DNA of 64,000 nt from Hyphomicrobiales bacterium (GTDB taxonomy: Bacteria; Pseudomonadota; Alphaproteobacteria; Rhizobiales; Xanthobacteraceae). This document shows, piece by piece, positions 1-64,000 of the stretch (position 1 is the first letter of the stretch; each line of letters starts with the position of its first letter). The DNA is taken from NCBI GenBank assembly GCA_017305665.1, contig JAFKKH010000010.1, positions 124,001 through 188,000 on the forward strand, in the 5' to 3' direction. A program made the position numbers and the translations under genes. The notes under the pieces are model-generated. The model did not search any database, was not told the origin of the DNA, and was given only the letters and a program-made list of their open reading frames with translations.

Positions 1-2
1 TG

Positions 3-3000
3 GAAGCCGCGAAGAAGCGTCCACCGGTCCGGGTGCGCGCCTCGGTGCAGCCGACCTTCGTGCGCTATGTCTTTGAACTGCCCGACGGCGCCAGCGTATC
101 CTCCGTGCTCAACGAGCAGAAGCTGGCGCTGGTGTTCAAGCCATCGCTGACTTTCGATCTTGCTGACGCGAAACTGGTGGCACCGGCCAATGTCGCCTCG
201 ATCGCGCAGAAGGTCGACGGCGATGGCTCGCGGATCGACATCAAGCTGATTGGCGATGTCGATGTGCATTCGTTCCGCGAAGAAAAGAACTACGTCGTCG
301 ATATCGGTTTCCAGCAGGGCGAAAAGCCGGTGCTGCCGATCCCGCCCGCGGCCTCCCAGGCACAGCCGGCGAAGCCAGCGGAAAAGCAGAGCAGTGCCGC
401 GTCCACGCCCGGCGATATTGCGCCACCGACCTCGCAGACGATCGCCGCGCAGGCCGGACTGACGGTGAAGCCTGCCGATCCATCGGACGTCAAAGCCATG
501 CCGGCGGCGAAAGCGGCCGAGCCGGCAGCGATAGCATCCGGAGCCGCCGTGCCGCCTGCGGCGGAAACGCCGGCCGTCGCCGCCGCGCCTCAATCCCCAG
601 CACCGACAACACCGGCTGCTGCGCCTGCAGAGGTGCCTGCGAAACCCGTCACCGTCGCCGACAGTCCCGCGAAGGAAGCTCCGCCGAAGGTCGCGGCGGC
701 AAAGCCCGCAGTCGCGCCGGTGACGCCGTCCGCGGCCACAACCGCAAAGGATGACGCCAGCCTCGACGTCGCGCGAAGCAGCGAGGGTCTGCGTCTGACG
801 TTCGGTTTCAAGGAACCGACGCCCGCCGCGCTGTTTCGCCGGGCCGATACGGTCTGGCTGGTGTTCGACTCGGAGAAACCCATCGATATCGGCGCGATCC
901 GCCGTGAAGGCGGTTCTCTCGTCACCGATATCGACCGCCGCCCCATCGACGGGGGGCAGGCGATCCGCATCCGTCTCACCCGTCCGCAACTGGCCTCGCT
1001 CTCGGTCGGTGATCCCGACGGCTCCGCACCGGTCGCCGCGGGCCGACGCTGGGTGGTGATGTTCGCAGATGCCGTGCAAAAGCCGTCGCGCGCGCTCACC
1101 GCGCAGCGGAATGTCGTCGATCGGGTCCATGCGAGCGTCACCGTTCCGCTCGCGGGCACCGGAAAGCTCCACCACATCGTCGATCCCGACTCGGGCGATG
1201 CCTTGATGGTTGTGACCGCGCTTCCGCCGGCGCAGGGTTTTGTCCGGCACCAGGAGTTCGTGGAGTTCGCGCTGCGCGAGTCGACCCACGGCGTGGTGAT
1301 CGAGCCGAAGTCCGACGACATCAGCGTCGATGTGGCGCCCGACAAGGTCACGGTGACCCGGCCCGGCGGGCTCACGTTGTCGGCGGCCAATGCCCGGCCC
1401 GAACGCGCGGCTACCGCTGCGGGTCCGATCTTCGATGTCGAGGAATGGCGGAAGGACAGCAAAGCGGACTTCTTCAAGCGGCTCGACGAGTTGGTCTATG
1501 CGGCGTCCACGGCGGGCACCGACGACGCGCGGACGGCGGCGCGGATCGACCTCGCTCGCTTCTACATGGCGCGCGGCTTCTATCACGAGGCCAAGGCGGT
1601 GCTCGACCTCGCGCTGTCCGAGCAGAATCCCGGGCAGGAGGATCCGGTTCTCCTGATTGTTCATTCGGTCGCGAGTTCGCTGACCAACTACACCCGTGCC
1701 GCGTTCAAGGATCTTGCCAACCCCGCGATCGGCGCCAACTACGATTCCCAGCTCTGGAAGGCGCTGGCGCTCGCGCGTGAGCACAAGTGGGCGGAGGCGC
1801 GCGAGAAATTCAAGAACGTCCAGTTCGCCATCTCCGCATTGCCGATCGATCTGCAGCGTGTGATCGTCGCCGACGCGATGCGGGCCTCGCTCGAGGTCAA
1901 GGACTATTCCGGCGCGGTGGCGCGCAGCAGCGACCTCGACGTCATCGGCGTTCCCGACGAGATGAAGCCCGAGGTCATGGTGATGCGCGGCCGGCTGTCG
2001 GAAGCGCTCGGGCGCGACAAGGATGCACTCGCGCAGTTCAAGGAGGCGATGGCCTCGCCCAATCGCGAGGCCGCGGCCGAGGCGCAGATTCACGACATCG
2101 CGCTGCGCCAGAAGCATAACGAGATCAGTCAGCAGGATGCGCTGCACGATCTGGAGACGCTGTCCATCATGTGGCGTGGCGATGGGCTGGAGGTGCAGAC
2201 GCTGCAGATGCTGATGGCGCTCTACACCGACACCGGCCGTTATGCCGAGGCGCTCGCGGTCGCCAAAACGGCGACCAAGCTGCAGCCGAATTCAACGGTG
2301 TCGCGTCAGATGCAGGACGCCGCGTCGGCGCTGTTCGCCCAGCTTTTCCTGAGTTCCAAGGGGGATAATCTTCCGCCGGTCGATGCGCTTGCGATGTTCT
2401 ACGACTATCGCGATCTGACGCCGATCGGGCGGCGCGGCGACGAAATGATCCGCCGGCTCGCCGATCGTCTGGTCGGTGTCGATCTGCTCGATCAGGCCGC
2501 CGATCTGCTGCAATACCAGGTCGATCATCGGCTCGAGGGCGCGGCGCGTGCGCAGGTCGCCGCGCGCCTTGCCATGGTCTATCTGATGAACCGCAAGCCG
2601 GACCGGGCGATCGCGGCGCTGCGCACCACGCGGATCGCAGATCTCGCCGGCGAGTTACGGCAGCAGCGGCTGCTCCTCGAGGCCCGCGCGCAGAGCGACA
2701 TCGGCCGTCGCGATCTCGCCCTCGACATCGTCTCCAACCTTACCGGGCGCGAAGCGATCCGCCTGCGGTCGGACATCTACTGGGCGTCGCGGCGCTGGCG
2801 CGAAGCATCCGAGCAGATCGAACTCTATTACGGCGACCGCTGGCGGGATTTCAGGCCGCTCAGCGCCAACGAGAAGAGCGACATCATCCGTGCGGTGATC
2901 GGTTATGCGCTCGCCGAGGATGGGTTGGGACTCGCGCGCTTCCGCGAAAAATATGCACCGCTGATGAGCGGCACCACCGACAAGATCGCGTTCGACACCG

Positions 3001-3221
3001 CGAGCAAGCCGGCCGCGGGCAACAGCGCCGAATTCGCGCAGATCGCCAAGATGGCGGCGAAGGTCGATACGCTGGACGGTTTCCTGCGCGAGATGAAAAC
3101 GCGTTTTCCGGATATGACCGCGCGGGCACCATCGCCGCCGGAAACGGCGAAGGCAGATCCCACGCCGACCGGAGCACTGCCGCAGATCGTCGGACTGAAG
3201 CAGGTTGAGGCATCGCGCTAG
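3..3221 (+). CDS. Large TPR-repeat protein, 5' end missing
   Basis: The reading frame is open to the left edge of the window, so the true start lies upstream and the GTG at 33 is only the first internal start-like codon. About 1,070 residues are visible. The first ~75 residues resemble a beta-rich domain and are followed by a low-complexity Ala/Pro/Lys linker (about residues 105-240). A second beta-rich part follows (about 245-470), then a long helical region from ~480 to ~1000 with TPR-like A/Y/L spacing. Such proteins usually scaffold complexes at the envelope. It runs toward fliP-fliO, with only the small glyoxalase-type gene between, so a role in flagellar or polar assembly is possible but is inference from position alone. 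The stop is TAG at 3219. I do not recognise a named family beyond TPR. Confidence 0.8.
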   Translation, partial: EAAKKRPPVRVRASVQPTFVRYVFELPDGASVSSVLNEQKLALVFKPSLTFDLADAKLVAPANVASIAQKVDGDGSRIDIKLIGDVDVHSFREEKNYVVDIGFQQGEKPVLPIPPAASQAQPAKPAEKQSSAASTPGDIAPPTSQTIAAQAGLTVKPADPSDVKAMPAAKAAEPAAIASGAAVPPAAETPAVAAAPQSPAPTTPAAAPAEVPAKPVTVADSPAKEAPPKVAAAKPAVAPVTPSAATTAKDDASLDVARSSEGLRLTFGFKEPTPAALFRRADTVWLVFDSEKPIDIGAIRREGGSLVTDIDRRPIDGGQAIRIRLTRPQLASLSVGDPDGSAPVAAGRRWVVMFADAVQKPSRALTAQRNVVDRVHASVTVPLAGTGKLHHIVDPDSGDALMVVTALPPAQGFVRHQEFVEFALRESTHGVVIEPKSDDISVDVAPDKVTVTRPGGLTLSAANARPERAATAAGPIFDVEEWRKDSKADFFKRLDELVYAASTAGTDDARTAARIDLARFYMARGFYHEAKAVLDLALSEQNPGQEDPVLLIVHSVASSLTNYTRAAFKDLANPAIGANYDSQLWKALALAREHKWAEAREKFKNVQFAISALPIDLQRVIVADAMRASLEVKDYSGAVARSSDLDVIGVPDEMKPEVMVMRGRLSEALGRDKDALAQFKEAMASPNREAAAEAQIHDIALRQKHNEISQQDALHDLETLSIMWRGDGLEVQTLQMLMALYTDTGRYAEALAVAKTATKLQPNSTVSRQMQDAASALFAQLFLSSKGDNLPPVDALAMFYDYRDLTPIGRRGDEMIRRLADRLVGVDLLDQAADLLQYQVDHRLEGAARAQVAARLAMVYLMNRKPDRAIAALRTTRIADLAGELRQQRLLLEARAQSDIGRRDLALDIVSNLTGREAIRLRSDIYWASRRWREASEQIELYYGDRWRDFRPLSANEKSDIIRAVIGYALAEDGLGLARFREKYAPLMSGTTDKIAFDTASKPAAGNSAEFAQIAKMAAKVDTLDGFLREMKTRFPDMTARAPSPPETAKADPTPTGALPQIVGLKQVEASR

Positions 3222-3245
3222 GACGTTGCCTCAACCTGGTCCGGA

Positions 3246-3623
3246 TCACACCATCCGGTGCAGGGCGCAGAGCTTGTTGCCGTCGGGATCGCGCAAGTAA
3301 GCGAGATAGAGCTTTCCGCCCGGGCCTTCGCGCACGCCGGGCGGCTCTTCACAGGTCGTCGCGCCGTTGGCGATGCCGGTCGCGTGCCATGCGTCGGCTT
3401 GTTCGGCCGAGTCGGCGGAAAACCCGATGGTGCCGCCATTGGCGTGGGTCGCGGGCTTGCCGTCGATCGGAAGCGAGACCGAGAACACGCCGGTTTTGGT
3501 GCGGTAGAAAATGCGGTGGCGATCGACCCGGCCCGGCGGGACGCCGAGCGTTCCCAACAGTGCATCGTAGAACGACTTGGCCTTGTCCAGGTCGTTGGTG
3601 CCGATCATGACGTGCGAAAACAT
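3246..3623 (-). CDS. VOC-family (glyoxalase/bleomycin-resistance fold) protein
   Basis: A 125-aa single VOC module opening with MFSHVMIGTNDLDKAKSFYD and ending in the usual LYLAYLRDPDGNKLCALH block, where the His and Glu positions of this fold bind a metal. Such proteins catalyse isomerisation, ring-cleavage or resistance reactions, and the substrate cannot be read from the sequence. The start at 3623 is chosen because GGAGG sits about 8 nt upstream; the longer frame from 3641 begins before that site. It is convergent with the TPR gene, and its promoter faces the fliP end. It has no obvious link to flagella. Confidence 0.8.
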   Translation of the reverse strand: MFSHVMIGTNDLDKAKSFYDALLGTLGVPPGRVDRHRIFYRTKTGVFSVSLPIDGKPATHANGGTIGFSADSAEQADAWHATGIANGATTCEEPPGVREGPGGKLYLAYLRDPDGNKLCALHRMV

Positions 3624-3756
3624 CGTTGCTGGTCCTCCCATCGCGGCGGGCCGGTCGACCCGTTGTTGTGTTGTGGATGCAACGATAGCAACGCCGGCCG
3701 GAATGCGAAAGTGCCGGTTGGCGATCCGGCGAGCAGGGCGGGCATCCGCGCCCGCG

Positions 3757-4515
3757 TCAGCTTCCGTAACTCTGCACCAGCGAGCCTGCGACCAGCGACC
3801 AGCCGTCCACCAGCACGAAGAAGATCAGCTTGAACGGCAGCGATACCACGACCGGCGGCAGCATCATCATGCCCATCGACATCAGGACCGACGCCACCAC
3901 GAGGTCGATGATGAGGAAGGGCAGGAACAGCAGGAAGCCGATCTCGAAGGCGCGCTTCAGTTCGGAAATCATGAAGGCCGGCATCAGGATGCGCAGCGAC
4001 AGGTCGGCGGGCGTCGCCGGCGGCGGTTCGCCGGACAGGTCCATGAATAGCTTGAGATCCTTCTCGCGCACGTTCTTCTGCATGAAGCCGCGCAAGGGGA
4101 CGGAGGCGCGCTGCAACGCGTCCTCGACGGTGATCTGGTTGGCGATCAGCGGCTTGATGCCGTCATCATAGGATTTCTGCAGCGTCGGTCCCATCACGAA
4201 CGCGGTGAGGAACATCGCAAGCGCAATGATGACGGAGTTGGGCGGCGCGGTCGCGGTGCCGAGCGCGGTGCGCAGCAGCGACAGCACCACCACGATGCGC
4301 GTGAACGACGTCATCATGATCAGGATCGACGGCGCGATCGACAGTACCGTGAGCAGTGCGATCAACTGGATCGCGCGCTCGGTCACGCCGCCATTGCCGG
4401 CGCCGCCGAGGTTGATGCTGATGTCCTGCGCGAACGCCGGATCGGCAAGCGATCCGGCGGCGGCTATCAGAATGAGGAGGAATAAAACTCTACGCGGGCG
4501 GAGCGCGCGGCTCAC
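3757..4515 (-). CDS. fliP: Flagellar type III export protein FliP
   Basis: 252 aa, the normal FliP length. It has an N-terminal signal peptide ending near AFAQ and four hydrophobic segments. The hallmark FliP blocks are visible: LLTVLSIAPSILIMMTSFTR near residue 60 and the C-terminal LPFKLIFFVLVDGWSLVAGS. FliP forms the core of the flagellar export gate with FliQ and FliR in the inner membrane. The GTG start at 4515 overlaps the TGA of fliO (GTGA), so the two are translationally coupled on the minus strand. The partner genes fliQ and fliR are on the plus strand 3 kb away, a split typical of this bacterial group. Confidence 0.96.
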   Translation of the reverse strand: MSRALRPRRVLFLLILIAAAGSLADPAFAQDISINLGGAGNGGVTERAIQLIALLTVLSIAPSILIMMTSFTRIVVVLSLLRTALGTATAPPNSVIIALAMFLTAFVMGPTLQKSYDDGIKPLIANQITVEDALQRASVPLRGFMQKNVREKDLKLFMDLSGEPPPATPADLSLRILMPAFMISELKRAFEIGFLLFLPFLIIDLVVASVLMSMGMMMLPPVVVSLPFKLIFFVLVDGWSLVAGSLVQSYGS

Positions 4516-5465
4516 GAAGGCGACTTCGGGCGTCCGAGCAGGGACGCCATCTCGTCTTCGAGATTCTCAAATCCGGATTTCGGGCCGGGCGGTGCGACCG
4601 GCGGCGCCACCGACGGCTCGTTGCGGGCCGGCGGCGTGACCGAAACCTCGCTGCTGCGCGGACGGGCCGGCGGCTCGGGCGCAACCGGAGGCGCGGCATC
4701 GGGCTTGGCGTCGCCGGCGGGACGGCGAAGAGCCGCTTCGAGGCGCTGCGCCATCTCGGCGAGATTTTGATCCGCGCTCGACGTGGATGGCGGCGGGGCG
4801 GATGGCGGCATCGGCGGCGGAGATACCGAGCGCTCGGGCGCACGGGGCGGCGGTGTGAGTGCCGGCTCGCTCGGACGAACCGGAGGGCGCAGCGAGGGTT
4901 CGGCGCGCGATGGACGCGTGCCGCGGATATCGGTCCGGCTCATCGGTTCAGGCGTGAAACCCGCGAGCGGATCGCCGCGGCGTTCGGTGACCGGCGGTGC
5001 CGGACGGCGCACCTCATCGGCGAAGGCGGGACGCGATGGCCGCGGCGGCGGTTCGGGCATCTGCGGCTCGGGATGATCGAGAGCGTCGGAACGGTGCCCG
5101 TCGGATTCCGCCCAGCCGGTATCGACCAGCGGCGGCAGACGCGGCGGCGGTTGCTCGCTGCCGAGCGGCGGCCGTTGCGGCATCTGATCGCGTCCAGGGG
5201 TGGCGCGGACGATGTTGGGCTCCACGACGATATCGGTCGGGCCGCCAATCATCAGCAGATGCTCGACATTGTCGCGGCGGACCAGGACGAGCCGGCGGCG
5301 GCCATCGACCGCGGCGGCATCGATCACCGCCAAACGGGGCATCCGTCCGCGATTGGCATTGGCGCCGAGTCGGTTGCCCGCGAATCGCCTCACCAGCCAA
5401 GCGGTGCCGGCGATCAATGCCAGAACCACGATGAATGCGATGACGAAAGTAAACGCGTTAGACAT
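4512..5465 (-). CDS. fliO: FliO-type flagellar biosynthesis protein with long Pro-rich tail
   Basis: 317 aa. The N-terminal ~95 residues are the recognisable part: one membrane helix (about 5-27), then a FliO-like cytoplasmic segment, RRRLVLVRRDNVEHLLMIGG. The remaining ~220 residues are a disordered Pro/Arg/Ala-rich tail, far longer than the classical ~120-aa FliO. FliO assists assembly of the FliP ring. It is the first gene of the fliO-fliP pair, and GGGGA lies 8 nt before the ATG at 5465. The long tail is common in alphaproteobacterial FliO-like proteins. Some annotation schemes would call it only 'flagellar biosynthetic protein FliO domain'. Confidence 0.85.
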   Translation of the reverse strand: MSNAFTFVIAFIVVLALIAGTAWLVRRFAGNRLGANANRGRMPRLAVIDAAAVDGRRRLVLVRRDNVEHLLMIGGPTDIVVEPNIVRATPGRDQMPQRPPLGSEQPPPRLPPLVDTGWAESDGHRSDALDHPEPQMPEPPPRPSRPAFADEVRRPAPPVTERRGDPLAGFTPEPMSRTDIRGTRPSRAEPSLRPPVRPSEPALTPPPRAPERSVSPPPMPPSAPPPSTSSADQNLAEMAQRLEAALRRPAGDAKPDAAPPVAPEPPARPRSSEVSVTPPARNEPSVAPPVAPPGPKSGFENLEDEMASLLGRPKSPS

Positions 5466-5694
5466 GCATCAGTCCCCGCAAATAGCGCCCTATTTCAGTT
5501 TCGAATCGTCGAATGCGCGCCGGCATCCACCCGTGACGATCGAACCTTAGCCCTATTTGTTAATCCCGCGCGGCAAAAGCTGCCGCTGACAGCCTTAATA
5601 ACCTATGAATCGGCTGGACCAAACAACCTTCTCGCGGTCCCGGCATTCGGTTAATTCGGGTGGTTAACGCAGCATTCGTGGCAAAAATGGGCTC

Positions 5695-5717
5695 GATCGG
5701 GATTTGAACACCCGATC
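5695..5717. other. Perfect 7-bp hairpin resembling a tRNA T-arm
   Basis: GATCGGG and CCCGATC flank a 9-nt loop. Read on the minus strand the loop contains TTCAAAT, the signature of a tRNA T-loop, and is followed by CGAGCCCA. I could not fold a complete cloverleaf around it: the candidate acceptor strands mismatch and the upstream part is too short. It may be a tRNA remnant, an attachment-site relic, or a plain regulatory hairpin. Confidence 0.4.
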
Positions 5718-5760
5718 TCCAGGAGCTCGGGTTCCATTCCACTGCGGCCCCAAGCGAATC

Positions 5761-5776
5761 TTAACCAGCCGTTAAC
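5761..5776 (+). promoter_or_regulatory. Perfect CtrA box upstream of flgB
   Basis: The sequence is TTAA-CCAGCCG-TTAAC, an exact match to the alphaproteobacterial CtrA consensus TTAA-N7-TTAAC, about 67 bp before the flgB start. CtrA controls early flagellar genes in Caulobacter and relatives. The kinase that feeds CtrA, CckA, is encoded just after this operon. Confidence 0.8.
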
Positions 5777-5842
5777 CATAGGGGCGGCAAATTCTGCCTA
5801 CCTCGGCAGTGCTTCGCTGCGAGGGCAGAGCGGAGACCCGCC

Positions 5843-6250
5843 GTGTCCATCAACGATATTCCCGCGCTGGCCGCGCTGCGCACCCGGATGCAGTGGCATC
5901 AGGAGCGTCAGCGGGTGCTCGCCGAAAACATCTCCAATTCCGATACGCCGAATTTCAAGCCGCGCGATCTCGTCGAACCCAAATTCGATGCGCAGGGCGG
6001 CAACGCGTCGGGCGGCGCCACGCTGGCGATGGCGCACACAACATCGGGCCGCAACATCGCAGGGTCGGGGTCGGCCACGAGCTTCGACCAGAACCGCAAT
6101 GCCGGTTTCCAGACCCGGCCTGCAGGCAATGCAGTGAGCCTCGAGGACCAGATGCTCAAGGTCTCGGCCAACCAGATGGACTACGCCGCCGCGACCTCGC
6201 TCTACAGCAAGAGCCTGCATCTTCTGAAGATGGCCGTCGGCAAGGCGTAA
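5843..6250 (+). CDS. flgB: Flagellar basal-body proximal rod protein FlgB
   Basis: 135 aa, normal length. The rod-family N-terminus is clear: RQRVLAENISNSDTPNFKPR near residues 20-45, an ANxxNxxTPGF-like motif. The C-terminal segment from ~110 has the usual heptad-rich helix. FlgB forms part of the proximal rod in the periplasm and is exported by the FliPQR-FlhB gate. The start is GTG at 5843, with GGAG about 8 nt upstream. It is the first gene of the plus-strand flagellar operon, with a 29-bp gap to flgC. Confidence 0.95.
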   Translation: MSINDIPALAALRTRMQWHQERQRVLAENISNSDTPNFKPRDLVEPKFDAQGGNASGGATLAMAHTTSGRNIAGSGSATSFDQNRNAGFQTRPAGNAVSLEDQMLKVSANQMDYAAATSLYSKSLHLLKMAVGKA

Positions 6251-6279
6251 GACACAGCGAACCTTGAGGAGATCGCACC

Positions 6280-6705
6280 ATGGCAGACAACAGCGGCGAC
6301 TTCATGCGCTCGATGGGCATCGCAACCTCCGGTCTGCGGGCGCAGGCCGGGCGGATGCGTGTGATTTCTGAAAACATCGCCAATGCCGACTCCACCGCGC
6401 AGACGCCGGGCGGCGATCCCTACCGCCGCAAGGTGCCGACGTTCTCCTCGGCGCTCGATCGCGCGCTCGATGCCAAGGTGGTGGAGCTCGGGCGCGTCAG
6501 GCCGGACATGTCGTCCTTTCGCATCAAATACGAGCCGAGCAATCCCGCGGCCGATGCCAGCGGCAACGTCAAGTATCCCAACGTCAATTCTCTGGTGGAA
6601 ATGACCGACATGCGCGACGCGCAGCGGTCCTACGAAGCCAACCTCAACATCATCAGCGCGACGCGCCGGATGATCCAGCGCACGCTCGACATTCTCAAAT
6701 CCTGA
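6280..6705 (+). CDS. flgC: Flagellar basal-body rod protein FlgC
   Basis: 141 aa, normal for FlgC. The N-terminal SGLRAQAGRMRVISENIANA block is the rod signature, and the C-terminal YEANLNIISATRRM segment is the coiled coil shared by rod and hook proteins. It forms the proximal rod with FlgB and FlgF. GAGGAG precedes the ATG by 8 nt. It is followed 15 bp later by fliE. Confidence 0.96.
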   Translation: MADNSGDFMRSMGIATSGLRAQAGRMRVISENIANADSTAQTPGGDPYRRKVPTFSSALDRALDAKVVELGRVRPDMSSFRIKYEPSNPAADASGNVKYPNVNSLVEMTDMRDAQRSYEANLNIISATRRMIQRTLDILKS

Positions 6706-6720
6706 TCGGAGTTCTGACCC

Positions 6721-7029
6721 ATGGCATCGCCTACCATCGCAGCCAACGCCTATGCGAACCTCGCCCGGATGATGGAATCCGGCGCGGCCGGCAAGGCCTC
6801 CTCGGGCGGTGGCCCGTCGTTTGCCGCGGTGCTGAAGGACGCGCTCGGCAGCGTCGTGGAAGCAGGCCGGAAGTCCGACGCGCAGACGGTCGCGATGGCG
6901 TCGGGCAAGGCCAACGTGATGGACGTGGTGACCGCAGTCGCTGACACCGATGTCGCGGTGTCGACGCTGGTTTCGGTGCGCGACCGCGTCATCCAGTCCT
7001 ACGAAGACATCATGAAGATGCCGATCTGA
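6721..7029 (+). CDS. fliE: Flagellar hook-basal body protein FliE
   Basis: 102 aa. The FliE core FAAVLKDALGSVVEAGRKSD lies in the middle, and the C-terminal VVTAVADTDVAVSTLVSVRD segment is the family signature. FliE joins the MS ring and export gate to the rod, and is the first rod component exported. It is the last gene before a repeat element that separates it from fliQ. Confidence 0.94.
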   Translation: MASPTIAANAYANLARMMESGAAGKASSGGGPSFAAVLKDALGSVVEAGRKSDAQTVAMASGKANVMDVVTAVADTDVAVSTLVSVRDRVIQSYEDIMKMPI

Positions 7030-7064
7030 GCGTTTGGATATGACTCGTGCTTCAGTTTCAGATT

Positions 7065-7162
7065 GTCATTCCGGGGCGCGCGCAAGCGCGAGCCCGGAAT
7101 CCATAACCACCGCAGGGCGTATGGATTCCGGGCCTGCGCCAAGGGGTGCATCCCGGAATGAC
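7065..7162. repeat. Bipartite palindromic (REP-like) element between fliE and fliQ
   Basis: The outer arms GTCATTCCGGG (7065-7075) and CCCGGAATGAC (7152-7162) are perfect inverted repeats. The inner arms GCCCGGAATCCAT (7092-7104) and ATGGATTCCGGGC (7121-7133) form a second perfect inverted pair. This is the style of short palindromic intergenic repeat often met in Bradyrhizobium/Rhodopseudomonas genomes. I saw no second copy in this window. As RNA it would fold strongly and could attenuate or protect the flagellar operon transcript. Confidence 0.8.
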
Positions 7163-7188
7163 GAAGTCAAATTTGTGTGGAGATTGTC

Positions 7189-7452
7189 ATGACCGGGGCT
7201 GAAACACTGGATGTCGCGCGTGAGGCGATCTGGACCATCGTGCTTGTATCGGGACCGCTGCTGGTGGTCGGTCTCGTGGTAGGCGTGGCGATCTCGCTGG
7301 TGCAGGCGCTGACACAGATCCAGGAGCAGACGCTGGTGTTCGTGCCGAAGATCCTGGCGATCTTCGTGACGCTGCTGTTGGCGCTGCCATTCATGGGCGA
7401 CGCGCTTCACACCGAGATGATGCGGATTTCATCGCGAATCATCGGTGGCTGA
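7189..7452 (+). CDS. fliQ: Flagellar export gate protein FliQ
   Basis: 87 aa with two membrane helices joined by the signature VGVAISLVQALTQIQEQTL. FliQ packs around FliP/FliR in the export gate. I start at the ATG at 7189, which has GTGGAG about 5 nt upstream, not at the GTG at 7177, which would place the ribosome site inside the gene. It is followed after 16 bp by fliR. Confidence 0.95.
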   Translation: MTGAETLDVAREAIWTIVLVSGPLLVVGLVVGVAISLVQALTQIQEQTLVFVPKILAIFVTLLLALPFMGDALHTEMMRISSRIIGG

Positions 7453-7468
7453 TGCACAGTGTTGAGAC

Positions 7469-8239
7469 ATGCGCATCGATGTCTCGCTTCTGCCCGCTCT
7501 CGGCGCCGCCTTCATGCTGGCGTTCGCCCGCATCGGCGCGATGGTGATGTTGTTGCCGGGGCTCGGCGAGGTCAACATCCCCGTCCGCATCAAGCTCGCG
7601 ATCGCGCTGCTCCTGACCTTCATCATGCTGCCGCTGCATCGCGCCGCCTATCACGTCGATATGCAATCGATCACGCCGCTCGTGGTGATGATGGTGCATG
7701 AGATTATCATCGGCATCGTGCTCGGCGCCACCGCGCGGGTGACGCTCTCGGCCCTGCAGGTGGCGGGCTCGATCATCGCGCAGCAGCTCGGGCTCGGCTT
7801 CGTCACCTCGGTCGATCCGACCCAGGGCCAGCAAGGCGTGCTGATCGGCAACTTCCTGACGCTCCTCGGGATCGCACTGCTGTTCGCAACCGATACGCAC
7901 TATCTGGTCATCGCCGCGCTCAACGACAGCTACAAGATTTTCGCGCCGGGCGAACTGATGCCGAGCGGCGACGTCGCAGCGCTGGCGACGCGCGCGTTCT
8001 CCGCCGCCTTCAAGATCGGCCTGCAACTGTCGGCGCCGTTTCTCGTTTTCGGTCTTGTCTTCAATATCGGGCTCGGCGTGCTGGCGCGGTTGATGCCGCA
8101 GATGCAGGTCTATTTCGTCGGCGTGCCGCTTTCGATCTTCACGGGCTTCATGATCCTCGCCGCCGTGCTGACGACGATGATGGGGACCTACATGGATTAC
8201 TTCATCGGCGTCATGCACGACCTGATGCCGCTGAACTGA
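7469..8239 (+). CDS. fliR: Flagellar export gate protein FliR
   Basis: 256 aa with several membrane helices. Family features include the early FARIGAMVMLLPGLGEVNIP block and the mid-protein GLGFVTSVDPTQGQQ segment, where the export gate loop lies. FliR completes the FliPQR gate in the inner membrane. It sits directly between fliQ and flhB with short gaps (16 bp and 12 bp). Confidence 0.95.
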   Translation: MRIDVSLLPALGAAFMLAFARIGAMVMLLPGLGEVNIPVRIKLAIALLLTFIMLPLHRAAYHVDMQSITPLVVMMVHEIIIGIVLGATARVTLSALQVAGSIIAQQLGLGFVTSVDPTQGQQGVLIGNFLTLLGIALLFATDTHYLVIAALNDSYKIFAPGELMPSGDVAALATRAFSAAFKIGLQLSAPFLVFGLVFNIGLGVLARLMPQMQVYFVGVPLSIFTGFMILAAVLTTMMGTYMDYFIGVMHDLMPLN

Positions 8240-8251
8240 GGCGCTGCGACC

Positions 8252-9331
8252 ATGGCCGACGAGAGCGACGATACCGAGAAGTCAGAAGACCCCACGCAAA
8301 AACGTCTCGACGATGCGCTGGAACGCGGCGACGTTGCGAAAAGCCAGGAGGTCAATACCTGGTTCGTGATTGCCGGCGCGACGCTGGTGCTGGCGTCGTT
8401 CTCCGGGTCGATCGGCGGCGGCATCGAGATGCCATTACGCAACTTGATCGCCAATTCCTGGATGATCCGTGCCGATGGACCCGGGTTGATCCATCTGGCG
8501 CAGAAGCTCGGGTTCACCGTGGTCGCGGCGCTCGGCGTTCCCTTCCTGCTGCTGGCGCTGGCGGCAATCGCCGGCAACATGGTTCAGCACCGGCTGGTGT
8601 GGTCGGCGGAATCCCTGAAGCCGAAATTCAGCAAACTATCGCCGCTGGCGGGCGCCAAGCGGATTTTCGGCAAGCAGGCGGCGGCGAATTTCCTCAAGGG
8701 CCTGTTCAAGGTCGTCGCGCTCGGCGCGGTCATGGTCGCGATCCTGTGGCCGGAGCGCTCCCGGCTCGACAGCATGATACGGTTCGATCCGTCGGCGCTG
8801 TTCGGGGTGACGCGCTCGCTGACGCTGGAACTGCTCGGCGCGGTGGTGGCGATGCTGGCCCTGGTCGCGATCGCCGACTACTTCTTCCAGTACCGGCAGT
8901 GGTTCGAACGGCAGAAGATGTCGCTGCGGGAGATGAAGGAGGAGTTCAAGCAGTCGGAAGGCGATCCGCACATCAAGGGCCGCATCCGGCAGTTGCGGGT
9001 CGCGCGCATGAAGAAGCGCATGATGGCGGCGGTGCCGAAAGCCTCGGTCATCATCACCAACCCGACCCACTATTCGGTCGCGCTGTCCTACGAGCGCGGC
9101 ATGCCGGCGCCGATCTGCGTTGCCAAGGGCATGGACAACATCGCGCTCAAGATCCGGGAGATCGCGCGCGAACACGACATTCCGATCGTCGAGAACGTGC
9201 CGCTGGCGCGTGCGCTCTATGCCACCGTCGAGGTCGACGACGAGATTCCGGTCGAGCACTATCATGCGGTCGCCGAAATCATCGGCTACGTCATGGGCCT
9301 GAAGCGCGGGCTGTCGGGACGCCGCGCATAG
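8252..9331 (+). CDS. flhB: Flagellar export switch protein FlhB
   Basis: 359 aa. It starts with the FlhB signature KSEDPTQKRLDDALERGDV, followed by four membrane helices. The cytoplasmic domain carries the autocleavage motif NPTH (in VIITNPTHYSVAL, about residue 270), where cleavage between Asn and Pro switches export from rod/hook to filament substrates. The distal IPIVENVPLARALY block is also typical. It is the last gene of the flgB-flgC-fliE-fliQ-fliR-flhB run. Confidence 0.97.
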   Translation: MADESDDTEKSEDPTQKRLDDALERGDVAKSQEVNTWFVIAGATLVLASFSGSIGGGIEMPLRNLIANSWMIRADGPGLIHLAQKLGFTVVAALGVPFLLLALAAIAGNMVQHRLVWSAESLKPKFSKLSPLAGAKRIFGKQAAANFLKGLFKVVALGAVMVAILWPERSRLDSMIRFDPSALFGVTRSLTLELLGAVVAMLALVAIADYFFQYRQWFERQKMSLREMKEEFKQSEGDPHIKGRIRQLRVARMKKRMMAAVPKASVIITNPTHYSVALSYERGMPAPICVAKGMDNIALKIREIAREHDIPIVENVPLARALYATVEVDDEIPVEHYHAVAEIIGYVMGLKRGLSGRRA

Positions 9332-9348
9332 GACCGATGGCCGTCACA

Positions 9349-9374
9349 TGGGAATAGCGTCTGGGAATAGCGTC
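9349..9374 (+). repeat. Perfect 13-bp tandem repeat downstream of flhB
   Basis: TGGGAATAGCGTC occurs twice in direct succession, between flhB and cckA. There is no obvious function. It could be a slippage product or part of the cckA leader. Confidence 0.7.
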
Positions 9375-9497
9375 CGGATCGGGCAAAATGGCGGGAAATC
9401 AGCCCATGATGTGCTTGCGCGGACGGGCCCGATTCAGGCACTCAGGGCCGAGTGCGCGCGCATTCCGCGCCCGCTGCGATAGGTCCCGCCGGATTCC

Positions 9498-12056
9498 ATG
9501 ACCCTAGATCCCGACATCGACTTGCCGCAGATGACGCCGGAGCCGGCGCGGCGGAGCGGCAGCATCCTGCTGGTGCTGCTGGTCGCGGGTGCCATCGTCG
9601 CAGCCGCCGTGGCCTTCATGACGCTTGGGCGCGCCAACGCCCAGCCTTATATCCTGGGCCTGCTCGCTTTGCTGGCAATGGTCGGACTGTTCACGCTGTT
9701 CGCCTTCGCCGCCGGGATCATCCGCTTCGCCGACCGCGCTGCCGATGATCCGCTGATGCGTCCCATTGCCGATCACGCCTTCGACGGCATCGCCGTGACC
9801 GATTCCGGCGGCCACATCGTCTACGCCAACCCGGCCTATCTCACCCTGACCGGCGCCACCTCGATGCAGGACGTGCGGCCGGTGGAGCGAGTCTTCATCG
9901 GTAATCCCGATGTCTCCGAGGCGGTATTCCGCCTGCTCAAGGCGGCGCGCGAAGGCAAGCGTCAGCAGGAGGAGGTGCGTGTCGCCACCGCCGACGGCAC
10001 CCATGGCCGCTGGCTGCGGATGCGGGTTCGTCCGCTCGGCGCGGCGAAGCGGCAATCGAAGTACGCGGTGTGGTCGGTCGCGGACATCACCCGCGACCGC
10101 GAGCGACAGGAGGACGTGTTCCAGGAACTGCGCCATGCCATCGAATATCTCGATCACGCGCCGTGCGGTTTCTTCTCGGTCAACCCGGCAGGCAATCTCG
10201 CCTATGTCAACGCCACGCTCGCCAACTGGCTGGACCACGATCTCGCCGAGATCGGCTCGGGCGGCCTGAAGCTGACCGACATCGTCTCCGGTGACGGCGC
10301 TGCGTTGCTAACCTCGATCGTCGCGGCGCCGGGCGAGGTCAAAACCGAAGTCTTCGACATCGATCTGCGGATGCGCAACGGCAAGACTATGCCGGCGCGC
10401 CTCTATCACAAGCTGGCATTCGGCGCCGACGGCGTGCCCGGACCGTCGCGCACACTGGTGATCAGCCGCGCCCGCGACGAACGTGGCGATCCACAGCGCG
10501 CCGCCGAAGTCCGCTTCATGCGCTTCTTCGACCATACGCCGATGGCGATCGCGACCGTCGACAAGTCCGGGACCATCGATCGCGCCAACGCGCGCTACGC
10601 CAAGCTTGCGCAAAGTCTCAGCCCGGATGGCGCGGCCGGAAAATCGATCCTGGCTGCGGTCAAGGAGCGCGATCGCGGCCAGTTGAGCGCGGCGATCGCG
10701 GCCGCGGCCGAAGGGCAGGGCGACATCGCGCCGGTCGAGGTGATGCTGGACGGCGCGCGGGAGCGCTGGGGGCAGTTCTTCGTCACGGCGGTGGAAGACG
10801 ACGACCACGACGTGGAAGCCGCCATCGTCTACATGCTGGAGACCAGCGAGCGGCGCACGCTGGAGAACCAGATCAACCAGTCGCAGAAGATGGAATCGGT
10901 CGGCCAGCTCGCCGGCGGCATCGCGCACGACTTCAACAACGTGCTGTCCGCCATCATGATGGCGAACGATTTCCTGCTCAACGCGCACAAGCCGACCGAC
11001 CCGTCGTTCCAGGACATCATCCAGATCAAGCAGAACGCCAACCGCGCCGCGGCGCTGGTGCGGCAACTGCTGGCGTTCTCGCGGCGGCAGACCCTGCAGC
11101 CGAAGGTGCTCGATCTCGGCGATACCCTGAGCGACATCGGCATGCTGCTGAAGCGGCTGATCGGCGAAAAGGTCACGTTCCCCGGCGTCGTGCACGGCCG
11201 CGACCTGTGGCCGGTCAAAGCCGACGTCTCGCAGTTCGAACAGGTCATCGTCAATCTCGTGGTCAACGCGCGCGACGCCATGCCGAACGGCGGCAAGCTC
11301 GCGATCCGCACCTCCAACGTGCCGGCGGCGGAGGTGGCGACGCTCGCCTACAAGGGTATGCCGACCGCGGACTATGTGCTGGTCGAGGTCAGCGACACCG
11401 GCACCGGCATTCCGCTCGACATCGTCGACAAGATCTTCGAGCCATTCTTCTCGACCAAGGACGTCGGCAAGGGCACGGGGCTCGGCCTGTCGACGGTGTA
11501 CGGTATCGTCAAGCAGACCGGTGGTTTCATCTACGTCGACTCCAGGGCGGGCGAAGGCACCACGTTCCGCATCTTCCTGCCGCGCCATCAGGCCGAACTC
11601 GAGGCGCCATCAGCGCCGGCCGCCGTCAACGGCGCGGCGAAGGAGGCGGCGCACGCGCCAAAAGCGCCGAGCACCGACCTCACTGGGCAAGGCACAATCC
11701 TGTTGGTGGAAGACGAGGAGGGGCTTCGCTCGCTGAATGCGCGCGGACTTCGCTCGCGCGGCTACAGCGTGGTGGAGGCGTCCAACGGGGTCGAGGCGCT
11801 GGAAGCGTTCGACGAGCGGAATGGCGCGGTCGATCTCGTGGTGTCCGACGTCGTGATGCCGGAAATGGACGGGCCGACCTTGCTGCGCGAAATGCGCGGA
11901 CGAAACCCCGACCTCAAGATCATCTTCGTGTCGGGCTACGCCGAAGAGGCGTTCGACAAGAGTCTGCCGGAGAATCAGCAATTCGCCTTCCTGGCGAAGC
12001 CGTTCGCGCTCAGCGCGCTGATCGCCAAGGTCAAGGAGACCATGGCGCCGTCCTAG
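9498..12056 (+). CDS. cckA: Cell-cycle hybrid histidine kinase CckA
   Basis: 852 aa in the CckA order: two N-terminal membrane helices (about 22-45 and 50-77), tandem PAS regions (about 90-450), then the phosphoacceptor helix GQLAGGIAHDFNNVLSA with His near 476. The ATPase domain follows (N-box VIVNLVVNARDAM near 585; GTGLGLSTVYG near 655). A C-terminal receiver holds Asp in VVSDVVMPEMDG near 783. CckA phosphorylates the phosphotransferase ChpT, which passes phosphate to CtrA and CpdR. Its place just after flhB, with a CtrA box before flgB, fits CtrA control of motility. The start context is weak, but the N-terminus matches the family. Confidence 0.92.
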   Translation: MTLDPDIDLPQMTPEPARRSGSILLVLLVAGAIVAAAVAFMTLGRANAQPYILGLLALLAMVGLFTLFAFAAGIIRFADRAADDPLMRPIADHAFDGIAVTDSGGHIVYANPAYLTLTGATSMQDVRPVERVFIGNPDVSEAVFRLLKAAREGKRQQEEVRVATADGTHGRWLRMRVRPLGAAKRQSKYAVWSVADITRDRERQEDVFQELRHAIEYLDHAPCGFFSVNPAGNLAYVNATLANWLDHDLAEIGSGGLKLTDIVSGDGAALLTSIVAAPGEVKTEVFDIDLRMRNGKTMPARLYHKLAFGADGVPGPSRTLVISRARDERGDPQRAAEVRFMRFFDHTPMAIATVDKSGTIDRANARYAKLAQSLSPDGAAGKSILAAVKERDRGQLSAAIAAAAEGQGDIAPVEVMLDGARERWGQFFVTAVEDDDHDVEAAIVYMLETSERRTLENQINQSQKMESVGQLAGGIAHDFNNVLSAIMMANDFLLNAHKPTDPSFQDIIQIKQNANRAAALVRQLLAFSRRQTLQPKVLDLGDTLSDIGMLLKRLIGEKVTFPGVVHGRDLWPVKADVSQFEQVIVNLVVNARDAMPNGGKLAIRTSNVPAAEVATLAYKGMPTADYVLVEVSDTGTGIPLDIVDKIFEPFFSTKDVGKGTGLGLSTVYGIVKQTGGFIYVDSRAGEGTTFRIFLPRHQAELEAPSAPAAVNGAAKEAAHAPKAPSTDLTGQGTILLVEDEEGLRSLNARGLRSRGYSVVEASNGVEALEAFDERNGAVDLVVSDVVMPEMDGPTLLREMRGRNPDLKIIFVSGYAEEAFDKSLPENQQFAFLAKPFALSALIAKVKETMAPS

Positions 12057-12069
12057 GGACGATAGCTGC

Positions 12070-13032
12070 CTAACCGCCGGATCCATCGCGGCCGCCATGC
12101 CGCAGCGGGGCCGAGCCGGGTTGCGCAACGCCGGGACGGCTTTGCGCCGGCGTCGCGCGGGCGCGATGCCGTTCGTCGTCGTAGAGCGAGGGGCGATATT
12201 TGGCTTTCGCCTCCGTCATGGTCGCGCCGCGCCAGGCCGCCAGCATGATCAGGGTGGAGTGCTCGTCCAGTACATCATAGAGCCGCGACAGCCGGTACAC
12301 CGAAATGACGGATGTGCCGATCTCCGGATTGAGGAACAGCAGGATCTGCTGGAAGACCCTCGAGGGCATGCCGAGCGCCTTGGCGGCGCAGGCCAGCGGC
12401 TCGCCGCCGGGATCGTTCACCACCCGGTCCGCAATTCCGGCGGGAAGGATCAGCGTCTCGCCGAGCTCGGTCGTGAAATTCTCGACGTCGGACGCAAACG
12501 CCGCCATGTGCAGGGTCTCGATGGCCCGCGCGGCGCGCGACGGATGAATTTGCGGCGCGGCCCGCAGCGGCGCGGTCGCGAGATTATGCAGGATCAGGGC
12601 GCGATCGCCGGTGTCGGCGTTGAAGAACATCTCGCTGATCTCGGCGGCATCGCGCGGCGCCATCGACAGTGTCGACGTGGCGCGGGGCTTTGCCTCTTCG
12701 GCTGCCGGTTCGAGCGATGATGGCAGGGTGATGCTTCGAGCGAGCGGCCGGGGCGCCGGAGCGTGCAGCCGCAACTGGCTCATGATGACCGCCGGCGTGT
12801 GCGGATAGATCGACAGGCGCGCACGCACTGCGGCGCGGGTGGCGTCATCGACCTGATCGATCAGGCGCGAGGTGAGTTCGACGAACTGCCGTTCCTCCTC
12901 GGCGGTGTGCACGCTGGTCTGCACATAGAGGTCGGTCAGCACCCGCAGCAGGGTCGGCCGGATGTCGACGCCTTCCCGGCGGGACAACGTCAACAACCCG
13001 TCGAAGCCGGGAAACATCGGTGGTGCGGTCAT
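12070..13032 (-). CDS. DUF2336 domain protein
   Basis: 320 aa, mostly helical and Arg/Ala-rich, with a DUF2336-like layout. Helical repeats with SRLIDQVDDATRAAVRARLS lie near the N-terminus, and a later LFLNPEIGTSVISVYRLSRL block follows. There is no signal peptide and no membrane helix. DUF2336 proteins are alphaproteobacterial and often sit near signalling genes, but their function is unknown to me. It is convergent with cckA (stops 14 bp apart). Its upstream region (13033-13174) carries a perfect CtrA box that could serve it or the divergent small gene. Confidence 0.75.
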   Translation of the reverse strand: MTAPPMFPGFDGLLTLSRREGVDIRPTLLRVLTDLYVQTSVHTAEEERQFVELTSRLIDQVDDATRAAVRARLSIYPHTPAVIMSQLRLHAPAPRPLARSITLPSSLEPAAEEAKPRATSTLSMAPRDAAEISEMFFNADTGDRALILHNLATAPLRAAPQIHPSRAARAIETLHMAAFASDVENFTTELGETLILPAGIADRVVNDPGGEPLACAAKALGMPSRVFQQILLFLNPEIGTSVISVYRLSRLYDVLDEHSTLIMLAAWRGATMTEAKAKYRPSLYDDERHRARATPAQSRPGVAQPGSAPLRHGGRDGSGG

Positions 13033-13085
13033 GTCGGCGTTACGCTTGCGGAGGACAGCTGGTCCTTCAATCTAGCGCGGTTGCT

Positions 13086-13101
13086 TTAATGAGCCGTTAA
13101 C
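13086..13101 (+). promoter_or_regulatory. Perfect CtrA box between DUF2336 gene and Arg-tailed small gene
   Basis: TTAA-TGAGCCG-TTAAC is an exact TTAA-N7-TTAAC match. It lies 54 bp from the minus-strand DUF2336 start and 74 bp from the plus-strand ATG at 13175, so it could control either or both. Confidence 0.8.
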
Positions 13102-13174
13102 CATGCGCGGTTCTAAATAATGACGCGTCGCCGCCACAATCGAGACAGCGCGGGGCGCGCAGGAGAGACTGGAA

Positions 13175-13381
13175 ATGGGCACCGTTATTGAGTTTCCGGC
13201 AGATGCGGCTTCGCGGCGCCTGGGGTCGGCAATGGATCGCGCTCCGGATGAGGACATGGGAACGGTCCTGATTCTGCCCGTCATACGGATTGATCGCGAC
13301 GCCGATGAAACCAGCGGCGGAAGCGGCCCGGAGGAGGGCACGGCACCCGGCCGTCGCCGTCGTCGCCGCGCACGTTCCTGA
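13175..13381 (+). CDS. Small protein with Arg-rich C-terminus
   Basis: 68 aa. The N-terminus MGTVIEFPADAASRRLG is followed by an acidic middle and a strongly basic tail, GRRRRRRARS. No membrane helix. The start is supported by AGGAGA 9 nt upstream. It overlaps nothing and ends 16 bp before the lipoprotein gene, so the two are probably cotranscribed. I do not recognise a family. The basic tail could bind nucleic acid or the membrane, which is inference only. A perfect CtrA box lies 74 bp upstream. Confidence 0.65.
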   Translation: MGTVIEFPADAASRRLGSAMDRAPDEDMGTVLILPVIRIDRDADETSGGSGPEEGTAPGRRRRRRARS

Positions 13382-13397
13382 TCGCAGGGACATTGCT

Positions 13398-14177
13398 ATG
13401 CCGGAGAAGCCGCAAGCGACGCTGGCAGGACCGAGACGTTCACGTTTCTCTTCAATCGTTTTTGTCGTTCTGTCGGGCGTAACACTCGCTGCCTGCAGCG
13501 GAGGCGATTTTGGCCGCGTCCGTCAGGACGCGCTCAACGACGACATGCACCGCTGGATGGGCGCGGAAGCGACCGGCAGCATCGGCCGGCAGCCGTCGCG
13601 ATTCCAGCTCACCGACAATGAGCGCCAGTTGCGCGATCTCGCCTATCCCCTGATCGAGCCGCCGCATTCGCGGCCGGCCTGGAAGAGCGTGTTCGGCGAC
13701 TACAAGCCGTTCGCTCCGCCGTGGCGGCAGAAGCCCGCGTTCGACCACTCCGCCTATGGCCGCCAGCTCATCGACGAACCGCATCGCTCGGATGCGTCGC
13801 GCTATGCGCAGTTGATCGATGACGTCCGCGACGACATCACGCGCTTCGATCCGTTCTTCAACACCGCACGGCAAGTCTTTGATCTGGACAGCAAACGCAA
13901 CGCCAGCCTGAAATTCGTCTCGGACCTGTCGCCACGCGAGCGCTCCGATGCCGTTGCGCGGATGGAAGAGAACACGCTGATCGTGCAGTGGGTGCAGCAG
14001 TGCCTCGAGCAACGGATTGCATCCTATCGCTGGGCGCTGGAGCATCTGGTGATTCAGGCGCCCGACAATATGGCGGCGGACGCCGATCGCCTGATCGGAC
14101 ATCTCGCGGCGCTGACCGCCAATCCCCCGGTTGCTGCAACGCCCGTGGTCGGCCGCGCTCTGCGCACGCGCGGATAA
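13398..14177 (+). CDS. Predicted lipoprotein of unknown function
   Basis: 259 aa. A signal sequence ends in the lipobox LAAC near residue 28, followed by Ser-Gly-Gly, so the mature protein is probably lipid-anchored in the periplasm or outer membrane. The rest is soluble and Arg/Asp-rich, with blocks such as RQLRDLAYPLIEPPHSRPAW and a helical C-terminal third. The start at 13398 is chosen for AGGGA 7 nt upstream; a longer frame from 13290 overlaps the small gene and has no such site. No known domain is recognised. Confidence 0.75.
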   Translation: MPEKPQATLAGPRRSRFSSIVFVVLSGVTLAACSGGDFGRVRQDALNDDMHRWMGAEATGSIGRQPSRFQLTDNERQLRDLAYPLIEPPHSRPAWKSVFGDYKPFAPPWRQKPAFDHSAYGRQLIDEPHRSDASRYAQLIDDVRDDITRFDPFFNTARQVFDLDSKRNASLKFVSDLSPRERSDAVARMEENTLIVQWVQQCLEQRIASYRWALEHLVIQAPDNMAADADRLIGHLAALTANPPVAATPVVGRALRTRG

Positions 14178-14187
14178 AGGGCTGCGC

Positions 14188-14772
14188 CTACCGCTTCGCG
14201 GTGGGCTTCACCACAGGTGGTTCGGTCTGCAGCCGGCATTTCGATGCCGCAAGCGTAGCCTGTGCCTGCTCCATCATGCCCGGCTCCGGCGCCAGCGCCT
14301 TCAGCACGATCAATCCCGTCGTCGAAGGCGAGTCGATGATGAGGCGGTCGGCGGCCGTCACATCTTCCTCTTCCGGCAATTCCGCGTGCTGGGCTTCGGT
14401 CATCAGGTTGAGCTCGATCACCTTGCGCCCTGCCGATCGATCGTTGATGGCATAGTAGGCGACGTCGCTACGCGTGTAGAACGACACCGACGTATAGGCC
14501 TGGCTGACCGGTACGGTCAGCTTGATCGATCCGTCCGACAGATCGTAGCGGCAGACGGCGACGGCAAACGCCGGATCCATGAACGGCATCGGCGAGTGAC
14601 CGGGATCGGGATCGGCCAGCGGCAGCGGCGTTACGGTGTTGACTGCCGTCATTGCCGTCAGCCGTGAATAGGCGTCCTGGGTGGCGATCCGCGGCAGCTC
14701 CAGCACGCTGATGAAATGCACGATTCCACCCAGCAGGATTCCGCCGACGATGGCGAACAACACGCGGATCAT
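14188..14772 (-). CDS. DUF1254-like membrane-anchored protein
   Basis: 194 aa with one N-terminal membrane helix (IRVLFAIVGGILLGGIVHF). The DUF1254-style segment covers PFMDPAFAVAVCRYDLSDG and later SVSFYTRSDVAYYAINDR. The ATG at 14772 overlaps the stop of the upstream gene (ATGA), so the two are coupled. Proteins of this kind occur as DUF1254/DUF1214 pairs, and their biochemical role is not established. Family assignment rests on the partner and general pattern, so I hold it moderately. Confidence 0.65.
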   Translation of the reverse strand: MIRVLFAIVGGILLGGIVHFISVLELPRIATQDAYSRLTAMTAVNTVTPLPLADPDPGHSPMPFMDPAFAVAVCRYDLSDGSIKLTVPVSQAYTSVSFYTRSDVAYYAINDRSAGRKVIELNLMTEAQHAELPEEEDVTAADRLIIDSPSTTGLIVLKALAPEPGMMEQAQATLAASKCRLQTEPPVVKPTAKR

Positions 14773-15347
14773 GAGCACCCCGTGGTCGCGATGGAGGGCA
14801 TCGGCGCGTCGCGCTGGGTTCGCGTCGCAACCCCGACCGGTGTGTCATAAAGACGAAGCATCAGCGTATAGCGCTCGATGCCTCCGGTCGGCAGCCAGTT
14901 CCCGGCGCGGGCGCGCGACGCCACATGCAGCGCAAACGACCCGTCGGAATTCCGCACGATCTCCTCGCTGGTGAAGCCGTAGCGTTTGAGCGAGTTCGCG
15001 ACGAGGTGACCCTTGCGGTCGTAGAGCGTCAGCGTCCAGAAGCGGGCCGGCGGCGTCACGCCGCTGACGGTCACGTCGCAGCGGCCGTCAAGCATCTTCT
15101 TGTTGTCGTCGGTGGTGGCCAGAAATGCGATGCCGTCGCCGGTGCCGATCGGCAATTCGCCGCTGCGCGCGATGGTCGCGCGCGCGTAGGGATCGATCTC
15201 CGCCGTTCCGGTGCGCGGTCGTGCGGTCCACGCGCCGATGGTCAGCGTCCCGAAATCGGTGCCGCGCGTCGCGGTGAGCCAGGTGGCGCCGAGGCCGACG
15301 GCGGTGGCGATGAGCAGCGCCAGCAAGGTGAGGACGATCAGCCGCAC
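14769..15347 (-). CDS. DUF1214 domain protein
   Basis: 192 aa. An N-terminal membrane helix (about 5-25) is followed by a DUF1214 domain. The visible cues are DPYARATIARSGELPIGTGD, FWTLTLYDRKGHLVANSLKR and the terminal NWLPTGGIERYTLMLRLYD, which is typical of the family. It is probably periplasmic-facing and works with the adjacent DUF1254-like protein. It lies 31 bp downstream of the penicillin-binding protein gene on the same strand, so the three may form one operon. Confidence 0.75.
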   Translation of the reverse strand: MRLIVLTLLALLIATAVGLGATWLTATRGTDFGTLTIGAWTARPRTGTAEIDPYARATIARSGELPIGTGDGIAFLATTDDNKKMLDGRCDVTVSGVTPPARFWTLTLYDRKGHLVANSLKRYGFTSEEIVRNSDGSFALHVASRARAGNWLPTGGIERYTLMLRLYDTPVGVATRTQRDAPMPSIATTGCS

Positions 15348-15378
15348 GGGATCAGCGCTCCGGTTCCGACGTTTCGCA

Positions 15379-17676
15379 TCAGTTCTTGCGCGGTTCCGGG
15401 GACGCCCGGTCGCCGGCCGTTGCAGCCGCGAAGCTTTCCGGGAAAGCCAGCGCGCCCGTCGAAACCGGCCCGGGCGGACCTGGGGGAGATGGTTTACCCG
15501 GTTCCGCGGACGAGGTCTTTCCGAGGGATTTGCCGGCCTCGTCGAGCATCTTCTCTACGCGCACCAGAATTTCGGCGCCGCGTTTGGTCAGTACCGGCGG
15601 CGGTGCTGGAATGTTGTCGGCGTCGTTTGCAGCCGTTCTTGCAGCTGCTGCCGCCGTCGGCTTCGCCGGCTCTGCAACGCCGGGGATATCCTTGATCTCC
15701 ACGCCGCGATGCGCCGCCGTCATGATGTCGTGCCAGGTCTGGGCCGGCAGCGAGCCGCCGGTCAGACGGTTGGTCGGCGAATAATCGTCGTTGCCGTACC
15801 ACACGGCGCAGACGAAATTGCCGGTGTAACCAACGAACCAGGCATCGCGGTACGCGTTGGTGGTGCCGGTCTTGCCCGCGGCCGGAATGCCATCGAGGAT
15901 AGCGCGCCGCGCGGTGCCTTCGCTGACCACATGGCTCATCATCATCGCCATGTCGGCGGCGGTCTGGGGCGGGATGATCTGGCGCGGCTTCGGACCGTCG
16001 CGGTCATAGCGCCAGACCAGATCGCCGGCGCCGGTACGGACTTCGAGGATCGCATGCGGCGTGACCGCCTTGCCCTTGTTCGGGAACGTCGCATAGGCGA
16101 CGGCATGTTCGAGTACGTTGACCTCGTCGGCGCCGATCGGCAGTGAGGGCGTATCGGGCAGCGGCGTCACGATGCCGAACTTGCGCGCCATCGCGACGAT
16201 CTTGGCGCGGCCCTTCTTGGCGGAGTCCCACTGGTTCTTCGGATTGTTGCCGATGGCGATCGAGAGCTTGATCGGCACGACGTTGATCGATCGCGTCAGT
16301 GCCTGCGTCAGCGTCACCGTGCCCGAATAGGAATGACCGTAGTTTTGCGGACACCAGTTGCCGAGGCAGACGGGACCATCGACGATCTTCGATGTGGGCT
16401 TGAAGCCGTTGAGCAGGGCAGTGGTGTAGACGTACGGCTTGAACGACGATCCGGGCTGCCGCATGGCGTCGGTCGCGCGGTTGAACTGGCTCGAGCCGTA
16501 GTCGCGCCCGCCGACCATGGCGCGCACGCCGCCGTCGAGGTCGGCGACGACCGTCGCGGCTTGCGTCGCGTGATAGTCGCGGCCGAACTGGCGCAACTGG
16601 TTCTCGATCGCTTCGTCCGCGGCGTGCTGCACGTTCATGTCGATGGTGGTGCGCACCACGAATACGCGCTCGGTGTATGATTTTGGAAACGTGTCGACCA
16701 GCTTGCGCATCTCGTCGAACGCGTAGTCGAGGAAGTAGTTCGGTGAGTTCTCGTCACGACGATCGACCGCCGTGGCGGGATTGCGCCGCGCGCCGAACAC
16801 CTGACCCTCGGTCATGAAGCCGGCATCGACCATGTTGTCGAGCACCTGGTTGGCGCGTGCGCGGGCGGCGGGCAGGTTGATGTGCGGGGCGTATTTCGTC
16901 GGCGCCTTGAACAGGCCGGCCAGCATCGCGGCTTCCGCGAGATTGATGTCCCGCACTGATTTGTTGAAGTAGAAATGCGCCGCGCCGTCGACGCCGAAGG
17001 TGCCGCCGCCCATGTAGGCGCGGTCGAGGTACAGTTTAAGGATCTCGTTCTTGGTCAGGCGCGTCTCGAGCCAGATCGCCAGAAACGCCTCGTTGATCTT
17101 GCGTTCGATGGTGCGCTCGTTCGACAGGAACAGGTTCTTGGCGAGCTGCTGGGTGATCGAGGAACCGCCCTGGCGCACGCCGCCCGCCTGGGCGTTGGTC
17201 ACCAACGCGCGAAACGTGCCGGAAATGTCGATGCCGAAATGGTCATAGAAGCGGCGGTCCTCGGTCGCGAGCGTCGCCTTGATCAGGTTGTCGGGAAACT
17301 CCTCGAGCGGAATCGAGTCGTTGTGCTTGATGCCGCGGCTGCCGATCGGATTGCCGTAGCGATCGAGGAACGTCACCGCGAGATCGGATTTCTTCAGCCA
17401 GTCCTCGTCGGCGGTTTCGCGGAACGCCGGCTGCGCCAGCGCCAGCAGGACGACGAGACCGCCGAGACCCAAGGTTGCGGCTTCCGATAAAGGCTCGATG
17501 AAAACCCAGCGCTTCCAGCGACCGACATAGAAGCGGTCCATGAAGGTGGAGAAGCGCTCGTAGAGTTCGCGTGCACCGACCGCGGAAGAGAACAAGGTGG
17601 AGTCGATGCGCGCGTCGAAATCCAGCAGGAAATGCCGGATTCGTTTCGTCCATTCGGAAGGTACGATCTTGCGCAC
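15379..17676 (-). CDS. Class A penicillin-binding protein (PBP1-type, bifunctional)
   Basis: 765 aa. An N-terminal membrane anchor (about 68-85) is followed by a glycosyltransferase domain with the catalytic Glu in ATEDRRFYDHFGID (about 138) and GGSSITQQLAKNLFLS. The transpeptidase domain has SxxK in RQPGSSFKPYVY (about 410), SxN in TRSINVVP and KTG in AAGKTGTTNAYRD (about 598). A Pro/Ala-rich tail ends the protein. It polymerises and cross-links peptidoglycan at the inner membrane. The start is GTG, with a weak ribosome site. It could be called mrcA- or pbpC-like, so I leave the symbol blank. Confidence 0.92.
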   Translation of the reverse strand: MRKIVPSEWTKRIRHFLLDFDARIDSTLFSSAVGARELYERFSTFMDRFYVGRWKRWVFIEPLSEAATLGLGGLVVLLALAQPAFRETADEDWLKKSDLAVTFLDRYGNPIGSRGIKHNDSIPLEEFPDNLIKATLATEDRRFYDHFGIDISGTFRALVTNAQAGGVRQGGSSITQQLAKNLFLSNERTIERKINEAFLAIWLETRLTKNEILKLYLDRAYMGGGTFGVDGAAHFYFNKSVRDINLAEAAMLAGLFKAPTKYAPHINLPAARARANQVLDNMVDAGFMTEGQVFGARRNPATAVDRRDENSPNYFLDYAFDEMRKLVDTFPKSYTERVFVVRTTIDMNVQHAADEAIENQLRQFGRDYHATQAATVVADLDGGVRAMVGGRDYGSSQFNRATDAMRQPGSSFKPYVYTTALLNGFKPTSKIVDGPVCLGNWCPQNYGHSYSGTVTLTQALTRSINVVPIKLSIAIGNNPKNQWDSAKKGRAKIVAMARKFGIVTPLPDTPSLPIGADEVNVLEHAVAYATFPNKGKAVTPHAILEVRTGAGDLVWRYDRDGPKPRQIIPPQTAADMAMMMSHVVSEGTARRAILDGIPAAGKTGTTNAYRDAWFVGYTGNFVCAVWYGNDDYSPTNRLTGGSLPAQTWHDIMTAAHRGVEIKDIPGVAEPAKPTAAAAARTAANDADNIPAPPPVLTKRGAEILVRVEKMLDEAGKSLGKTSSAEPGKPSPPGPPGPVSTGALAFPESFAAATAGDRASPEPRKN

Positions 17677-17971
17677 CGGGGCCTGTGACCAATCTGCTGC
17701 GTGGCAGCGCCCGTTTCGGGCGCCTTCGACACGTCATGCGAGAGTGTTGCGGCAAACCCAAGGCACACAGCGGGCACGCTGCCTAGCCTCGGGAGAGTCG
17801 GCTTCCTTCTATCCGAGCGGAGGGCATAAACCAATGCGCCCGCAAGGTTTTCCGCTGGAACGGCTAACGCCGCGTACGCCCGGCCGGACCGTGAACGGAA
17901 CGCTTGCGCGGTGACTGGCGGGAGCCCATAGACAGCACGGCTCCGAACGCTTCGAGGATCTTCGCAAACCG

Positions 17972-18487
17972 ATGACGGCACCGCCTTCACGTCCGTCCGA
18001 ACAGGACGGATTGTTCTGGAAAACCAAGACGTTGGAGGAGATGTCCAGCGCCGAATGGGAAAGCCTGTGCGACGGCTGCGCGCGCTGCTGCCTGGAAAAG
18101 CTCGAGGACGAGGACACCGGCGACATCTATTTCACCCATGTGTCGTGCCGGCTGCTCGATGCGGGGCTCTGCGCCTGCAAGGACTACGCGAACCGTTCCG
18201 ACCAGGTTCCGGATTGCGTCCGTCTCACGCCGGAGAATGTGCGCACCCTGAACTGGCTGCCGCCGAGCTGCGGTTACCGGCTGGTGGCGGAGGGCCGCGA
18301 TCTCTACTGGTGGCATCCGCTGGTCTCGGGCGATCCGAACACCGTGCACGAAGCAGGCGTTTCAGTGCGCGGCCGGGTGCAGGGGACCGAGGACGACGTT
18401 CCCGATTCCGAACTCGAGGATCACATCGTGCAGTGGCCGGCCCAGTTGCCGAAGCGGGCCCGGCTCAAGAAGAGGCCGCGAAGCTGA
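17972..18487 (+). CDS. YcgN/UPF0260-type Cys-cluster protein
   Basis: 171 aa. The N-terminal [13 protein letters not shown] holds the CxxCxxCC cluster at residues 33, 36, 39 and 40. Further cysteines occur in [14 protein letters not shown], and [20 protein letters not shown] is the family C-terminal block. The cluster suggests a bound metal, but the cellular role is not established. It is divergent from the PBP gene across a 295-bp region with no other gene. Confidence 0.88.
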
Positions 18488-18624
18488 CCGCGTTCCCATC
18501 ACATGTTTGCGATGCGGCATCCGCGGGATGCTCCCATGCATGTGCCCCGCTGCCTCAACGAAGCTTTGCACGCTAGTGTATTTTTGACGCTCGCGATTCC
18601 GTGGTCGCCGTTACCAGCCGTTTT

Positions 18625-18658
18625 TGACACGGACGATTTTCTGACACGGACAATTTCG
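18625..18658 (+). repeat. 17-bp imperfect tandem repeat before the exporter gene
   Basis: TGACACGGACGATTTTC is followed directly by TGACACGGACAATTTCG, with 15 of 17 positions the same. It ends 12 bp before the chosen exporter start and could be a pair of operator half-sites on one helix face, or a duplication. Confidence 0.55.
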
Positions 18659-18670
18659 CCCCACGCCGCC

Positions 18671-20254
18671 ATGAACAAATTCGAACCTCAGGCCCGCGAC
18701 ACGGCCTCCCGGCAGATGTTGTCCGACGCCATGTCCCGTGAACTCGCAACCAACCCTGCAAAGGTGATGAACGTCGCCGACGCACCGTCGCTCGCACCGC
18801 GCGCGCCGCTGACCCAGAGCGAGGTCCGCACCATCCTGGTCAGCCTGATGCTGACCATGTTTCTCGCGGCGCTCGACCAGACCATCGTCGCCACCGCGCT
18901 GCCGACCATCGGCCGCGAGTTTCACGACGTCACCAATCTGTCATGGGTCATCACCGCCTATCTTCTGGCCTCGACCGCGGTCGCGCCGGTGTTCGGCACG
19001 CTGAGCGACATCTACGGCCGCAAGGCGATGATCATCGTCTCGCTGAGCCTGTTCATTGCCGGCTCGGTGCTGTGCGGGCTGGCGCCGAATATGGCGACGC
19101 TGATCATCGCGCGCGGGCTGCAGGGCCTCGGCGGCGGCGGCATCATGCCTGTCGTGCAGACCGTCATTTCCGATGTCGTGACGCCGCGCGAGCGTGGCCA
19201 GTATCAGGCCTATTTCAGCGGCGTGTGGACCACCGCTGGTATCGCGGGTCCGGTGCTGGGCGGCGTGTTCGCCGAGCATCTGCACTGGTCGATGATCTTC
19301 TGGATCAACGTGCCGCTCGGTATCGCGTCGCTCGCGATGCTGCTGCCGAAGATGGGCAAGATTCCGGTGTTCCACCGACGCCGCAAGGTGGACTGGACCG
19401 GCGGCCTGCTGCTGATGGCGTCCGCCGTGGTGTTCATGCTGGTGCTGACATGGGGCGGCAACCGCTTCGCCTGGCTGTCGCCGACCATCGCCGCGATGCT
19501 CGGCTCCTCCTTCGTGCTTGCCGTCGGCTTCGTCTGGCACGCGCGGGCGACGTCCGAGCCGTTCCTGCCGTTGTCGTTGATGGGCGGATCGGTGGTTCCC
19601 TGGGCGATGGCGGCCGGAAGCTGCGCGCTCGGCGCCATGATCGGACTCACCGTGCATCTGCCGCTCTATTATCAGGTGGTCTACCACCTGAGCGCGAGCG
19701 AATCCGGGCTGGCGCTGATCCCGCTCGCGGCCGTCTCGACCGGCGGCGCTGCCCTCGCGGGCCGCACCATGATGCGCGCGGTCCACTACAAGAGGGTCGC
19801 CATCGTCGGTACCTCATCGGCTGCCGTGATCGCCGCGATCCTGGCGTGGGTGACGGTGCCGCTGTGGCCGTTGCTGGCCTTGCTGTCGCTGTTCGCCTTC
19901 GGCCTCGGCACCACGTTCCCGACCAGCGTCGTGTCGTTGCAGAACGCGGTAGCACGGCCGCAGGTCGGCACCGTGACCGGCGCGATGAATTTCTTCCGCG
20001 CGCTCGGCGCATCGTTCACCGTTGCGGCGTTCACCACCATCCTGCTGATGGTGTTGGGGTCGGACATCTCGATCGGTCACGACGGCGGCCATCCGGTCAA
20101 TGCGATCTCCGCCGCCGACCTGACGAGGGCGTTCAGCTATGTGTTCACCGCCGCCGCGGTTATGCTGGCAGGCGCGGCACTGTTCCTCACGCTGATGGAA
20201 GAGCGGCCGCTGGCCGGGCCGGCGACCAAGCCGACGCTTGATATGGCGGGGTAG
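18671..20254 (+). CDS. MFS exporter, DHA2 (EmrB/QacA) type, 14 TM
   Basis: About 527 aa. The DHA2 motif LDQTIVATALPTIGREF lies in helix 1, the GRKAMIIVSLSLFIAG loop follows, and the glycine-rich GLQGLGGGGIMPVVQTVISD in helix 4-5 is typical of drug:H+ antiporters. It probably exports a toxic compound across the inner membrane. The start is uncertain: the ATG at 18671 opens MNKFEPQARD but has no clear ribosome site, and in-frame ATGs at 18719 and later remain possible. The frame continues to 18503 upstream, but that part looks non-coding. No TetR/MarR-type regulator is adjacent. Confidence 0.88.
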   Translation: MNKFEPQARDTASRQMLSDAMSRELATNPAKVMNVADAPSLAPRAPLTQSEVRTILVSLMLTMFLAALDQTIVATALPTIGREFHDVTNLSWVITAYLLASTAVAPVFGTLSDIYGRKAMIIVSLSLFIAGSVLCGLAPNMATLIIARGLQGLGGGGIMPVVQTVISDVVTPRERGQYQAYFSGVWTTAGIAGPVLGGVFAEHLHWSMIFWINVPLGIASLAMLLPKMGKIPVFHRRRKVDWTGGLLLMASAVVFMLVLTWGGNRFAWLSPTIAAMLGSSFVLAVGFVWHARATSEPFLPLSLMGGSVVPWAMAAGSCALGAMIGLTVHLPLYYQVVYHLSASESGLALIPLAAVSTGGAALAGRTMMRAVHYKRVAIVGTSSAAVIAAILAWVTVPLWPLLALLSLFAFGLGTTFPTSVVSLQNAVARPQVGTVTGAMNFFRALGASFTVAAFTTILLMVLGSDISIGHDGGHPVNAISAADLTRAFSYVFTAAAVMLAGAALFLTLMEERPLAGPATKPTLDMAG

Positions 20255-20281
20255 GGCGCGGCCCGCGCAGCGTCGTCGCGG

Positions 20282-20662
20282 TCAACGACCGGCTATCTTT
20301 CTGGATTTGACGATTTCGCTGCGCAGCGCCGCCAGTTCCTTGCGCACGGCGGCTGCGGCATCCCGCTCGATCTTGCGATAGCGCGCGACCAGCGACTCGC
20401 CGAACGGCGTCAGCGCGGCGCCGCCGCCGTTCTTGCCGCCGGTTTGCCGCTCCACGGCCGGCTGCCGGCAGATGCGATTAATCTCGTCCACCAGATCCCA
20501 GGCACGCTTGTAGGACATGTCCATGGCGCGGCCGGCCGCCGAGATCGAACCCGACTCGCGGATCTGCTCAAGAAGGCGAATTTTGCCCGGCCCGATCCGT
20601 TCATCGTCGTCGAGGTCGATGCGCAGGCTGAGCGCTGGCAACTTGCTGTCGGTCTTGTGCAT
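20282..20662 (-). CDS. ModE-type winged-helix regulator, DNA-binding domain only
   Basis: 126 aa. It matches the N-terminal LysR-like winged helix of ModE: KIRLLEQIRESGSISAAGRA followed by MDMSYKRAWDLVDEINRIC and the TGGKNGGGAALTPFGESLV wing. It lacks the C-terminal molybdate-binding (TOBE) domains of full ModE, so it is a stand-alone regulator as found in many alphaproteobacteria. It is downstream of the DUF2478 gene on the same strand (115-bp gap). The start at 20662 is preferred over the long frame because family homology begins there. Confidence 0.82.
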   Translation of the reverse strand: MHKTDSKLPALSLRIDLDDDERIGPGKIRLLEQIRESGSISAAGRAMDMSYKRAWDLVDEINRICRQPAVERQTGGKNGGGAALTPFGESLVARYRKIERDAAAAVRKELAALRSEIVKSRKIAGR

Positions 20663-20777
20663 CAGCGGCCTTGTCACGCGGGTCTTTTGCAAAAAATTGC
20701 CACGGATGGCCGATCCGGGCAAGGCATCGCGGCGAGACGGCAATGCGGTGCAGGCGACGGAGCGGAGCGCTGGTGGT

Positions 20778-21338
20778 CTACTTCAGAAGTTCGCACACCG
20801 TCGCATTGGTCGGGGCCAATCGCCCCGCGGCGCGCATCGAAACCTTGTGCCACCACTGATCGAGCGCGTGCCTGTCGCACGCGAGTTTCACGCTCATGCC
20901 GCCGGCGAATTTGATCCAGTCGGCAAACCGCTCGCTGGACACCGCGATGACGACGGGAACATCGGCCTTGAGCGCGCGGTCGATCAGAGAGGCAAGGCCC
21001 TTGCCGCCGGCTTCCCGTTTGCCGAAGCGATTGACGACGAGCAGGTCCGCACCGTCGTCGAGGCTGGCTGCGACCCGTTCGCCCGCGCTTGCGAGCCGCG
21101 CGAGATCGAGTCGGCAACCCGTGGCCGCGGGGTCCGGATCCTGCGCGAGCAGCAGCGTTTCTCCGTTGTGCACCAGCACGGCGGACAGGCTGGAGTCGGC
21201 GCATTGCCCGGCTTGCACCATGCCGATGGCGCGCAGACCTCGCGCATTCAGGTCGGCGGCAAAGTCGCGGAGGAGGGCGTCGGGATCGTCACCGGCGCCA
21301 TAGACCACGGCGGCAATATCGCATTGCGCATCGAACAT
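20778..21338 (-). CDS. DUF2478 (NTPase-like, molybdenum-associated) protein
   Basis: 186 aa. The N-terminus FDAQCDIAAVVYGAGDDPDA and the internal DDGADLLVVNRFGKREAGGK are DUF2478 features. DUF2478 proteins resemble P-loop-fold proteins and often occur with molybdate uptake or molybdoenzyme genes. The neighbouring ModE-like regulator supports that link, but no mod transporter is in the window. The usual nucleotide-binding P-loop is not clear in this sequence, so enzymatic activity is uncertain. Its promoter faces the ALDH gene 68 bp away. Confidence 0.75.
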   Translation of the reverse strand: MFDAQCDIAAVVYGAGDDPDALLRDFAADLNARGLRAIGMVQAGQCADSSLSAVLVHNGETLLLAQDPDPAATGCRLDLARLASAGERVAASLDDGADLLVVNRFGKREAGGKGLASLIDRALKADVPVVIAVSSERFADWIKFAGGMSVKLACDRHALDQWWHKVSMRAAGRLAPTNATVCELLK

Positions 21339-21405
21339 GGACGGCCTCCTTATTCCTTCATACTAGCAGGGATCGCGGCGCGGCCGCGATCCCTTATGTC
21401 GCATA

Positions 21406-22818
21406 TCAGGCGCTCGCCGCAGGGCCGTTGATGATCTGCAACTGGGTGAATTCCGCCAGACCTTCTTCGGCGAATTCGGTGCCGATGCCGGACTGCTTGG
21501 CCCCGCCGAACGGAATGTTCGGCGCCATGTCGAGGTGCTTGTTGATCCAGACCGTTCCGGCCTCGATGCGGCTCGCAATGTCATGGGCGCGCTTGATGTC
21601 CGAGGACCACACCGACGCGCCGAGGCCGTAATTCGTGGCATTGGCGCGGCGGATCACGTCGTCCTTGTCGGAATACTTGATCACCGGCAGAACCGGACCG
21701 AACTGTTCCTCGTCGACCAGCCTGGAGCCTTCCTTGATGTCGCGCACGATGGTCGGCTCGATGAAATAGCCGGGCCGATCCATCGCCGCGCCGCCGGCAA
21801 TGACCTTGCCGTTCTTGCGGGCATCCTCGAGGAAGGCTTTCACCTTTTCGTATTGCATCTTGTTCTGCAGCGGTCCGAGCTTGGTTCCTTGCTTCGAGCC
21901 GTCGTCGACCACGGTGTTCTTTGCGATCGCGACCAGTTCGTTGCAGATCTCGTCATAGACGGACTCATGGACGTAGAGCCGCTTGATGGCGAGGCAGACC
22001 TGACCCGAGTTCTGGAACGCGCCTTCGAAAATGCCGGGCGCCACCTTCTTGGGATCAACATCGTCGAGCACGATGCCGGCGTCGTTGCCGCCGAGTTCGA
22101 GCGTGATGCGCTTCAAGGTCTGCGCCGCGCTGGCCATCACCTTCTGGCCGGTTGCCGACGAGCCGGTGAAGGAAATCTTGCGGATGTCGGGATGTTTGGT
22201 CATGGCGTCGCCGAGGTCGTTCACGTCGGTGATGACGTTCAATACGCCTTTCGGCAGGATGTCCTTGACCAGTTCGGCGAAGCGCAAGGTCGCCAGCGGC
22301 GTGGTCGGCGCGGGCTTCACCACCAGCGTATTGCCGGCGAGCAGCGCCGACGGCAGCTTGAAGCTGAGGATCAGCAGCGGATAGTTCCAAGGGATGATGG
22401 CGCCGACCACGCCGAGCGGCCGGCGATAAGCCTCGACCTTGCGGTCGCCGGAATCCTCGATCACGCGCATCGGTAGGTCGAGCGAGGCGAGGTAGCGGAA
22501 AAATGCTGCCATGCCGAAAACCTCGGCCGTGGCATCGGCCAGCGGTTTGCCTTGTTCGCCGGTGAGCACACGTGCGAGGTCGCCGGAATTGGCCTCGATG
22601 ACATCGGCCATCTGGGTCACCAGTTTGCGGCGCTCCGCGATCGGCGTCGCGGCCCACCCCGGATAGGCGGCCTTGGCGGCGGCGACGGCCTTATCGAGCT
22701 GGGTCTTGGATGCGCGCGGACACTGCGCCAGTACCTCTTCGGTGGCCGGGTTCAGCACCGGCATCGTGAGATCGCCGGCCACCATTTTCCCGTCGATGAG
22801 AAGACTGTAGTCGCTCAT
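21406..22818 (-). CDS. NAD(P)-dependent aldehyde dehydrogenase family protein
   Basis: 470 aa. It shows the ALDH superfamily pattern: cofactor-domain PWNYPLLILSFKLPSALLAG, catalytic Glu in LELGGNDAGI, and nucleophile Cys in NSGQVCLAIKRLYVH. The FGPVLPV and FGGAKQSGIG blocks follow near the end. It oxidises an aldehyde to an acid, and the substrate is not readable. The start at 22818 has GGGAG about 9 nt upstream. The divergent gene across an AT-rich operator-like palindrome is a small unknown protein. Confidence 0.9.
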   Translation of the reverse strand: MSDYSLLIDGKMVAGDLTMPVLNPATEEVLAQCPRASKTQLDKAVAAAKAAYPGWAATPIAERRKLVTQMADVIEANSGDLARVLTGEQGKPLADATAEVFGMAAFFRYLASLDLPMRVIEDSGDRKVEAYRRPLGVVGAIIPWNYPLLILSFKLPSALLAGNTLVVKPAPTTPLATLRFAELVKDILPKGVLNVITDVNDLGDAMTKHPDIRKISFTGSSATGQKVMASAAQTLKRITLELGGNDAGIVLDDVDPKKVAPGIFEGAFQNSGQVCLAIKRLYVHESVYDEICNELVAIAKNTVVDDGSKQGTKLGPLQNKMQYEKVKAFLEDARKNGKVIAGGAAMDRPGYFIEPTIVRDIKEGSRLVDEEQFGPVLPVIKYSDKDDVIRRANATNYGLGASVWSSDIKRAHDIASRIEAGTVWINKHLDMAPNIPFGGAKQSGIGTEFAEEGLAEFTQLQIINGPAASA

Positions 22819-22927
22819 TGGTCGCTCTCCCTTTGTACTTGCGGCCCACGGGCCGTTTTCACTGGCATGCTGACGAGGCAACGCAGGCATCAAAACGTCG
22901 GCGCTAGACGACGCTGTTCGATATCGA

Positions 22928-22945
22928 TATATTCATAAGAATATA
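22928..22945. promoter_or_regulatory. AT-rich perfect palindrome between divergent genes
   Basis: TATATTC-ATAA-GAATATA is a perfect 7-bp inverted repeat in a GC-rich genome, 27 bp before the plus-strand ATG and 110 bp before the aldehyde dehydrogenase start. It is a candidate operator for one or both. Confidence 0.55.
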
Positions 22946-22972
22946 GCGTAGGATCGAAACGGAGTCTATTCG

Positions 22973-23350
22973 ATGGACATCGAGACCCAGTCGCTGACGT
23001 GCTGCGAGGTCGGGGCCGGCGGCGAGGTGATCTCGCTCGGGTTCACGGATTCCGGCGGCCAGCCCAGAACGATCCGGTTGTCCCTCAATCAGGTCGGCGC
23101 GCTGGCCATGACGTTGCCGGGACTGATCAACAAGGCACTGCAGCAGAAATTCGGCGACGAGTCCCTGCGCTATGCCTATCCGCTGGAATCCTGGATGGTC
23201 GAGCAATCGAGCGACCCGGCGCACAGCATGGTCACCCTGCAGACCTCCGATGGCTTCGCGGTCTGCTTTTCAATTCCTCGCGCGCAGCAGAGCGAACTCG
23301 GCGAAGCGCTGGTCGCGCGTTACGAACAGGACATTCCTCGCGCCAATTGA
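22973..23350 (+). CDS. Small conserved-looking protein of unknown function
   Basis: 125 aa with no signal peptide and no membrane helix. The composition is balanced, and the fold looks alpha/beta: a beta-rich N-terminus (EVISLGFTDSGGQPRTIRLS), helical LALTLPGLINKALQQ-like middle, then beta-rich VTLQTSDGFAVCFSIPRAQQ. Codon use matches the neighbours. It lies between two aldehyde dehydrogenase genes but is divergent from the first. I do not recognise a family. Confidence 0.65.
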   Translation: MDIETQSLTCCEVGAGGEVISLGFTDSGGQPRTIRLSLNQVGALAMTLPGLINKALQQKFGDESLRYAYPLESWMVEQSSDPAHSMVTLQTSDGFAVCFSIPRAQQSELGEALVARYEQDIPRAN

Positions 23351-23512
23351 TGCGAAAGCTGCCGGCAACAAATCGCCACAGAAACATGGCATGGCATCGC
23401 ATGGGAGCCTTTCGTAAACGCGGATCGGCATCTGCTTTACGCAATCAGACTGTCTCTATAAAATCTCGAACATAACGCAGCGCGATAAACAATCAGGATA
23501 AGGGAGAGCACC

Positions 23513-25009
23513 ATGGCCACTGCGCAAGCCATTCAGATCAATCGTCATCCCTATGCGGACGGCTCCTACAAGAAGATGCTGATCGACGGAAAGTGGGTCG
23601 ATGCTGCCTCCGGGAAAAAATTCGAGACGCATAATCCCGCGACCGGCGAGCTGCTCGCGACTGTCGCGGAGGGCGATGCCGAGGACATCAACCGCGCGGT
23701 TGCCGCGGCGCGCCGTGCCTTCGAGGGACCGTGGAGCAAGGTCAGGCCGTTCGAGCGGCAGAACCTGCTGTTGAAGCTTGCTGATCTGGTCGAGGCCAAT
23801 TTCGAGGAACTGTCCCAGCTCGACACCATGGACATGGGCGCGCCGATCAGCCGCACGCGCGGCAACAAGCTGCGCGCGCTCGGCATGCTCCGCTACTATG
23901 CCGGACAGGCGACCGCGCTGCACGGCGAGACCATCGAGAACTCGCTGCCCGGCGAAATCTTCTCCTACACGCTGAAGGAGCCGATCGGCGTGGTCGGCGC
24001 GATCATTCCCTGGAACGGGCCGTTGAGCGCATCGATCTGGAAGATCGGTCCGGCGATCGCGACCGGCTGCACGGTAGTGCTGAAGCCCGCCGAGGAGGCG
24101 CCGCTGACCTCGCTGCGCCTTGCCGAACTCTGCATGGAGGCCGGCATTCCGCCGGGCGTCGTCAACGTGGTGCCGGGTTACGGCGAAACGGCGGGTGCCG
24201 CGCTGGCGTCGCATCCCGATGTCGACAAGGTCGCCTTCACCGGTTCGCATGTGACCGGGCAATCCATCATTCGCGCCTCCGCCGGCAACCTGAAGCGCGT
24301 GTCGCTCGAGCTCGGCGGCAAGTCGCCGGACATCGTGTTCGCCGACGCCGACCTCGATGCGGCGGTGCCGGGCGCGGCCATGGCGGTGTTCGCCAACTCG
24401 GGCCAGATCTGCAGCGCCGGCACGCGGCTGTTCGTCGAGCAGAAGGTCTATGACGAATTCGTCGGCCGCGTCGCCGAGTTCGGCAAGAAGCTGCAGGTCG
24501 GCAACGGTCTCGATCCCAACACGCAGATCGGACCGCTGGTGTCGGAACAACAGATGGAACGCGTCAGCGGCTATCTCTCCGTCGGTCAGAAGGAGGGCGC
24601 GAAAGCATTGTCGGGCGGCGCGCGTGTCACCGAAGGCGCGTTGGCGAAGGGCTACTTCGTGCAGCCGACGGTGTTCGCCAACGTGCAGGACAACATGCGC
24701 ATCGCGCAGGAGGAGATTTTCGGGCCCGTGATCTCGGCGATCTCGTTCAAGGACACCGATGAACTGGTGAAGCGTGCCAATGCCACGACCTTCGGTCTCG
24801 GCAGCGGCGTGTGGACCCGCGATGTCAGCAAGGCGCACAAGCTCGCGAAATCGATCCGCGCCGGATCGGTGTGGGTCAACTGCTATCAGGCGATGGATCC
24901 GGCGGTGCCGTTCGGCGGCTACAAGATGAGCGGCTACGGCCGCGAGTCCGGCAAGCAGCACGTCGAGGAATATCTCAACGTCAAGGCGGTCTGGATCAAG
25001 ACGGCCTGA
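23513..25009 (+). CDS. Aldehyde dehydrogenase (betaine/phenylacetaldehyde dehydrogenase-like)
   Basis: 498 aa, the classical tetrameric ALDH length. Visible features are IPWNGPLSASIWKIGPAIAT, catalytic Glu in SLELGGKSPDIVFAD, and Cys nucleophile in NSGQICSAGTRLFVEQ. The C-terminal PFGGYKMSGYGRESGKQ block is also present. The start ATG follows AAGGGAGAG. It is a different subfamily from the gene at 21406 and the two share little beyond the core motifs. The substrate is unknown. It is followed by a strong terminator, so it is probably monocistronic. Confidence 0.92.
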   Translation: MATAQAIQINRHPYADGSYKKMLIDGKWVDAASGKKFETHNPATGELLATVAEGDAEDINRAVAAARRAFEGPWSKVRPFERQNLLLKLADLVEANFEELSQLDTMDMGAPISRTRGNKLRALGMLRYYAGQATALHGETIENSLPGEIFSYTLKEPIGVVGAIIPWNGPLSASIWKIGPAIATGCTVVLKPAEEAPLTSLRLAELCMEAGIPPGVVNVVPGYGETAGAALASHPDVDKVAFTGSHVTGQSIIRASAGNLKRVSLELGGKSPDIVFADADLDAAVPGAAMAVFANSGQICSAGTRLFVEQKVYDEFVGRVAEFGKKLQVGNGLDPNTQIGPLVSEQQMERVSGYLSVGQKEGAKALSGGARVTEGALAKGYFVQPTVFANVQDNMRIAQEEIFGPVISAISFKDTDELVKRANATTFGLGSGVWTRDVSKAHKLAKSIRAGSVWVNCYQAMDPAVPFGGYKMSGYGRESGKQHVEEYLNVKAVWIKTA

Positions 25010-25035
25010 CCATTCCACAGCGCGATCGGCGGACG

Positions 25036-25064
25036 AAACGGCGGCCATACCCGGCCGCCGTTTT
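25036..25064 (+). terminator. Rho-independent terminator of the aldehyde dehydrogenase
   Basis: The AAACGGCGGCC arm pairs with GGCCGCCGTTT around a 6-nt loop, and the right arm ends in TTTT. It lies 27 bp after the stop at 25009. Confidence 0.85.
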
Positions 25065-25119
25065 CGTTTGCCGAGGCCGCGGATGCGTGAGGTCGTCGCT
25101 TCAGGTTTTTCCGATCGCC

Positions 25120-25134
25120 TTAAGCATTCGTTGA
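25120..25134 (+). promoter_or_regulatory. CtrA-like box upstream of the Flp pilin gene
   Basis: TTAA-GCATTCG-TTGA differs from the TTAA-N7-TTAA core at one position. It lies 91 bp before the pilin start. In Caulobacter the equivalent pilA gene is activated by CtrA, which makes the site plausible. Confidence 0.55.
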
Positions 25135-25224
25135 GGGTGTTGCTTAGCGTCCCTGCAACCATTCCTCCTTATGTTGCGCCTGCCGTGGCGCGACGCCGCG
25201 TCATCTGACGGATGGGAGTTCGCG

Positions 25225-25398
25225 GTGCGCCTCGTGTCAAAACTGATTTCGGCATTCCTGCAGGATGAGTCCGGCGCCACCGCGATCGAATACGCTTTGA
25301 TCGCCGCCGGTATCAGCGTCACCATCGTGGCGGCCGTCAACGGCGTCGGCAGCTCCGTCAGCGGGCGCTTCAACGCGGTCAACGATGCGATGAAATAG
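25225..25398 (+). CDS. Flp/Fap-type type IVb pilin
   Basis: 57 aa, the normal Flp size. The prepilin cleavage region reads DESGATAIEYALIAAG: cleavage after Gly17 would leave ATAIEYALI, with the conserved Glu5 and Tyr6 of Flp pilins, followed by a hydrophobic helix. The pilin is exported by the Tad/Cpa machinery, which is not in this window. The start is the GTG at 25225 with GGGAG 7 nt upstream; the longer frame from 25171 has no such site. A CtrA-like box precedes it. Confidence 0.9.
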   Translation: MRLVSKLISAFLQDESGATAIEYALIAAGISVTIVAAVNGVGSSVSGRFNAVNDAMK

Positions 25399-25451
25399 GG
25401 CTCTGGTGTTCCGGCCCGTTTCTTTGGTAAAAATTCCTAGGAAAATATGCC

Positions 25452-25480
25452 TTGACAGCGTGACGCTGCCGAGTTAGGGT
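25452..25480 (+). promoter_or_regulatory. Sigma70-like promoter candidate
   Basis: TTGACA, a 17-bp spacer, then TAGGGT. The -35 match is perfect and the -10 weak. It is in the right direction for the 51-aa membrane protein 160 bp downstream. Confidence 0.4.
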
Positions 25481-25640
25481 TTCGGCATGCTCCACAGTTG
25501 CGCTTGAGGCGGAGAGGGCGGCCGGGCCGACGCCTTTGCCAGCCGCAACGCTCGCCGCGGCCAACTCCGCGGAACATCGGAACAAATTCGGCGTTGGCTT
25601 GGCGGGGACAAAACGCGGTCCGATCGATCGCGGGGAGTGA

Positions 25641-25796
25641 ATGCGCATGGCAACGAAACAACACGGTCACATCATCGAGACGGCGCGGGAAGCGCGGCAG
25701 GCCGAGTCCGGTCCGTCCGTGTTCGCGCTTTTGACCATCAGCACGGGACTCGCGGTGGTGATTCTCGGCGCGCTCTGGTTGGTTTTCTTCCGTTAG
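25641..25796 (+). CDS. 51-aa single-helix membrane protein
   Basis: A short frame beginning MRMATKQHGHIIETAREARQ, with a polar N-terminus and one C-terminal membrane helix (about residues 27-50) ending at TAG 25794. GGGGAG lies just upstream and fits the ATG at 25647 (10 nt) as well as the ATG at 25641. The helical charge pattern and helix position look genuine. I do not recognise a function. Many Nitrobacteraceae carry such tiny inner-membrane proteins. Confidence 0.55.
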   Translation: MRMATKQHGHIIETAREARQAESGPSVFALLTISTGLAVVILGALWLVFFR

Positions 25797-26401
25797 AACT
25801 GCGATACCGGTTTGGCTCTGAAGGGATCTTCGACATCATATGGCCACGACGCGATCCGTCAGATCCGCACGGCGAGACGTGAGTGCTAGACGATGCTTTC
25901 TGGAAGCACGGGATTCTGACACCAAGGCACCGCGTTGGCGTCATCGTCTCTATTCGATGCGGATATTCGATACAATTGACTAGATCGTCTGACCTGTCGC
26001 GCCCAGACTACGGTTAATCTCGATATGATTGGTATCGAGACCATGGGGTCTGTTGCAATACGAAAAATGTGACGGACGGACTCTGCGTAAGCACATATTC
26101 GTTCAATTCAAGGAAACTTCACCTGCCTCGGTGAGGCTGGCTGGTACGCAACTGTCAATGGATTGTCCGTACCGTTTTCTGTTGCTTGAAGCTGGTGAAG
26201 GAATCCATAGACGCCGACGGCGAGAACTCTGGGCCAGCAATCGAATGGTCCGCAAACAGCGATCTCACCACCAGAGATATTTCCCGATCCTTGGTCAGGT
26301 TCTGGTCGTCTTGGTGCGGGGGTGATCCGCAATTTATTCTCGCGAATTCCTCAAACAGGACGATAGGTGGCCGGATCATGTCCAGCCATAACGGATAAGT
26401 T
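25797..26401. other. AT-richer stretch without a supported gene
   Basis: About 600 bp with visibly lower GC than its neighbours. Plus-strand frames at 26029-26325 and 26186-26398 exist, and the latter, beginning with a TTG-type codon, has slightly protein-like composition. Neither has a ribosome site or a family I recognise. It may be degraded coding sequence or regulatory DNA. Confidence 0.45.
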
Positions 26402-26632
26402 ATGCCCGATCTCATTCGCATTTTCACCGAACGTGGCGATCTAGCGCACATTGCCTTATTTTTGTGGGCAAGCGCGGCGAGTGCCGCGCTGTGGTTCAGC
26501 CTGCGCGAATACGCTGCTGCCGCGCGCCGCTTCGACGATTTTGTCCGCGAGCAGCAGCGTTTTTGTCGCCACCGTAAACGGCATATCACCAAGAGGCGAT
26601 TCAAGCGTACCCATAACTCAAGAACAAAATAG
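26402..26632 (+). CDS. Small one-helix membrane protein with basic tail
   Basis: 76 aa. The N-terminal ~50 residues look like a genuine small protein: MPDLIRIFTERGDLAHIALF, then a membrane helix through ASAASAALWFSL, then REYAAAARRFDDFVRE. The last ~26 residues are Arg/Lys/His-rich and unlike the rest, so a frameshift near 26550 that replaced the original C-terminus is possible. The ribosome site is weak (GGATAAG). Function unknown. Confidence 0.55.
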   Translation: MPDLIRIFTERGDLAHIALFLWASAASAALWFSLREYAAAARRFDDFVREQQRFCRHRKRHITKRRFKRTHNSRTK

Positions 26633-26782
26633 AGGATCAAATTTCGTTCTACGGCTGCTGCTATGTCTGATCATACGTTGACTTTGCTACCGGTGATCGA
26701 ACTCGCATTCGAATCTGGATCGATCATCCATCGAACCCGACAGGATCACTGCAGCATCATCAACTATTGCGGTACTATCGTC

Positions 26783-27070
26783 TCACCGCTTGAATACGAG
26801 CGCCGCCGCAAGGCCCGCGATGACACCGGTGCAGACCGTAGCGCCACCGGCCGCCATGCCCCAGTTGAGGAAATACAGCGCCATCGACAGGAATGTCTTG
26901 TCGGCGGTATTGCCGAGCATCACGAACGAAGCCGCGAACGCAATCAGCAGCCCCGCGCAGACGGCGATCCAGAACCAGGCGCCGCCGCGCTTTGCGGGCT
27001 CCATCGCATACCACGCGCCGCCGGCGGCGGCGATGGCGAGAATGATCCAGAGACCGATGGCGATGCGCAT
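26783..27070 (-). CDS. Small multi-helix membrane protein
   Basis: 95 aa with three membrane helices: IAIGLWIILAIAAAGGAWYA, a second near WFWIAVCAGLLIAFAASFVM, and a last near MAAGGATVCTGVIAGLAAAL, ending in a short basic tail. Start at 27070 (MRIAIGLW). The upstream extension of the frame lacks helix or signal features. No known family is recognised. It is convergent with the 76-aa protein. Confidence 0.6.
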   Translation of the reverse strand: MRIAIGLWIILAIAAAGGAWYAMEPAKRGGAWFWIAVCAGLLIAFAASFVMLGNTADKTFLSMALYFLNWGMAAGGATVCTGVIAGLAAALVFKR

Positions 27071-27180
27071 GGGTTTTGCCGAGAAGACGGAGAGTAGGGC
27101 GCAGCAACTATAGCTGCCGCGCGCTGCCGTGTCCCGGCCTTTCAAGTCCGGCGCCGGCGTCCGAAGGTACCGGCGTCAGG

Positions 27181-27660
27181 CTACCTGATGCTGCAGGTGA
27201 TCGAGCTGAGTTTGGGAGCGGTGAAGAAGCCCCAGCTCTGATCGTGGATCTGCTTGAACTTATATTCGGTGAAGCCGGATTTCAGGATCCACTTGATGTC
27301 GGCGTTGCAGGAGTTGCCGCTGGTGGTGACGTTCACGACCAGGGTGCTCTGCGGCTGGTTGATCGTGCGTCGGAGCTGATTAGCGCTGACTACATTCCAT
27401 TGGCCGTGTCCGAGCTTGGTTCCTGCCTTGAACCTGTCGGTGGCCTTGCCGCCGCGGCGGTTGATTTCTTCGTTCACCCCGCCGCCTTCATTCAGCGTGA
27501 TATCGAAACTGTTCGAAACGTGGATCGGCTGCGGGTTCGGACGGATCCGTTGATTGGAATACGAATAGTCGATCCTGATTTTGGTGGCGGCGACGGCGGA
27601 GCCGGCGAGAGCGAAGCTGGCAACAGCGGTCAGGCCGAGAGCGGCTGTACGGAACGACAT
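27181..27660 (-). CDS. Secreted protein of unknown function
   Basis: 159 aa. A clear signal peptide (FRTAALGLTAVASFALAGSA, cut near AVA-ATK) is followed by a beta-rich domain with two cysteines near the end (NSCNADIKW, SITCSIR) that could form a disulfide. The start at 27660 has GAAGGA 9 nt upstream. It is periplasmic or extracellular. No family is recognised. It is separated by 209 bp from the serine protease on the same strand. Confidence 0.65.
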   Translation of the reverse strand: MSFRTAALGLTAVASFALAGSAVAATKIRIDYSYSNQRIRPNPQPIHVSNSFDITLNEGGGVNEEINRRGGKATDRFKAGTKLGHGQWNVVSANQLRRTINQPQSTLVVNVTTSGNSCNADIKWILKSGFTEYKFKQIHDQSWGFFTAPKLSSITCSIR

Positions 27661-27868
27661 CAATAAATTCCTTCGGGTCAAAATGATTTCGTGATTGGGA
27701 ATCGCCTGTGCGATCCCGACGACAAAATTTGCCGAAATCGAATCTCGCGTCAACGTGGCTGATCCACCCGCGCTGCACTTTTCACCTCCCATCGCGGATC
27801 TTTCGGATTTCCCGCGCAGAGGCACTCCGACTTGGCGTAGGTCAAGGTCGGGCTCAGGGGCTGGGTCT

Positions 27869-28633
27869 CTATTGAATTCCCGCGCCCCAGCTCCGTGCCG
27901 TCTTCAAAATCCAGTCACGGTAGAGCGCGAGCGGCGTGACGCCGGTGAGGCCACCGCACCCTGAGGCGTTGTTCGGTCCGGTGGACCAGCTTACGACACC
28001 AACGATAACACTGCCGCCGTTTGAATCGAGAAACGCCGGTGCGCCGGAATCACCGGTGCAGGCGCCGCGGCCCGCACGCGCGTTGTTGGTCGCGGGATCG
28101 ACCAGGCGGATCTGCAAGGTGCCGGGTCGCCCGGTGACGCTGAGGCTCGCGGCCCGCGCCACGCCGCCGCTGCGGCCGTCGCCGCGAACCGCGACGCCCA
28201 TGCCGACGACGGTGAGGCGCTGTCCGACGGTGATCGGCATTAGTGCGCCACTGAGTTTGATTGGAGATTTGGAGAGAGGAGCGGAGAGCTGCAGCAGCGC
28301 CACGTCGGCGGTGGCGCGGTGTGCGAGCAGGTTTTGCATGTTGAATCGCGGATGCGTCGCGGTACGTCTGATGTCGAGCAGGCGCGGCGGCTTACTGGTG
28401 TAGTCCACCACTTTGTACGTGGTACTGGGTGCGACGCAGTGCGCCGCGGTGAGGACAATGTCGCGCGCGATTAGCGCGCCGGTGCACGACGTGCCATGCG
28501 AGCCGACAATTGTGACGATAGCGCCGGCGACCGCAGGCGAGGGCGCGCCGCCGCCTCCGACCATCGCGGACGCGGGCTGCATCAAAGTCAGGGTCGCCGT
28601 AACCGCGAACGCGCGCATGTATTTCTGAATCAT
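27869..28633 (-). CDS. Trypsin-like (S1 family) secreted serine protease
   Basis: 254 aa. A signal peptide (residues 1-23) leads into an S1 domain. The catalytic triad is visible as His65 in LTAAHC, Asp110 in TADVALLQL and Ser196 in GACTGDSGAPAF. Several cysteines suggest disulfides (C50/C66 pair, C192 and the GCGG near 230). It probably acts outside the inner membrane. S1 proteases are less common in alphaproteobacteria than Deg-type proteases, so a digestive or defence role is possible but speculative. Start at 28633; the ATG at 28618 is an alternative. Confidence 0.85.
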   Translation of the reverse strand: MIQKYMRAFAVTATLTLMQPASAMVGGGGAPSPAVAGAIVTIVGSHGTSCTGALIARDIVLTAAHCVAPSTTYKVVDYTSKPPRLLDIRRTATHPRFNMQNLLAHRATADVALLQLSAPLSKSPIKLSGALMPITVGQRLTVVGMGVAVRGDGRSGGVARAASLSVTGRPGTLQIRLVDPATNNARAGRGACTGDSGAPAFLDSNGGSVIVGVVSWSTGPNNASGCGGLTGVTPLALYRDWILKTARSWGAGIQ

Positions 28634-29179
28634 GTGGCAATGTGAGCCATCGCACGAGCCGCCTGTCAATATTTGCGATGTCACAACGAGAACAGCCAAT
28701 GCTCTCGATACTTTTGGCCGGGCCTGCGATCGAGCCGTGGTCGGTCGCACGGGCGAAGAGCTTTCAGTGCGCCGAGAAAGATAACCACGACACCGTGATC
28801 GGTTCGCTGTTCGCAGCAGCACGCGATCAGGTCGAGGAGCCGCGTGCAGTGCGCTCATCGTGCAGACTGGCGCTTCGTGTGCGATCGTCGGTCGCGTTAG
28901 ACTTGGCCGGGCCCGCTGCGGTCGTCTCTTGCGCCGCGAGTTTACGATACCGCCGGCGATCCACTATCGATAGCGAGACATTCGTTCCGGAAAAGGCCGT
29001 CGGTGTGATCGCGACGTGGATCGGAGCGTGCCTGAGCCCGTCCCGAACGCGGGCGGGGCTCATAGAGCAGAGGCACATAAATATGACATAAGCGGGCGTT
29101 TCACGTTCATTTGCCATTCACGCCGCGACGGGTCATCTTGGCGGGACCGAGCCAGACTTAGGAATCAGCGGAGACCGCC
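28634..29179. other. 546-bp intergenic region without a supported gene
   Basis: It separates the protease (minus) from the two-component operon (plus). Open frames exist on both strands, but they are mutual shadows of GC-rich sequence, with no ribosome site or domain. The last 20 bp hold GGAG for the TTG start at 29180. Confidence 0.5.
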
Positions 29180-29851
29180 TTGCGCCTTCTCGTCGTCGAA
29201 GACGATCCCGACCTCAATCGTCAGCTCACGACCGCGCTGACCGACGCCGGTTATGTGGTCGATCGCGCGTTCGATGGTGAGGAGGGTCACTTCCTCGGCG
29301 ACAGCGAACCCTACGACGCGGTCGTGCTGGACATCGGCCTGCCGAAGATGGACGGCATTTCGGTGCTGGAAGCCTGGCGGCGCAACGGTCGCTCGATGCC
29401 CGTCTTGATCCTCACCGCCCGCGACCGCTGGAGCGACAAGGTGCAGGGGTTCGATGCCGGTGCCGACGACTATGTGGCAAAGCCGTTCCATCTTGAGGAA
29501 GTCCTGGCGCGCATTCGCGCGCTATTGCGCCGGAGCACGGGGCACGCCCAGTCCGAGTTGACCTGCGGGCCGGTGACGCTGGATACCCGCACCGGCCGGG
29601 TCAGTGTCAGCGGCAACCCGATCAAGATGACCTCGCACGAATACAGGCTGCTGGCCTATCTCATGCATCATGCAGGGCGGGTGGTGTCGCGGACCGAACT
29701 GGTCGAGCATCTCTACGATCAGGATTTCGACCGCGACTCGAACACCATCGAGGTATTCGTCGGTCGTATCCGAAAGAAACTCGATGTCGACATCATCCAG
29801 ACGGTGCGGGGACTGGGCTATCTGCTGACGCCGCCGGCCGATGCGCGGTAG
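29180..29851 (+). CDS. OmpR/PhoB-family response regulator
   Basis: 223 aa. The receiver domain has LLVVEDDPDL at the start, phosphoacceptor Asp51 in VVLDIGLPKMDG, and KPF near 100. The winged-helix DNA-binding domain follows (about 125-220; TSHEYRLLAYLMHHAGRVVS). The start is TTG at 29180 with GGAG 6 nt upstream. It overlaps the kinase gene by 11 bp, so the pair is translationally coupled. It resembles PhoP and the rhizobial FeuP regulators, but the signal is unknown. Confidence 0.9.
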   Translation: MRLLVVEDDPDLNRQLTTALTDAGYVVDRAFDGEEGHFLGDSEPYDAVVLDIGLPKMDGISVLEAWRRNGRSMPVLILTARDRWSDKVQGFDAGADDYVAKPFHLEEVLARIRALLRRSTGHAQSELTCGPVTLDTRTGRVSVSGNPIKMTSHEYRLLAYLMHHAGRVVSRTELVEHLYDQDFDRDSNTIEVFVGRIRKKLDVDIIQTVRGLGYLLTPPADAR

Positions 29852-31214
29852 CTCGCTCGCCACCCGCCTCTTCTTATCCGCGACCGCGTGGGTGGTTGCC
29901 GTTCTGCTCATCACCGGCGTGGCGCTGTCCTCGGTCTATCGCTCGGCGTCCGAACGTGCTTTCGACCGCCGGCTCAATCTCTATCTCCGTACCCTGATCG
30001 CCGAAGTCGCGACACCGGACGAGCCGCCCGATCATCAGTTCCAGTCGCTCGGCGAGCCGCTGTTCGATCTGCCGCTGTCGGGCTGGTACTGGGAGGTCGT
30101 CCGCACCGATCCCGACAAGGAAGACGTACGCGCTTCGCGCTCGCTGTGGGACAAGCGGCTGCCGAAACTGGAAGATCGGGGCATCGAGCTGTCGTCGTCG
30201 GGAGTCCGCGTCGGCTATGTCGATGGTCCCGAAGGGCAAACGCTGCGCATGGCGGAACGGCCGGTCGATCTCGGCGCCGATGGCAAGTATCGTGTCGCGG
30301 TCGCCGGTGATGCCACCGAGATTTTCGACGAAACCCGCACCTTCGACTACTATCTCGGCGGCACCTTCGCGGCGCTGACGATCGGACTGCTGCTGACTAC
30401 GGTCTTCCAGGTGCGGTTCGGTCTCGCGCCTCTGAAGCGTATTTCCGATGCCATCGCCGACATCCGCTCCGGGCGCGCCGAGCAGCTGGAGGGCGAGTTT
30501 CCGGTCGAGATCGCGCCGCTCGCCCGCGAGACCAATGCGCTGATCGACGCCAACCGCGAGATCGTCGAGCGCGCTCGTACCCACGTCGGCAATCTCGCCC
30601 ATGCCATCAAGACGCCGCTCTCGGTCATCGTCAACGAAGCGACCGCTCACGAGCGCGATGTCTTCACCGCGAAAATCCTCGAACAGGCCGACGTGATGCG
30701 CAATCAAGTCGCGCATCATCTGGAACGTGCGCGCCTTGCCGCGCGTCTCACCGTTATCGCCACCGTGGTCGATGTGGCGCCGGTGATCGAGGCGCTGCGC
30801 CGGACCATGGAAAAAATTCACCGCGATCGGGGCATCGCCATCGACGTCGAGGCCAGCGCGGACGTCAAATTTCGCGGCGAGCGGCAGGATCTCGAGGAGA
30901 TGGCCGGCAATCTCGTCGATAACGCCTGTAAGTGGGCGCGGTCGCGGGTGTTCATCGAAGCGTCGGTGCACCCGGCTTCCGGCGTCGAGCCGGCAATGCT
31001 GCATATCATGGTCGACGACGACGGCCGTGGTCTTTCCGATGACGAGCGGATGCAGGTTTCGCAGCGCGGCCAGCGGCTCGACGAGACCAAGCCCGGCTCG
31101 GGGTTGGGCCTGTCCATCGTCACCGACCTCGCTGCGCTCTACGGCGGGAAGCTGATATTGGCGTCGGCGCCGATCGGCGGCCTGCGCGCCGAACTCGTGC
31201 TGCCGGCGGCATGA
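29841..31214 (+). CDS. PhoQ-like sensor histidine kinase
   Basis: 457 aa. Two membrane helices (about 10-30 and 170-190) enclose a ~140-residue periplasmic sensor domain. A HAMP-like linker and the phosphoacceptor motif NLAHAIKTPLSVI (His near 254) follow. The ATPase domain has NLVDNACKWA and GSGLGLSIVTDL. HAIKTPL is the variant H-box of PhoQ-type kinases, which sense divalent cations or envelope state. The partner is the regulator just upstream, overlapping by 11 bp. Rhizobial FeuQ is a possible counterpart. Confidence 0.88.
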   Translation: MRGSSLATRLFLSATAWVVAVLLITGVALSSVYRSASERAFDRRLNLYLRTLIAEVATPDEPPDHQFQSLGEPLFDLPLSGWYWEVVRTDPDKEDVRASRSLWDKRLPKLEDRGIELSSSGVRVGYVDGPEGQTLRMAERPVDLGADGKYRVAVAGDATEIFDETRTFDYYLGGTFAALTIGLLLTTVFQVRFGLAPLKRISDAIADIRSGRAEQLEGEFPVEIAPLARETNALIDANREIVERARTHVGNLAHAIKTPLSVIVNEATAHERDVFTAKILEQADVMRNQVAHHLERARLAARLTVIATVVDVAPVIEALRRTMEKIHRDRGIAIDVEASADVKFRGERQDLEEMAGNLVDNACKWARSRVFIEASVHPASGVEPAMLHIMVDDDGRGLSDDERMQVSQRGQRLDETKPGSGLGLSIVTDLAALYGGKLILASAPIGGLRAELVLPAA

Positions 31215-31323
31215 CGGGATGCCGAAGGCGCCGAACAGTCGTTGTGCCGCAGTCCCGCCCAAATTGCCATTTCCTGTGGGATCGGGCGCACAACTCTCAC
31301 GACAGAATGGCGCCGGAGGCGTC

Positions 31324-31794
31324 ATGATCAAGATAAACGTCCTGCTGGTCCTCGCGGCAGCGCTGGTTCTGTGCGGCTGTGATGTGACGAGTTCCGGCGG
31401 TCCCGATGGTCCGGGTCTGCTGACCCGCGCGTTTGCAGGCTCGGGAACGGCGACCGGCGATCCCGCGCATGAGCGGGCAGCGGCCGTTGTCACGGCAGCG
31501 GCGCTCGGCGGCTTGATCGGGCCAAAGCTCGGTTCGGCGCTGGACGACAGCGACCGGCCGCTGGCTTATCAGGCCCAGATCGATGCCCTCGACCGCGGCG
31601 CCCCCGGCGCGCCCATCACCTGGCGTAATCCGGCGACCGGCCGTCACGGCAATATTGTCGCCGGACCGCTCTATAGTTCGAAGGGCGCGAAATGCCGGGG
31701 CTATTCCCACACCGTTACCATCGGCAGCCAACTCGAAACCGTACGCAAGACTGCCTGCCGCAACGCTGACGGAAGCTGGACGGCGGTCAGCTGA
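31324..31794 (+). CDS. Surface-antigen-type lipoprotein (17-kDa-like)
   Basis: 156 aa. The signal ends in the lipobox LCGC at about residue 19. A glycine-rich stretch (AAALGGLIGPKLGSALDDSD) resembles the Gly-zipper of 17-kDa surface antigens, and the C-terminal half ends KTACRNADGSW, the usual soluble domain of this group. It is probably anchored at the outer membrane. GGAGG sits 6 nt before the ATG at 31324. It follows the kinase by 109 bp and may be cotranscribed as an envelope target of the two-component pair. Confidence 0.75.
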   Translation: MIKINVLLVLAAALVLCGCDVTSSGGPDGPGLLTRAFAGSGTATGDPAHERAAAVVTAAALGGLIGPKLGSALDDSDRPLAYQAQIDALDRGAPGAPITWRNPATGRHGNIVAGPLYSSKGAKCRGYSHTVTIGSQLETVRKTACRNADGSWTAVS

Positions 31795-31929
31795 CGCTGT
31801 TGCGAGGCGATCTCAGCAGCCGCAGCTATCCTTTTGTTCGGACGCATCCTTTTCCAACGGGATTCCCCGGTATTTCCGATAGGGATTCCGCGAAAAGGTG
31901 GCTTCGTTTCAGGGGCTTGTCCCGCCTTC

Positions 31930-31945
31930 CTCAACGCATCCTTAA
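31930..31945 (-). promoter_or_regulatory. CtrA-like box (reverse) before the 464-aa gene
   Basis: On the minus strand it reads TTAA-GGATGCG-TTGAG, nearly the same as the box before the pilin (TTAA-GCATTCG-TTGAG). It lies 72 bp before the ATG at 32018. Confidence 0.45.
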
Positions 31946-32017
31946 GACCGCTCCTGCTATGACATCCGGTGGGCGCCCTGGTGCCCGTGCGATTGTCCGC
32001 GTCAACATTTTGCGTGC

Positions 32018-33412
32018 ATGGACCAGACCTCGATCGAACGGCTGAAGGACTACCTCGCGCAGCTCCCGCCAAAGTCGCAGGCGCTGCTGATGCGGGAGTT
32101 CGAGCGCGCGGTCGAGCGCGGCGAGGACGTCACGGTCGCCAACCTCGTGCTCGAGGAACTGCGCAAGATCGTCCGCGGATCGGACGACAGCGTCCGGCCG
32201 CGCAGCGAGGATCCGGCGCGGCATGCGTTCCGGCTGTTGGAACCGTTTCTTATCGACACCAATTCCACCCCGCGCCCCGGACAGCTCCGGCGCACCTCGC
32301 TTCTGCCGATCTGGCAGTGGCTGGCCCGGGATGGTGCGCCGGAAGCGGCTCGCAAGTTTGAAGATGCGCTTGCGGTTGATACAGGGTCCGCCTCCGAGAC
32401 CGAACGGGCGGTGCGGACATTCCAGATGGCCGCCGCGGTCGCCATCCAGAAGATCATGGCCGATGACTCCGGCACCGGCCGGCAGCGCTCGCTCGCCCGC
32501 ATCGGTGCCCCCAGCGTCATCGACGATCTCGCCCCGATCGGCGCCATCCTGAATGCGCGGGAAGCACTCGATACCTTGAACGGCCGGCTCCCGAGCTTCG
32601 TGCGTGTTTTCGGCGACTCACAGATTTCGTCGCTGATGACCGCCCTCAATGTTCCCTCGCTGCAGACCCCGGTGATGTTGCCGTTCGCGTTGTCGCTCGT
32701 GATGCAGCGGCTGGCTGCGTCCTGGCAGATCATCCGGCTTGCGGTCCGGGTTGCCGGATCGGACGACGAAATCCGCGTGGCCGCGACGCCCTATGGCGTG
32801 GCGGTGACGCTGGCGATCGACGATCTGTCGCGGATTTCAGCCAACCTGCGAGCGGACATCCGGCGCGGGTATTTCGAGAATGTCTCCGATTATCTGAAGA
32901 CTGTGCACGATGGCGTGCGCGGTTTGCGGACCGAGCTCGACATCCGGACCGACTCGAACTGGGGGCGCCAGCTCGCGGCCATCAGGGTCGATATTTCCAA
33001 CGGACTGCAGTCGGAGATCGATAGCGTCCCCGGCCGTGTGCGGCGTCTGCTGCGCCAGCGGCCCGACAAGGACATTTCGCCCGGGGCGCGGCTCGACAGC
33101 ACCGAGATCGAGGAGACCGCCGCATTGATCGACTTCGTCGCGGTGTGCCGGACCTATGCCAGCGAGCTTGCGATCAACGAAGTCACCCTGCGGACCTATT
33201 CGGATCTGCAGCACTACGTCGAGCAGGCCACCGAAGCATTGGTGGAATCGCTCCGCAATGGCGACGCACGTGTGCGTTCCTTCCGCCAGCAGCAGGTCAC
33301 GGCCGCGATCCGCTTCTGCGAGGTCCTGTTCGGCCACGACTATTCGTCCCTGATGAACCGGGCTGCCGAAAACGCCATGACCGTCGAGCGCAAGTCCAGC
33401 CGCGCTGGCTGA
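32018..33412 (+). CDS. 464-aa helical protein of unknown function
   Basis: It begins MDQTSIERLKDYLAQLPPKS and is almost entirely helical, with many charged residues and no signal peptide or membrane helix. The C-terminal third (ETAALIDFVAVCRTYASELA onward) looks like a helical bundle. Length and codon use are those of a real gene, and the position between the lipoprotein and cycH is probably conserved in the group, but no domain or reaction is recognised. A CtrA-like box lies upstream. Confidence 0.75.
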   Translation: MDQTSIERLKDYLAQLPPKSQALLMREFERAVERGEDVTVANLVLEELRKIVRGSDDSVRPRSEDPARHAFRLLEPFLIDTNSTPRPGQLRRTSLLPIWQWLARDGAPEAARKFEDALAVDTGSASETERAVRTFQMAAAVAIQKIMADDSGTGRQRSLARIGAPSVIDDLAPIGAILNAREALDTLNGRLPSFVRVFGDSQISSLMTALNVPSLQTPVMLPFALSLVMQRLAASWQIIRLAVRVAGSDDEIRVAATPYGVAVTLAIDDLSRISANLRADIRRGYFENVSDYLKTVHDGVRGLRTELDIRTDSNWGRQLAAIRVDISNGLQSEIDSVPGRVRRLLRQRPDKDISPGARLDSTEIEETAALIDFVAVCRTYASELAINEVTLRTYSDLQHYVEQATEALVESLRNGDARVRSFRQQQVTAAIRFCEVLFGHDYSSLMNRAAENAMTVERKSSRAG

Positions 33413-33550
33413 CAAGCCAATATTGATTTCGCAGGTTTTTTTGCCGCCGATTGTGCCGCAAATGTCAATTGCGCACCCCTCCCAGTCATGATGTAACCCG
33501 AACCATCGGTCCCGCCGTTTCGGGCGGCGGTCCATCGGAACTCGGTTGCA

Positions 33551-34651
33551 ATGACGCTTTGGTTTTTGTTCGCGCTGATGACCGCCGGGGCGGCCTTTGC
33601 GGTGCTGTGGCCGCTCGGCCGTCCGGCGGCACGGCTAACCGGCGGGAGCGAAACTGTCGTTTACCGGGATCAACTCGACGAAATCGAACAGGATGCCAAG
33701 GCCGGCCGGATCGGCGAGCCGGAAGCGGCGGCGGCGCGCATCGAGATCGGGCGGCGTCTGCTGGCCGCGGCCGATGCGGAAAGCACGGAACCGCGCTCAT
33801 CGCATCTCGGGTCGCATCGTGCAGTGGCCGTCATCGCGCTTGCCGGGATCCCGCTGCTGGCGCTCGCCGTCTACCTGCCGCTCGGATCGCCGCAGCTTCC
33901 CGATTTTCCGTTTGCCGCGCGGTCTCGCGCGCCGCTGGGGACCCAGCCGCTCGAAAATCTGGTGGCGCGGGTCGAATCCCATCTCGAAAAGAATCCGACC
34001 GACGGTCGCGGCTGGACCGTGCTTGCGCCGGTGCTGGCACGGCTTGGCCGCTTTGACGACGCGGCGCGGGCCTATCGCAACGCGATCACTTACAGCGGCG
34101 AAACGGCGGAACGTCGCGCCGATCTCGGTGCGGCGATCGCCGGCGCGGCCAACGGGGTAGTCACGGACGATGCGAAGAAGGAGTTCGAACGCGCGGTCGC
34201 GCTGGACTCCAAGGAAATCAAGGCGCGCTATTTCCTTGGCGTGGCGGCGGAGCAGGATGGCCGCGGGGCGGACGCCGGAAAGATATGGCAGGAGATTCTG
34301 GCCGACGCACCGGCGGATGCGCCATGGCGCGGCGTGGTGCAGGAGGCATTGGCGCGGGTCAACGGCAGCGCGCCGCCGCTTCCGAAAGGTGCCGAGGCCA
34401 CGGCCGGCGGCATGAGCGAAGCCGATCGCTCCACGATGATTCACGGCATGGTCGACCGGCTCGCTGCGCGGCTGAAGCAGAATGGCGATGACGTCGAGGG
34501 ATGGTTGCGTCTGGTGCGCGCCTATACGGTGCTCAAGGAACCGGAGAAATCCCGTGCTGCGCGTGACGACGCGCGTCGGGCGCTCGGGCAGAATGAAGCG
34601 GGTTTGCGCAAGCTCAATGAAGGGCTCAAGGCGCTTGGGATAGATGGATGA
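33551..34651 (+). CDS. cycH: Cytochrome c maturation protein CycH/CcmI
   Basis: 366 aa. Two N-terminal membrane helices (about 4-22 and 95-112) enclose a cytoplasmic linker with [20 protein letters not shown], a CcmI signature. A periplasmic TPR domain follows ([20 protein letters not shown]). CcmI binds the C-terminus of apocytochrome c and presents it to the CcmF/H haem lyase. It heads the cycHJKL operon, as in Bradyrhizobium, and overlaps the extended ccmE frame. Confidence 0.93.
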
Positions 34652-34685
34652 CGAGGGGTTTCGCATTGCCGGCAGGTCGACCAGC

Positions 34686-35171
34686 ATGACGCGCAAGCAG
34701 CGGCGATTGACGATGATCGGCGGATCGCTGGCGGTGCTGGCGATTGCCGCCGCACTGGTGCTGAACGCGTTGCGCGATTCCATCGTGTTTTTCTCGACGC
34801 CGGTCATGGTGGCGGAGAAGCACATCCGGCCGGGCCAGCGTTTCCGGCTGGGAGGGCTGGTGCTGGCCGGATCGGTGGTCCGTGGCGACAATCTCGCGGT
34901 CAGCTTCAAGGTGTCCGACGGCAGCGCGACGCTGCCGGTCGCCTACAAGGGCATCTTGCCGGATCTGTTTCGCGAGGGGCAGGGCGTGGTCGCCGAGGGC
35001 GCGCTCGACAGTTCGGGCGTGTTTCGCGCCGACACCGTGCTTGCCAAGCATGACGAGACCTACATGCCGAAGGAAGTTGCCGACGCCTTGAAAAAGCAGG
35101 GCCACTGGAAGGACGATTATGGCAAGGCTGGAAATGTTGAGGCCTCGCGCAAGCCGGGAGCATCACAGTGA
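34686..35171 (+). CDS. ccmE: Haem chaperone CcmE (CycJ)
   Basis: 161 aa. It starts with the usual MTRKQRRL and one membrane anchor. The periplasmic beta barrel carries the haem-binding His in [11 protein letters not shown] (about residue 122), which links covalently to the haem vinyl group. CcmE carries haem from CcmABCD to CcmF. I start at 34686 because homology begins there; an ATG at 34644 overlapping the cycH stop would add 14 residues. Its stop overlaps the ccmF GTG start (GTGA). Confidence 0.93.
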
Positions 35172-37150
35172 TTGCAGAAGCCGGACATTATGCGTTGGTG
35201 CTCGCGCTCGGCCTTGCGCTGATCCAGTCCACCGTTCCGATCCTGGGCGCGCGGCTGCATGACGCCGCGCTGATGAACGTGGCGCGTTCGACCGCGCTCG
35301 CACAATTGCTTTTCGTCGGCGCCTCGTTCGCGGCACTGGTGACGCTGCACGTGATCTCGGATTTTTCGGTGGTCAACGTGTTCGAGAATTCGCACTCGCT
35401 GAAGCCGATGATCTACAAGATCACCGGCGTCTGGGGTAATCACGAAGGCTCCATGCTGCTGTGGGTGACGATCCTCGCGCTGTTCGGCGGGCTCGTCGCT
35501 GCGTTCGGCAACAACCTGCCGCTGTCGTTGCGCGCTCATGTGCTGGCGGTGCAGGCCTGGATCGCGACCGCGTTCTATCTGTTCATCCTGCTGACCTCGA
35601 ATCCGTTCCTGCGGATCGCCAATCCGCCGATCGAGGGCCGCGACCTCAACCCGGTGCTGCAGGACATCGGCCTCGCCGTGCATCCGCCGATGCTCTATCT
35701 CGGCTATGTCGGGTTCTCGATCTCGTTCTCGTTCGCCGTTGCAGCCTTGCTCGAAGGCCGGATCGATGCGGCCTGGGCACGCTGGGTGCGACCTTGGACA
35801 CTGGTGGCCTGGATTTTCCTCACCCTCGGCATCGCGATGGGCTCGTATTGGGCTTACTACGAGCTCGGCTGGGGCGGCTGGTGGTTCTGGGATCCGGTCG
35901 AGAACGCGTCGCTGATGCCATGGCTGGCCGGGACTGCGCTGCTGCATTCCGCCGTGGTGATGGAGAAACGCAACGCGCTGAAGGTCTGGACCATCCTGCT
36001 TGCGATCCTGACGTTCTCGCTGTCGCTGCTCGGCACGTTCCTGGTGCGCTCAGGCGTGCTCACCTCGGTGCATGCCTTCGCAACCGATCCGACGCGCGGC
36101 GTCTTCATATTGTTGATCCTGTGCATTTTCATCGGCGGCAGCCTCACGCTCTACATCTGGCGCGCATCCGCGCTGAAGCAGGGCGGCCTGTTCGCGCCGA
36201 TCTCGCGCGAGGGCGCGCTGGTGCTCAACAACCTGTTCCTGACCACGGCATGCGCGACCGTATTCGTCGGCACGCTGTATCCGTTGGCGCTCGAGGTGTT
36301 GACCGGCGAGAAGATTTCCGTCGGCGCGCCGTTCTTCAACCTGACCTTCGCGCCGCTGTTCGTTCCGCTGATGATAGCGGTGCCGTTCGGGCCAATGCTG
36401 GCCTGGAAGCGCGGCGATCTGCTCGGCGCGTCGCAACGGTTGGTTGCCGCCGGTATCGGCGCGCTGATCGCGGTCGCGGTGCTGTGGGCCTGGACGTGGG
36501 GCGGCAGCGCCTTCGCGCCGCTCGCAATCGGGCTCGCCGTGTTCGTGATCCTCGGCGCGCTCTGCGATCTCGCCGAGCGGATCAGCCTGTTTCGCGCGCC
36601 GCTTCCGGTATCCTTCCGCCGTGCCCGCGGATTGCCACGCGCCAGCTGGGGCACGGTCTTCGCTCATGCCGGAATCGGTGTCGCATTGATCGGCATCGTC
36701 TGTGAAACCACCTGGAACAGCGAACATATCGCGTCGATGAAGCCGGGCGACGTGGCACAGGTCGGCGGCTATAGCCTGACCTTCGATGGCACGGCACAGC
36801 GGCAGCGATCGAATTTCCGCGAGCAGATCGCGCGCTTCACGGTGCGCAAGGACGGTCAATCCATCGCGGTCATGACGCCGTCGAAGCGCAATTTCACCAC
36901 GCGCGGATCGTCGACCACCGAAGCGGCGCTGTTGAGGCGCGGTGTGAGCCAGCTTTATATCTCGCTCGGCGATGCCAAGCCCGATGGCACGATCGCCGTG
37001 CGGATGTATTACAAGCCGATGGTGCTGCTGATCTGGTTCGGTCCCGTCCTGATGGCGTTCGGCGGCATGCTGTCGCTGTCCGACCGCCGCCTGCGGGTCG
37101 GCGCGCCGAAGCCGGCCAAAGCCGGCCGCGCGCTGCAGCCCGCGGAGTGA
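35168..37150 (+). CDS. ccmF: Cytochrome c haem lyase subunit CcmF (CycK)
   Basis: 660 aa with about 14 membrane helices. The haem-handling WWD motif is visible as [15 protein letters not shown] (about residue 234), and conserved His residues lie in the flanking loops. CcmF accepts haem from holo-CcmE and, with CcmH/I, ligates it to apocytochrome c at the periplasmic face. The GTG start overlaps the ccmE stop. It is followed after 4 bp by ccmH. Confidence 0.96.
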
Positions 37151-37154
37151 CGTC

Positions 37155-37646
37155 GTGAAGCGCTTGTCCGCATGTCTGGTTCTGGCCTTGCTTGCGTTCA
37201 CCGCGCCAGTCGCTCATGCCGTGCAGCCCGACGAGGTCATGGCCAATCCGGCGCAGGAAGCGCGTGCCCGAAGCCTGTCGCGCGAATTGCGCTGCATGGT
37301 GTGCCAGAACCAGTCGATCGACGATTCCGAGGCGCCGCTGGCGCGCGATATCCGCCTGCTGGTGCGCGAACGCATTGCGGCGGGCGACACCGATCAGCAG
37401 GTGCTGGATTTTCTGGTCGCGCGTTATGGCGAGTTCGTGCTGCTGAAGCCGCGCTTCGAGCCAAGCACCTTGCCGCTCTGGCTGCTGACGCCCTTACTCC
37501 TGATCGGAGGCGGGATTGCGTTATGGGGTTACAACCGGCGCAGGGCCAAAGTCGTGCCGGCGGATGAATCGCGGCTGAGCGCGGACGAGGAGGCACGGCT
37601 GGCCAAATTGACCGGGGTGGAACCCGCGTCCGGCGAGCGCCTTTAG
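37155..37646 (+). CDS. ccmH: Cytochrome c maturation protein CcmH (CycL)
   Basis: 163 aa. A signal peptide is followed by the reactive CxxC in LRCMVCQNQSI (Cys47 and Cys50), then a membrane helix near PLWLLTPLLLIGGGIALWG and a basic tail. CcmH reduces or holds the CXXCH cysteines of apocytochrome c before haem attachment. The operon lacks ccmG between ccmF and ccmH, the normal rhizobial cycHJKL order. The GTG start is at 37155. Confidence 0.94.
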   Translation: MKRLSACLVLALLAFTAPVAHAVQPDEVMANPAQEARARSLSRELRCMVCQNQSIDDSEAPLARDIRLLVRERIAAGDTDQQVLDFLVARYGEFVLLKPRFEPSTLPLWLLTPLLLIGGGIALWGYNRRRAKVVPADESRLSADEEARLAKLTGVEPASGERL

Positions 37647-37792
37647 TCTGCGCCAAACTGCCGCACGAGATGTGGCCATTGTTACAAAACATTAATTTCC
37701 CGGCCAGCGCACCGTAAGGCGCCAATCCCCATCTTCAGGACCATGAAGTGCTGGCTTCCGGCACTGTTCCACCTGGTTTCTGGAGACACTGC

Positions 37793-39358
37793 ATGACTGA
37801 CCGGCCCACCGATCTCTCGTCGCTTCCTTCGTTCAAGCCCGCCCGCCGTTCACTGTTCTCCGCGCGCAAGTTCGCGCTGATGGCCTCGGTCGTCGCCGGC
37901 CTCGGTATTGCCGCTTATGGGCTGAGCCCCTCGACGGGCAGCGTCGATCTGTTCACGAGCCCTGCGCATGCACAGGTCAACAACGATGTCAGCAAGGTCG
38001 CGCAGCCGGTCGGCTTCGCCGATATCGTCGAGCGCGTGAAACCCTCGGTGATTTCGGTCAAGGTCCGGATCAAGGACAAGGCTGACAACAGCGATGCCGA
38101 GTCGCCATTCCGGCCCGGATCGCCGATGGAGCGTTTCTTCCGCCGCTTCGGTGGTCCGGATGGTCTGCCACCTGGCCTGCGTCAGCACCATGGCATCGTG
38201 ACCGGGCAGGGGTCCGGCTTCTTCATCTCGGCGGACGGCTATGCCGTGACCAACAATCACGTGGTCGATGGCGCCGACAAGGTCGAAGTGACGACTGATG
38301 ACGGCAAGACCTACACCGCAAAGGTGATCGGCACCGATCCGCGCACCGACGTGGCGCTGATCAAGGTCGAGGGTGGCTCCAACTTCTCGTTTGCGAAACT
38401 GTCCGATGACAAGGCGCGGATCGGCGATTGGGTGCTCGCGGTCGGCAATCCGTTCGGCCTCGGAGGTACCGTGACCGCCGGCATCGTGTCCGCGAGCGGC
38501 CGCGACATCGGCAACGGTCCCTATGACGATTTCATTCAGATCGACGCGCCCGTCAACAAGGGCAACTCCGGCGGTCCCGCCTTCAACATGAAAGGTGATG
38601 TGATCGGCGTGAACACCGCGATCTACTCGCCGTCCGGCGGCAGCGTCGGCATCGCGTTCTCGATTCCTGCCAACACGGTGAAGAGCGTCGTCGCCCAGCT
38701 CAAGGACAAGGGCTCGGTGAGCCGCGGATGGATCGGTGTTCAGATCCAGCCGGTGACGGCCGACATTGCCGATAGCCTCGGCCTGAAGAAAGCGGAAGGC
38801 GCACTGGTCGCCGAGCCGCAGGACAACAGCCCGGCTGCGAAGGCCGGTATCGAGTCCGGTGACGTCATCACCGCTGTCAACGGCGAGACGGTGAAGGATG
38901 CGCGCGAACTGGCACGCACCATCGGCGGCTTCGCGCCGGGAACGTCGGTCAAGCTGAATGTCCTGCACAAGGGATCGGACAAGGTCGTCAACCTGACGCT
39001 CGGGACGCTGCCGAACAATCTCGAAGCCAAGGCCGACACGCACGACGGCGGTCGCGACTCGTCGCGCGGCCGGGAAGTGCCCAAGCTCGGCATGACAGTT
39101 GCCCCGGCGACATCGGTTGCGGGCGCCGGCAAGGAGGGCGTCGTTGTGACCGACGTCGATCCGAAGAGCGCCGCCGCCGAACGCGGGTTCAAGGAGGGCG
39201 ATGTGATTCTCGAAGTCGCGGGAAAGAGCGTCTCCAGTTCATCCGACGTGCGCGAAGCGATCAAGGCGGCGCACGCCGATAACAAGAACAGCGTTCTGAT
39301 GCGGGTTCGAACCGGCGGTCAGGCCCGCTTCGTCGCGGTGCCGATCGCAAAGGGCTGA
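37793..39358 (+). CDS. degP: Periplasmic Do-type serine protease DegP/HtrA
   Basis: 521 aa. A cytoplasmic N-terminus and membrane/signal helix (about 26-45) end near the AHAQ cleavage-like site. The trypsin-like domain has His in NNHVVDG (about 157), Asp in RTDVALIKV (about 186) and Ser in NKGNSGGPAFN (about 259). Two PDZ domains follow (about 300-390 and 425-515). It degrades or refolds misfolded envelope proteins. The start at 37793 has GGAG 7 nt upstream. Its position after cycL matches the order I recall in rhizobia. Confidence 0.94.
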   Translation: MTDRPTDLSSLPSFKPARRSLFSARKFALMASVVAGLGIAAYGLSPSTGSVDLFTSPAHAQVNNDVSKVAQPVGFADIVERVKPSVISVKVRIKDKADNSDAESPFRPGSPMERFFRRFGGPDGLPPGLRQHHGIVTGQGSGFFISADGYAVTNNHVVDGADKVEVTTDDGKTYTAKVIGTDPRTDVALIKVEGGSNFSFAKLSDDKARIGDWVLAVGNPFGLGGTVTAGIVSASGRDIGNGPYDDFIQIDAPVNKGNSGGPAFNMKGDVIGVNTAIYSPSGGSVGIAFSIPANTVKSVVAQLKDKGSVSRGWIGVQIQPVTADIADSLGLKKAEGALVAEPQDNSPAAKAGIESGDVITAVNGETVKDARELARTIGGFAPGTSVKLNVLHKGSDKVVNLTLGTLPNNLEAKADTHDGGRDSSRGREVPKLGMTVAPATSVAGAGKEGVVVTDVDPKSAAAERGFKEGDVILEVAGKSVSSSSDVREAIKAAHADNKNSVLMRVRTGGQARFVAVPIAKG

Positions 39359-39437
39359 GATTCGCACGTTGCAAGCAACGTTGCACGAGTTGGGAAGCGT
39401 CGCCGGCATCAGTCGCCCCCGCTGACGGCACTTTCCG

Positions 39438-39462
39438 GGGGGCGGGCCAAAAGCCCGTCCCC
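39438..39462 (+). terminator. GC-rich hairpin downstream of degP
   Basis: GGGGGCGGGC pairs with GCCCGTCCCC around a CAAAA loop, with only two T after the stem. It could be an mRNA-stabilising or weak terminator hairpin. Confidence 0.5.
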
Positions 39463-39509
39463 TTGAGCTACCTTCCGGTGGAATCAGCCCCCCTCCGTCG
39501 GAAGGACTA

Positions 39510-39550
39510 GGGGCGGTGGAGTGCCCCCAAGCTTCACCGCCCCGCTTTTT
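39510..39550 (+). terminator. Terminator candidate before the second two-component operon
   Basis: GGGGCGGTG pairs with CACCGCCCC across a 16-nt loop, followed by GCTTTTT. It separates degP from the downstream regulator, suggesting separate transcription. Confidence 0.6.
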
Positions 39551-39624
39551 CCCGACGGCGGGGAGCATCTCGCAGTCTTGCGCGCGGGCGGCGGGCGCGC
39601 CATGGTGACAGAGAGACCCACATC

Positions 39625-40326
39625 TTGTCCGATTCCAGCAATCAGATGCGCCTGCTGATCATCGAAGACGATCGCGAGTCCGCGGACTATCTCGTCAAGG
39701 CATTTCGCGAAGTCGGTCACGTCGCCGAACTCGCCAGCGATGGCGAGGAAGGATTGTCGCTGGCCGACGGCGGCGATTACGACGTTCTTGTCATCGACCG
39801 GATGCTGCCGAAACGAGACGGGCTGTCGGTGATCGGCTCACTGCGCGACAAGGGCAATCGGACGCCGGCGCTCATCCTGTCCGCGCTCGGCCAGGTCGAC
39901 GATCGCATCAAGGGCCTGCGTGCCGGCGGCGACGACTACCTGCCAAAGCCGTATGCGTTCGCCGAACTGCTGGCGCGGGTCGAAGTGCTCTCGCGCCGCC
40001 ACGGCGGCCCTGCCGAGGAGACCGTCTACCGCGTTGGCGACCTCGAGCTTGACCGGCTGTCGCATCGCGTGATGCGCGGTGCGGAGGAGTTGACGCTGCA
40101 GCCGCGCGAGTTTCGCCTCCTGGAATATCTCATGAAGCATGCCGGGCAGGTCGTGACCCGGACCATGCTGCTGGAGAACGTCTGGGACTATCATTTCGAT
40201 CCGCAGACCAACGTTATCGACGTACATATTTCGCGGTTGCGCTCCAAGATCGACAAAGGTTTCGAGCGGCCCCTGCTGCATACGATTCGGGGCGCTGGAT
40301 ACATGATCCGTGACGGCGTTCGGTAA
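39625..40326 (+). CDS. OmpR-family response regulator
   Basis: 233 aa. The receiver has LLIIEDDRES, phosphoacceptor Asp58 in VLVIDRMLPKRDG, and KPYAFAELLARV near 110. The winged helix ends with VIDVHISRLRSKIDKG. The TTG start at 39625 is taken because GAGAG precedes it; the in-frame ATG at 39646 (MRLLIIEDD) is a fair alternative. It overlaps the kinase by 17 bp. The pair sits between degP and glnE, which fits envelope-stress or efflux regulation, but the target is unknown. Confidence 0.9.
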   Translation: MSDSSNQMRLLIIEDDRESADYLVKAFREVGHVAELASDGEEGLSLADGGDYDVLVIDRMLPKRDGLSVIGSLRDKGNRTPALILSALGQVDDRIKGLRAGGDDYLPKPYAFAELLARVEVLSRRHGGPAEETVYRVGDLELDRLSHRVMRGAEELTLQPREFRLLEYLMKHAGQVVTRTMLLENVWDYHFDPQTNVIDVHISRLRSKIDKGFERPLLHTIRGAGYMIRDGVR

Positions 40327-41779
40327 GCTGTTTCGCACCACGGCGTTCCGGTTGACGCTGGTCTATCTTTTATTGTTTGCGTTGTTCGCGGCGTCGCTGC
40401 TCGGCTATTTCGCCTGGAATACCCGCCGTCTGATCACCGATCAGATCACCGCCGGTGTCAGCGAGGAAGTCGGCCTGCTCACGGGCGTCTTCGATCGGCG
40501 CGGCTTGCGTGGCCTTGTCTTCGCCATTGAAAATCGCGCGCTGCGGCCCGGCTCCAACCTCTATTTGGTAACGACGCCGGCGGGACTAGCGGTTGCGGGT
40601 AACGTCGGGTCATTGCAGCCCGGCGTGATGGCGACGACCGGCTGGACCGAAACCGCCTACCGCCGTCTCGACGAGCAGGACAAGACCGATCATCGTGCGC
40701 TGGTCAACGTGACGGCGTTGTCGAACGGCTTCCGCCTGCTGATCGGCCGCGACTTGGAGGAGCGCCATCGCATTTTCAGCGTTGTGGCCTCGGCCGCGCA
40801 ATGGTCGTTGCTGATCGTCGTGGTGCTCGGACTCGGCGGCGGCGTATTCGTAGCGCGCCGCGTGCTGCACCGGATCGATGCGATGACCGGAACGACGCAA
40901 CGCATCATGGCCGGTGACCTGAGCGGGCGGCTTCCAGTCGGACGCAGCGGTGACGAACTGGATCGGCTTGCGGAAAATCTCAATGCGATGCTTGAGCGCA
41001 TTGAGGCGCTGATGAACGGACTAAAAGAAGTCTCCGACAATATCGCGCATGACCTGAAGACGCCGCTGACGCGGTTGCGCAATCGCGCCGAGGAGGCGCT
41101 CGCCAAATCCAGCAACGAAAGCGAGTATCGCACCGCGCTGGAGCGGACCATCGAGGAATCCGACGGACTGATCAGCACTTTCAACGCGCTATTGATGATC
41201 GCGCGCGCCGAATCCGGGCAGGCGCGGGACAATATGACGGATTTCGATGCCGCTGAGGTCGCGCAAGGCATCCACGAACTCTACGAGCCGCTGGCCGAAG
41301 ACAATGGATTGACGCTCAGCGTCCAGGCGCAACCAGCGCCGTTGCACGGCAATCGCGAACTCATCAGTCAGGCGCTTGCCAATCTCGTCGAAAACGCCAT
41401 CAAGTACGGGCAGCCGAAGCCGGCCCCGCAGCCGCTCGGTGCCGATGCTGCCGTCGCCGCCGAGACCGACAAGACGATCCTGATCGAGGCGCGCCGGGAG
41501 GGTGACTGCGCCATACTCGCGGTGGTCGATCATGGCGGCGGTATTCCCGAAGCCGACCGCAAGCACGCTATCGAACGGTTCGTGCGGCTCGAGGCCAGCC
41601 GGACCCTGCCGGGATCGGGTCTGGGGTTGAGTCTCGCGTCGGCGGTCGCCACGCTGCACGGCGGCGACCTTGCGCTGAGCGACGCGCATCCGGGCCTGCG
41701 GGCAACACTCTCGATCCCCGCGCGAACCGGCGAGGGACTTGCGGCGTCAACGCCGGACGTGCAACAGAATGGGGCATGA
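40310..41779 (+). CDS. Sensor histidine kinase
   Basis: 489 aa. Two membrane helices (about 15-35 and 165-185) bound a short periplasmic domain, followed by HAMP and the phosphoacceptor motif NIAHDLKTPLTRL (His near 246). The ATPase domain has NLVENAIKYG and GSGLGLSLASAV. The start is GTG at 40310 inside the regulator gene, and its stop overlaps the glnE ATG (ATGA), so regulator, kinase and glnE form one coupled unit. Confidence 0.9.
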   Translation: MTAFGKLFRTTAFRLTLVYLLLFALFAASLLGYFAWNTRRLITDQITAGVSEEVGLLTGVFDRRGLRGLVFAIENRALRPGSNLYLVTTPAGLAVAGNVGSLQPGVMATTGWTETAYRRLDEQDKTDHRALVNVTALSNGFRLLIGRDLEERHRIFSVVASAAQWSLLIVVVLGLGGGVFVARRVLHRIDAMTGTTQRIMAGDLSGRLPVGRSGDELDRLAENLNAMLERIEALMNGLKEVSDNIAHDLKTPLTRLRNRAEEALAKSSNESEYRTALERTIEESDGLISTFNALLMIARAESGQARDNMTDFDAAEVAQGIHELYEPLAEDNGLTLSVQAQPAPLHGNRELISQALANLVENAIKYGQPKPAPQPLGADAAVAAETDKTILIEARREGDCAILAVVDHGGGIPEADRKHAIERFVRLEASRTLPGSGLGLSLASAVATLHGGDLALSDAHPGLRATLSIPARTGEGLAASTPDVQQNGA

Positions 41780-44739
41780 TTTCATCCGCGAAGGGCGACG
41801 CGGACCGAGCCTCTCTGGCGACGCGTCTTGTCGATGGGCCGAAGGTTTTCGCGCTCGCCGACTCCGAACGCCGTCTTGAGGACTGGCTATCCGATCTGAC
41901 GCCCGAGCAATCGGGCGCAATCCGGACTCTGGCGGGCGCATCCCCCCGGCTTCAGGCCATCCTGCTCGGTGTTGCCGAGTCATCGCCTTATCTCTTCGAT
42001 CTGATGCGTGCCGATCCGGATCGGATGTTGCGCTTGTTTCGCGGTGAGCCGGAGCGCGAACTCGCACGTTTGATCGGAACTATGTCGGATGTCGTCACGG
42101 CTGAAGATGAAGCCGAGGCCATGCGGCGGCTTCGTGCCACCAAGGCGGAAGCAGCACTCCTGATCGCGCTCTGCGACATCGGCGGCGTCTGGCCGGTGAT
42201 GCAGGTCACGGCCGGGTTGACCGATCTTGCCGTGACCTCAGTTCAGAGTGTGCTGCGATTCCTGCTGCGGCAGGAGGCGGGACGTGGCCGGTTACAGCCT
42301 CCGGACCTGGATCACCCCGAGGACGGCAGCGGCCTTGTTGTGCTCGCGATGGGCAAGATGGGGGCAGGCGAGCTGAATTATTCCAGCGATATCGATCTGA
42401 TCGTGTTCTTCGATCTCGCCGCGCCGACGCTGGCGCCGGACATCGAGCCGCAGCCGTTCTTCGTGCGTGTCACGCAAGGTCTTGCGCGGATGCTGCAGCA
42501 GCGGACCGGCGACGGCTACGTCTTCCGTGTCGATCTGCGTTTGCGGCCCGATCCTGCCTCGACACAGGTTGCGGTCTCGACCGCCGCAGCGCTCGACTAT
42601 TACGAGCGGGAAGGGCGGACCTGGGAGCGCGCCGCCATGATCAAGGCGCGGCCGTGCGCCGGCGATCAGAAGGCGGGCGACGCCTTGATCGCGGAAATCG
42701 CGCCGTTCGTCTGGCGCAAGCATCTCGATTTCGCGGCACTTGCCGATGTCCATGACATGAAGCGGCAGATGCAGACCTATCGCGGGCAGAGCGAAATTTC
42801 CGTCGAAGGCCACAACGTCAAGGTCGGGCGCGGCGGTATCCGCGAAATCGAGTTCTTCGCCCAGACCCAGCAGTTGATTGCCGGCGGGCGCCATCCCGAA
42901 TTGCGGGTGCGCCCGACTCTGGAGGTACTCAATGTTCTGGCTGCGAGCAACTGGATCACGCCGCAGGCGCGCGATGAATTGACAGCTGCTTATCTGTTTC
43001 TGCGCAAGGTCGAGCATCGAGTCCAGATGATGGCCGATGAGCAGACCCATGCGCTTCCTGCCGATGTTGAGGCGATGGAGCGCTTCGCGCGCTTCCTCGG
43101 ATTCGAGGATCGCGCGAGCTTCGCCGCTGAACTGCTGACGCATCTCAATTGCGTTCAGGGACATTACAGCCGGCTGTTCGAAGGCGATCCGGCGGGCACG
43201 GCCAAGTTGCCGGCAATCGACTACGGCGCCGGTCCTGATGACCTCAGGCTTGTCGATCAGTTGGTGAAACTCGGCTTCAAGCAGCCCAAGATGGTCGCGG
43301 GCACCCTCCAGCAATGGATGAGCGGCGATTACCGGGCTCTGAAGGTTGAGGCAACGCGCACGGCGTTCGAGGCGTTCGTGCCGGCGCTGATCGACGGTCT
43401 AGCGCACGCCGAGGAGCCGGATAGTGCGGTGATGGCATTCGACCGCTTCCTGCAGGCGTTGCAACGCGGCGGCCGACTGATCACGCTGCTCAGCCAGAAT
43501 AGGGATCTCGTTGCGCTCGTGGCGCTTGTGCTCGGTGCGGCACCGCGGCTTGGCGACATGCTGGCGCGTCGTCCGCAAATCATGGATGGCCTGATCGATC
43601 CGCGCTTCTTCGGGGCCATGCCGGACCGGCAGGAACTGTCGGCCCGGTTGGCCGCGACGCTTGAGGATGCGGATTCCTACGAGGAGTTTCTCGACCGGCT
43701 GCGGCTGTTCGGCCAGGAAAGCCTGTTCTTGATTGGCACGCGCATCCTGTCCGGTACTGTGTCGGCGCGGCAGGCTGGACTTGTGTTTGCGGACGTCGCC
43801 GAAGGCATCGTCGATACCGTTCATGGCCTGGTGAAGGATCAGTTCGCGGCCCAGTATGGCCGGATCGCACGGCAGGAGACCGCGATCCTTGCGATGGGCA
43901 AGCTCGGCAGCCGCGAGATGACCGCGTCATCCGATCTCGACCTGATCTTGCTGTATGATTTCGACCCGGAGCAACCGGATTCCGATGGACCGCGGCCATT
44001 GCACGGCGCGCAGTATTTTGCCCGCTTCACCCAGCGTCTGATCAGCGCATTCACCACACGGACGAACTACGGTGTCCTGTATGAGGTGGATATGCGCCTG
44101 CGCCCGTCAGGGCGCGCGGGCCCCGTCGCGTCGCATATCGCGTCCTTTGCCGACTATCAGGACCATGAGGCATGGACCTGGGAACACATGGCGTTAACCC
44201 GGGCGCGCGTGATTTCGTCATCGCCGGAATTCCGTGCACGGATCGAAGCCGTCATCCGGGAGGTTCTGACCCGGCCGCGCGACGCTCGCCTGATCGCCAA
44301 CGATGTCGCGGAAATGCGCCGTGCGATCGCGCTCGAAAAGGGCGAAGACGATATCTGGGATCTCAAATATGCCGCCGGTGGCATGGTCGATATCGACTTC
44401 ATCGCGCAGTATCTTCAGCTTGTCCACGCGGCGGAGACGCCCGATATTCTCAGCATCGATACCCAGCAAGCGCTCGACAACGCGCATCGGCTCCGGGTGC
44501 TGTCGCGGACCGACGTGGAAATTCTGCGGCCGGCTGCGCGACTCTATCACGACCTCACGCAGATCCTGCGGCTGTGTGTAAGCGACAAGTTCAAGCCGGA
44601 TACGGTCGGTGACGACCTGCTGCGGGTCATGGCGCGCGCAGGCGATGCACCCGACTTCTCCGCGCTGGAAGCCCGCGTCCGCGATTTTCAAGCCGATGTA
44701 CGCGGTGTGTTTCTCAGGGTGATGGAAAGCAGCGCCTAG
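41776..44739 (+). CDS. glnE: Glutamine synthetase adenylyltransferase/adenylyl-removing enzyme GlnE
   Basis: 987 aa with the duplicated nucleotidyltransferase plan. The N-terminal adenylyl-removing half has GKMGAGELNYSSDIDLIVFF (about residue 193), and the C-terminal adenylyltransferase half has GKLGSREMTASSDLDLILLY (about 707). The paired Asp residues in SSDxD bind metal. GlnE attaches AMP to or removes it from glutamine synthetase under PII and glutamine control, tuning nitrogen assimilation. It is coupled to the kinase gene by ATGA. Its stop overlaps that of the convergent pleC-like gene by 4 bp. Confidence 0.96.
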   Translation: MISSAKGDADRASLATRLVDGPKVFALADSERRLEDWLSDLTPEQSGAIRTLAGASPRLQAILLGVAESSPYLFDLMRADPDRMLRLFRGEPERELARLIGTMSDVVTAEDEAEAMRRLRATKAEAALLIALCDIGGVWPVMQVTAGLTDLAVTSVQSVLRFLLRQEAGRGRLQPPDLDHPEDGSGLVVLAMGKMGAGELNYSSDIDLIVFFDLAAPTLAPDIEPQPFFVRVTQGLARMLQQRTGDGYVFRVDLRLRPDPASTQVAVSTAAALDYYEREGRTWERAAMIKARPCAGDQKAGDALIAEIAPFVWRKHLDFAALADVHDMKRQMQTYRGQSEISVEGHNVKVGRGGIREIEFFAQTQQLIAGGRHPELRVRPTLEVLNVLAASNWITPQARDELTAAYLFLRKVEHRVQMMADEQTHALPADVEAMERFARFLGFEDRASFAAELLTHLNCVQGHYSRLFEGDPAGTAKLPAIDYGAGPDDLRLVDQLVKLGFKQPKMVAGTLQQWMSGDYRALKVEATRTAFEAFVPALIDGLAHAEEPDSAVMAFDRFLQALQRGGRLITLLSQNRDLVALVALVLGAAPRLGDMLARRPQIMDGLIDPRFFGAMPDRQELSARLAATLEDADSYEEFLDRLRLFGQESLFLIGTRILSGTVSARQAGLVFADVAEGIVDTVHGLVKDQFAAQYGRIARQETAILAMGKLGSREMTASSDLDLILLYDFDPEQPDSDGPRPLHGAQYFARFTQRLISAFTTRTNYGVLYEVDMRLRPSGRAGPVASHIASFADYQDHEAWTWEHMALTRARVISSSPEFRARIEAVIREVLTRPRDARLIANDVAEMRRAIALEKGEDDIWDLKYAAGGMVDIDFIAQYLQLVHAAETPDILSIDTQQALDNAHRLRVLSRTDVEILRPAARLYHDLTQILRLCVSDKFKPDTVGDDLLRVMARAGDAPDFSALEARVRDFQADVRGVFLRVMESSA

Positions 44740-47063
44740 GCGGCGACACTGGTGGCCATCGCCTCCTGATGACCGTCACGGGGCAGGGTGACGCGGACCA
44801 CCGTTCCCGTTCCAAGCTTCGAGCGAAGCCGCATCGAGCCGCCGTGCAGATTGGTCAGCGATTTGGCGATCGCCAGGCCGAGTCCGGAGCCCGCATAGGT
44901 TTTGGTCAACTGGCTCTCGACCTGTTCGAACGGCTTGCCCAGCTTCCGCAGCGAATGCGGCGCGATACCGATACCCGTATCGGCGATCATCAGCACGATC
45001 GAATCCTCGAGTACGTGGCTCCGCACCATCACCCGTCCACCATCCGGCGTAAACTTGACTGCGTTGGACAGCAGGTTGACGATCACCTGCTTGACCGCGC
45101 GGCGGTCTGCAACGATGGAAATATCGCCATCAATCCTGGCATCGAGAACCAGGTTCTTGTCGTCGGCGCGCCCCGATACGACACGCACCGATTCCGCCAG
45201 GGTCTTGGCGAGGTCGAGCGGCTCCATGTCGAGCTTCATGCGACCGGCCTCGATCTTGGACATGTCCAGGATGTCGTTGATGACCTCGAGCAGATACTGA
45301 CCGCTGGTCAGGATGTCGTGGCAATACTCGTCGTATTTTTCCGAACCGAGCGTGCCGAACATGCCGCTGCCCATGATTTCGGAAAAGCCGATGATGGCAT
45401 TGAGCGGCGTCCGCAGTTCGTGACTCATGTTGGCGAGGAATTTCGATTTGGCCTGATTGGCTTCCTCGGCGCGATCCTTTTCTTCGGCGTATTTTTGCGC
45501 GAGGTCGGCGAGTTCGATGGCCTGCTTCTCGAGCGTGGCCTGGGTCCGTTTCAGATCGATCACGGTGGCGCGCAGTCGAAGATCGTTTTCGACCAGCTTT
45601 TGTTCGTGCTCCTTGATCCGGGTGATGTCGGTTCCGACCGAAACGTAGCCGCCATCCTTGGTGCGGCGCTCGCTGATGTGAAGCCAGCTGCCGTCGTCGA
45701 GCTGCGCTTCGAAGGTGCGTGCTCCCGGCATGATGGTGCGGGTTTCGGGCTGCCGGGTTCTCACCTCGGGCATGCGGCCGACCTCGATCACGGTCTCGTA
45801 GGACGTGCCCGCCGCGACCGCGCTGTCGGGAAGCTTGTGCAGACGCTGGAAGTGGGAATTGCAGAGGACAAGGCGATCGTCCGCGTCCCACAGCACAAAG
45901 GCCTCCGGGATCGTCTCGATGGCATCCCGCAGCCGAAGGTCGGCTTCGATGGTTTTCTCCGCCAGGCTCTTTTGCTCGGTGATATCGACCGCGATCCCGA
46001 TCAGATGGGTACCGCCATCGCTTGCGCCCTGACTGAGCTCGCACCGGACCCGCAGCCAGATCCAGTGGCCGCCGCTGTGCTGCATCCGAAAACTCTGGTC
46101 GATGTTTTTGATTTTTCCCGAGATGAGCTGGTCCGCGATTGCGAACAGGTCGATGTCGTCGGAATTGACCAGCGAGTTGACCTCGCCGAAGGTGAGCAGA
46201 TCGCTGCGGCTTTCCAGACCCAGCAAGGTGAACATCGATTGCGACCAGAAGATCCGCCCGCGCGACAGGTCCCAGTCCCAAAGGCCGCATCGGCCGCGAT
46301 TGAGCGCGGTATCGATCCGGCCGCGCACCGCGTCGTTGATGAGATCGCCTTCACGCGCGCGGGTGGATTGCCAGTGGAATGCGAAACCGAGGATGAGGAC
46401 CACGAAACCGGTGGTGGCCGACAACGTGATCGACAGGGCTGTGTCCGAGCGCCACAGGGAGTCGGTCTTCTCCTGAATGACGATGACCTGACCCGGTAAC
46501 GATTTGACGATGCGCTGGGTCGCAAGCGCGCCACTGCCGTTTGGCAGGACGATGTCGGTGACCCCGGCCGGTGGTGTGCCACGCATGATCAGCGGTTGCG
46601 CGGCGCTGAGAACCTCCAGAATTCGGTGGGTTTCGCCCGGCGCGATCTCGACCGGCACGCGCGCCAGAATACGCTGGTTGGCGCCGGTGACGATGACATG
46701 GCGGCCAGCGGCGATGCCCCATGACGGAATCAAGGCAGGCAACAGATTCTGCAGACGCTCGATCGAGGCAGGGCGGTCCTGACGGACGATGCCGATATGT
46801 TCGAGACGCTCGGCCAGGAGGTCGGCGAGTGCCAGCAGATCGCGCTTGGTCGCTGATTGCTTTTGGCGGGTCTGATCGATGACCTGCACGAAGGCGCCGA
46901 AGCAGATCGTAATCAGGAAAGCGATGATCAGGGTCGGGACAGCGCGGCGAAGCGCGGGCTCAGCTACCAGCAGCCTGTGGTAAGCAGGTTTTGCGATCGA
47001 TTGCGCCAATCCCTTGATCGAATCGGATTGCGCGCAAGCGCTCGCCGCGTGAGCGTGCGCCAT
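44736..47063 (-). CDS. pleC: PAS-domain membrane histidine kinase, PleC-like
   Basis: 775 aa. Two membrane helices (about 43-63 and 220-240) surround a periplasmic region. Two PAS domains follow (about 255-370 and 380-490), then a coiled linker. The H-box is KFLANMSHELRTPLNAI (His near 548), and the ATPase motifs are LLSNAVKFTPDGG and GSGLGLAIAKSL. There is no receiver. FSEIMGSGMFGTLGSEKYDE after the H-box is typical of the DivJ/PleC group. Its place beside glnE matches rhizobial pleC. PleC dephosphorylates DivK and helps polar development. A near-consensus CtrA box lies upstream. Confidence 0.75.
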   Translation of the reverse strand: MAHAHAASACAQSDSIKGLAQSIAKPAYHRLLVAEPALRRAVPTLIIAFLITICFGAFVQVIDQTRQKQSATKRDLLALADLLAERLEHIGIVRQDRPASIERLQNLLPALIPSWGIAAGRHVIVTGANQRILARVPVEIAPGETHRILEVLSAAQPLIMRGTPPAGVTDIVLPNGSGALATQRIVKSLPGQVIVIQEKTDSLWRSDTALSITLSATTGFVVLILGFAFHWQSTRAREGDLINDAVRGRIDTALNRGRCGLWDWDLSRGRIFWSQSMFTLLGLESRSDLLTFGEVNSLVNSDDIDLFAIADQLISGKIKNIDQSFRMQHSGGHWIWLRVRCELSQGASDGGTHLIGIAVDITEQKSLAEKTIEADLRLRDAIETIPEAFVLWDADDRLVLCNSHFQRLHKLPDSAVAAGTSYETVIEVGRMPEVRTRQPETRTIMPGARTFEAQLDDGSWLHISERRTKDGGYVSVGTDITRIKEHEQKLVENDLRLRATVIDLKRTQATLEKQAIELADLAQKYAEEKDRAEEANQAKSKFLANMSHELRTPLNAIIGFSEIMGSGMFGTLGSEKYDEYCHDILTSGQYLLEVINDILDMSKIEAGRMKLDMEPLDLAKTLAESVRVVSGRADDKNLVLDARIDGDISIVADRRAVKQVIVNLLSNAVKFTPDGGRVMVRSHVLEDSIVLMIADTGIGIAPHSLRKLGKPFEQVESQLTKTYAGSGLGLAIAKSLTNLHGGSMRLRSKLGTGTVVRVTLPRDGHQEAMATSVAA

Positions 47064-47166
47064 GCGTTAGGCCCCCTTGGAAAATTTTCTGTACGCTGAT
47101 CGGAAGGACTCCCCGGTCTTTCCGAATCACAGCGATTTGAATCCACTTTTCGCGGCCTGTCGAGAG

Positions 47167-47182
47167 TCAACGATTCGTTAAT
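47167..47182 (-). promoter_or_regulatory. CtrA-like box upstream of the pleC-like gene
   Basis: Read on the minus strand it is TTAA-CGAATCG-TTGAC, one mismatch from TTAA-N7-TTAAC, about 104 bp before the start at 47063. Confidence 0.5.
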
Positions 47183-47271
47183 GCAAAATAAATCTTGTCC
47201 AACGGAGAATCGGAGCAGCTTGAGAGCTCTCAAGTGAGTCCGAAACGAGAACGTTGGTTGCGGAGGCGTGG

Positions 47272-48654
47272 TTAACTGCCGTGCGGCGGCTCGGCGTGAC
47301 TGATGACGCGCTTCACTGTCGGAAAGGCGCGGCGCAACATGCGCTCGATCTCATCGACGCTTTCGTGCACTCTGGCGACGCTCATCGTCGGCGCCGCGCG
47401 GCAATGGAAGTTAACGATTTCGCCGGCATCGGTGTCGCGGACGCGGACATTGTGGATGTCATGGATCGGGCTGCCGGTGGCGAAACGCGACAACGCTGCC
47501 TGAATTGCTACGGTTCGCGCCGGTGCGGCATCGGTGCCGAGAGGCAGCTCGGGCTCCAGCGGTTCGATATGGGTGTCGACCTCGACATCGGTGCCGAACT
47601 CGTCCCTGATATTTTGCTCCAGCCGGTGTGCGATCGTGTGGGCATCCACCAGTGCCATTTCACCATCGACCTCGAGGTCGATACTGACGATCAGCTTCTC
47701 GCCGAGGTCGTGGACGGTGACGTGGTGGATCGCGAGGCCGGAATTGCGGGCGATCACCATGATGCGATCGCGAACGCTTTCGTTGTCGCGTGCGACCGGT
47801 ACCGCGGTGAATGTCAGATCCGCCTCACCAAGTGCCGCGGATACAGCGTCCTGCGCCTGCTGCTTGATGGTATCGATGCGATCGATCGGATAGGTGCGCG
47901 GGACTTTTGCAGTCACGTCGACAAAATGCCGGGGACCGACCATCCGCACCCGCAGCCGCTCGATATCGACGACGCCAGGCAATGCCTTGATCGCGGCGCC
48001 GGCTTTTTCCGCAGCGCCTTCCGGCGCGCGATCGAGCAGGGTTTCGATGGTGGCGCGTCCGAGCCGCAAGCCGAGGATCGAGATCAGGACCGCCACGCCA
48101 ATCGCCGCTGCGGCATCGCCCCACGCATAGCCCAAGCCGGACAAGGCCAGTCCGATAATGACGGCGACCGAGCCGAGGACGTCGGATGCGAAGTGCAGCG
48201 CGTCGGCCTCCAGCGCCTGACTGCGCGTGTCCCGCGCGGCGCGGTGCAGCGCGCGGGCACGCCACAGATTGACGCCGATGTCGATCAGCAGCACGACGAA
48301 CGGAATCGCCGAGAGCCGGGGTGGGGGAAGACCTTCGCGCAGGTGACTGTAGGCCTGCACCACGATGCCGCCTGCCAGGATATACAGCAGCGCGATGACA
48401 CCCAGCGCCGACAGGCTCTCGATCTTGCCGTGACCGTAGTGGTGCTCTTCATCCGCCGGACGATCGGAAATCCGCACCACGATCCAGGTGACGATTGTCG
48501 CGGCGAGATCAACCGAGCTATGCAGCGCTTCTGAAATCAGCGCGAGACTTCCGATGGCAACGCCGACGACGAACTTGATGACCGCCATACTCGCGCTGGC
48601 GATCATCGAGACAGCGGCGACTCTGGTTTTCGAGCTGGAGGCGGGGCTGGACAT
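47272..48654 (-). CDS. Cation diffusion facilitator family transporter
   Basis: 460 aa. Six membrane helices include the HSSVD metal site in LISEALHSSVDLAATIVTWI and the helix-5 HFASD site in EADALHFASDVLGSVAVIIG. A C-terminal cytoplasmic domain about twice the usual length follows, with several dimer-type repeats (about 210-450). Such proteins export Zn2+, Fe2+, Mn2+ or Co2+ in exchange for protons. The extended tail may form an extra metal-sensing domain. The metal cannot be told from sequence. It appears monocistronic. Confidence 0.9.
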   Translation of the reverse strand: MSSPASSSKTRVAAVSMIASASMAVIKFVVGVAIGSLALISEALHSSVDLAATIVTWIVVRISDRPADEEHHYGHGKIESLSALGVIALLYILAGGIVVQAYSHLREGLPPPRLSAIPFVVLLIDIGVNLWRARALHRAARDTRSQALEADALHFASDVLGSVAVIIGLALSGLGYAWGDAAAAIGVAVLISILGLRLGRATIETLLDRAPEGAAEKAGAAIKALPGVVDIERLRVRMVGPRHFVDVTAKVPRTYPIDRIDTIKQQAQDAVSAALGEADLTFTAVPVARDNESVRDRIMVIARNSGLAIHHVTVHDLGEKLIVSIDLEVDGEMALVDAHTIAHRLEQNIRDEFGTDVEVDTHIEPLEPELPLGTDAAPARTVAIQAALSRFATGSPIHDIHNVRVRDTDAGEIVNFHCRAAPTMSVARVHESVDEIERMLRRAFPTVKRVISHAEPPHGS

Positions 48655-48777
48655 GCGCGGGGTTTAGCAGCCCTCTGCCCAACATAAAAGCTAGGCTCGG
48701 AGTCGCGACCGCCATTCATTCGCAACTCGATCTTGCGAATTATTCCGAATTCAAGCTCTGCCAGCGGAGCCGGAAAT

Positions 48778-49752
48778 CTAGAGCGTCACGACGATCTTGC
48801 CGAGATGCTTGTTGGCTTCCATGCGTTCGAACGCCTTGCCGATCTGGTCGAACGGCAGCACCTTGTCGATCGGCAGTTTTAACTTGCGGGATTCGACCGC
48901 AGACCAGATGTCGCTACGGACCGCGCTAAAGATGTCGCGGATTTCCTCGATGGTGCGGGTGCGGAAGGTGACACCGATATAGTTGATGCGGCGTGCCGCA
49001 TGCAGATCGAAGTTGAAATCGCCGTGGCTGCCGCCGAGCCTGCCGACGTTGACGATCCGTCCCTTCACCTTGGTTGCAGCGAGGTTCTGGTTGGCGACGC
49101 TGGCGGAGACCTGATCGACGATCAGATCGACGCCCTCGCCATTGGTTGCCTTCAGGACTTGATCGACCCAGCCGGGATCGCGGGAATCGATCGCGAGATC
49201 GGCGCCGAATTCCTTGAGGCGCTCGCGGCGTGTCGCGTCGGTCGATGATCCGACCACGAGTTTGGCACCCTTCAGCTTCGCGATCTGCATTGCCATCAGC
49301 CCGACGCCCGAACTCGCGCCCTGAATCAGGACGGATTGCCCGGGCTGCAATGCGCCGTTGGTGACGACGGCGTTGTGCATGGTTGCGAGCGCGACGGGCA
49401 GTGTGGCAGCCTCCTCAAAGCCCATGTTGCCGGTTGAGGGGATGTGAAACAGCCGGCCATAATCGGCGAGCGTGTATTCGGCGAACGCCGCCGCGCCCGA
49501 TCCCATCACGCGATCGCCGACCTTGACGCCCTTGGCATCCGGTCCGATCTCGGCGACTTCGCCGGCCCATTCCATGCCGAGCACGGTCCCGACGCCGCCA
49601 GCACTGCCATGCGCATGACCTTTGGTCATGCCGAGGTCGGCGCGATTGAGTCCGCACGCGCGGACCCGCACCAGCACCTGCGCGCCTTTCGGCGCGGGCT
49701 TCGCGACATCGGTGACCTCGGCGCCATTGGCGCCATAGACATAAGCCTTCAT
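48778..49752 (-). CDS. Zinc-free NADPH:quinone oxidoreductase / MDR family
   Basis: 324 aa. A GroES-like N-terminal domain with RACGLNRADLGM is followed by a Rossmann domain with IQGASSGVGLMAMQIAKL. The catalytic-zinc ligands of alcohol dehydrogenases are absent, placing it in the quinone oxidoreductase branch. It reduces quinones or enones with NADPH. The start at 49752 has AAGGAAC 9 nt upstream; the much longer frame reaching 50415 merely runs antisense-like through the next gene. It follows the nitronate monooxygenase by 32 bp, so the two probably form an operon. Confidence 0.88.
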   Translation of the reverse strand: MKAYVYGANGAEVTDVAKPAPKGAQVLVRVRACGLNRADLGMTKGHAHGSAGGVGTVLGMEWAGEVAEIGPDAKGVKVGDRVMGSGAAAFAEYTLADYGRLFHIPSTGNMGFEEAATLPVALATMHNAVVTNGALQPGQSVLIQGASSGVGLMAMQIAKLKGAKLVVGSSTDATRRERLKEFGADLAIDSRDPGWVDQVLKATNGEGVDLIVDQVSASVANQNLAATKVKGRIVNVGRLGGSHGDFNFDLHAARRINYIGVTFRTRTIEEIRDIFSAVRSDIWSAVESRKLKLPIDKVLPFDQIGKAFERMEANKHLGKIVVTL

Positions 49753-49784
49753 CGATTGGTGTTCCTTCTTTCGTGCAGCGCTGA

Positions 49785-50825
<1,041 letters not shown>

Positions 50826-50865
50826 TCATCTCTCAGGAAAGGATGCCGCTGACAAGGGCAAATGT

Positions 50866-50898
50866 CCATCTGCCGGAGATGACGTCTCCAGCAGATGG
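50866..50898. terminator. Long interrupted hairpin between NMO and CBS genes
   Basis: CCATCTGC and GCAGATGG form the outer stem; GGAGA and TCTCC form the inner stem around a 5-nt loop, with one mismatch between them. It lies downstream of the minus-strand CBS gene. No strong T tract follows, so it is either a terminator without a tail or another RNA structure. Confidence 0.5.
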
Positions 50899-50969
50899 AT
50901 ATGCAAAAATGCCGAAAGGCTCACGTCAGCGCGAGATGCGCGACATTGGACGCATGAGGACGGCAGCAA

Positions 50970-51401
50970 TCAAGCGATCATGCGCTCGCGTGTATTCGCA
51001 TTGTCCGCTTCGAACGCCGCGCTGATATCCCTGATGCTGATCACGCCGATCAGGGTGTGGTTGTCGATCACGGGCATGTGCCGGATATGGTGACTGTTCA
51101 TTAGGTGACGGACATGCTCGAGCGTGTCCGTTGATGTGCAGGAGATCAGTTGCTGCACCGAAATCAGGCTAGACACCTTGAGATTGAGGCCGGCCGTTCC
51201 ATGCGCGGCGACAGCGCGAACGACGTCGCGCTCCGTGAACATTCCCACCGCGGTGTTGCCTTCGGTTCGCACCACGTCTTTCACCACCAGCGCGCTGATA
51301 TTGCTGGCGCGGAGCAATTGAGCCGCGATCGCGACGGTTTCATTCATTCGCACCGTGACAATTCGGGTGCCTTTCTTGCGCAGGATGTCTTCGACTTTCA
51401 T
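50970..51401 (-). CDS. Two-CBS-domain protein in the oxalate regulon
   Basis: 143 aa made of two CBS domains and nothing else: the first spans about 10-70 (NISALVVKDVVRTEGNTAVG, then MFTERDVVRAVAAHG), the second about 78-135 (HHIRHMPVIDNHTLIGVISI). CBS pairs bind adenine nucleotides and sense energy charge or S-adenosylmethionine. GAGGAGG precedes the ATG strongly. A TGGTAT-N5-ATACCA operator lies 52 bp upstream, as before the oxalate genes, so it may sense or tune that pathway. Its target protein is not evident. Confidence 0.88.
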   Translation of the reverse strand: MKVEDILRKKGTRIVTVRMNETVAIAAQLLRASNISALVVKDVVRTEGNTAVGMFTERDVVRAVAAHGTAGLNLKVSSLISVQQLISCTSTDTLEHVRHLMNSHHIRHMPVIDNHTLIGVISIRDISAAFEADNANTRERMIA

Positions 51402-51452
51402 CGCAACCTCCTCGGGGTTCGCTGGGTTTTATATTTTGAACCTCCATCATAT

Positions 51453-51469
51453 TGGTATACATTATACCA
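51453..51469. promoter_or_regulatory. Oxalate-regulon operator A (CBS gene)
   Basis: TGGTAT-ACATT-ATACCA, a perfect 6-bp inverted repeat, 52 bp before the CBS gene start. Confidence 0.75.
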
Positions 51470-51542
51470 AATGTCAACGCGCAATTGTCGCGCAAGCGGG
51501 ATTTGGCAAGGCGGGGCGCAGGAGTCGGTCTTCTCCAGACAA

Positions 51543-51571
51543 ACAAAAAGGGCGCACCAGGTGCGCCCTTT
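51543..51571. terminator. Bidirectional terminator after the first OFA transporter
   Basis: The arms GGGCGCAC and GTGCGCCC form a perfect 8-bp stem with a CAG loop, flanked by AAAAA and TTTTT, so it works on both strands. It lies 21 bp after the minus-strand stop at 51592 and isolates the CBS promoter. Confidence 0.9.
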
Positions 51572-51591
51572 TTCGGAAATCAGATTTTCGA

Positions 51592-52887
51592 CTATTCGGC
51601 GGGCTGCCCCACGGCACCCTTGTTCTCGGATGCACTGATCGATAGCCGCATCGGTCGCACTACAAACAGCGCCAGCGCCACCACGATGAAGTTCATGATC
51701 GCGGCAACAATGAACACCGCGTGCCAGCTCCCGGTGTGGGTTTTCAGCACGTTCGCGATCGGCACCAGGAAGGCCGATAGTCCCTTCGCGGTGTAGAGCA
51801 GGGCGGTGTTGGTGGTCGCGTATTTCGGCCCGAACATATCCGTGCAGGTCGAGGGAAACAGGCTGAAGATCTCGCCCCAGGTAAAGAAGATCAGCGCCGC
51901 GCAGATCACGAAGGTCCATGGCGTGGTGCCTGCGGTTCCAAGAAGCCAGAACGCGAGACCGCCGGCCGTGAATGCGATCGCCATGGTGTATTCGCGGCCG
52001 ATTTGATCGGACACCCATCCGAAGAAAGGTCGTGCGCTGCCGTTTGCGAGGTTGTCGATAACGCCGGACACGATCAGGGTTGTTCCACCAAACAGGATGA
52101 CCGATTGGGCGACACCGTAGTCCTTTGCGATCAGCGCGACCTGTGCGGCCACCATCAGACCGCTGGCCGACACCATCACGAACATCAGGTAAAGCAGCCA
52201 GAAGATCGGTGAACGAAGCATTTGGCCGGGCGTGCTGCTGGTCTTCGACTGCAAAACCTTGACGGCCGAAGCGGACGGCACCTCGCGCGGAAGCGGCGGA
52301 CGCAGAAACCAGGCGAGCACGAAAATGATGATGCCCTGGCCAATCGCGAACCAGAAGAATGTCGCCGCATAACCCGATGATGCGATCATCTTCTGAATTG
52401 GAATGACGGTTAGCGCAGCGCCGGCACCAAATCCTGCCGCCGTCAGACCGACAGCGAGGCCGCGCCGATCCGGAAACCATTTGACGGCGTTGCCGACGCA
52501 GGTCGCATAGATTGCACCGGCGCCTACGCCCGACAGCGCTGCACCGAAGTAGAGCATCTCAAGTGACGAAGCGAATGAGTTGATGAGCCAGCCGGCCGAG
52601 CCAAAGATTGCGCCGAAAGCAACGGCAAGCTTCGGGCCGCGCGGTCCGAGCGAGTCCACGATCCATCCCTCAAGGGGCGTCAGCCATGTCTCGAGCGCGA
52701 TAAAGATACTGAAGGCGACCTGGATCTGGGCGATCTCCCAGGAGTGCGCCTTGGCCATGGGGCCGACGAAGTAAGTCCAGCCGTATTGCAAGTTGGCGAT
52801 CGTCGCCATGCAGACGAGGCCGATGATCAACTGCATCCAGCGGAAGCTGTTTGATGGAGCTGATGCGCCTGTTGTTTGCGAATCCAT
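51592..52887 (-). CDS. OFA-family major facilitator (oxalate:formate antiporter-like), copy 1
   Basis: About 431 aa with 12 membrane helices. OxlT/OFA features are the QYGWTYFVGPMAKAHSWE segment after helix 1, and FETW/ETWLTPLEGWIVDSLGPR-type helix 2 loop. OFA members exchange oxalate, formate or other small carboxylates; in Oxalobacter OxlT swaps oxalate for formate. The start at 52887 has GGGGAGGAAAG directly upstream, so the longer frame is rejected. A regulon operator lies 83 bp upstream. It is one of two copies beside frc/oxc, which strongly suggests oxalate uptake or exchange. Confidence 0.85.
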   Translation of the reverse strand: MDSQTTGASAPSNSFRWMQLIIGLVCMATIANLQYGWTYFVGPMAKAHSWEIAQIQVAFSIFIALETWLTPLEGWIVDSLGPRGPKLAVAFGAIFGSAGWLINSFASSLEMLYFGAALSGVGAGAIYATCVGNAVKWFPDRRGLAVGLTAAGFGAGAALTVIPIQKMIASSGYAATFFWFAIGQGIIIFVLAWFLRPPLPREVPSASAVKVLQSKTSSTPGQMLRSPIFWLLYLMFVMVSASGLMVAAQVALIAKDYGVAQSVILFGGTTLIVSGVIDNLANGSARPFFGWVSDQIGREYTMAIAFTAGGLAFWLLGTAGTTPWTFVICAALIFFTWGEIFSLFPSTCTDMFGPKYATTNTALLYTAKGLSAFLVPIANVLKTHTGSWHAVFIVAAIMNFIVVALALFVVRPMRLSISASENKGAVGQPAE

Positions 52888-52969
52888 CTTTCCTCCCCGC
52901 GCTTTGTTGGAATGTGGCGTATCGCCGCAATTATTGTGACTTATCGTCGCAAGCGCTGTGAAGGAAATC

Positions 52970-52986
52970 TGGTATATCATATTCCA
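52970..52986. promoter_or_regulatory. Oxalate-regulon operator B (transporter 1)
   Basis: TGGTAT-ATCAT-ATTCCA, one base off the perfect inverted repeat, 83 bp before the transporter start. Confidence 0.7.
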
Positions 52987-53100
52987 AAATGCAAGCGGGA
53001 ATCCTGCCCGACACGAAGACATTGGTGGTGCATTGCAATATCGATGTGCCGATTAGCGACGCGCCGGAGTCTGACGGTTGCGGAACCGGGTCTGCAATGG

Positions 53101-53133
53101 AAACGCGCCCGTCGCGGTGCGACGAGCGCGTTT
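53101..53133. terminator. Terminator after transporter 2
   Basis: AAACGCGC-C-CGTCGC and GCGACG-A-GCGCGTTT form a long stem with one mismatch around a GGT loop. It lies 18 bp beyond the minus-strand stop at 53152, ending in TTT on that strand. Confidence 0.7.
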
Positions 53134-53151
53134 CCTGAGAGTGCAGTCGGG

Positions 53152-54441
53152 TTAGGCCGTTACTGCCTTGGCTACCACGGTCTTGCGCCATGGCTTGAGC
53201 ACGATGATCGCAAGCAGCGAGGCAAGAATATTTGCCGCTGCGGCGAGCAGGAACACCCCGTCCCAACTCCCGGACGACTGCTGCATGTAATTGCCGAGCG
53301 GGACCAACAGCGATGCCGTGCCCTTCGCGGTGTAGAGCAGGCCGGCATTGGTGGTCGCGAACTTGGCGCCGAACGTATCGGTGCAGGTCGACGGGAACAG
53401 CGAGTAGATCTCGCCCCAAGCGAAGAACACGAAGCCGGACAGGATCACGAACGCGATCGGGTTATGGCCCCACAGGTACAGCATGTAGATGCCGATACCT
53501 TCGAAGCCGAAGGCAAGGAACATGGTGTTCTCGCGCCCGATCTTGTCCGACACCCATCCGAAGAATGGACGGGTCAGGCCGTTGAGCACACGATCGATCG
53601 TGGCCGCGAACGTTACCGTCGTCATCGTCAGCCCCATGAGAGTGACAGGCACCGCTGCGATCTTCCAGTCGGCCGCGATCGGTTTCAGGTTCGCGGTGAC
53701 GAGCAAGCCGCCGGCACCGACCAGGACGAACATCAGATACATCAGCCAGAAGATGGGCTGTCGAATGACTTCGGATGGTCCGTAGTTGCGCCGGCTCTGC
53801 ATGATGGTCGCGTTCTGCAGCGCCTCGGGCACCTGTCCGGCTTTGGGAGCCACCAGGAAGAACGCGAGAATGATGACGACGATTCCCTGGCCCAATCCGA
53901 AATGAAGGAAGGTGCTTTGGAAGCCGTCACTCTTGATCATCGACTGGATAGGCGCGACGGTAAGCGCCGAACCCGCGCCGAAGCCTGCCGCCGTGATTCC
54001 AGCAGCGAGACCGCGTTTGTCGGGAAACCATTTCAGCGCGTTGCCGACACACGTTCCATACACGGCGCCGGCGCCGATGCCGGCGATGATCATCCCGAAA
54101 TAAAAGCCGCCGAGGTTCGCCGCGAACGAATTAATAGCCCAGCCTGCGCCGCAGAGGATGCCACCGATAAGCACAATGAGGCGAGGGCCGTATCGGTCCA
54201 CGAACCAGCCCTCGACCGGCACCAGCCAGGTTTCGAACAACACGAAGAGAGTGAAGGCCCACTGGATCGACGCGCGATCCCATCCGAATTTTTTTTGGAT
54301 GTCGGGGACAAAGAATGTCCAGCCGTATTGATAGTTGGCAATCATGACCATCGCACCAACACCGATGGCCAATTGCGTCCAGCGATAGCCGTCGCTGACG
54401 CGTGCGGCGCTCGGCGCCGCCCCATGAACTGTGTCTGTCAT
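53152..54441 (-). CDS. OFA-family major facilitator (oxalate:formate antiporter-like), copy 2
   Basis: About 429 aa, 12 membrane helices, clearly paralogous to copy 1. Shared blocks include QYGWTFFVPDIQKKFGWD, FAWGEIYSLFPSTCTDTFGA and the GLAAGITAAGFGAGSALTV helix. Copy 2 keeps the charged positions of copy 1, and both could move dicarboxylates. The start at 54441 has GGGAGCGAC 6 nt upstream. Operator C is 54 bp upstream, and a terminator separates it from the 45-aa gene, so it is transcribed alone. One copy might exchange oxalate/formate and the other another carboxylate. Confidence 0.86.
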   Translation of the reverse strand: MTDTVHGAAPSAARVSDGYRWTQLAIGVGAMVMIANYQYGWTFFVPDIQKKFGWDRASIQWAFTLFVLFETWLVPVEGWFVDRYGPRLIVLIGGILCGAGWAINSFAANLGGFYFGMIIAGIGAGAVYGTCVGNALKWFPDKRGLAAGITAAGFGAGSALTVAPIQSMIKSDGFQSTFLHFGLGQGIVVIILAFFLVAPKAGQVPEALQNATIMQSRRNYGPSEVIRQPIFWLMYLMFVLVGAGGLLVTANLKPIAADWKIAAVPVTLMGLTMTTVTFAATIDRVLNGLTRPFFGWVSDKIGRENTMFLAFGFEGIGIYMLYLWGHNPIAFVILSGFVFFAWGEIYSLFPSTCTDTFGAKFATTNAGLLYTAKGTASLLVPLGNYMQQSSGSWDGVFLLAAAANILASLLAIIVLKPWRKTVVAKAVTA

Positions 54442-54494
54442 TGTCGCTCCCAAGCTGCGCTTCTGTTCCGGACGTGAGCGCTAGCCGGCGATTT

Positions 54495-54511
54495 TGGTAT
54501 CCGATATGCCA
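54495..54511. promoter_or_regulatory. Oxalate-regulon operator C (transporter 2)
   Basis: TGGTAT-CCGAT-ATGCCA, matching TGGYAT-N5-ATRCCA exactly, 54 bp before the transporter start. Confidence 0.75.
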
Positions 54512-54601
54512 CCGAGCAAGCATTTCGAGCTTCAAAACGTCATCCGTGCGCAAATGTCGCAGGGGCGGTCCGGAGTTTGCAGAAGTGGTTTGCCAAAAGA
54601 A

Positions 54602-54623
54602 AAAGGCCCCGAAAACCGGGGCC
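54602..54623. terminator. Terminator after the 45-aa gene
   Basis: GGCCCCG pairs with CGGGGCC around AAAAC. On the minus strand it is followed by TTTTTC. It lies 88 bp downstream of the minus-strand stop at 54711 and before operator C. Confidence 0.8.
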
Positions 54624-54710
54624 AAGTCTGGGAGGAAGTCTGAAGATGAGGCATCAAGCCTGAACCCGGCGGAAGCCTTGGCCGCGCGCCGAGTGGCTGA
54701 ACCTACTGAG

Positions 54711-54848
54711 TTACAGGCCGAAATACGGGACGTCGCCGTTGCGCACCGAAGCCTCGTGCCAGGTCAACAGGAGACGGTCGAGGGAGGCCATGAAGCGGGC
54801 GAAGATCGACGGGGCCGGGTTGAAGGCGGTGGAGGTGGTATCGGACAT
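54711..54848 (-). CDS. 45-aa protein in the oxalate regulon
   Basis: The frame starts MSDTTSTAFNPAPSIFARFM and ends VRNGDVPYFGL. The middle is one amphipathic helix (FARFMASLDRLLLTWHEASV), and the end is a short acidic/aromatic tail. The start is supported by AAAGGGAA just upstream. An operator-like site lies 56 bp upstream and a terminator follows, so it has its own transcription unit. No family is recognised. It may be a small regulator or membrane-associated partner of the transporters or enzymes. Confidence 0.6.
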   Translation of the reverse strand: MSDTTSTAFNPAPSIFARFMASLDRLLLTWHEASVRNGDVPYFGL

Positions 54849-54903
54849 TGGGTTCCCTTTCGGAGGGCAGCGATCACGCTGCGTTTTGATCTGGGACCAA
54901 TCT

Positions 54904-54920
54904 ATGTATACCAGATGCCA
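54904..54920. promoter_or_regulatory. Oxalate-regulon operator D (45-aa gene), degenerate
   Basis: ATGTAT-ACCAG-ATGCCA: the right arm is perfect, and the left arm matches 4 of 6. It lies 56 bp before the start. Confidence 0.5.
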
Positions 54921-54992
54921 GAAACAATTCATTTGTTTGCATAGCAGCATAGTTTCTTTTGCATCGCGGCATGATCGGACCTTCCCATAACG

Positions 54993-55020
54993 AAAAAGAC
55001 CGCCGGTCTGACCGGCGGCC
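54993..55020. terminator. Terminator after frc
   Basis: CCGCCGGT pairs with ACCGGCGG around CTG. On the minus strand it is followed by a T-rich run (TCTTTTTCG). It lies 27 bp past the frc stop. Confidence 0.85.
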
Positions 55021-55046
55021 TTTATTCGGAAGCGAAAAAGCTTCGA

Positions 55047-56324
55047 CTATTCTGCGGCTTGCTTACGCGGCGGATCGAGTGCGCCGGAGTCGTGGATATC
55101 CGCGACCTGGTGGTCGCTGAATCCAAGAACCTCGCGCAGGATCTCGTCGGTGTGTTCGCCGAGCAGCGGAGAGCGCTTCACGTCCGCCGGGCTGTCGGAC
55201 AGCTTGATCGGATTGCCGACCGACAGATACTTGCCCCGGGTCGGGTGATCGACCTCGACCACTGTGCCGGTTGCACGCAGCGACTTGTCTTCCGAAAGCT
55301 CCTTCATCGACAGGATCGGACCGCAGGGGATGTCATCCTTGTTGAGGATGTCCATGGCCTCGAACTTGGTCTTGGTCATGGTCCATTGTTCGATGCGTGC
55401 GAAGATTTCGTTGAGACGCGGCAGCCGCGCCACCGGCTTCGCGTAGTCCGGATGCGTCTTCCAGTCGGGCTCGCCGATGACGTCGCAGATCTTCTCCCAC
55501 ACCGGCGCCTGGGTGATGAAATAGATGTAGGCGTTGGGATCGTTCTCCCAGCCCTTGCACTTCAGGATGCGGCCGGGTTGTCCGCCACCGGAATCGTTGC
55601 CGGCGCGCGGTGTGGCTTCGCCGAACGGGATGCCTTCGCCGAACTGGCTGTATTCCTTGAGCGGGCCGTGGGCGAGACGCTGCTGATCGCGCAGCTTGAC
55701 CCGGGCCAGATTGAGCACGCCGTCCTGCATTGCCGCGGTGACGCGCTGGCCCTTGCCTGAGTGCGTGCGGTGATAGAGCGCGGTGACGATACCGAGCGCG
55801 AGATGCAATCCCGTGCCGCTGTCGCCGATCTGCGCGCCGGTGACGAGTGGGGGACCGTCGCGGAAGCCGGTGGTCGAGGCCGCGCCGCCGGTGCACTGGG
55901 CGACGTTTTCGTAAACCTTGCAGTCCTCGTAGGGGCCAGGGCCAAAACCCTTGATCGACGCGACGATCATCTTCGGGTTGATGCTCTGGATCTTCTCCCA
56001 CGGAAAGCCCATGCGATCGAGAACGCCGGGACCGAAATTCTCCACCAGCACGTCGCACTGCTTGATCAGCGCGGTCAGGACTTCCTTGCCCTTCGGGTTC
56101 TTGGTGTCGAGGGTGATCGACCGCTTGTTGTGGTTCAGCATGGTGAAATACAGGCTGTCCACGTTCGGGATATCCTGCAACTGACCGCGGGTGATGTCGC
56201 CGACGCCCGGCCGTTCGATCTTGATCACATCGGCGCCGAACCATGCCAGAAGTTGCGTGCAGGTCGGCCCTGACTGGACATGGGTGAAATCCAGAATGCG
56301 AACGCCCTTCAGCGCCTGTGACAT
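55047..56324 (-). CDS. frc: Formyl-CoA transferase Frc
   Basis: 425 aa, the usual Frc length (about 428). It is a class III CoA-transferase: the N-terminus [20 protein letters not shown] is typical, and catalytic Asp168 lies in [10 protein letters not shown], matching Asp169 of the Oxalobacter enzyme. A glycine loop follows near GGGQPGRI. It moves CoA from formyl-CoA to oxalate, giving oxalyl-CoA plus formate. It is 86 bp downstream of oxc in the same direction, so GntR-oxc-frc is one operon ended by a terminator. Confidence 0.95.
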
Positions 56325-56410
56325 GGTCTTGCTCCTGTATCGTATCTGCTCCTGCCGGAGCAGGAAGGAATAAAGGACGGGCCTGTAATCGTCCCGTCCC
56401 GACGAAAGAT

Positions 56411-58147
56411 CTATTTCTTCTTCAACTGGCTTTGCGGATTGAGATTGCCGATGCGGCCGCTCTCGCTGCCGGCTGCCGGATCGAGCACGGCGTTGATCAG
56501 TGTCGGCTTGCCGCTGTCCATTGCCGCATTGACCGCGCGCTTCAATTCGTCCGGGGACGTCGCATTGACGCCGACGCCGCCGAAAGCCTCCATCATCTTG
56601 TCGTAGCGAGCGCCCCTGACGAAGACGGTGGTGGCCGGATCGGAACCGGCCTTGTTCACGTCGGTGCCGCGATAGATGCCGTCATTGTTGAAGATGACGA
56701 TGCAAACCGGCAGGTTGTAGCGGCAGATGGTTTCGATCTCCATGCCGGAAAAGCCGAAGGCGCTGTCGCCTTCAACGGCGAGCACGGGCTTGCCGGTCTC
56801 GACCGCGGCGGCGATCGAATAACCCATCCCGATGCCCATGATGCCCCAGGTGCCGACATCGATGCGCTTGCGCGGCTGGTAGATATCGACGATGCCGCGC
56901 GCGAGATCGAGGGTGTTGGCACCTTCGTTCACCAGGATGGCGTCCGGCCGTTCCTTGATGATGGTCCGCAGCACGCCGAGCGCGCCGTGATAGTCCATCG
57001 GCGAGTTGTTGTTCATCAGCCGCGGCGCCATCTTGGCGACGTTCTCTTCGCGCTTTTTGGCGACAGCACCCGTCCAGTCGGAGGGCGGCGCGGACCAGTT
57101 GTTGCCCATGCCGGCGAGCAAGGCAGACACGCATGAGCCGATGTCGCCGACCACAGGCGCAACGATCTCGACGTTCGAGTCCATTTCCTTGGGCTCGATG
57201 TCGATCTGGATGAATTTCTTCGGCGCGCTGCCCCAGGTCTTGCCCTTGCCGTGCGAGAGCAGCCAATTCAGCCGCGCGCCGATCAGCATCACGACATCGG
57301 AGTCTTTCAGCACCGTCGAGCGCGCGGCGCCTGCGCACTGCGGATGGGTGTCGGGAAGGAGACCCTTCGCCATGCTCATCGGCAGGAACGGAATGCCGCT
57401 TTTCTCGACCAGTTGGCGGATGGCATCATCCGCCTGCGCGTAGGCCGCGCCCTTGCCGAGAATGATCAACGGCTTCTTAGCGCTCTTGAGAACGTCGAGT
57501 GCGCGGCGGACTGAATCGGGCGCTGGAAGCTGGGCGGGAGCCGCATCGATGACCTTCACCAGCGACTTGCGACCGGCTTCGGCATCCATCACCTGGCCGA
57601 ACAGTTTTGCCGGTAGATCGAGATAAACGCCGCCGGGACGCCCCGAGACCGCGGCGCGGATCGCGCGGGCGAGGCCAATGCCGATATCCTGCGCATGCAG
57701 CACGCGGAACGCCGCCTTGCACAGCGGCTTGGCGATCGCGAGCTGATCCATTTCCTCATAGTCGCCCTGCTGGAGGTCGACGATCTCGCGCTCGGACGAT
57801 CCCGAGATCAGGATCATCGGAAAGCAGTTGGTCGTGGCGTGGGCAAGCGCGGTCAGGCCGTTGAGGAAGCCCGGAGCCGACACGGTAAGGCAGATGCCCG
57901 GCTTCTTGGTGAGGAAGCCCGCGATCGACGCCGCGTAGCCGGCGTTCTGCTCATGACGAAACGACAGCACGCGAATGCCCGCGGCCTGCGCCATGCGGCC
58001 GAAGTCGGTGATCGGAATACCGGGCACGCCGTAGATCGTGTTGAGGCCGTTAAGCTTGAGCGCGTCGATGACGAGGTTGAAACCGTCGGTCAGTTCGCGC
58101 TCGGCTTCAACGGCATTTGCAGTCATGCTCTGTACGGTTGCGGACAT
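56411..58147 (-). CDS. oxc: Oxalyl-CoA decarboxylase Oxc
   Basis: 578 aa thiamine-diphosphate enzyme. Catalytic Glu66 lies in [11 protein letters not shown], the middle domain follows, and the TPP motif runs from [12 protein letters not shown] (about 460) to NNDG (about 488). DYEEMDQ near 130 is also typical of Oxc. It decarboxylates oxalyl-CoA to formyl-CoA and CO2 in the cytoplasm; the formyl-CoA re-enters the cycle through Frc. The start at 58147 has GGGAG upstream, with the Met at residue 8 as an alternative. It lies 61 bp downstream of the GntR gene. Confidence 0.96.
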
Positions 58148-58208
58148 TCCGCTAGTCTCCCTGATCTCGTGACGGACGACTTCGTCGTCTTCTTGTTATC
58201 GTCAGCGG

Positions 58209-58940
58209 TTATGTGAACAATTCTTGGCCATGGGCCTCGACATAGGCCGCCAGTCCAAGTGTGTGGTCGCGCGCGCGCTTTTCGGCGAGTTCTGTGTTGC
58301 GTTCCTCGAGTGCCTCGATGATCGCCATGTGTTCGGGCAGCGAGACCGCGGTGCGGTCGGTGCGTCCGATGGTCAACTGACGGTAGCCGCGCACGTGCAG
58401 CAAGATGTCATTGGTCATGTCGACCAGCGTCGGCGACTCACTCAGCGAGATCAACGCCTGATGGAAGGCAATGTTCGCCTTCGAGTATTCCTCGACGTGA
58501 TCCTGGGGCAGGCGATCCTTGTTGAAGTCCTTGAAGAAGTCGCGCAGCGCCGAAATGTCCTTTTTTCGCGCGGTCGTCGTGATCAGCCGGGCGGCCATGC
58601 TTTCGAGCGCGGCCCAGGCGCGGATCATGTCGACGATCTCGTTTTTGGTTCGGCGCACGACGACGATGCCGCGGCGCGGCACTGTTTTCACAAGGCCGTC
58701 CTGCTCGAGCATCGCGATCGCTTCGCGGATTGGAGTGCGGCTGACACCAAGACGTTCCGACAGTGCGCGCTCATCGAGCATCACGGGCTCGGGCGTCGTG
58801 TAGATATCCATCTTCAAAATGGCTTCCTTCAAGGCGTCGTACGCCTTGTTCTTGAAGCTCATTTCCGGTGCGATCCGGACGATGGCGATATCTGCCTCGG
58901 CCATTGCGGGAGACGCCTTGGTTGATTTCATATCGGACAT
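58209..58940 (-). CDS. GntR-family regulator (FCD/FadR subfamily) of oxalate genes
   Basis: 243 aa. The winged helix (ERALSERLGVSRTPIREAIA, about 57-76) is followed by the wing GLVKTVPRRGIVVVR. An all-helical FCD domain (about 110-230) binds the effector, with NIAFHQALI and nearby His/Asp residues that hold metal in this subfamily. The start at 58940 has AGGAG 8 nt upstream. Two perfect TGGCAT-N5-ATGCCA sites lie upstream, within the divergent region, so it probably autoregulates and controls the oxalate genes. The effector could be oxalate, oxalyl-CoA or a related acid. Confidence 0.88.
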   Translation of the reverse strand: MSDMKSTKASPAMAEADIAIVRIAPEMSFKNKAYDALKEAILKMDIYTTPEPVMLDERALSERLGVSRTPIREAIAMLEQDGLVKTVPRRGIVVVRRTKNEIVDMIRAWAALESMAARLITTTARKKDISALRDFFKDFNKDRLPQDHVEEYSKANIAFHQALISLSESPTLVDMTNDILLHVRGYRQLTIGRTDRTAVSLPEHMAIIEALEERNTELAEKRARDHTLGLAAYVEAHGQELFT

Positions 58941-58995
58941 GACAAAGCTCCTAGGGAAGGAACTTTGTAATACCAGATTAGCGTAGGATATTTTT

Positions 58996-59012
58996 TGGCA
59001 TACCAAATGCCA
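58996..59012. promoter_or_regulatory. Oxalate-regulon operator F (proximal to the GntR gene)
   Basis: TGGCAT-ACCAA-ATGCCA, a perfect 6-bp inverted repeat, 56 bp before the GntR start. Confidence 0.8.
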
Positions 59013-59076
59013 GGATGTCAAGATATCCGTATTTTCCAGATGCCGACGTCAATGGCAGTCTTGACAACATCCATTC

Positions 59077-59093
59077 TGGCATACCAAATGCCA
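59077..59093. promoter_or_regulatory. Oxalate-regulon operator G (facing the ligase)
   Basis: The same 17-bp core as operator F, TGGCAT-ACCAA-ATGCCA, exactly 81 bp away. It is 178 bp before the ligase start, so the ligase has a leader of up to ~150 nt. Confidence 0.8.
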
Positions 59094-59270
59094 TGAGGAG
59101 ACAACATCGCCCGCAGTTGCGGCGTCAGGATCGCTTGCGGCTGCGGCAGCCTTTCCGCGAACGCGCCCAGGCAGTTGCGACAGGCCAACTTCGCGATGTG
59201 GCGCTGGATCGTCAGCGATCGCATCCGCAGCGAGGCCGAACAAACAAAAAGGACGCGAAGGAGGAAGCCT

Positions 59271-61400
59271 ATGTCTCAATCCAAAGATGCAGTTCGCAAG
59301 ATTCTCGATGCGGTCAAGGCGGACAAGCGCACGAGTCTGACAGCACCCGAAGGCAAGCTGGTCTGCGACGCCTACGGCATTCCGGTGCCCGGTGAGGGCG
59401 TCGCGAAGTCGGCCGGCGAGGCGGCGAAACTCGCTTCCGGCATGGGCTTTCCGGTGGTGATGAAAATCGTCTCGCCGGACATCCTGCACAAGACCGAGGC
59501 CGGCGGTGTTATTGTGGGCGTCAAGACTGCGGCGGATGCCGAAAAGGCCTACGACACCATTCTGGCGAACGCCAAAAAATACAAGGCAGACGCCAAGATT
59601 GAGGGCGTGCAGGTTCAGCAGATGCTGGCCGGGGGAACCGAGGTCATCGTCGGCTCGATCACCGATGGCTCGTTCGGGAAACTCGTGGCGTTCGGTCTCG
59701 GCGGTGTGCTGGTCGAAGTGCTGAAGGACGTCACGTTCCGTTTGGCGCCGGCGACCAAGCAGGACGCGCTGTCGATGCTCGACGGCATCCAGGCCAAGGA
59801 AATGCTGAAGGGCGTGCGTGGCGGCGATCCTGTCAACCGTGAGGCGCTGGCCGACGTGATCGTGAAGGTCTCGCAGCTCGTCACCGACTTCCAGGAAATC
59901 GTCGAGCTCGATCTCAATCCCGTCTTCGCCACCAAGAAGGATGCGGTGGCCGCCGACGTGCGTATCGTCGTCGACTTCAACTACAAGCCACGGCCGGCGC
60001 CGCGCCCGACCGCTGAAATCGTGGCTGCGATGAATCGCATCATGATGCCGAAATCGGTCGCCGTCGTCGGTGCGTCCTCCGAAGAGGGCAAGATCGGCAA
60101 CTCCGTGATGAAGAACCTCATCAACGGCGGCTACAAGGGTGACATCTATCCGATCCACCCGAAGGCCGACGAGATCATGGGCCGCAAGGCCTACAAGAGC
60201 GTCAAGGACGTGCCGGGCGTGATCGATGTCGCGGTGTTCGCGATTCCAGCGAAGTTCGTTGCCGGCGCGCTGGCCGAATGCGGTGAGAAGAAAATTCCGG
60301 GTGCCGTTCTGATTCCGTCGGGCTTTGCCGAGGCCGGTGCGCCGGAACTGCAGGCGGAAATTGTCGAGGTCGGCAAGAAATACGACATCCGCCTGATGGG
60401 GCCGAATATCTACGGCTTCTACTACACGCCATCGAATCTCTGTGCGACATTCTGTACCGCGTACGACGTGAAGGGCTCGGCCGCGCTGTCGTCGCAGTCC
60501 GGCGGTATCGGCATGGCGATCATCGGATTCTCGCGCTCGGCCAAGATGGGCGTGTCGGCGATTGTTGGCCTCGGCAATAAGTCCGACCTCGACGAGGACG
60601 ATCTGCTGGCGTTCTTCGAGCAGGATCCGAATACGAGCGTCGTCGCGATGCATTGCGAAGATTTGAAGGATGGTCGCGCCTTCGCCACCGCCGCCAAGCG
60701 CGTCGCGGAGAAGAAGCCTGTGATCGTGCTGAAAGCGGGCCGCACATCCGCTGGTGCGAAGGCTGCCGCCTCACACACCGGTGCGCTTGCCGGCAACGAC
60801 AAGATCTATGAGGACGTCCTGAAGCAGTCAGGCGTCATTCGTGCGCGCTCGCTGCGGCAGTTGCTCGATTTCGCGCGTGGCGTGCCCGTGCTGCCAACAC
60901 CGAAGGGCGAGAACGTCCTCATCATTACCGGCGCCGGTGGCTCGGGTGTGCTGCTGTCGGACTCAGTTGTCGACAACGGGTTGTCGCTGATGGCAATGCC
61001 GAAGGATCTCGACGCGGCGTTCCGGAAATTCATTCCGCCGTTCGGCGCTGCGGGTAATCCTGTCGATATCACTGGCGGTGAGCCGCCGATCACCTACGTC
61101 AATACGGTCAAGCTCGGCCTCACGGACGATCGCATTCATTCGCTGATCCTCGGCTATTGGCACACCATCGTCACGCCGCCGATGGTGTTTGCGAAGAACA
61201 TGGTCGAGGTGAAGAACGAAATGAAAGCCAAGGGTATCGAGAAGCCGATCGTGGCGTCGCTTGCCGGCGACATCGAGGTGGAAGAGGCCGCCGAATATCT
61301 CTACCAGAACGGCATCCCGGCCTACGCCTACTCCACCGAAATCCCGGTTGAGGTTCTGGCCGCCAAATACAAGTGGGCGCGGGGCGCGGGTCTGCTCTGA
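59271..61400 (+). CDS. NDP-forming acyl-CoA synthetase (acetate-CoA ligase family)
   Basis: 709 aa fusing both subunit types. An ATP-grasp (beta-like) domain (about 10-235, with VVMKIVSPDILHKTEAGGV) comes first, then a CoA-binding Rossmann part (about 255-385; SVAVVGASSEEGKIGNSV) and a ligase part. The phosphohistidine motif SHTGALAG lies near 502. The beta-first order is the reverse of the common archaeal fusion. It makes an acyl-CoA from an acid, CoA and ATP (giving ADP + Pi). Divergent from the GntR gene with shared operators, it may prime the Frc/Oxc cycle with oxalyl- or formyl-CoA; this is inference. The start has AGGAGG 7 nt upstream. Confidence 0.9.
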   Translation: MSQSKDAVRKILDAVKADKRTSLTAPEGKLVCDAYGIPVPGEGVAKSAGEAAKLASGMGFPVVMKIVSPDILHKTEAGGVIVGVKTAADAEKAYDTILANAKKYKADAKIEGVQVQQMLAGGTEVIVGSITDGSFGKLVAFGLGGVLVEVLKDVTFRLAPATKQDALSMLDGIQAKEMLKGVRGGDPVNREALADVIVKVSQLVTDFQEIVELDLNPVFATKKDAVAADVRIVVDFNYKPRPAPRPTAEIVAAMNRIMMPKSVAVVGASSEEGKIGNSVMKNLINGGYKGDIYPIHPKADEIMGRKAYKSVKDVPGVIDVAVFAIPAKFVAGALAECGEKKIPGAVLIPSGFAEAGAPELQAEIVEVGKKYDIRLMGPNIYGFYYTPSNLCATFCTAYDVKGSAALSSQSGGIGMAIIGFSRSAKMGVSAIVGLGNKSDLDEDDLLAFFEQDPNTSVVAMHCEDLKDGRAFATAAKRVAEKKPVIVLKAGRTSAGAKAAASHTGALAGNDKIYEDVLKQSGVIRARSLRQLLDFARGVPVLPTPKGENVLIITGAGGSGVLLSDSVVDNGLSLMAMPKDLDAAFRKFIPPFGAAGNPVDITGGEPPITYVNTVKLGLTDDRIHSLILGYWHTIVTPPMVFAKNMVEVKNEMKAKGIEKPIVASLAGDIEVEEAAEYLYQNGIPAYAYSTEIPVEVLAAKYKWARGAGLL

Positions 61401-61432
61401 GGTCGCTGCTTAATCAACCCAAAAAAATTGAG

Positions 61433-61462
61433 ATGCCGCCCGGTTCGCCGGGCGGCATTTTT
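61433..61462 (+). terminator. Terminator of the acyl-CoA synthetase
   Basis: ATGCCGCCCGG pairs perfectly with CCGGGCGGCAT around a TTCG tetraloop, followed by TTTT. It lies 32 bp after the stop. Confidence 0.95.
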
Positions 61463-61479
61463 ATGCGCGACGACGTAGC

Positions 61480-61835
61480 TTATTGCGGCTCCGATCCGCG
61501 CCACCGCGTCACGAGCCAGCCGATCATCGCCGCCCCGGCGAGGCCGATGCAGGCTGTTACAGCGTCGACGACAAAGTCCTCAAGCCGGGCGTGGCGGCCG
61601 GGCGCCCACAATTGTAAAAGCTCGAGCAGGCCGATCAGGATGGCGGACACGGCTGCGACGAACAGCTTACGCTTTGGAAACGCGAGGCCGACGGCGAGAC
61701 CAACCAGAACAAAGGCGAGCGCGTGTTCGCCGTCCTGCCCCAGCGGGGAGTGCGGGCGATAGCGTGGTGGACCGAGGGTGGCGAATCCACCGCCGCGATC
61801 AGGACGGCCGCGCCGATGCGGAGCAAGATTTTCAT
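61480..61835 (-). pseudogene. VanZ-like membrane protein, apparently frameshifted near its N-terminus
   Basis: The ATG at 61835 opens a normal helix start (MKILLRIGAAVLIAA). The VanZ-like body, from FATLGPPRYRPHSPLGQDGE through LEDFVVDAVTACIGLAGAAM, is in another frame. The shift must be near 61786-61795, and one missing base would restore a ~117-aa protein. The alternative in-frame start at 61875 would give a non-hydrophobic N-terminus lacking the first helix. It could be a true inactivation or a sequencing error. VanZ-like proteins are membrane proteins of uncertain function here. Confidence 0.6.
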
Positions 61836-61892
61836 GGCTGGCGCATAGCACAGTTCGCCGCCGGATAACGACCATCTGAGCCGTTCAGCGCT

Positions 61893-62507
61893 TCAAATCT
61901 GCTTGCGAACGCCGAGGCCGAGCATGAATCGCTGCCGGATCTGAACCGGATCGCGGTCGGTGGTGCCGGCGCCGGGTTTGTCGTCGATCCGCACGGCGAT
62001 GAAGTTTGGTCCGTCGTTCGTCAGTGCATTATCGATCAGGCGTTCGAAATCGTCTTCGTCAGCCGCCCATGTGCTCTGTGTGAGGCCGGCACCGGTTGCG
62101 ATCGCGACGATATCCGATACGGTTGCAGCTGGCGTCGGCTGTGCACCGGTGATCTGATAGATGCCGTTGTCCATCACGATCATCGTCAGATTCTTCGGCG
62201 CGAGCGATGCGATGGTTGCGAGGCAACCCAGTTGCATCAGGAGCGACCCGTCGCCTTCAAGAGCGAAGATGTGCCGCGACGGCTGCGCGAGCGCGGCGCC
62301 GAGCGCGATCGGGAAGGCGAGCCCCATGCTGCCGAGCATGTAGAAATTCTGCGGCCGATGACCTGCGGTCCAGAGATCGAAATTGGTGTTGCCGATACCG
62401 CCGATCACGGCTTCTTCGTTCTTTAGCCTGGCAACCAGACGTTTCGTAAGATCGAAGCGATCCATCACCTTGGTATTGCGGGTTGGCGCGGTAGGGGCAT
62501 GGTTCAT
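61893..62507 (-). CDS. ThDP-dependent decarboxylase, beta (ThDP-binding) subunit
   Basis: 204 aa. It carries the cofactor motif GDGS (residues 85-88) with the partner DN at 113-114, typical of the small ThDP-binding subunit in two-chain sulfopyruvate (ComE) or phosphonopyruvate decarboxylases. MLGSMGLAFPIALGAALAQP just before is also typical. It works with the alpha subunit encoded 10 bp upstream; its GAGG ribosome site lies in the end of that gene, so they are coupled. The substrate is probably a 3-substituted pyruvate, but it cannot be named. Confidence 0.85.
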   Translation of the reverse strand: MNHAPTAPTRNTKVMDRFDLTKRLVARLKNEEAVIGGIGNTNFDLWTAGHRPQNFYMLGSMGLAFPIALGAALAQPSRHIFALEGDGSLLMQLGCLATIASLAPKNLTMIVMDNGIYQITGAQPTPAATVSDIVAIATGAGLTQSTWAADEDDFERLIDNALTNDGPNFIAVRIDDKPGAGTTDRDPVQIRQRFMLGLGVRKQI

Positions 62508-62517
62508 GATGCGATCC

Positions 62518-63063
62518 TCACGCGGTGAATACTTTGCCGCCGGTCAGGAGCGGCGACAGGATCAGCGCAACGGGCGCTTGCGTTGCAATGGCTTGCTTGA
62601 TGGATCGATCGACGGTGAATTCCAGTTCGTCGAGCCGGGTCATCGTGTGATGCTCCATCGCGAGCGAATCCAGCACCGGCCGCATGGTGCGGCACACCAG
62701 CGATTGCCCGTAATTGAATTCGCCGAGCGTTCCGCGCTCCGAAACGAACATGATGAGTGGGATCTGGTAGGGCAGCGCGAGCGAGGCGAGCGCATTGGGC
62801 AGCGTCGCGAAGCCGCTGGTCTGCATCAGTACAGCGCCGCGCATGCCGCCCATCCAGGCACCCGACACGATGCCGACTGCTTCTTCCTCCCGGGCGGTCG
62901 GAAAGGTCGTGAAGAACGGATCGGCGTGGATATTCTTGATGAGCGTCGTCAGCACCCGATCGGGCACGTAAGGCACGAGCCGGATGTCATTCTTCTTGAG
63001 GGTTTGCAGGACGATCTCGTGCCATGCCCGAGATGATGTCGGTTCAGCCGCGGCTTCCGCCAT
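62518..63063 (-). CDS. ThDP-dependent decarboxylase, alpha (pyrimidine-binding) subunit
   Basis: 181 aa, matching ComD-type subunits. The pyrimidine-domain Glu cluster lies in FPTAREEEAVGIVSGAWMGG (residues 54-73), followed by GAVLMQTSGFATLPNALASL. With the small subunit it forms an enzyme of the sulfopyruvate/phosphonopyruvate decarboxylase type, producing a substituted acetaldehyde and CO2. It is divergent from a D-2-hydroxyacid dehydrogenase gene across 282 bp; such a dehydrogenase could supply the 2-oxoacid. Confidence 0.85.
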   Translation of the reverse strand: MAEAAAEPTSSRAWHEIVLQTLKKNDIRLVPYVPDRVLTTLIKNIHADPFFTTFPTAREEEAVGIVSGAWMGGMRGAVLMQTSGFATLPNALASLALPYQIPLIMFVSERGTLGEFNYGQSLVCRTMRPVLDSLAMEHHTMTRLDELEFTVDRSIKQAIATQAPVALILSPLLTGGKVFTA

Positions 63064-63345
63064 GAATCCTCATTCCTCCGGTTCGGTCCCGCGAGGACCG
63101 GCGTTGTTATTGTCGTTGCAGCACAAGCCTTGACGCGATCGGCGCGATTGTCAACGGATGGGGTTTGTGGTCGCCGTGCCGCCGTTGCGTCGTGCGATTG
63201 GCTCTATATGGCGCAAGTCCACGAGCAGGCAAAAGCGGACGCACAAAACATGGCTGTTTTGCCGTCATGCCGGTTGCGGAACCAGGGGAAATTGGTCAGG
63301 ACTGACAGCCAACGAAACCGATAAGTGTGTAGGGCGGGGCAGGAA

Positions 63346-64000
63346 ATGTCAGTCAACAACAAGCGAGTTTTCTACGTCAAATACCTGGCAAGCCCTGTCT
63401 ATGCGGAAATCCTGCAGGCGCGTCCCGATGTGCGGCTGGACCGGCTTGAGACCGACAGCCCCGACGACGTCGCGGCACCGATCCTCGCCGCCGCGCACGC
63501 CTACCAGATCGGCGCTGCCCGCGACGAAATGGAAAGGTTTCAGGTCGACCGCGACTTCCTGAAACGGACGCCGGACCTGCTGATCGTGTCCAGTAACGGG
63601 GCGGGCTTCGATACCGTTGATGTCGACGCTTGTACCGACGCCGGTGTGGCTGTTGTCAATCAGTCCGGCGGTAACGCGCATTCGGTTGCGGAGCATGCAT
63701 TGGGTATGATGCTGACGCTGTCGAAACGGATCATTCAGTCCGATCGTCTGCTGCGGCGCCAACCGAACGTCGATCGTAATTCCCTGATCGGCAATGAAAT
63801 CCATGGCAAGACCATCGGCATTATCGGGATCGGCAACGTCGGTCGCCGTCTCGCCGAGCTCTGCAAGGGGCTGTTCGGCATGACCGTGCTTGCCTACGAC
63901 CCCTATGTTTCGGCGGAAGAGACCACTGCGCGTGGCGCGCGCAAGGTCGAACTCGATGACCTGCTGCGGCAGTCCGATTTCGTCTCGATCAACTGCCCGC
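63346..64000 (+). CDS. D-isomer-specific 2-hydroxyacid dehydrogenase, 3' end missing
   Basis: 218 residues are visible before the window ends. The substrate-binding lobe (SSNGAGFDTVDVDACTDAG, then NAHSVAEHALGMMLTL) is followed by the NAD-binding GIIGIGNVGRRLAEL (GxGxxG near 160). These enzymes interconvert 2-hydroxyacids and 2-oxoacids. Next to a ComDE-like decarboxylase, a substrate such as sulfolactate or a similar hydroxyacid is possible. The start is ATG at 63346 after GGGGCAGGAA. Full family members are about 310-340 aa, so roughly a third is cut off. Confidence 0.85.
   Translation, partial: MSVNNKRVFYVKYLASPVYAEILQARPDVRLDRLETDSPDDVAAPILAAAHAYQIGAARDEMERFQVDRDFLKRTPDLLIVSSNGAGFDTVDVDACTDAGVAVVNQSGGNAHSVAEHALGMMLTLSKRIIQSDRLLRRQPNVDRNSLIGNEIHGKTIGIIGIGNVGRRLAELCKGLFGMTVLAYDPYVSAEETTARGARKVELDDLLRQSDFVSINCP

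Follow-up and report, generated by a model that had tools for sequence, protein, structure and literature searches.

The oxalate block and its inverted repeats

We analysed a 64-kb stretch of a Hyphomicrobiales bacterium genome (GCA_017305665.1, contig JAFKKH010000010.1, positions 124,001-188,000 of the forward strand), hereafter the window. It contains an oxalate block with the following genes and putative operators, the latter given without strand.

50970..51401, minus strand: two-CBS-domain protein (Pfam CBS, matched with a version one residue shorter)
51453..51469: putative operator, CBS-gene promoter; TGGTATACATTATACCA; 0 mismatches
51592..52887, minus strand: oxalate/formate antiporter OFA1 (TIGR04259, 523 bits, cut-off 335)
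52970..52986: putative operator, OFA1 promoter; TGGTATATCATATTCCA; 1 mismatch
53152..54441, minus strand: oxalate/formate antiporter OFA2 (TIGR04259, 644 bits, cut-off 335)
54495..54511: putative operator, OFA2 promoter; TGGTATCCGATATGCCA; 0 mismatches; conserved class
54711..54848, minus strand: 45-aa protein (open reading frame)
54904..54920: putative operator, 45-aa gene promoter; TGGCATCTGGTATACAT on the gene strand; 2 mismatches; relatives alike
55047..56324, minus strand: formyl-CoA transferase, frc (TIGR03253, 744 bits, cut-off 504)
56411..58147, minus strand: oxalyl-CoA decarboxylase, oxc (TIGR03254, 1033 bits, cut-off 739)
58209..58940, minus strand: FCD-type GntR regulator, 243 aa (Pfam GntR and FCD); proposed DNA-binding protein
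58996..59012: putative operator, gntR promoter, proximal; 0 mismatches
59077..59093: putative operator, distal, between gntR and the divergent ligase gene; 0 mismatches
59271..61400, plus strand: ADP-forming acyl-CoA ligase, divergent from gntR (Pfam ligase domains)

The ligase matched no NCBIfam equivalog above its cut-off, and the 45-aa protein had no match in Pfam or NCBIfam at E 0.001; homologues of the latter occur in 48 of 123 large loci. An alternative, longer reading frame for OFA1 starts from 53022. In many relatives, a PanE2-type 2-dehydropantoate-reductase homologue is the next gene after CBS or frc. We left PanE2 out of the window's system because the genome has no homologue at E 1e-20; the Methylobacterium extorquens protein is cited in the excerpted text of PMC8411744 and mentioned in that of PMC3720670.

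The initial annotation had described six inverted repeats of the form TGGYAT-N5-ATRCCA in this block, and all six are present where it placed them (51453, 52970, 54495, 54904, 58996 and 59077). Five have at most one mismatch, as claimed (0, 1, 0, 2, 0 and 0, respectively), and those at 58996 and 59077 are indeed identical over the whole 17 bp. The site at 54904 had been called degenerate: It does have two mismatches, but it is not decayed, as relatives keep its own form. Its first 15 positions, TGGYATCTGGTATAC, precede the 45-aa gene in 16/16 site rows (window counted), and TGGYATNTGGTATAC is found at this gene in all 25 named loci possessing it. A one-mismatch site is present at OFA1 in 5/5 named loci.

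With up to two mismatches, TGGYATNNNNNATRCCA matches the window 10 times, and six of these are the claimed sites; the remaining four (30437, 43803, 44379 and 62384) each have two mismatches. Shuffled versions of the window (n = 100) gave a mean of 4.0 matches (sd 1.9, maximum 9) and never reached 10. Across the whole genome (5.03 Mb), four of the five exact matches lie inside the oxalate block; at up to one mismatch, there are 32 places versus 11 with the reversed pattern. For CBS, OFA1, OFA2, the 45-aa gene and gntR, the start codon follows the centre of the site by ~60-91 bp (the CBS start being taken 3 nt too far in). Distances from the distal site are 145 bp to gntR and 186 bp to the ligase gene.

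Conservation of the sites with the GntR gene

A site with at most one mismatch was found upstream of gntR for all 37 close GntR genes (window's included), 35 of them exact. Loci with a divergent CoA-ligase gene have two sites (25/25), and loci without it have one (11/12); the site at gntR itself is still present in 12/12 loci lacking the ligase. Among the 80 named loci, which rank highest of 590 and come in part from the same genomes as the other gntR survey, the site at gntR is exact in 80/80. This survey did not count genes whose N-terminus is incomplete or whose upstream sequence is shorter than 150 nt.

The motif follows the GntR gene from genome to genome. Thirteen GntR-positive relatives contain 77 exact matches (reversed control, 3), and 16 GntR-negative relatives (no match at E 1e-40) contain four (reversed control, 1). 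Two GntR-negative genomes rich in FCD genes (40 and 36) have 0 and 1 motif matches, and three GntR-negative genus-mates have no FCD genes at all. Note that none of the 16 is among the 100 genomes with oxc; the comparison thus includes no genome that has the cluster but lacks GntR.

More diverged GntR genes (46-58% identity, n = 44) adjoin oxc in 40 cases. The strict motif (at most one mismatch) is present at 21/44 versus 2% of 2000 control windows, and a relaxed TGGHAT-N5-ATDCCA, picked after inspecting the diverged sites, at 24/44 versus 3%. No site within one mismatch, even of the relaxed motif, was found in the other 20 regions.

Genome-wide profile search

We scanned the genome with a profile (R2) built from 56 cluster sites of relatives, excluding this genome's site strings as well as all sucC and formate-dehydrogenase sites; 11 of the 56 nevertheless have the same 17-bp core as some site of this genome. 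R2 was built because an earlier profile (R1) contained four of this genome's site strings and three sucC sites; R1 is not used as evidence. The four GntR-negative genomes in the R2 search are a subset of the 16 above. On this genome, R2 returned seven places (150 of 679 first-look candidates scored): all six block sites came back, together with a seventh upstream of sucC. One-mismatch sites before a TRAP-transporter protein and a peptidase-like protein were returned by neither profile, and such sites were therefore dropped.

Operator architecture and promoter position

The five central bases had been written as a plain spacer. They are largely conserved within each promoter class; in four of these (gntR, ligase, 45-aa and CBS), they fill in the GT-N2-AC core characteristic of FadR/FCD operators. 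Thus, they appear not to be a free spacer, because most promoter classes seem to use them for the standard 10-bp FCD core. On either strand, GYATRC at operator positions 10-15 is found in 36/37 gntR-proximal, 25/26 distal, 16/16 45-aa and 7/7 CBS site rows, and it is mostly missing in the OFA class (OFA2, 3/19; OFA1, 0/2). The sites in these tallies, in the 45-aa site rows above and in the tallies of the -35 box were chosen by motif match, so the invariance of the outer bases arises partly by construction. Three overlapping one-mismatch sites (L063, L064 and L065) and one distant CBS site were left out, and the 37 gntR-proximal rows are sites rather than loci: L078 appears twice, and L082 is missing owing to over-extrapolation of its start (it is counted in the survey of 37 gntR copies). 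The operator could be made of up to three half-sites, among which an outer one is no less strict than the FCD core.

At most promoters (gntR, OFA, 45-aa and CBS), a -35 box is followed by the operator 1-3 bp on, a position that suggests repression. In the window, TTGACA immediately precedes the CBS operator on the gene strand, where the site is kept in relatives, and TTGACA starts 9 nt ahead of the proximal operator on the gntR strand. The distal site has a fixed -35 box ahead of it on the gntR strand in only 6/26 cases.

The GntR protein and known systems

Both expected domains are present: the GntR winged helix (PF00392, 50.8 bits, cut-off 27) and the FCD effector domain (PF07729, 78.7 bits, cut-off 24.3). 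The VanR-type FCD subgroup is defined by six C-terminal helices, and the predicted structure of the block GntR has six there, at 99-123, 126-136, 149-166, 170-190, 194-212 and 216-242. N156, H160, H182 and H204, candidate metal-binding residues of the effector domain, are invariant in 10 GntR sequences. The protein scores below the curated cut-off for phnR_burk (TIGR03338, 99 bits versus 271.5). Its gene had been taken as the only FCD-type GntR gene here; the genome carries 11 FCD genes.

The predicted fold is near those of Atu1419/VanR and PmiR. Among solved structures, the closest by sequence is PmiR of Pseudomonas aeruginosa (7xp0, E 2e-26), which acts in a different pathway, that of methylcitrate. 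Atu1419, a VanR-type FCD GntR of Agrobacterium fabrum, has the same domain plan and resembles the block GntR in predicted fold (Foldseek E ~2e-9 to 2e-8, 24-27% identity, TM 0.5-0.6). It binds a 10-bp palindrome, ATGTATACAT, in the hydroxycinnamate pathway, whereas the outer half-site of the oxalate sites is as conserved as the core. Its sites fall within the -35/-10 interval or overlap -10, and some are in the promoter region of its own gene (PMC7797058).

The FadR-subfamily regulons reconstructed by comparative genomics in PMC4494728 offer a parallel: their TKGT/ACMA boxes are separated by 2-3 nt, divergent regions can hold two sites, and additional half-sites are described 7-12 nt off the centre of a site. 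In those regulons the additional half-site is the weaker box, in the oxalate operators the stricter one. The main text of PMC4494728 has no word starting with "oxal".

A proposed switch and its alternatives

Judging from sequence comparison, the block GntR very probably switches the whole oxalate block via the repeated 17-bp site. The proposal that it controls all these units is supported by the sites at 37/37 gntR genes, the near-absence of the motif where GntR is missing, and the profile search. GntR (58209-58940) would bind the inverted repeat TGGYAT-N5-ATRCCA; bound just past the -35 box at gntR, OFA, 45-aa and CBS, it would most likely block RNA polymerase. The predicted regulon comprises gntR-oxc-frc, the divergent CoA ligase, both antiporters, the 45-aa gene and the CBS gene, with sucC added in this genome. 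A signal that stems from oxalate use, or arises in its course, would release the repressor; candidates are oxalate itself, a CoA thioester and glyoxylate. As a whole, this reading of GntR as a local oxalate repressor with a 17-bp operator and a regulon including sucC is the best explanation, and we hold it with considerable confidence.

A different regulator, either another FCD GntR or a member of another family, could bind the sites, with the block GntR merely one more target. The 11 FCD genes give such a protein candidates, and the 17-bp form exceeds the usual width of FCD palindromes. Yet the motif tracks the block GntR across genomes, matches are all but absent (0 and 1) from the two genomes that hold 40 and 36 other FCD genes, and gntR keeps its site in all ligase-less loci; we consider another regulator improbable. 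It is still less credible that the sites are chance matches or a common promoter element. A TTG-type -35 box does stand directly ahead of most of them, but their density was unmatched in 100 shuffles, the motif is near-absent from GntR-negative genomes, and conservation is class-specific across genera.

The sign of control is a separate matter, as the fixed distance between operator and -35 box alone leaves it unsettled. We think it unlikely that GntR is an activator or dual regulator: at gntR, OFA, 45-aa and CBS the operator sits in the -35/-10 spacer, the usual position for a repressor, and Atu1419, a relative of solved structure, acts as a repressor from sites in that same interval or over -10 (PMC7797058). 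Whether the two gntR-ligase sites, 81 bp apart here, form a single cooperative or looped complex is more evenly balanced, although we doubt it. In 78 of the 80 top-ranking named loci they are spaced 79-83 bp apart, but 81 bp is a short distance for a DNA loop. Ligase-less loci keep one site (11/12), the pattern to be expected of sites that each act on a promoter of their own. The Atu1419 tetramer, on the other hand, loops two palindromes 190 bp apart (PMC7797058).

Possible links to central metabolism and wider meaning

The motif had been thought to lie only in promoters of the oxalate block. The seventh putative operator, however, is on a different contig, 68 bp ahead of the gene for the beta subunit of succinyl-CoA synthetase, sucC. 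With a site before a central-metabolism gene elsewhere, the switch appears, on motif evidence, to extend past the block. An operator before sucC outside the cluster occurs in this genome and in Bradyrhizobium-type and Tardiphaga-type genomes; other members of the family have an operator-bearing sucC in or near the oxalate cluster, or sucC directly after the cluster ligase.

sucC was present in 30/30 genomes examined. No site within two mismatches was found in the 250 bp upstream of it in 15 GntR-negative genomes, and the best-match sucC was without the operator in all 15 GntR-positive genomes. These 15 leave out the six relatives already showing a sucC site in the motif search, so neither the 15 nor the six are a fair sample. 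Alignment of the sucC upstream region with that of six genus-mates held only for the final bases ahead of the start codon and thus gives no reading on whether the operator was gained or lost. In several relatives, a formate-dehydrogenase-type gene also has a site upstream; that of this genome has a two-mismatch site only.

Inclusion of sucC might supply succinyl-CoA as the CoA donor for oxalate activation, and that of formate dehydrogenase might serve the burning of formate. Succinyl-CoA can serve as such a donor for formyl-CoA transferases, or in Pseudomonas oxalaticus. YfdE and UctC, which are different transferases, formed no product when given succinyl-CoA plus oxalate (PMC3720670). We lean slightly towards the joint reading, in which an oxalate-specific repressor governs a TCA-cycle enzyme, with sucC ties across the family, an NAD-formate dehydrogenase as a further target in several relatives, a purpose in succinyl-CoA and formate, and a three-half-site operator.

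The predicted regulon is of a known kind, with an informative possible link to succinyl-CoA synthetase. In the titles and abstract openings of the literature searched, with subscription papers largely outside it, we found no GntR regulon for an oxalate cluster. If this is correct, the use of oxalate by Bradyrhizobium, Tardiphaga, Afipia and relatives, plant-associated soil bacteria among them, gains a regulator, an operator and a set of genes. The sucC and formate-dehydrogenase sites would predict how oxalate degradation ties in with central metabolism, and the conserved 45-aa protein becomes a candidate component of the oxalate system.

Bradyrhizobium diazoefficiens USDA 110 has the same enzymes, bll3156 (frc) and bll3157 (oxc), and the block-type GntR is found in its genus. 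The main text of PMC5996035 does not contain the word GntR. That paper gives higher levels of both enzymes on arabinose than on mannitol, and blr2316, "NADH-ubiquinone oxidoreductase chain F", was detected on arabinose only.

The oxalate block and its operator sites

The initial annotation described six copies of a 17-bp inverted repeat, TGGYAT-N5-ATRCCA, in promoter regions of the oxalate block, and all six are present with the mismatches listed here:

51453, CBS-domain gene (50970-51401, minus strand), 0 mismatches
52970, first oxalate/formate antiporter gene (OFA1), 1 mismatch
54495, second oxalate/formate antiporter gene (OFA2), 0 mismatches
54904, gene for a 45-aa protein (54711-54848, minus strand), 2 mismatches
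58996, proximal site of gntR (58209-58940, minus strand, 243 aa), 0 mismatches
59077, distal site between gntR and the divergent ligase gene, 0 mismatches

At up to two mismatches, the window holds 10 matches against a mean of 4.0 in shuffles, none of 100 reaching 10. Five exact matches occur across the genome's 5.03 Mb and 47 contigs, and four of these fall inside the block. The gene identities hold as well: oxalyl-CoA decarboxylase (oxc), formyl-CoA transferase (frc), and both antiporters score above NCBIfam cut-offs, and GntR and FCD domains were detected in the block regulator. The divergent gene encodes an ADP-forming ligase for which the NCBIfam search gave no equivalog above its cut-off. 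The operator of the CBS-domain gene is common to this gene in relatives too. The 45-aa protein had no match in Pfam or NCBIfam searches. Among 123 large loci, with more than one from some genomes, 48 carry a homologue, almost always 45 aa long with a C-terminus resembling NGDLPRFGL; the protein may be an as yet undescribed small one that takes part in oxalate use.

The site accompanies close GntR copies in the family

With the GntR protein as query, 149 family genomes (this one included) yielded 36 close copies besides our own, at 79 to 93% identity, with the next matches only at 57%. In the DNA surrounding these genes (37 loci including the window), a site lies upstream of gntR in every case, 35 exact and 2 with one mismatch. 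All 25 loci with a divergent ligase gene have two sites; 11 of the 12 without it have one, and the remaining locus has two. The count of sites thus tracks the count of promoters. Of 590 named loci, the best 80 come from Bradyrhizobium, Tardiphaga, Afipia, and related bins (several genomes overlapping with the 37-copy set): all 80 have an exact site at gntR, and in 78 there is a site pair 79 to 83 bp apart. In these best 80 of 590, neither frc (80 genes) nor oxc (78 genes) has its own site at ≤1 mismatch, as expected if both are co-transcribed with gntR.

Exact motifs number 77 versus 3 for a reversed control in 13 GntR-positive genomes, picked among the more similar ones, and 4 versus 1 in 16 GntR-negative family genomes. 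Two of these 16 hold 40 and 36 FCD genes, so the motif cannot be put down to FCD regulators at large; three GntR-negative genus-mates that were scanned had no FCD gene or protein. A weakness of the comparison is that an oxc match was obtained in 100 genomes, none of them among the 16, and cluster sites could therefore not occur in the 16. The gene sucC (succinyl-CoA synthetase beta subunit) is free of this weakness because it was found in all 15 GntR-negative genomes examined, and none (0/15) has a site at ≤2 mismatches upstream of it. All six genus-mates searched (G019, G061, G083, G102, G119, and G135) lack both this GntR and oxc at the thresholds used; the block may have been gained in our genome or lost in theirs.

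Operator anatomy and proposed mechanism

A TTG-type −35 box starts 7 to 9 nt before the operator in 36 of 37 gntR proximal, 19 of 19 OFA2, 15 of 16 45-aa, and 6 of 7 CBS site rows, which places the operator in the −35/−10 spacer of these promoters. The distal gntR-ligase site has such a box on the gntR strand in just 6 of 26. In 79 distinct sites, selected for matching the motif, no variation occurs in the left half-site TGG-AT or at A12, T13, and C15 of the right half. N5 is not a free spacer: the information at positions 8 to 11 is 1.0 to 1.4 bits when all classes are pooled and reaches 2 bits inside a class. The central bases add a third half-site, giving TGGYAT-N-TGGYAT-RC (gntR, 36/37; ligase, 25/26; 45-aa gene, 16/16), and this includes a 10-bp palindrome of the FCD type (FadR consensus, PMC4494728). 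GTATRC is retained in 7 of 7 CBS sites but in only 3 of 19 OFA2 sites. At the 45-aa gene, the first 15 positions of the site are the same in 16 of 16 rows; its end deviates, and there, by eye, a −10 box (TAAATT or similar) overlaps it.

Diverged GntR genes of the family (46 to 58% identity, n = 44, 40 beside oxc) often have a drifted form of the motif, for example TGGAATATTGTATACCA. The strict motif occurs at ≤1 mismatch in 21 of the 44 versus 2% of 2000 control windows, and a relaxed motif, picked afterwards, in 24 versus 3%; the remaining 20 have no such site even with the relaxed motif.

Most likely, GntR would be an autoregulated repressor that an oxalate-related signal releases; both repression and the nature of the signal are inferred. 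By predicted fold, its nearest relatives among solved structures are Atu1419, PmiR, and a GntR protein of Brucella. Atu1419 acts as a repressor from sites lying between promoter boxes or over them (PMC7797058).

Couplings beyond the block

An FCD GntR governing its own catabolic cluster is an already known kind of system, and none of the papers listed in literature searches describes one for oxalate. Less ordinary are the repeated coupling of sucC to the oxalate cluster and, likewise, that of a formate-dehydrogenase-type (FDH) gene and a PanE2-like reductase in relatives.

The initial annotation placed the sites only in promoter regions of the oxalate block. Our profile, built from 56 cluster sites of relatives without our genome's site strings or any sucC or FDH site (11 of the 56 have the same 17-bp core as a site of our genome), recovered all six at E up to 3, but also a seventh outside the block. 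This site (C3:108070, on another contig; E 0.15; TGGTATACGGTATTCCA) has its centre 68 bp upstream of a sucC that, read by eye, adjoins a malate-dehydrogenase-like gene. Five GntR-positive relatives gave 5 to 11 rows each, where some places count on both strands. Four GntR-negative genomes were also covered: one had a single weak match (E 2.25) and the other three no match. Only the 150 best among several hundred candidates are scored in each genome, so that weak sites may escape.

Six relatives, found via the motif search, have an exact site 63 to 67 bp upstream of a sucC. In six other genomes a sucC within or close to the oxalate cluster has a site at one mismatch (four) or two (two); it is a second copy in five of them, the sixth being G059. 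Two genomes with a 57 to 58% GntR have an operator-less sucC directly after the cluster's ligase gene. Against this coupling, none of 15 GntR-positive genomes searched has the site at its best-matching sucC, a set that omits the six relatives with the exact site; seven of these 15 have a second sucC.

Another operator-bearing gene is related to NuoE and NuoF, and in the three loci examined the gene after it looks, by eye, like the catalytic subunit of a formate dehydrogenase; we read the pair as a probable NAD-formate dehydrogenase. The site is exact in 9 of 11 GntR-positive genomes (seven of the nine found by motif; of four genes found by protein, two are exact) and has two mismatches in our genome and one other. 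The single GntR-negative copy found has no site within four mismatches. In Bradyrhizobium diazoefficiens, Frc and Oxc are higher on arabinose than on mannitol, and blr2316, "NADH-ubiquinone oxidoreductase chain F", was seen only on arabinose (PMC5996035); blr2316 may be the counterpart of the operator-bearing gene.

A PanE2-like 2-dehydropantoate-reductase homologue, not found in a search of our genome, follows the CBS gene, or follows frc where a locus has gntR-frc without intact oxc (among relatives' loci L048, L068, L071, L075, L078, L084, L123, and others). An exact site also lies about 300 bp upstream of a protein of about 337 aa (L056 13739, L058 5089, L164 12469, and similar), with a start that is signal-like by eye, within the cluster or close to it in several Tardiphaga and Bradyrhizobium loci.
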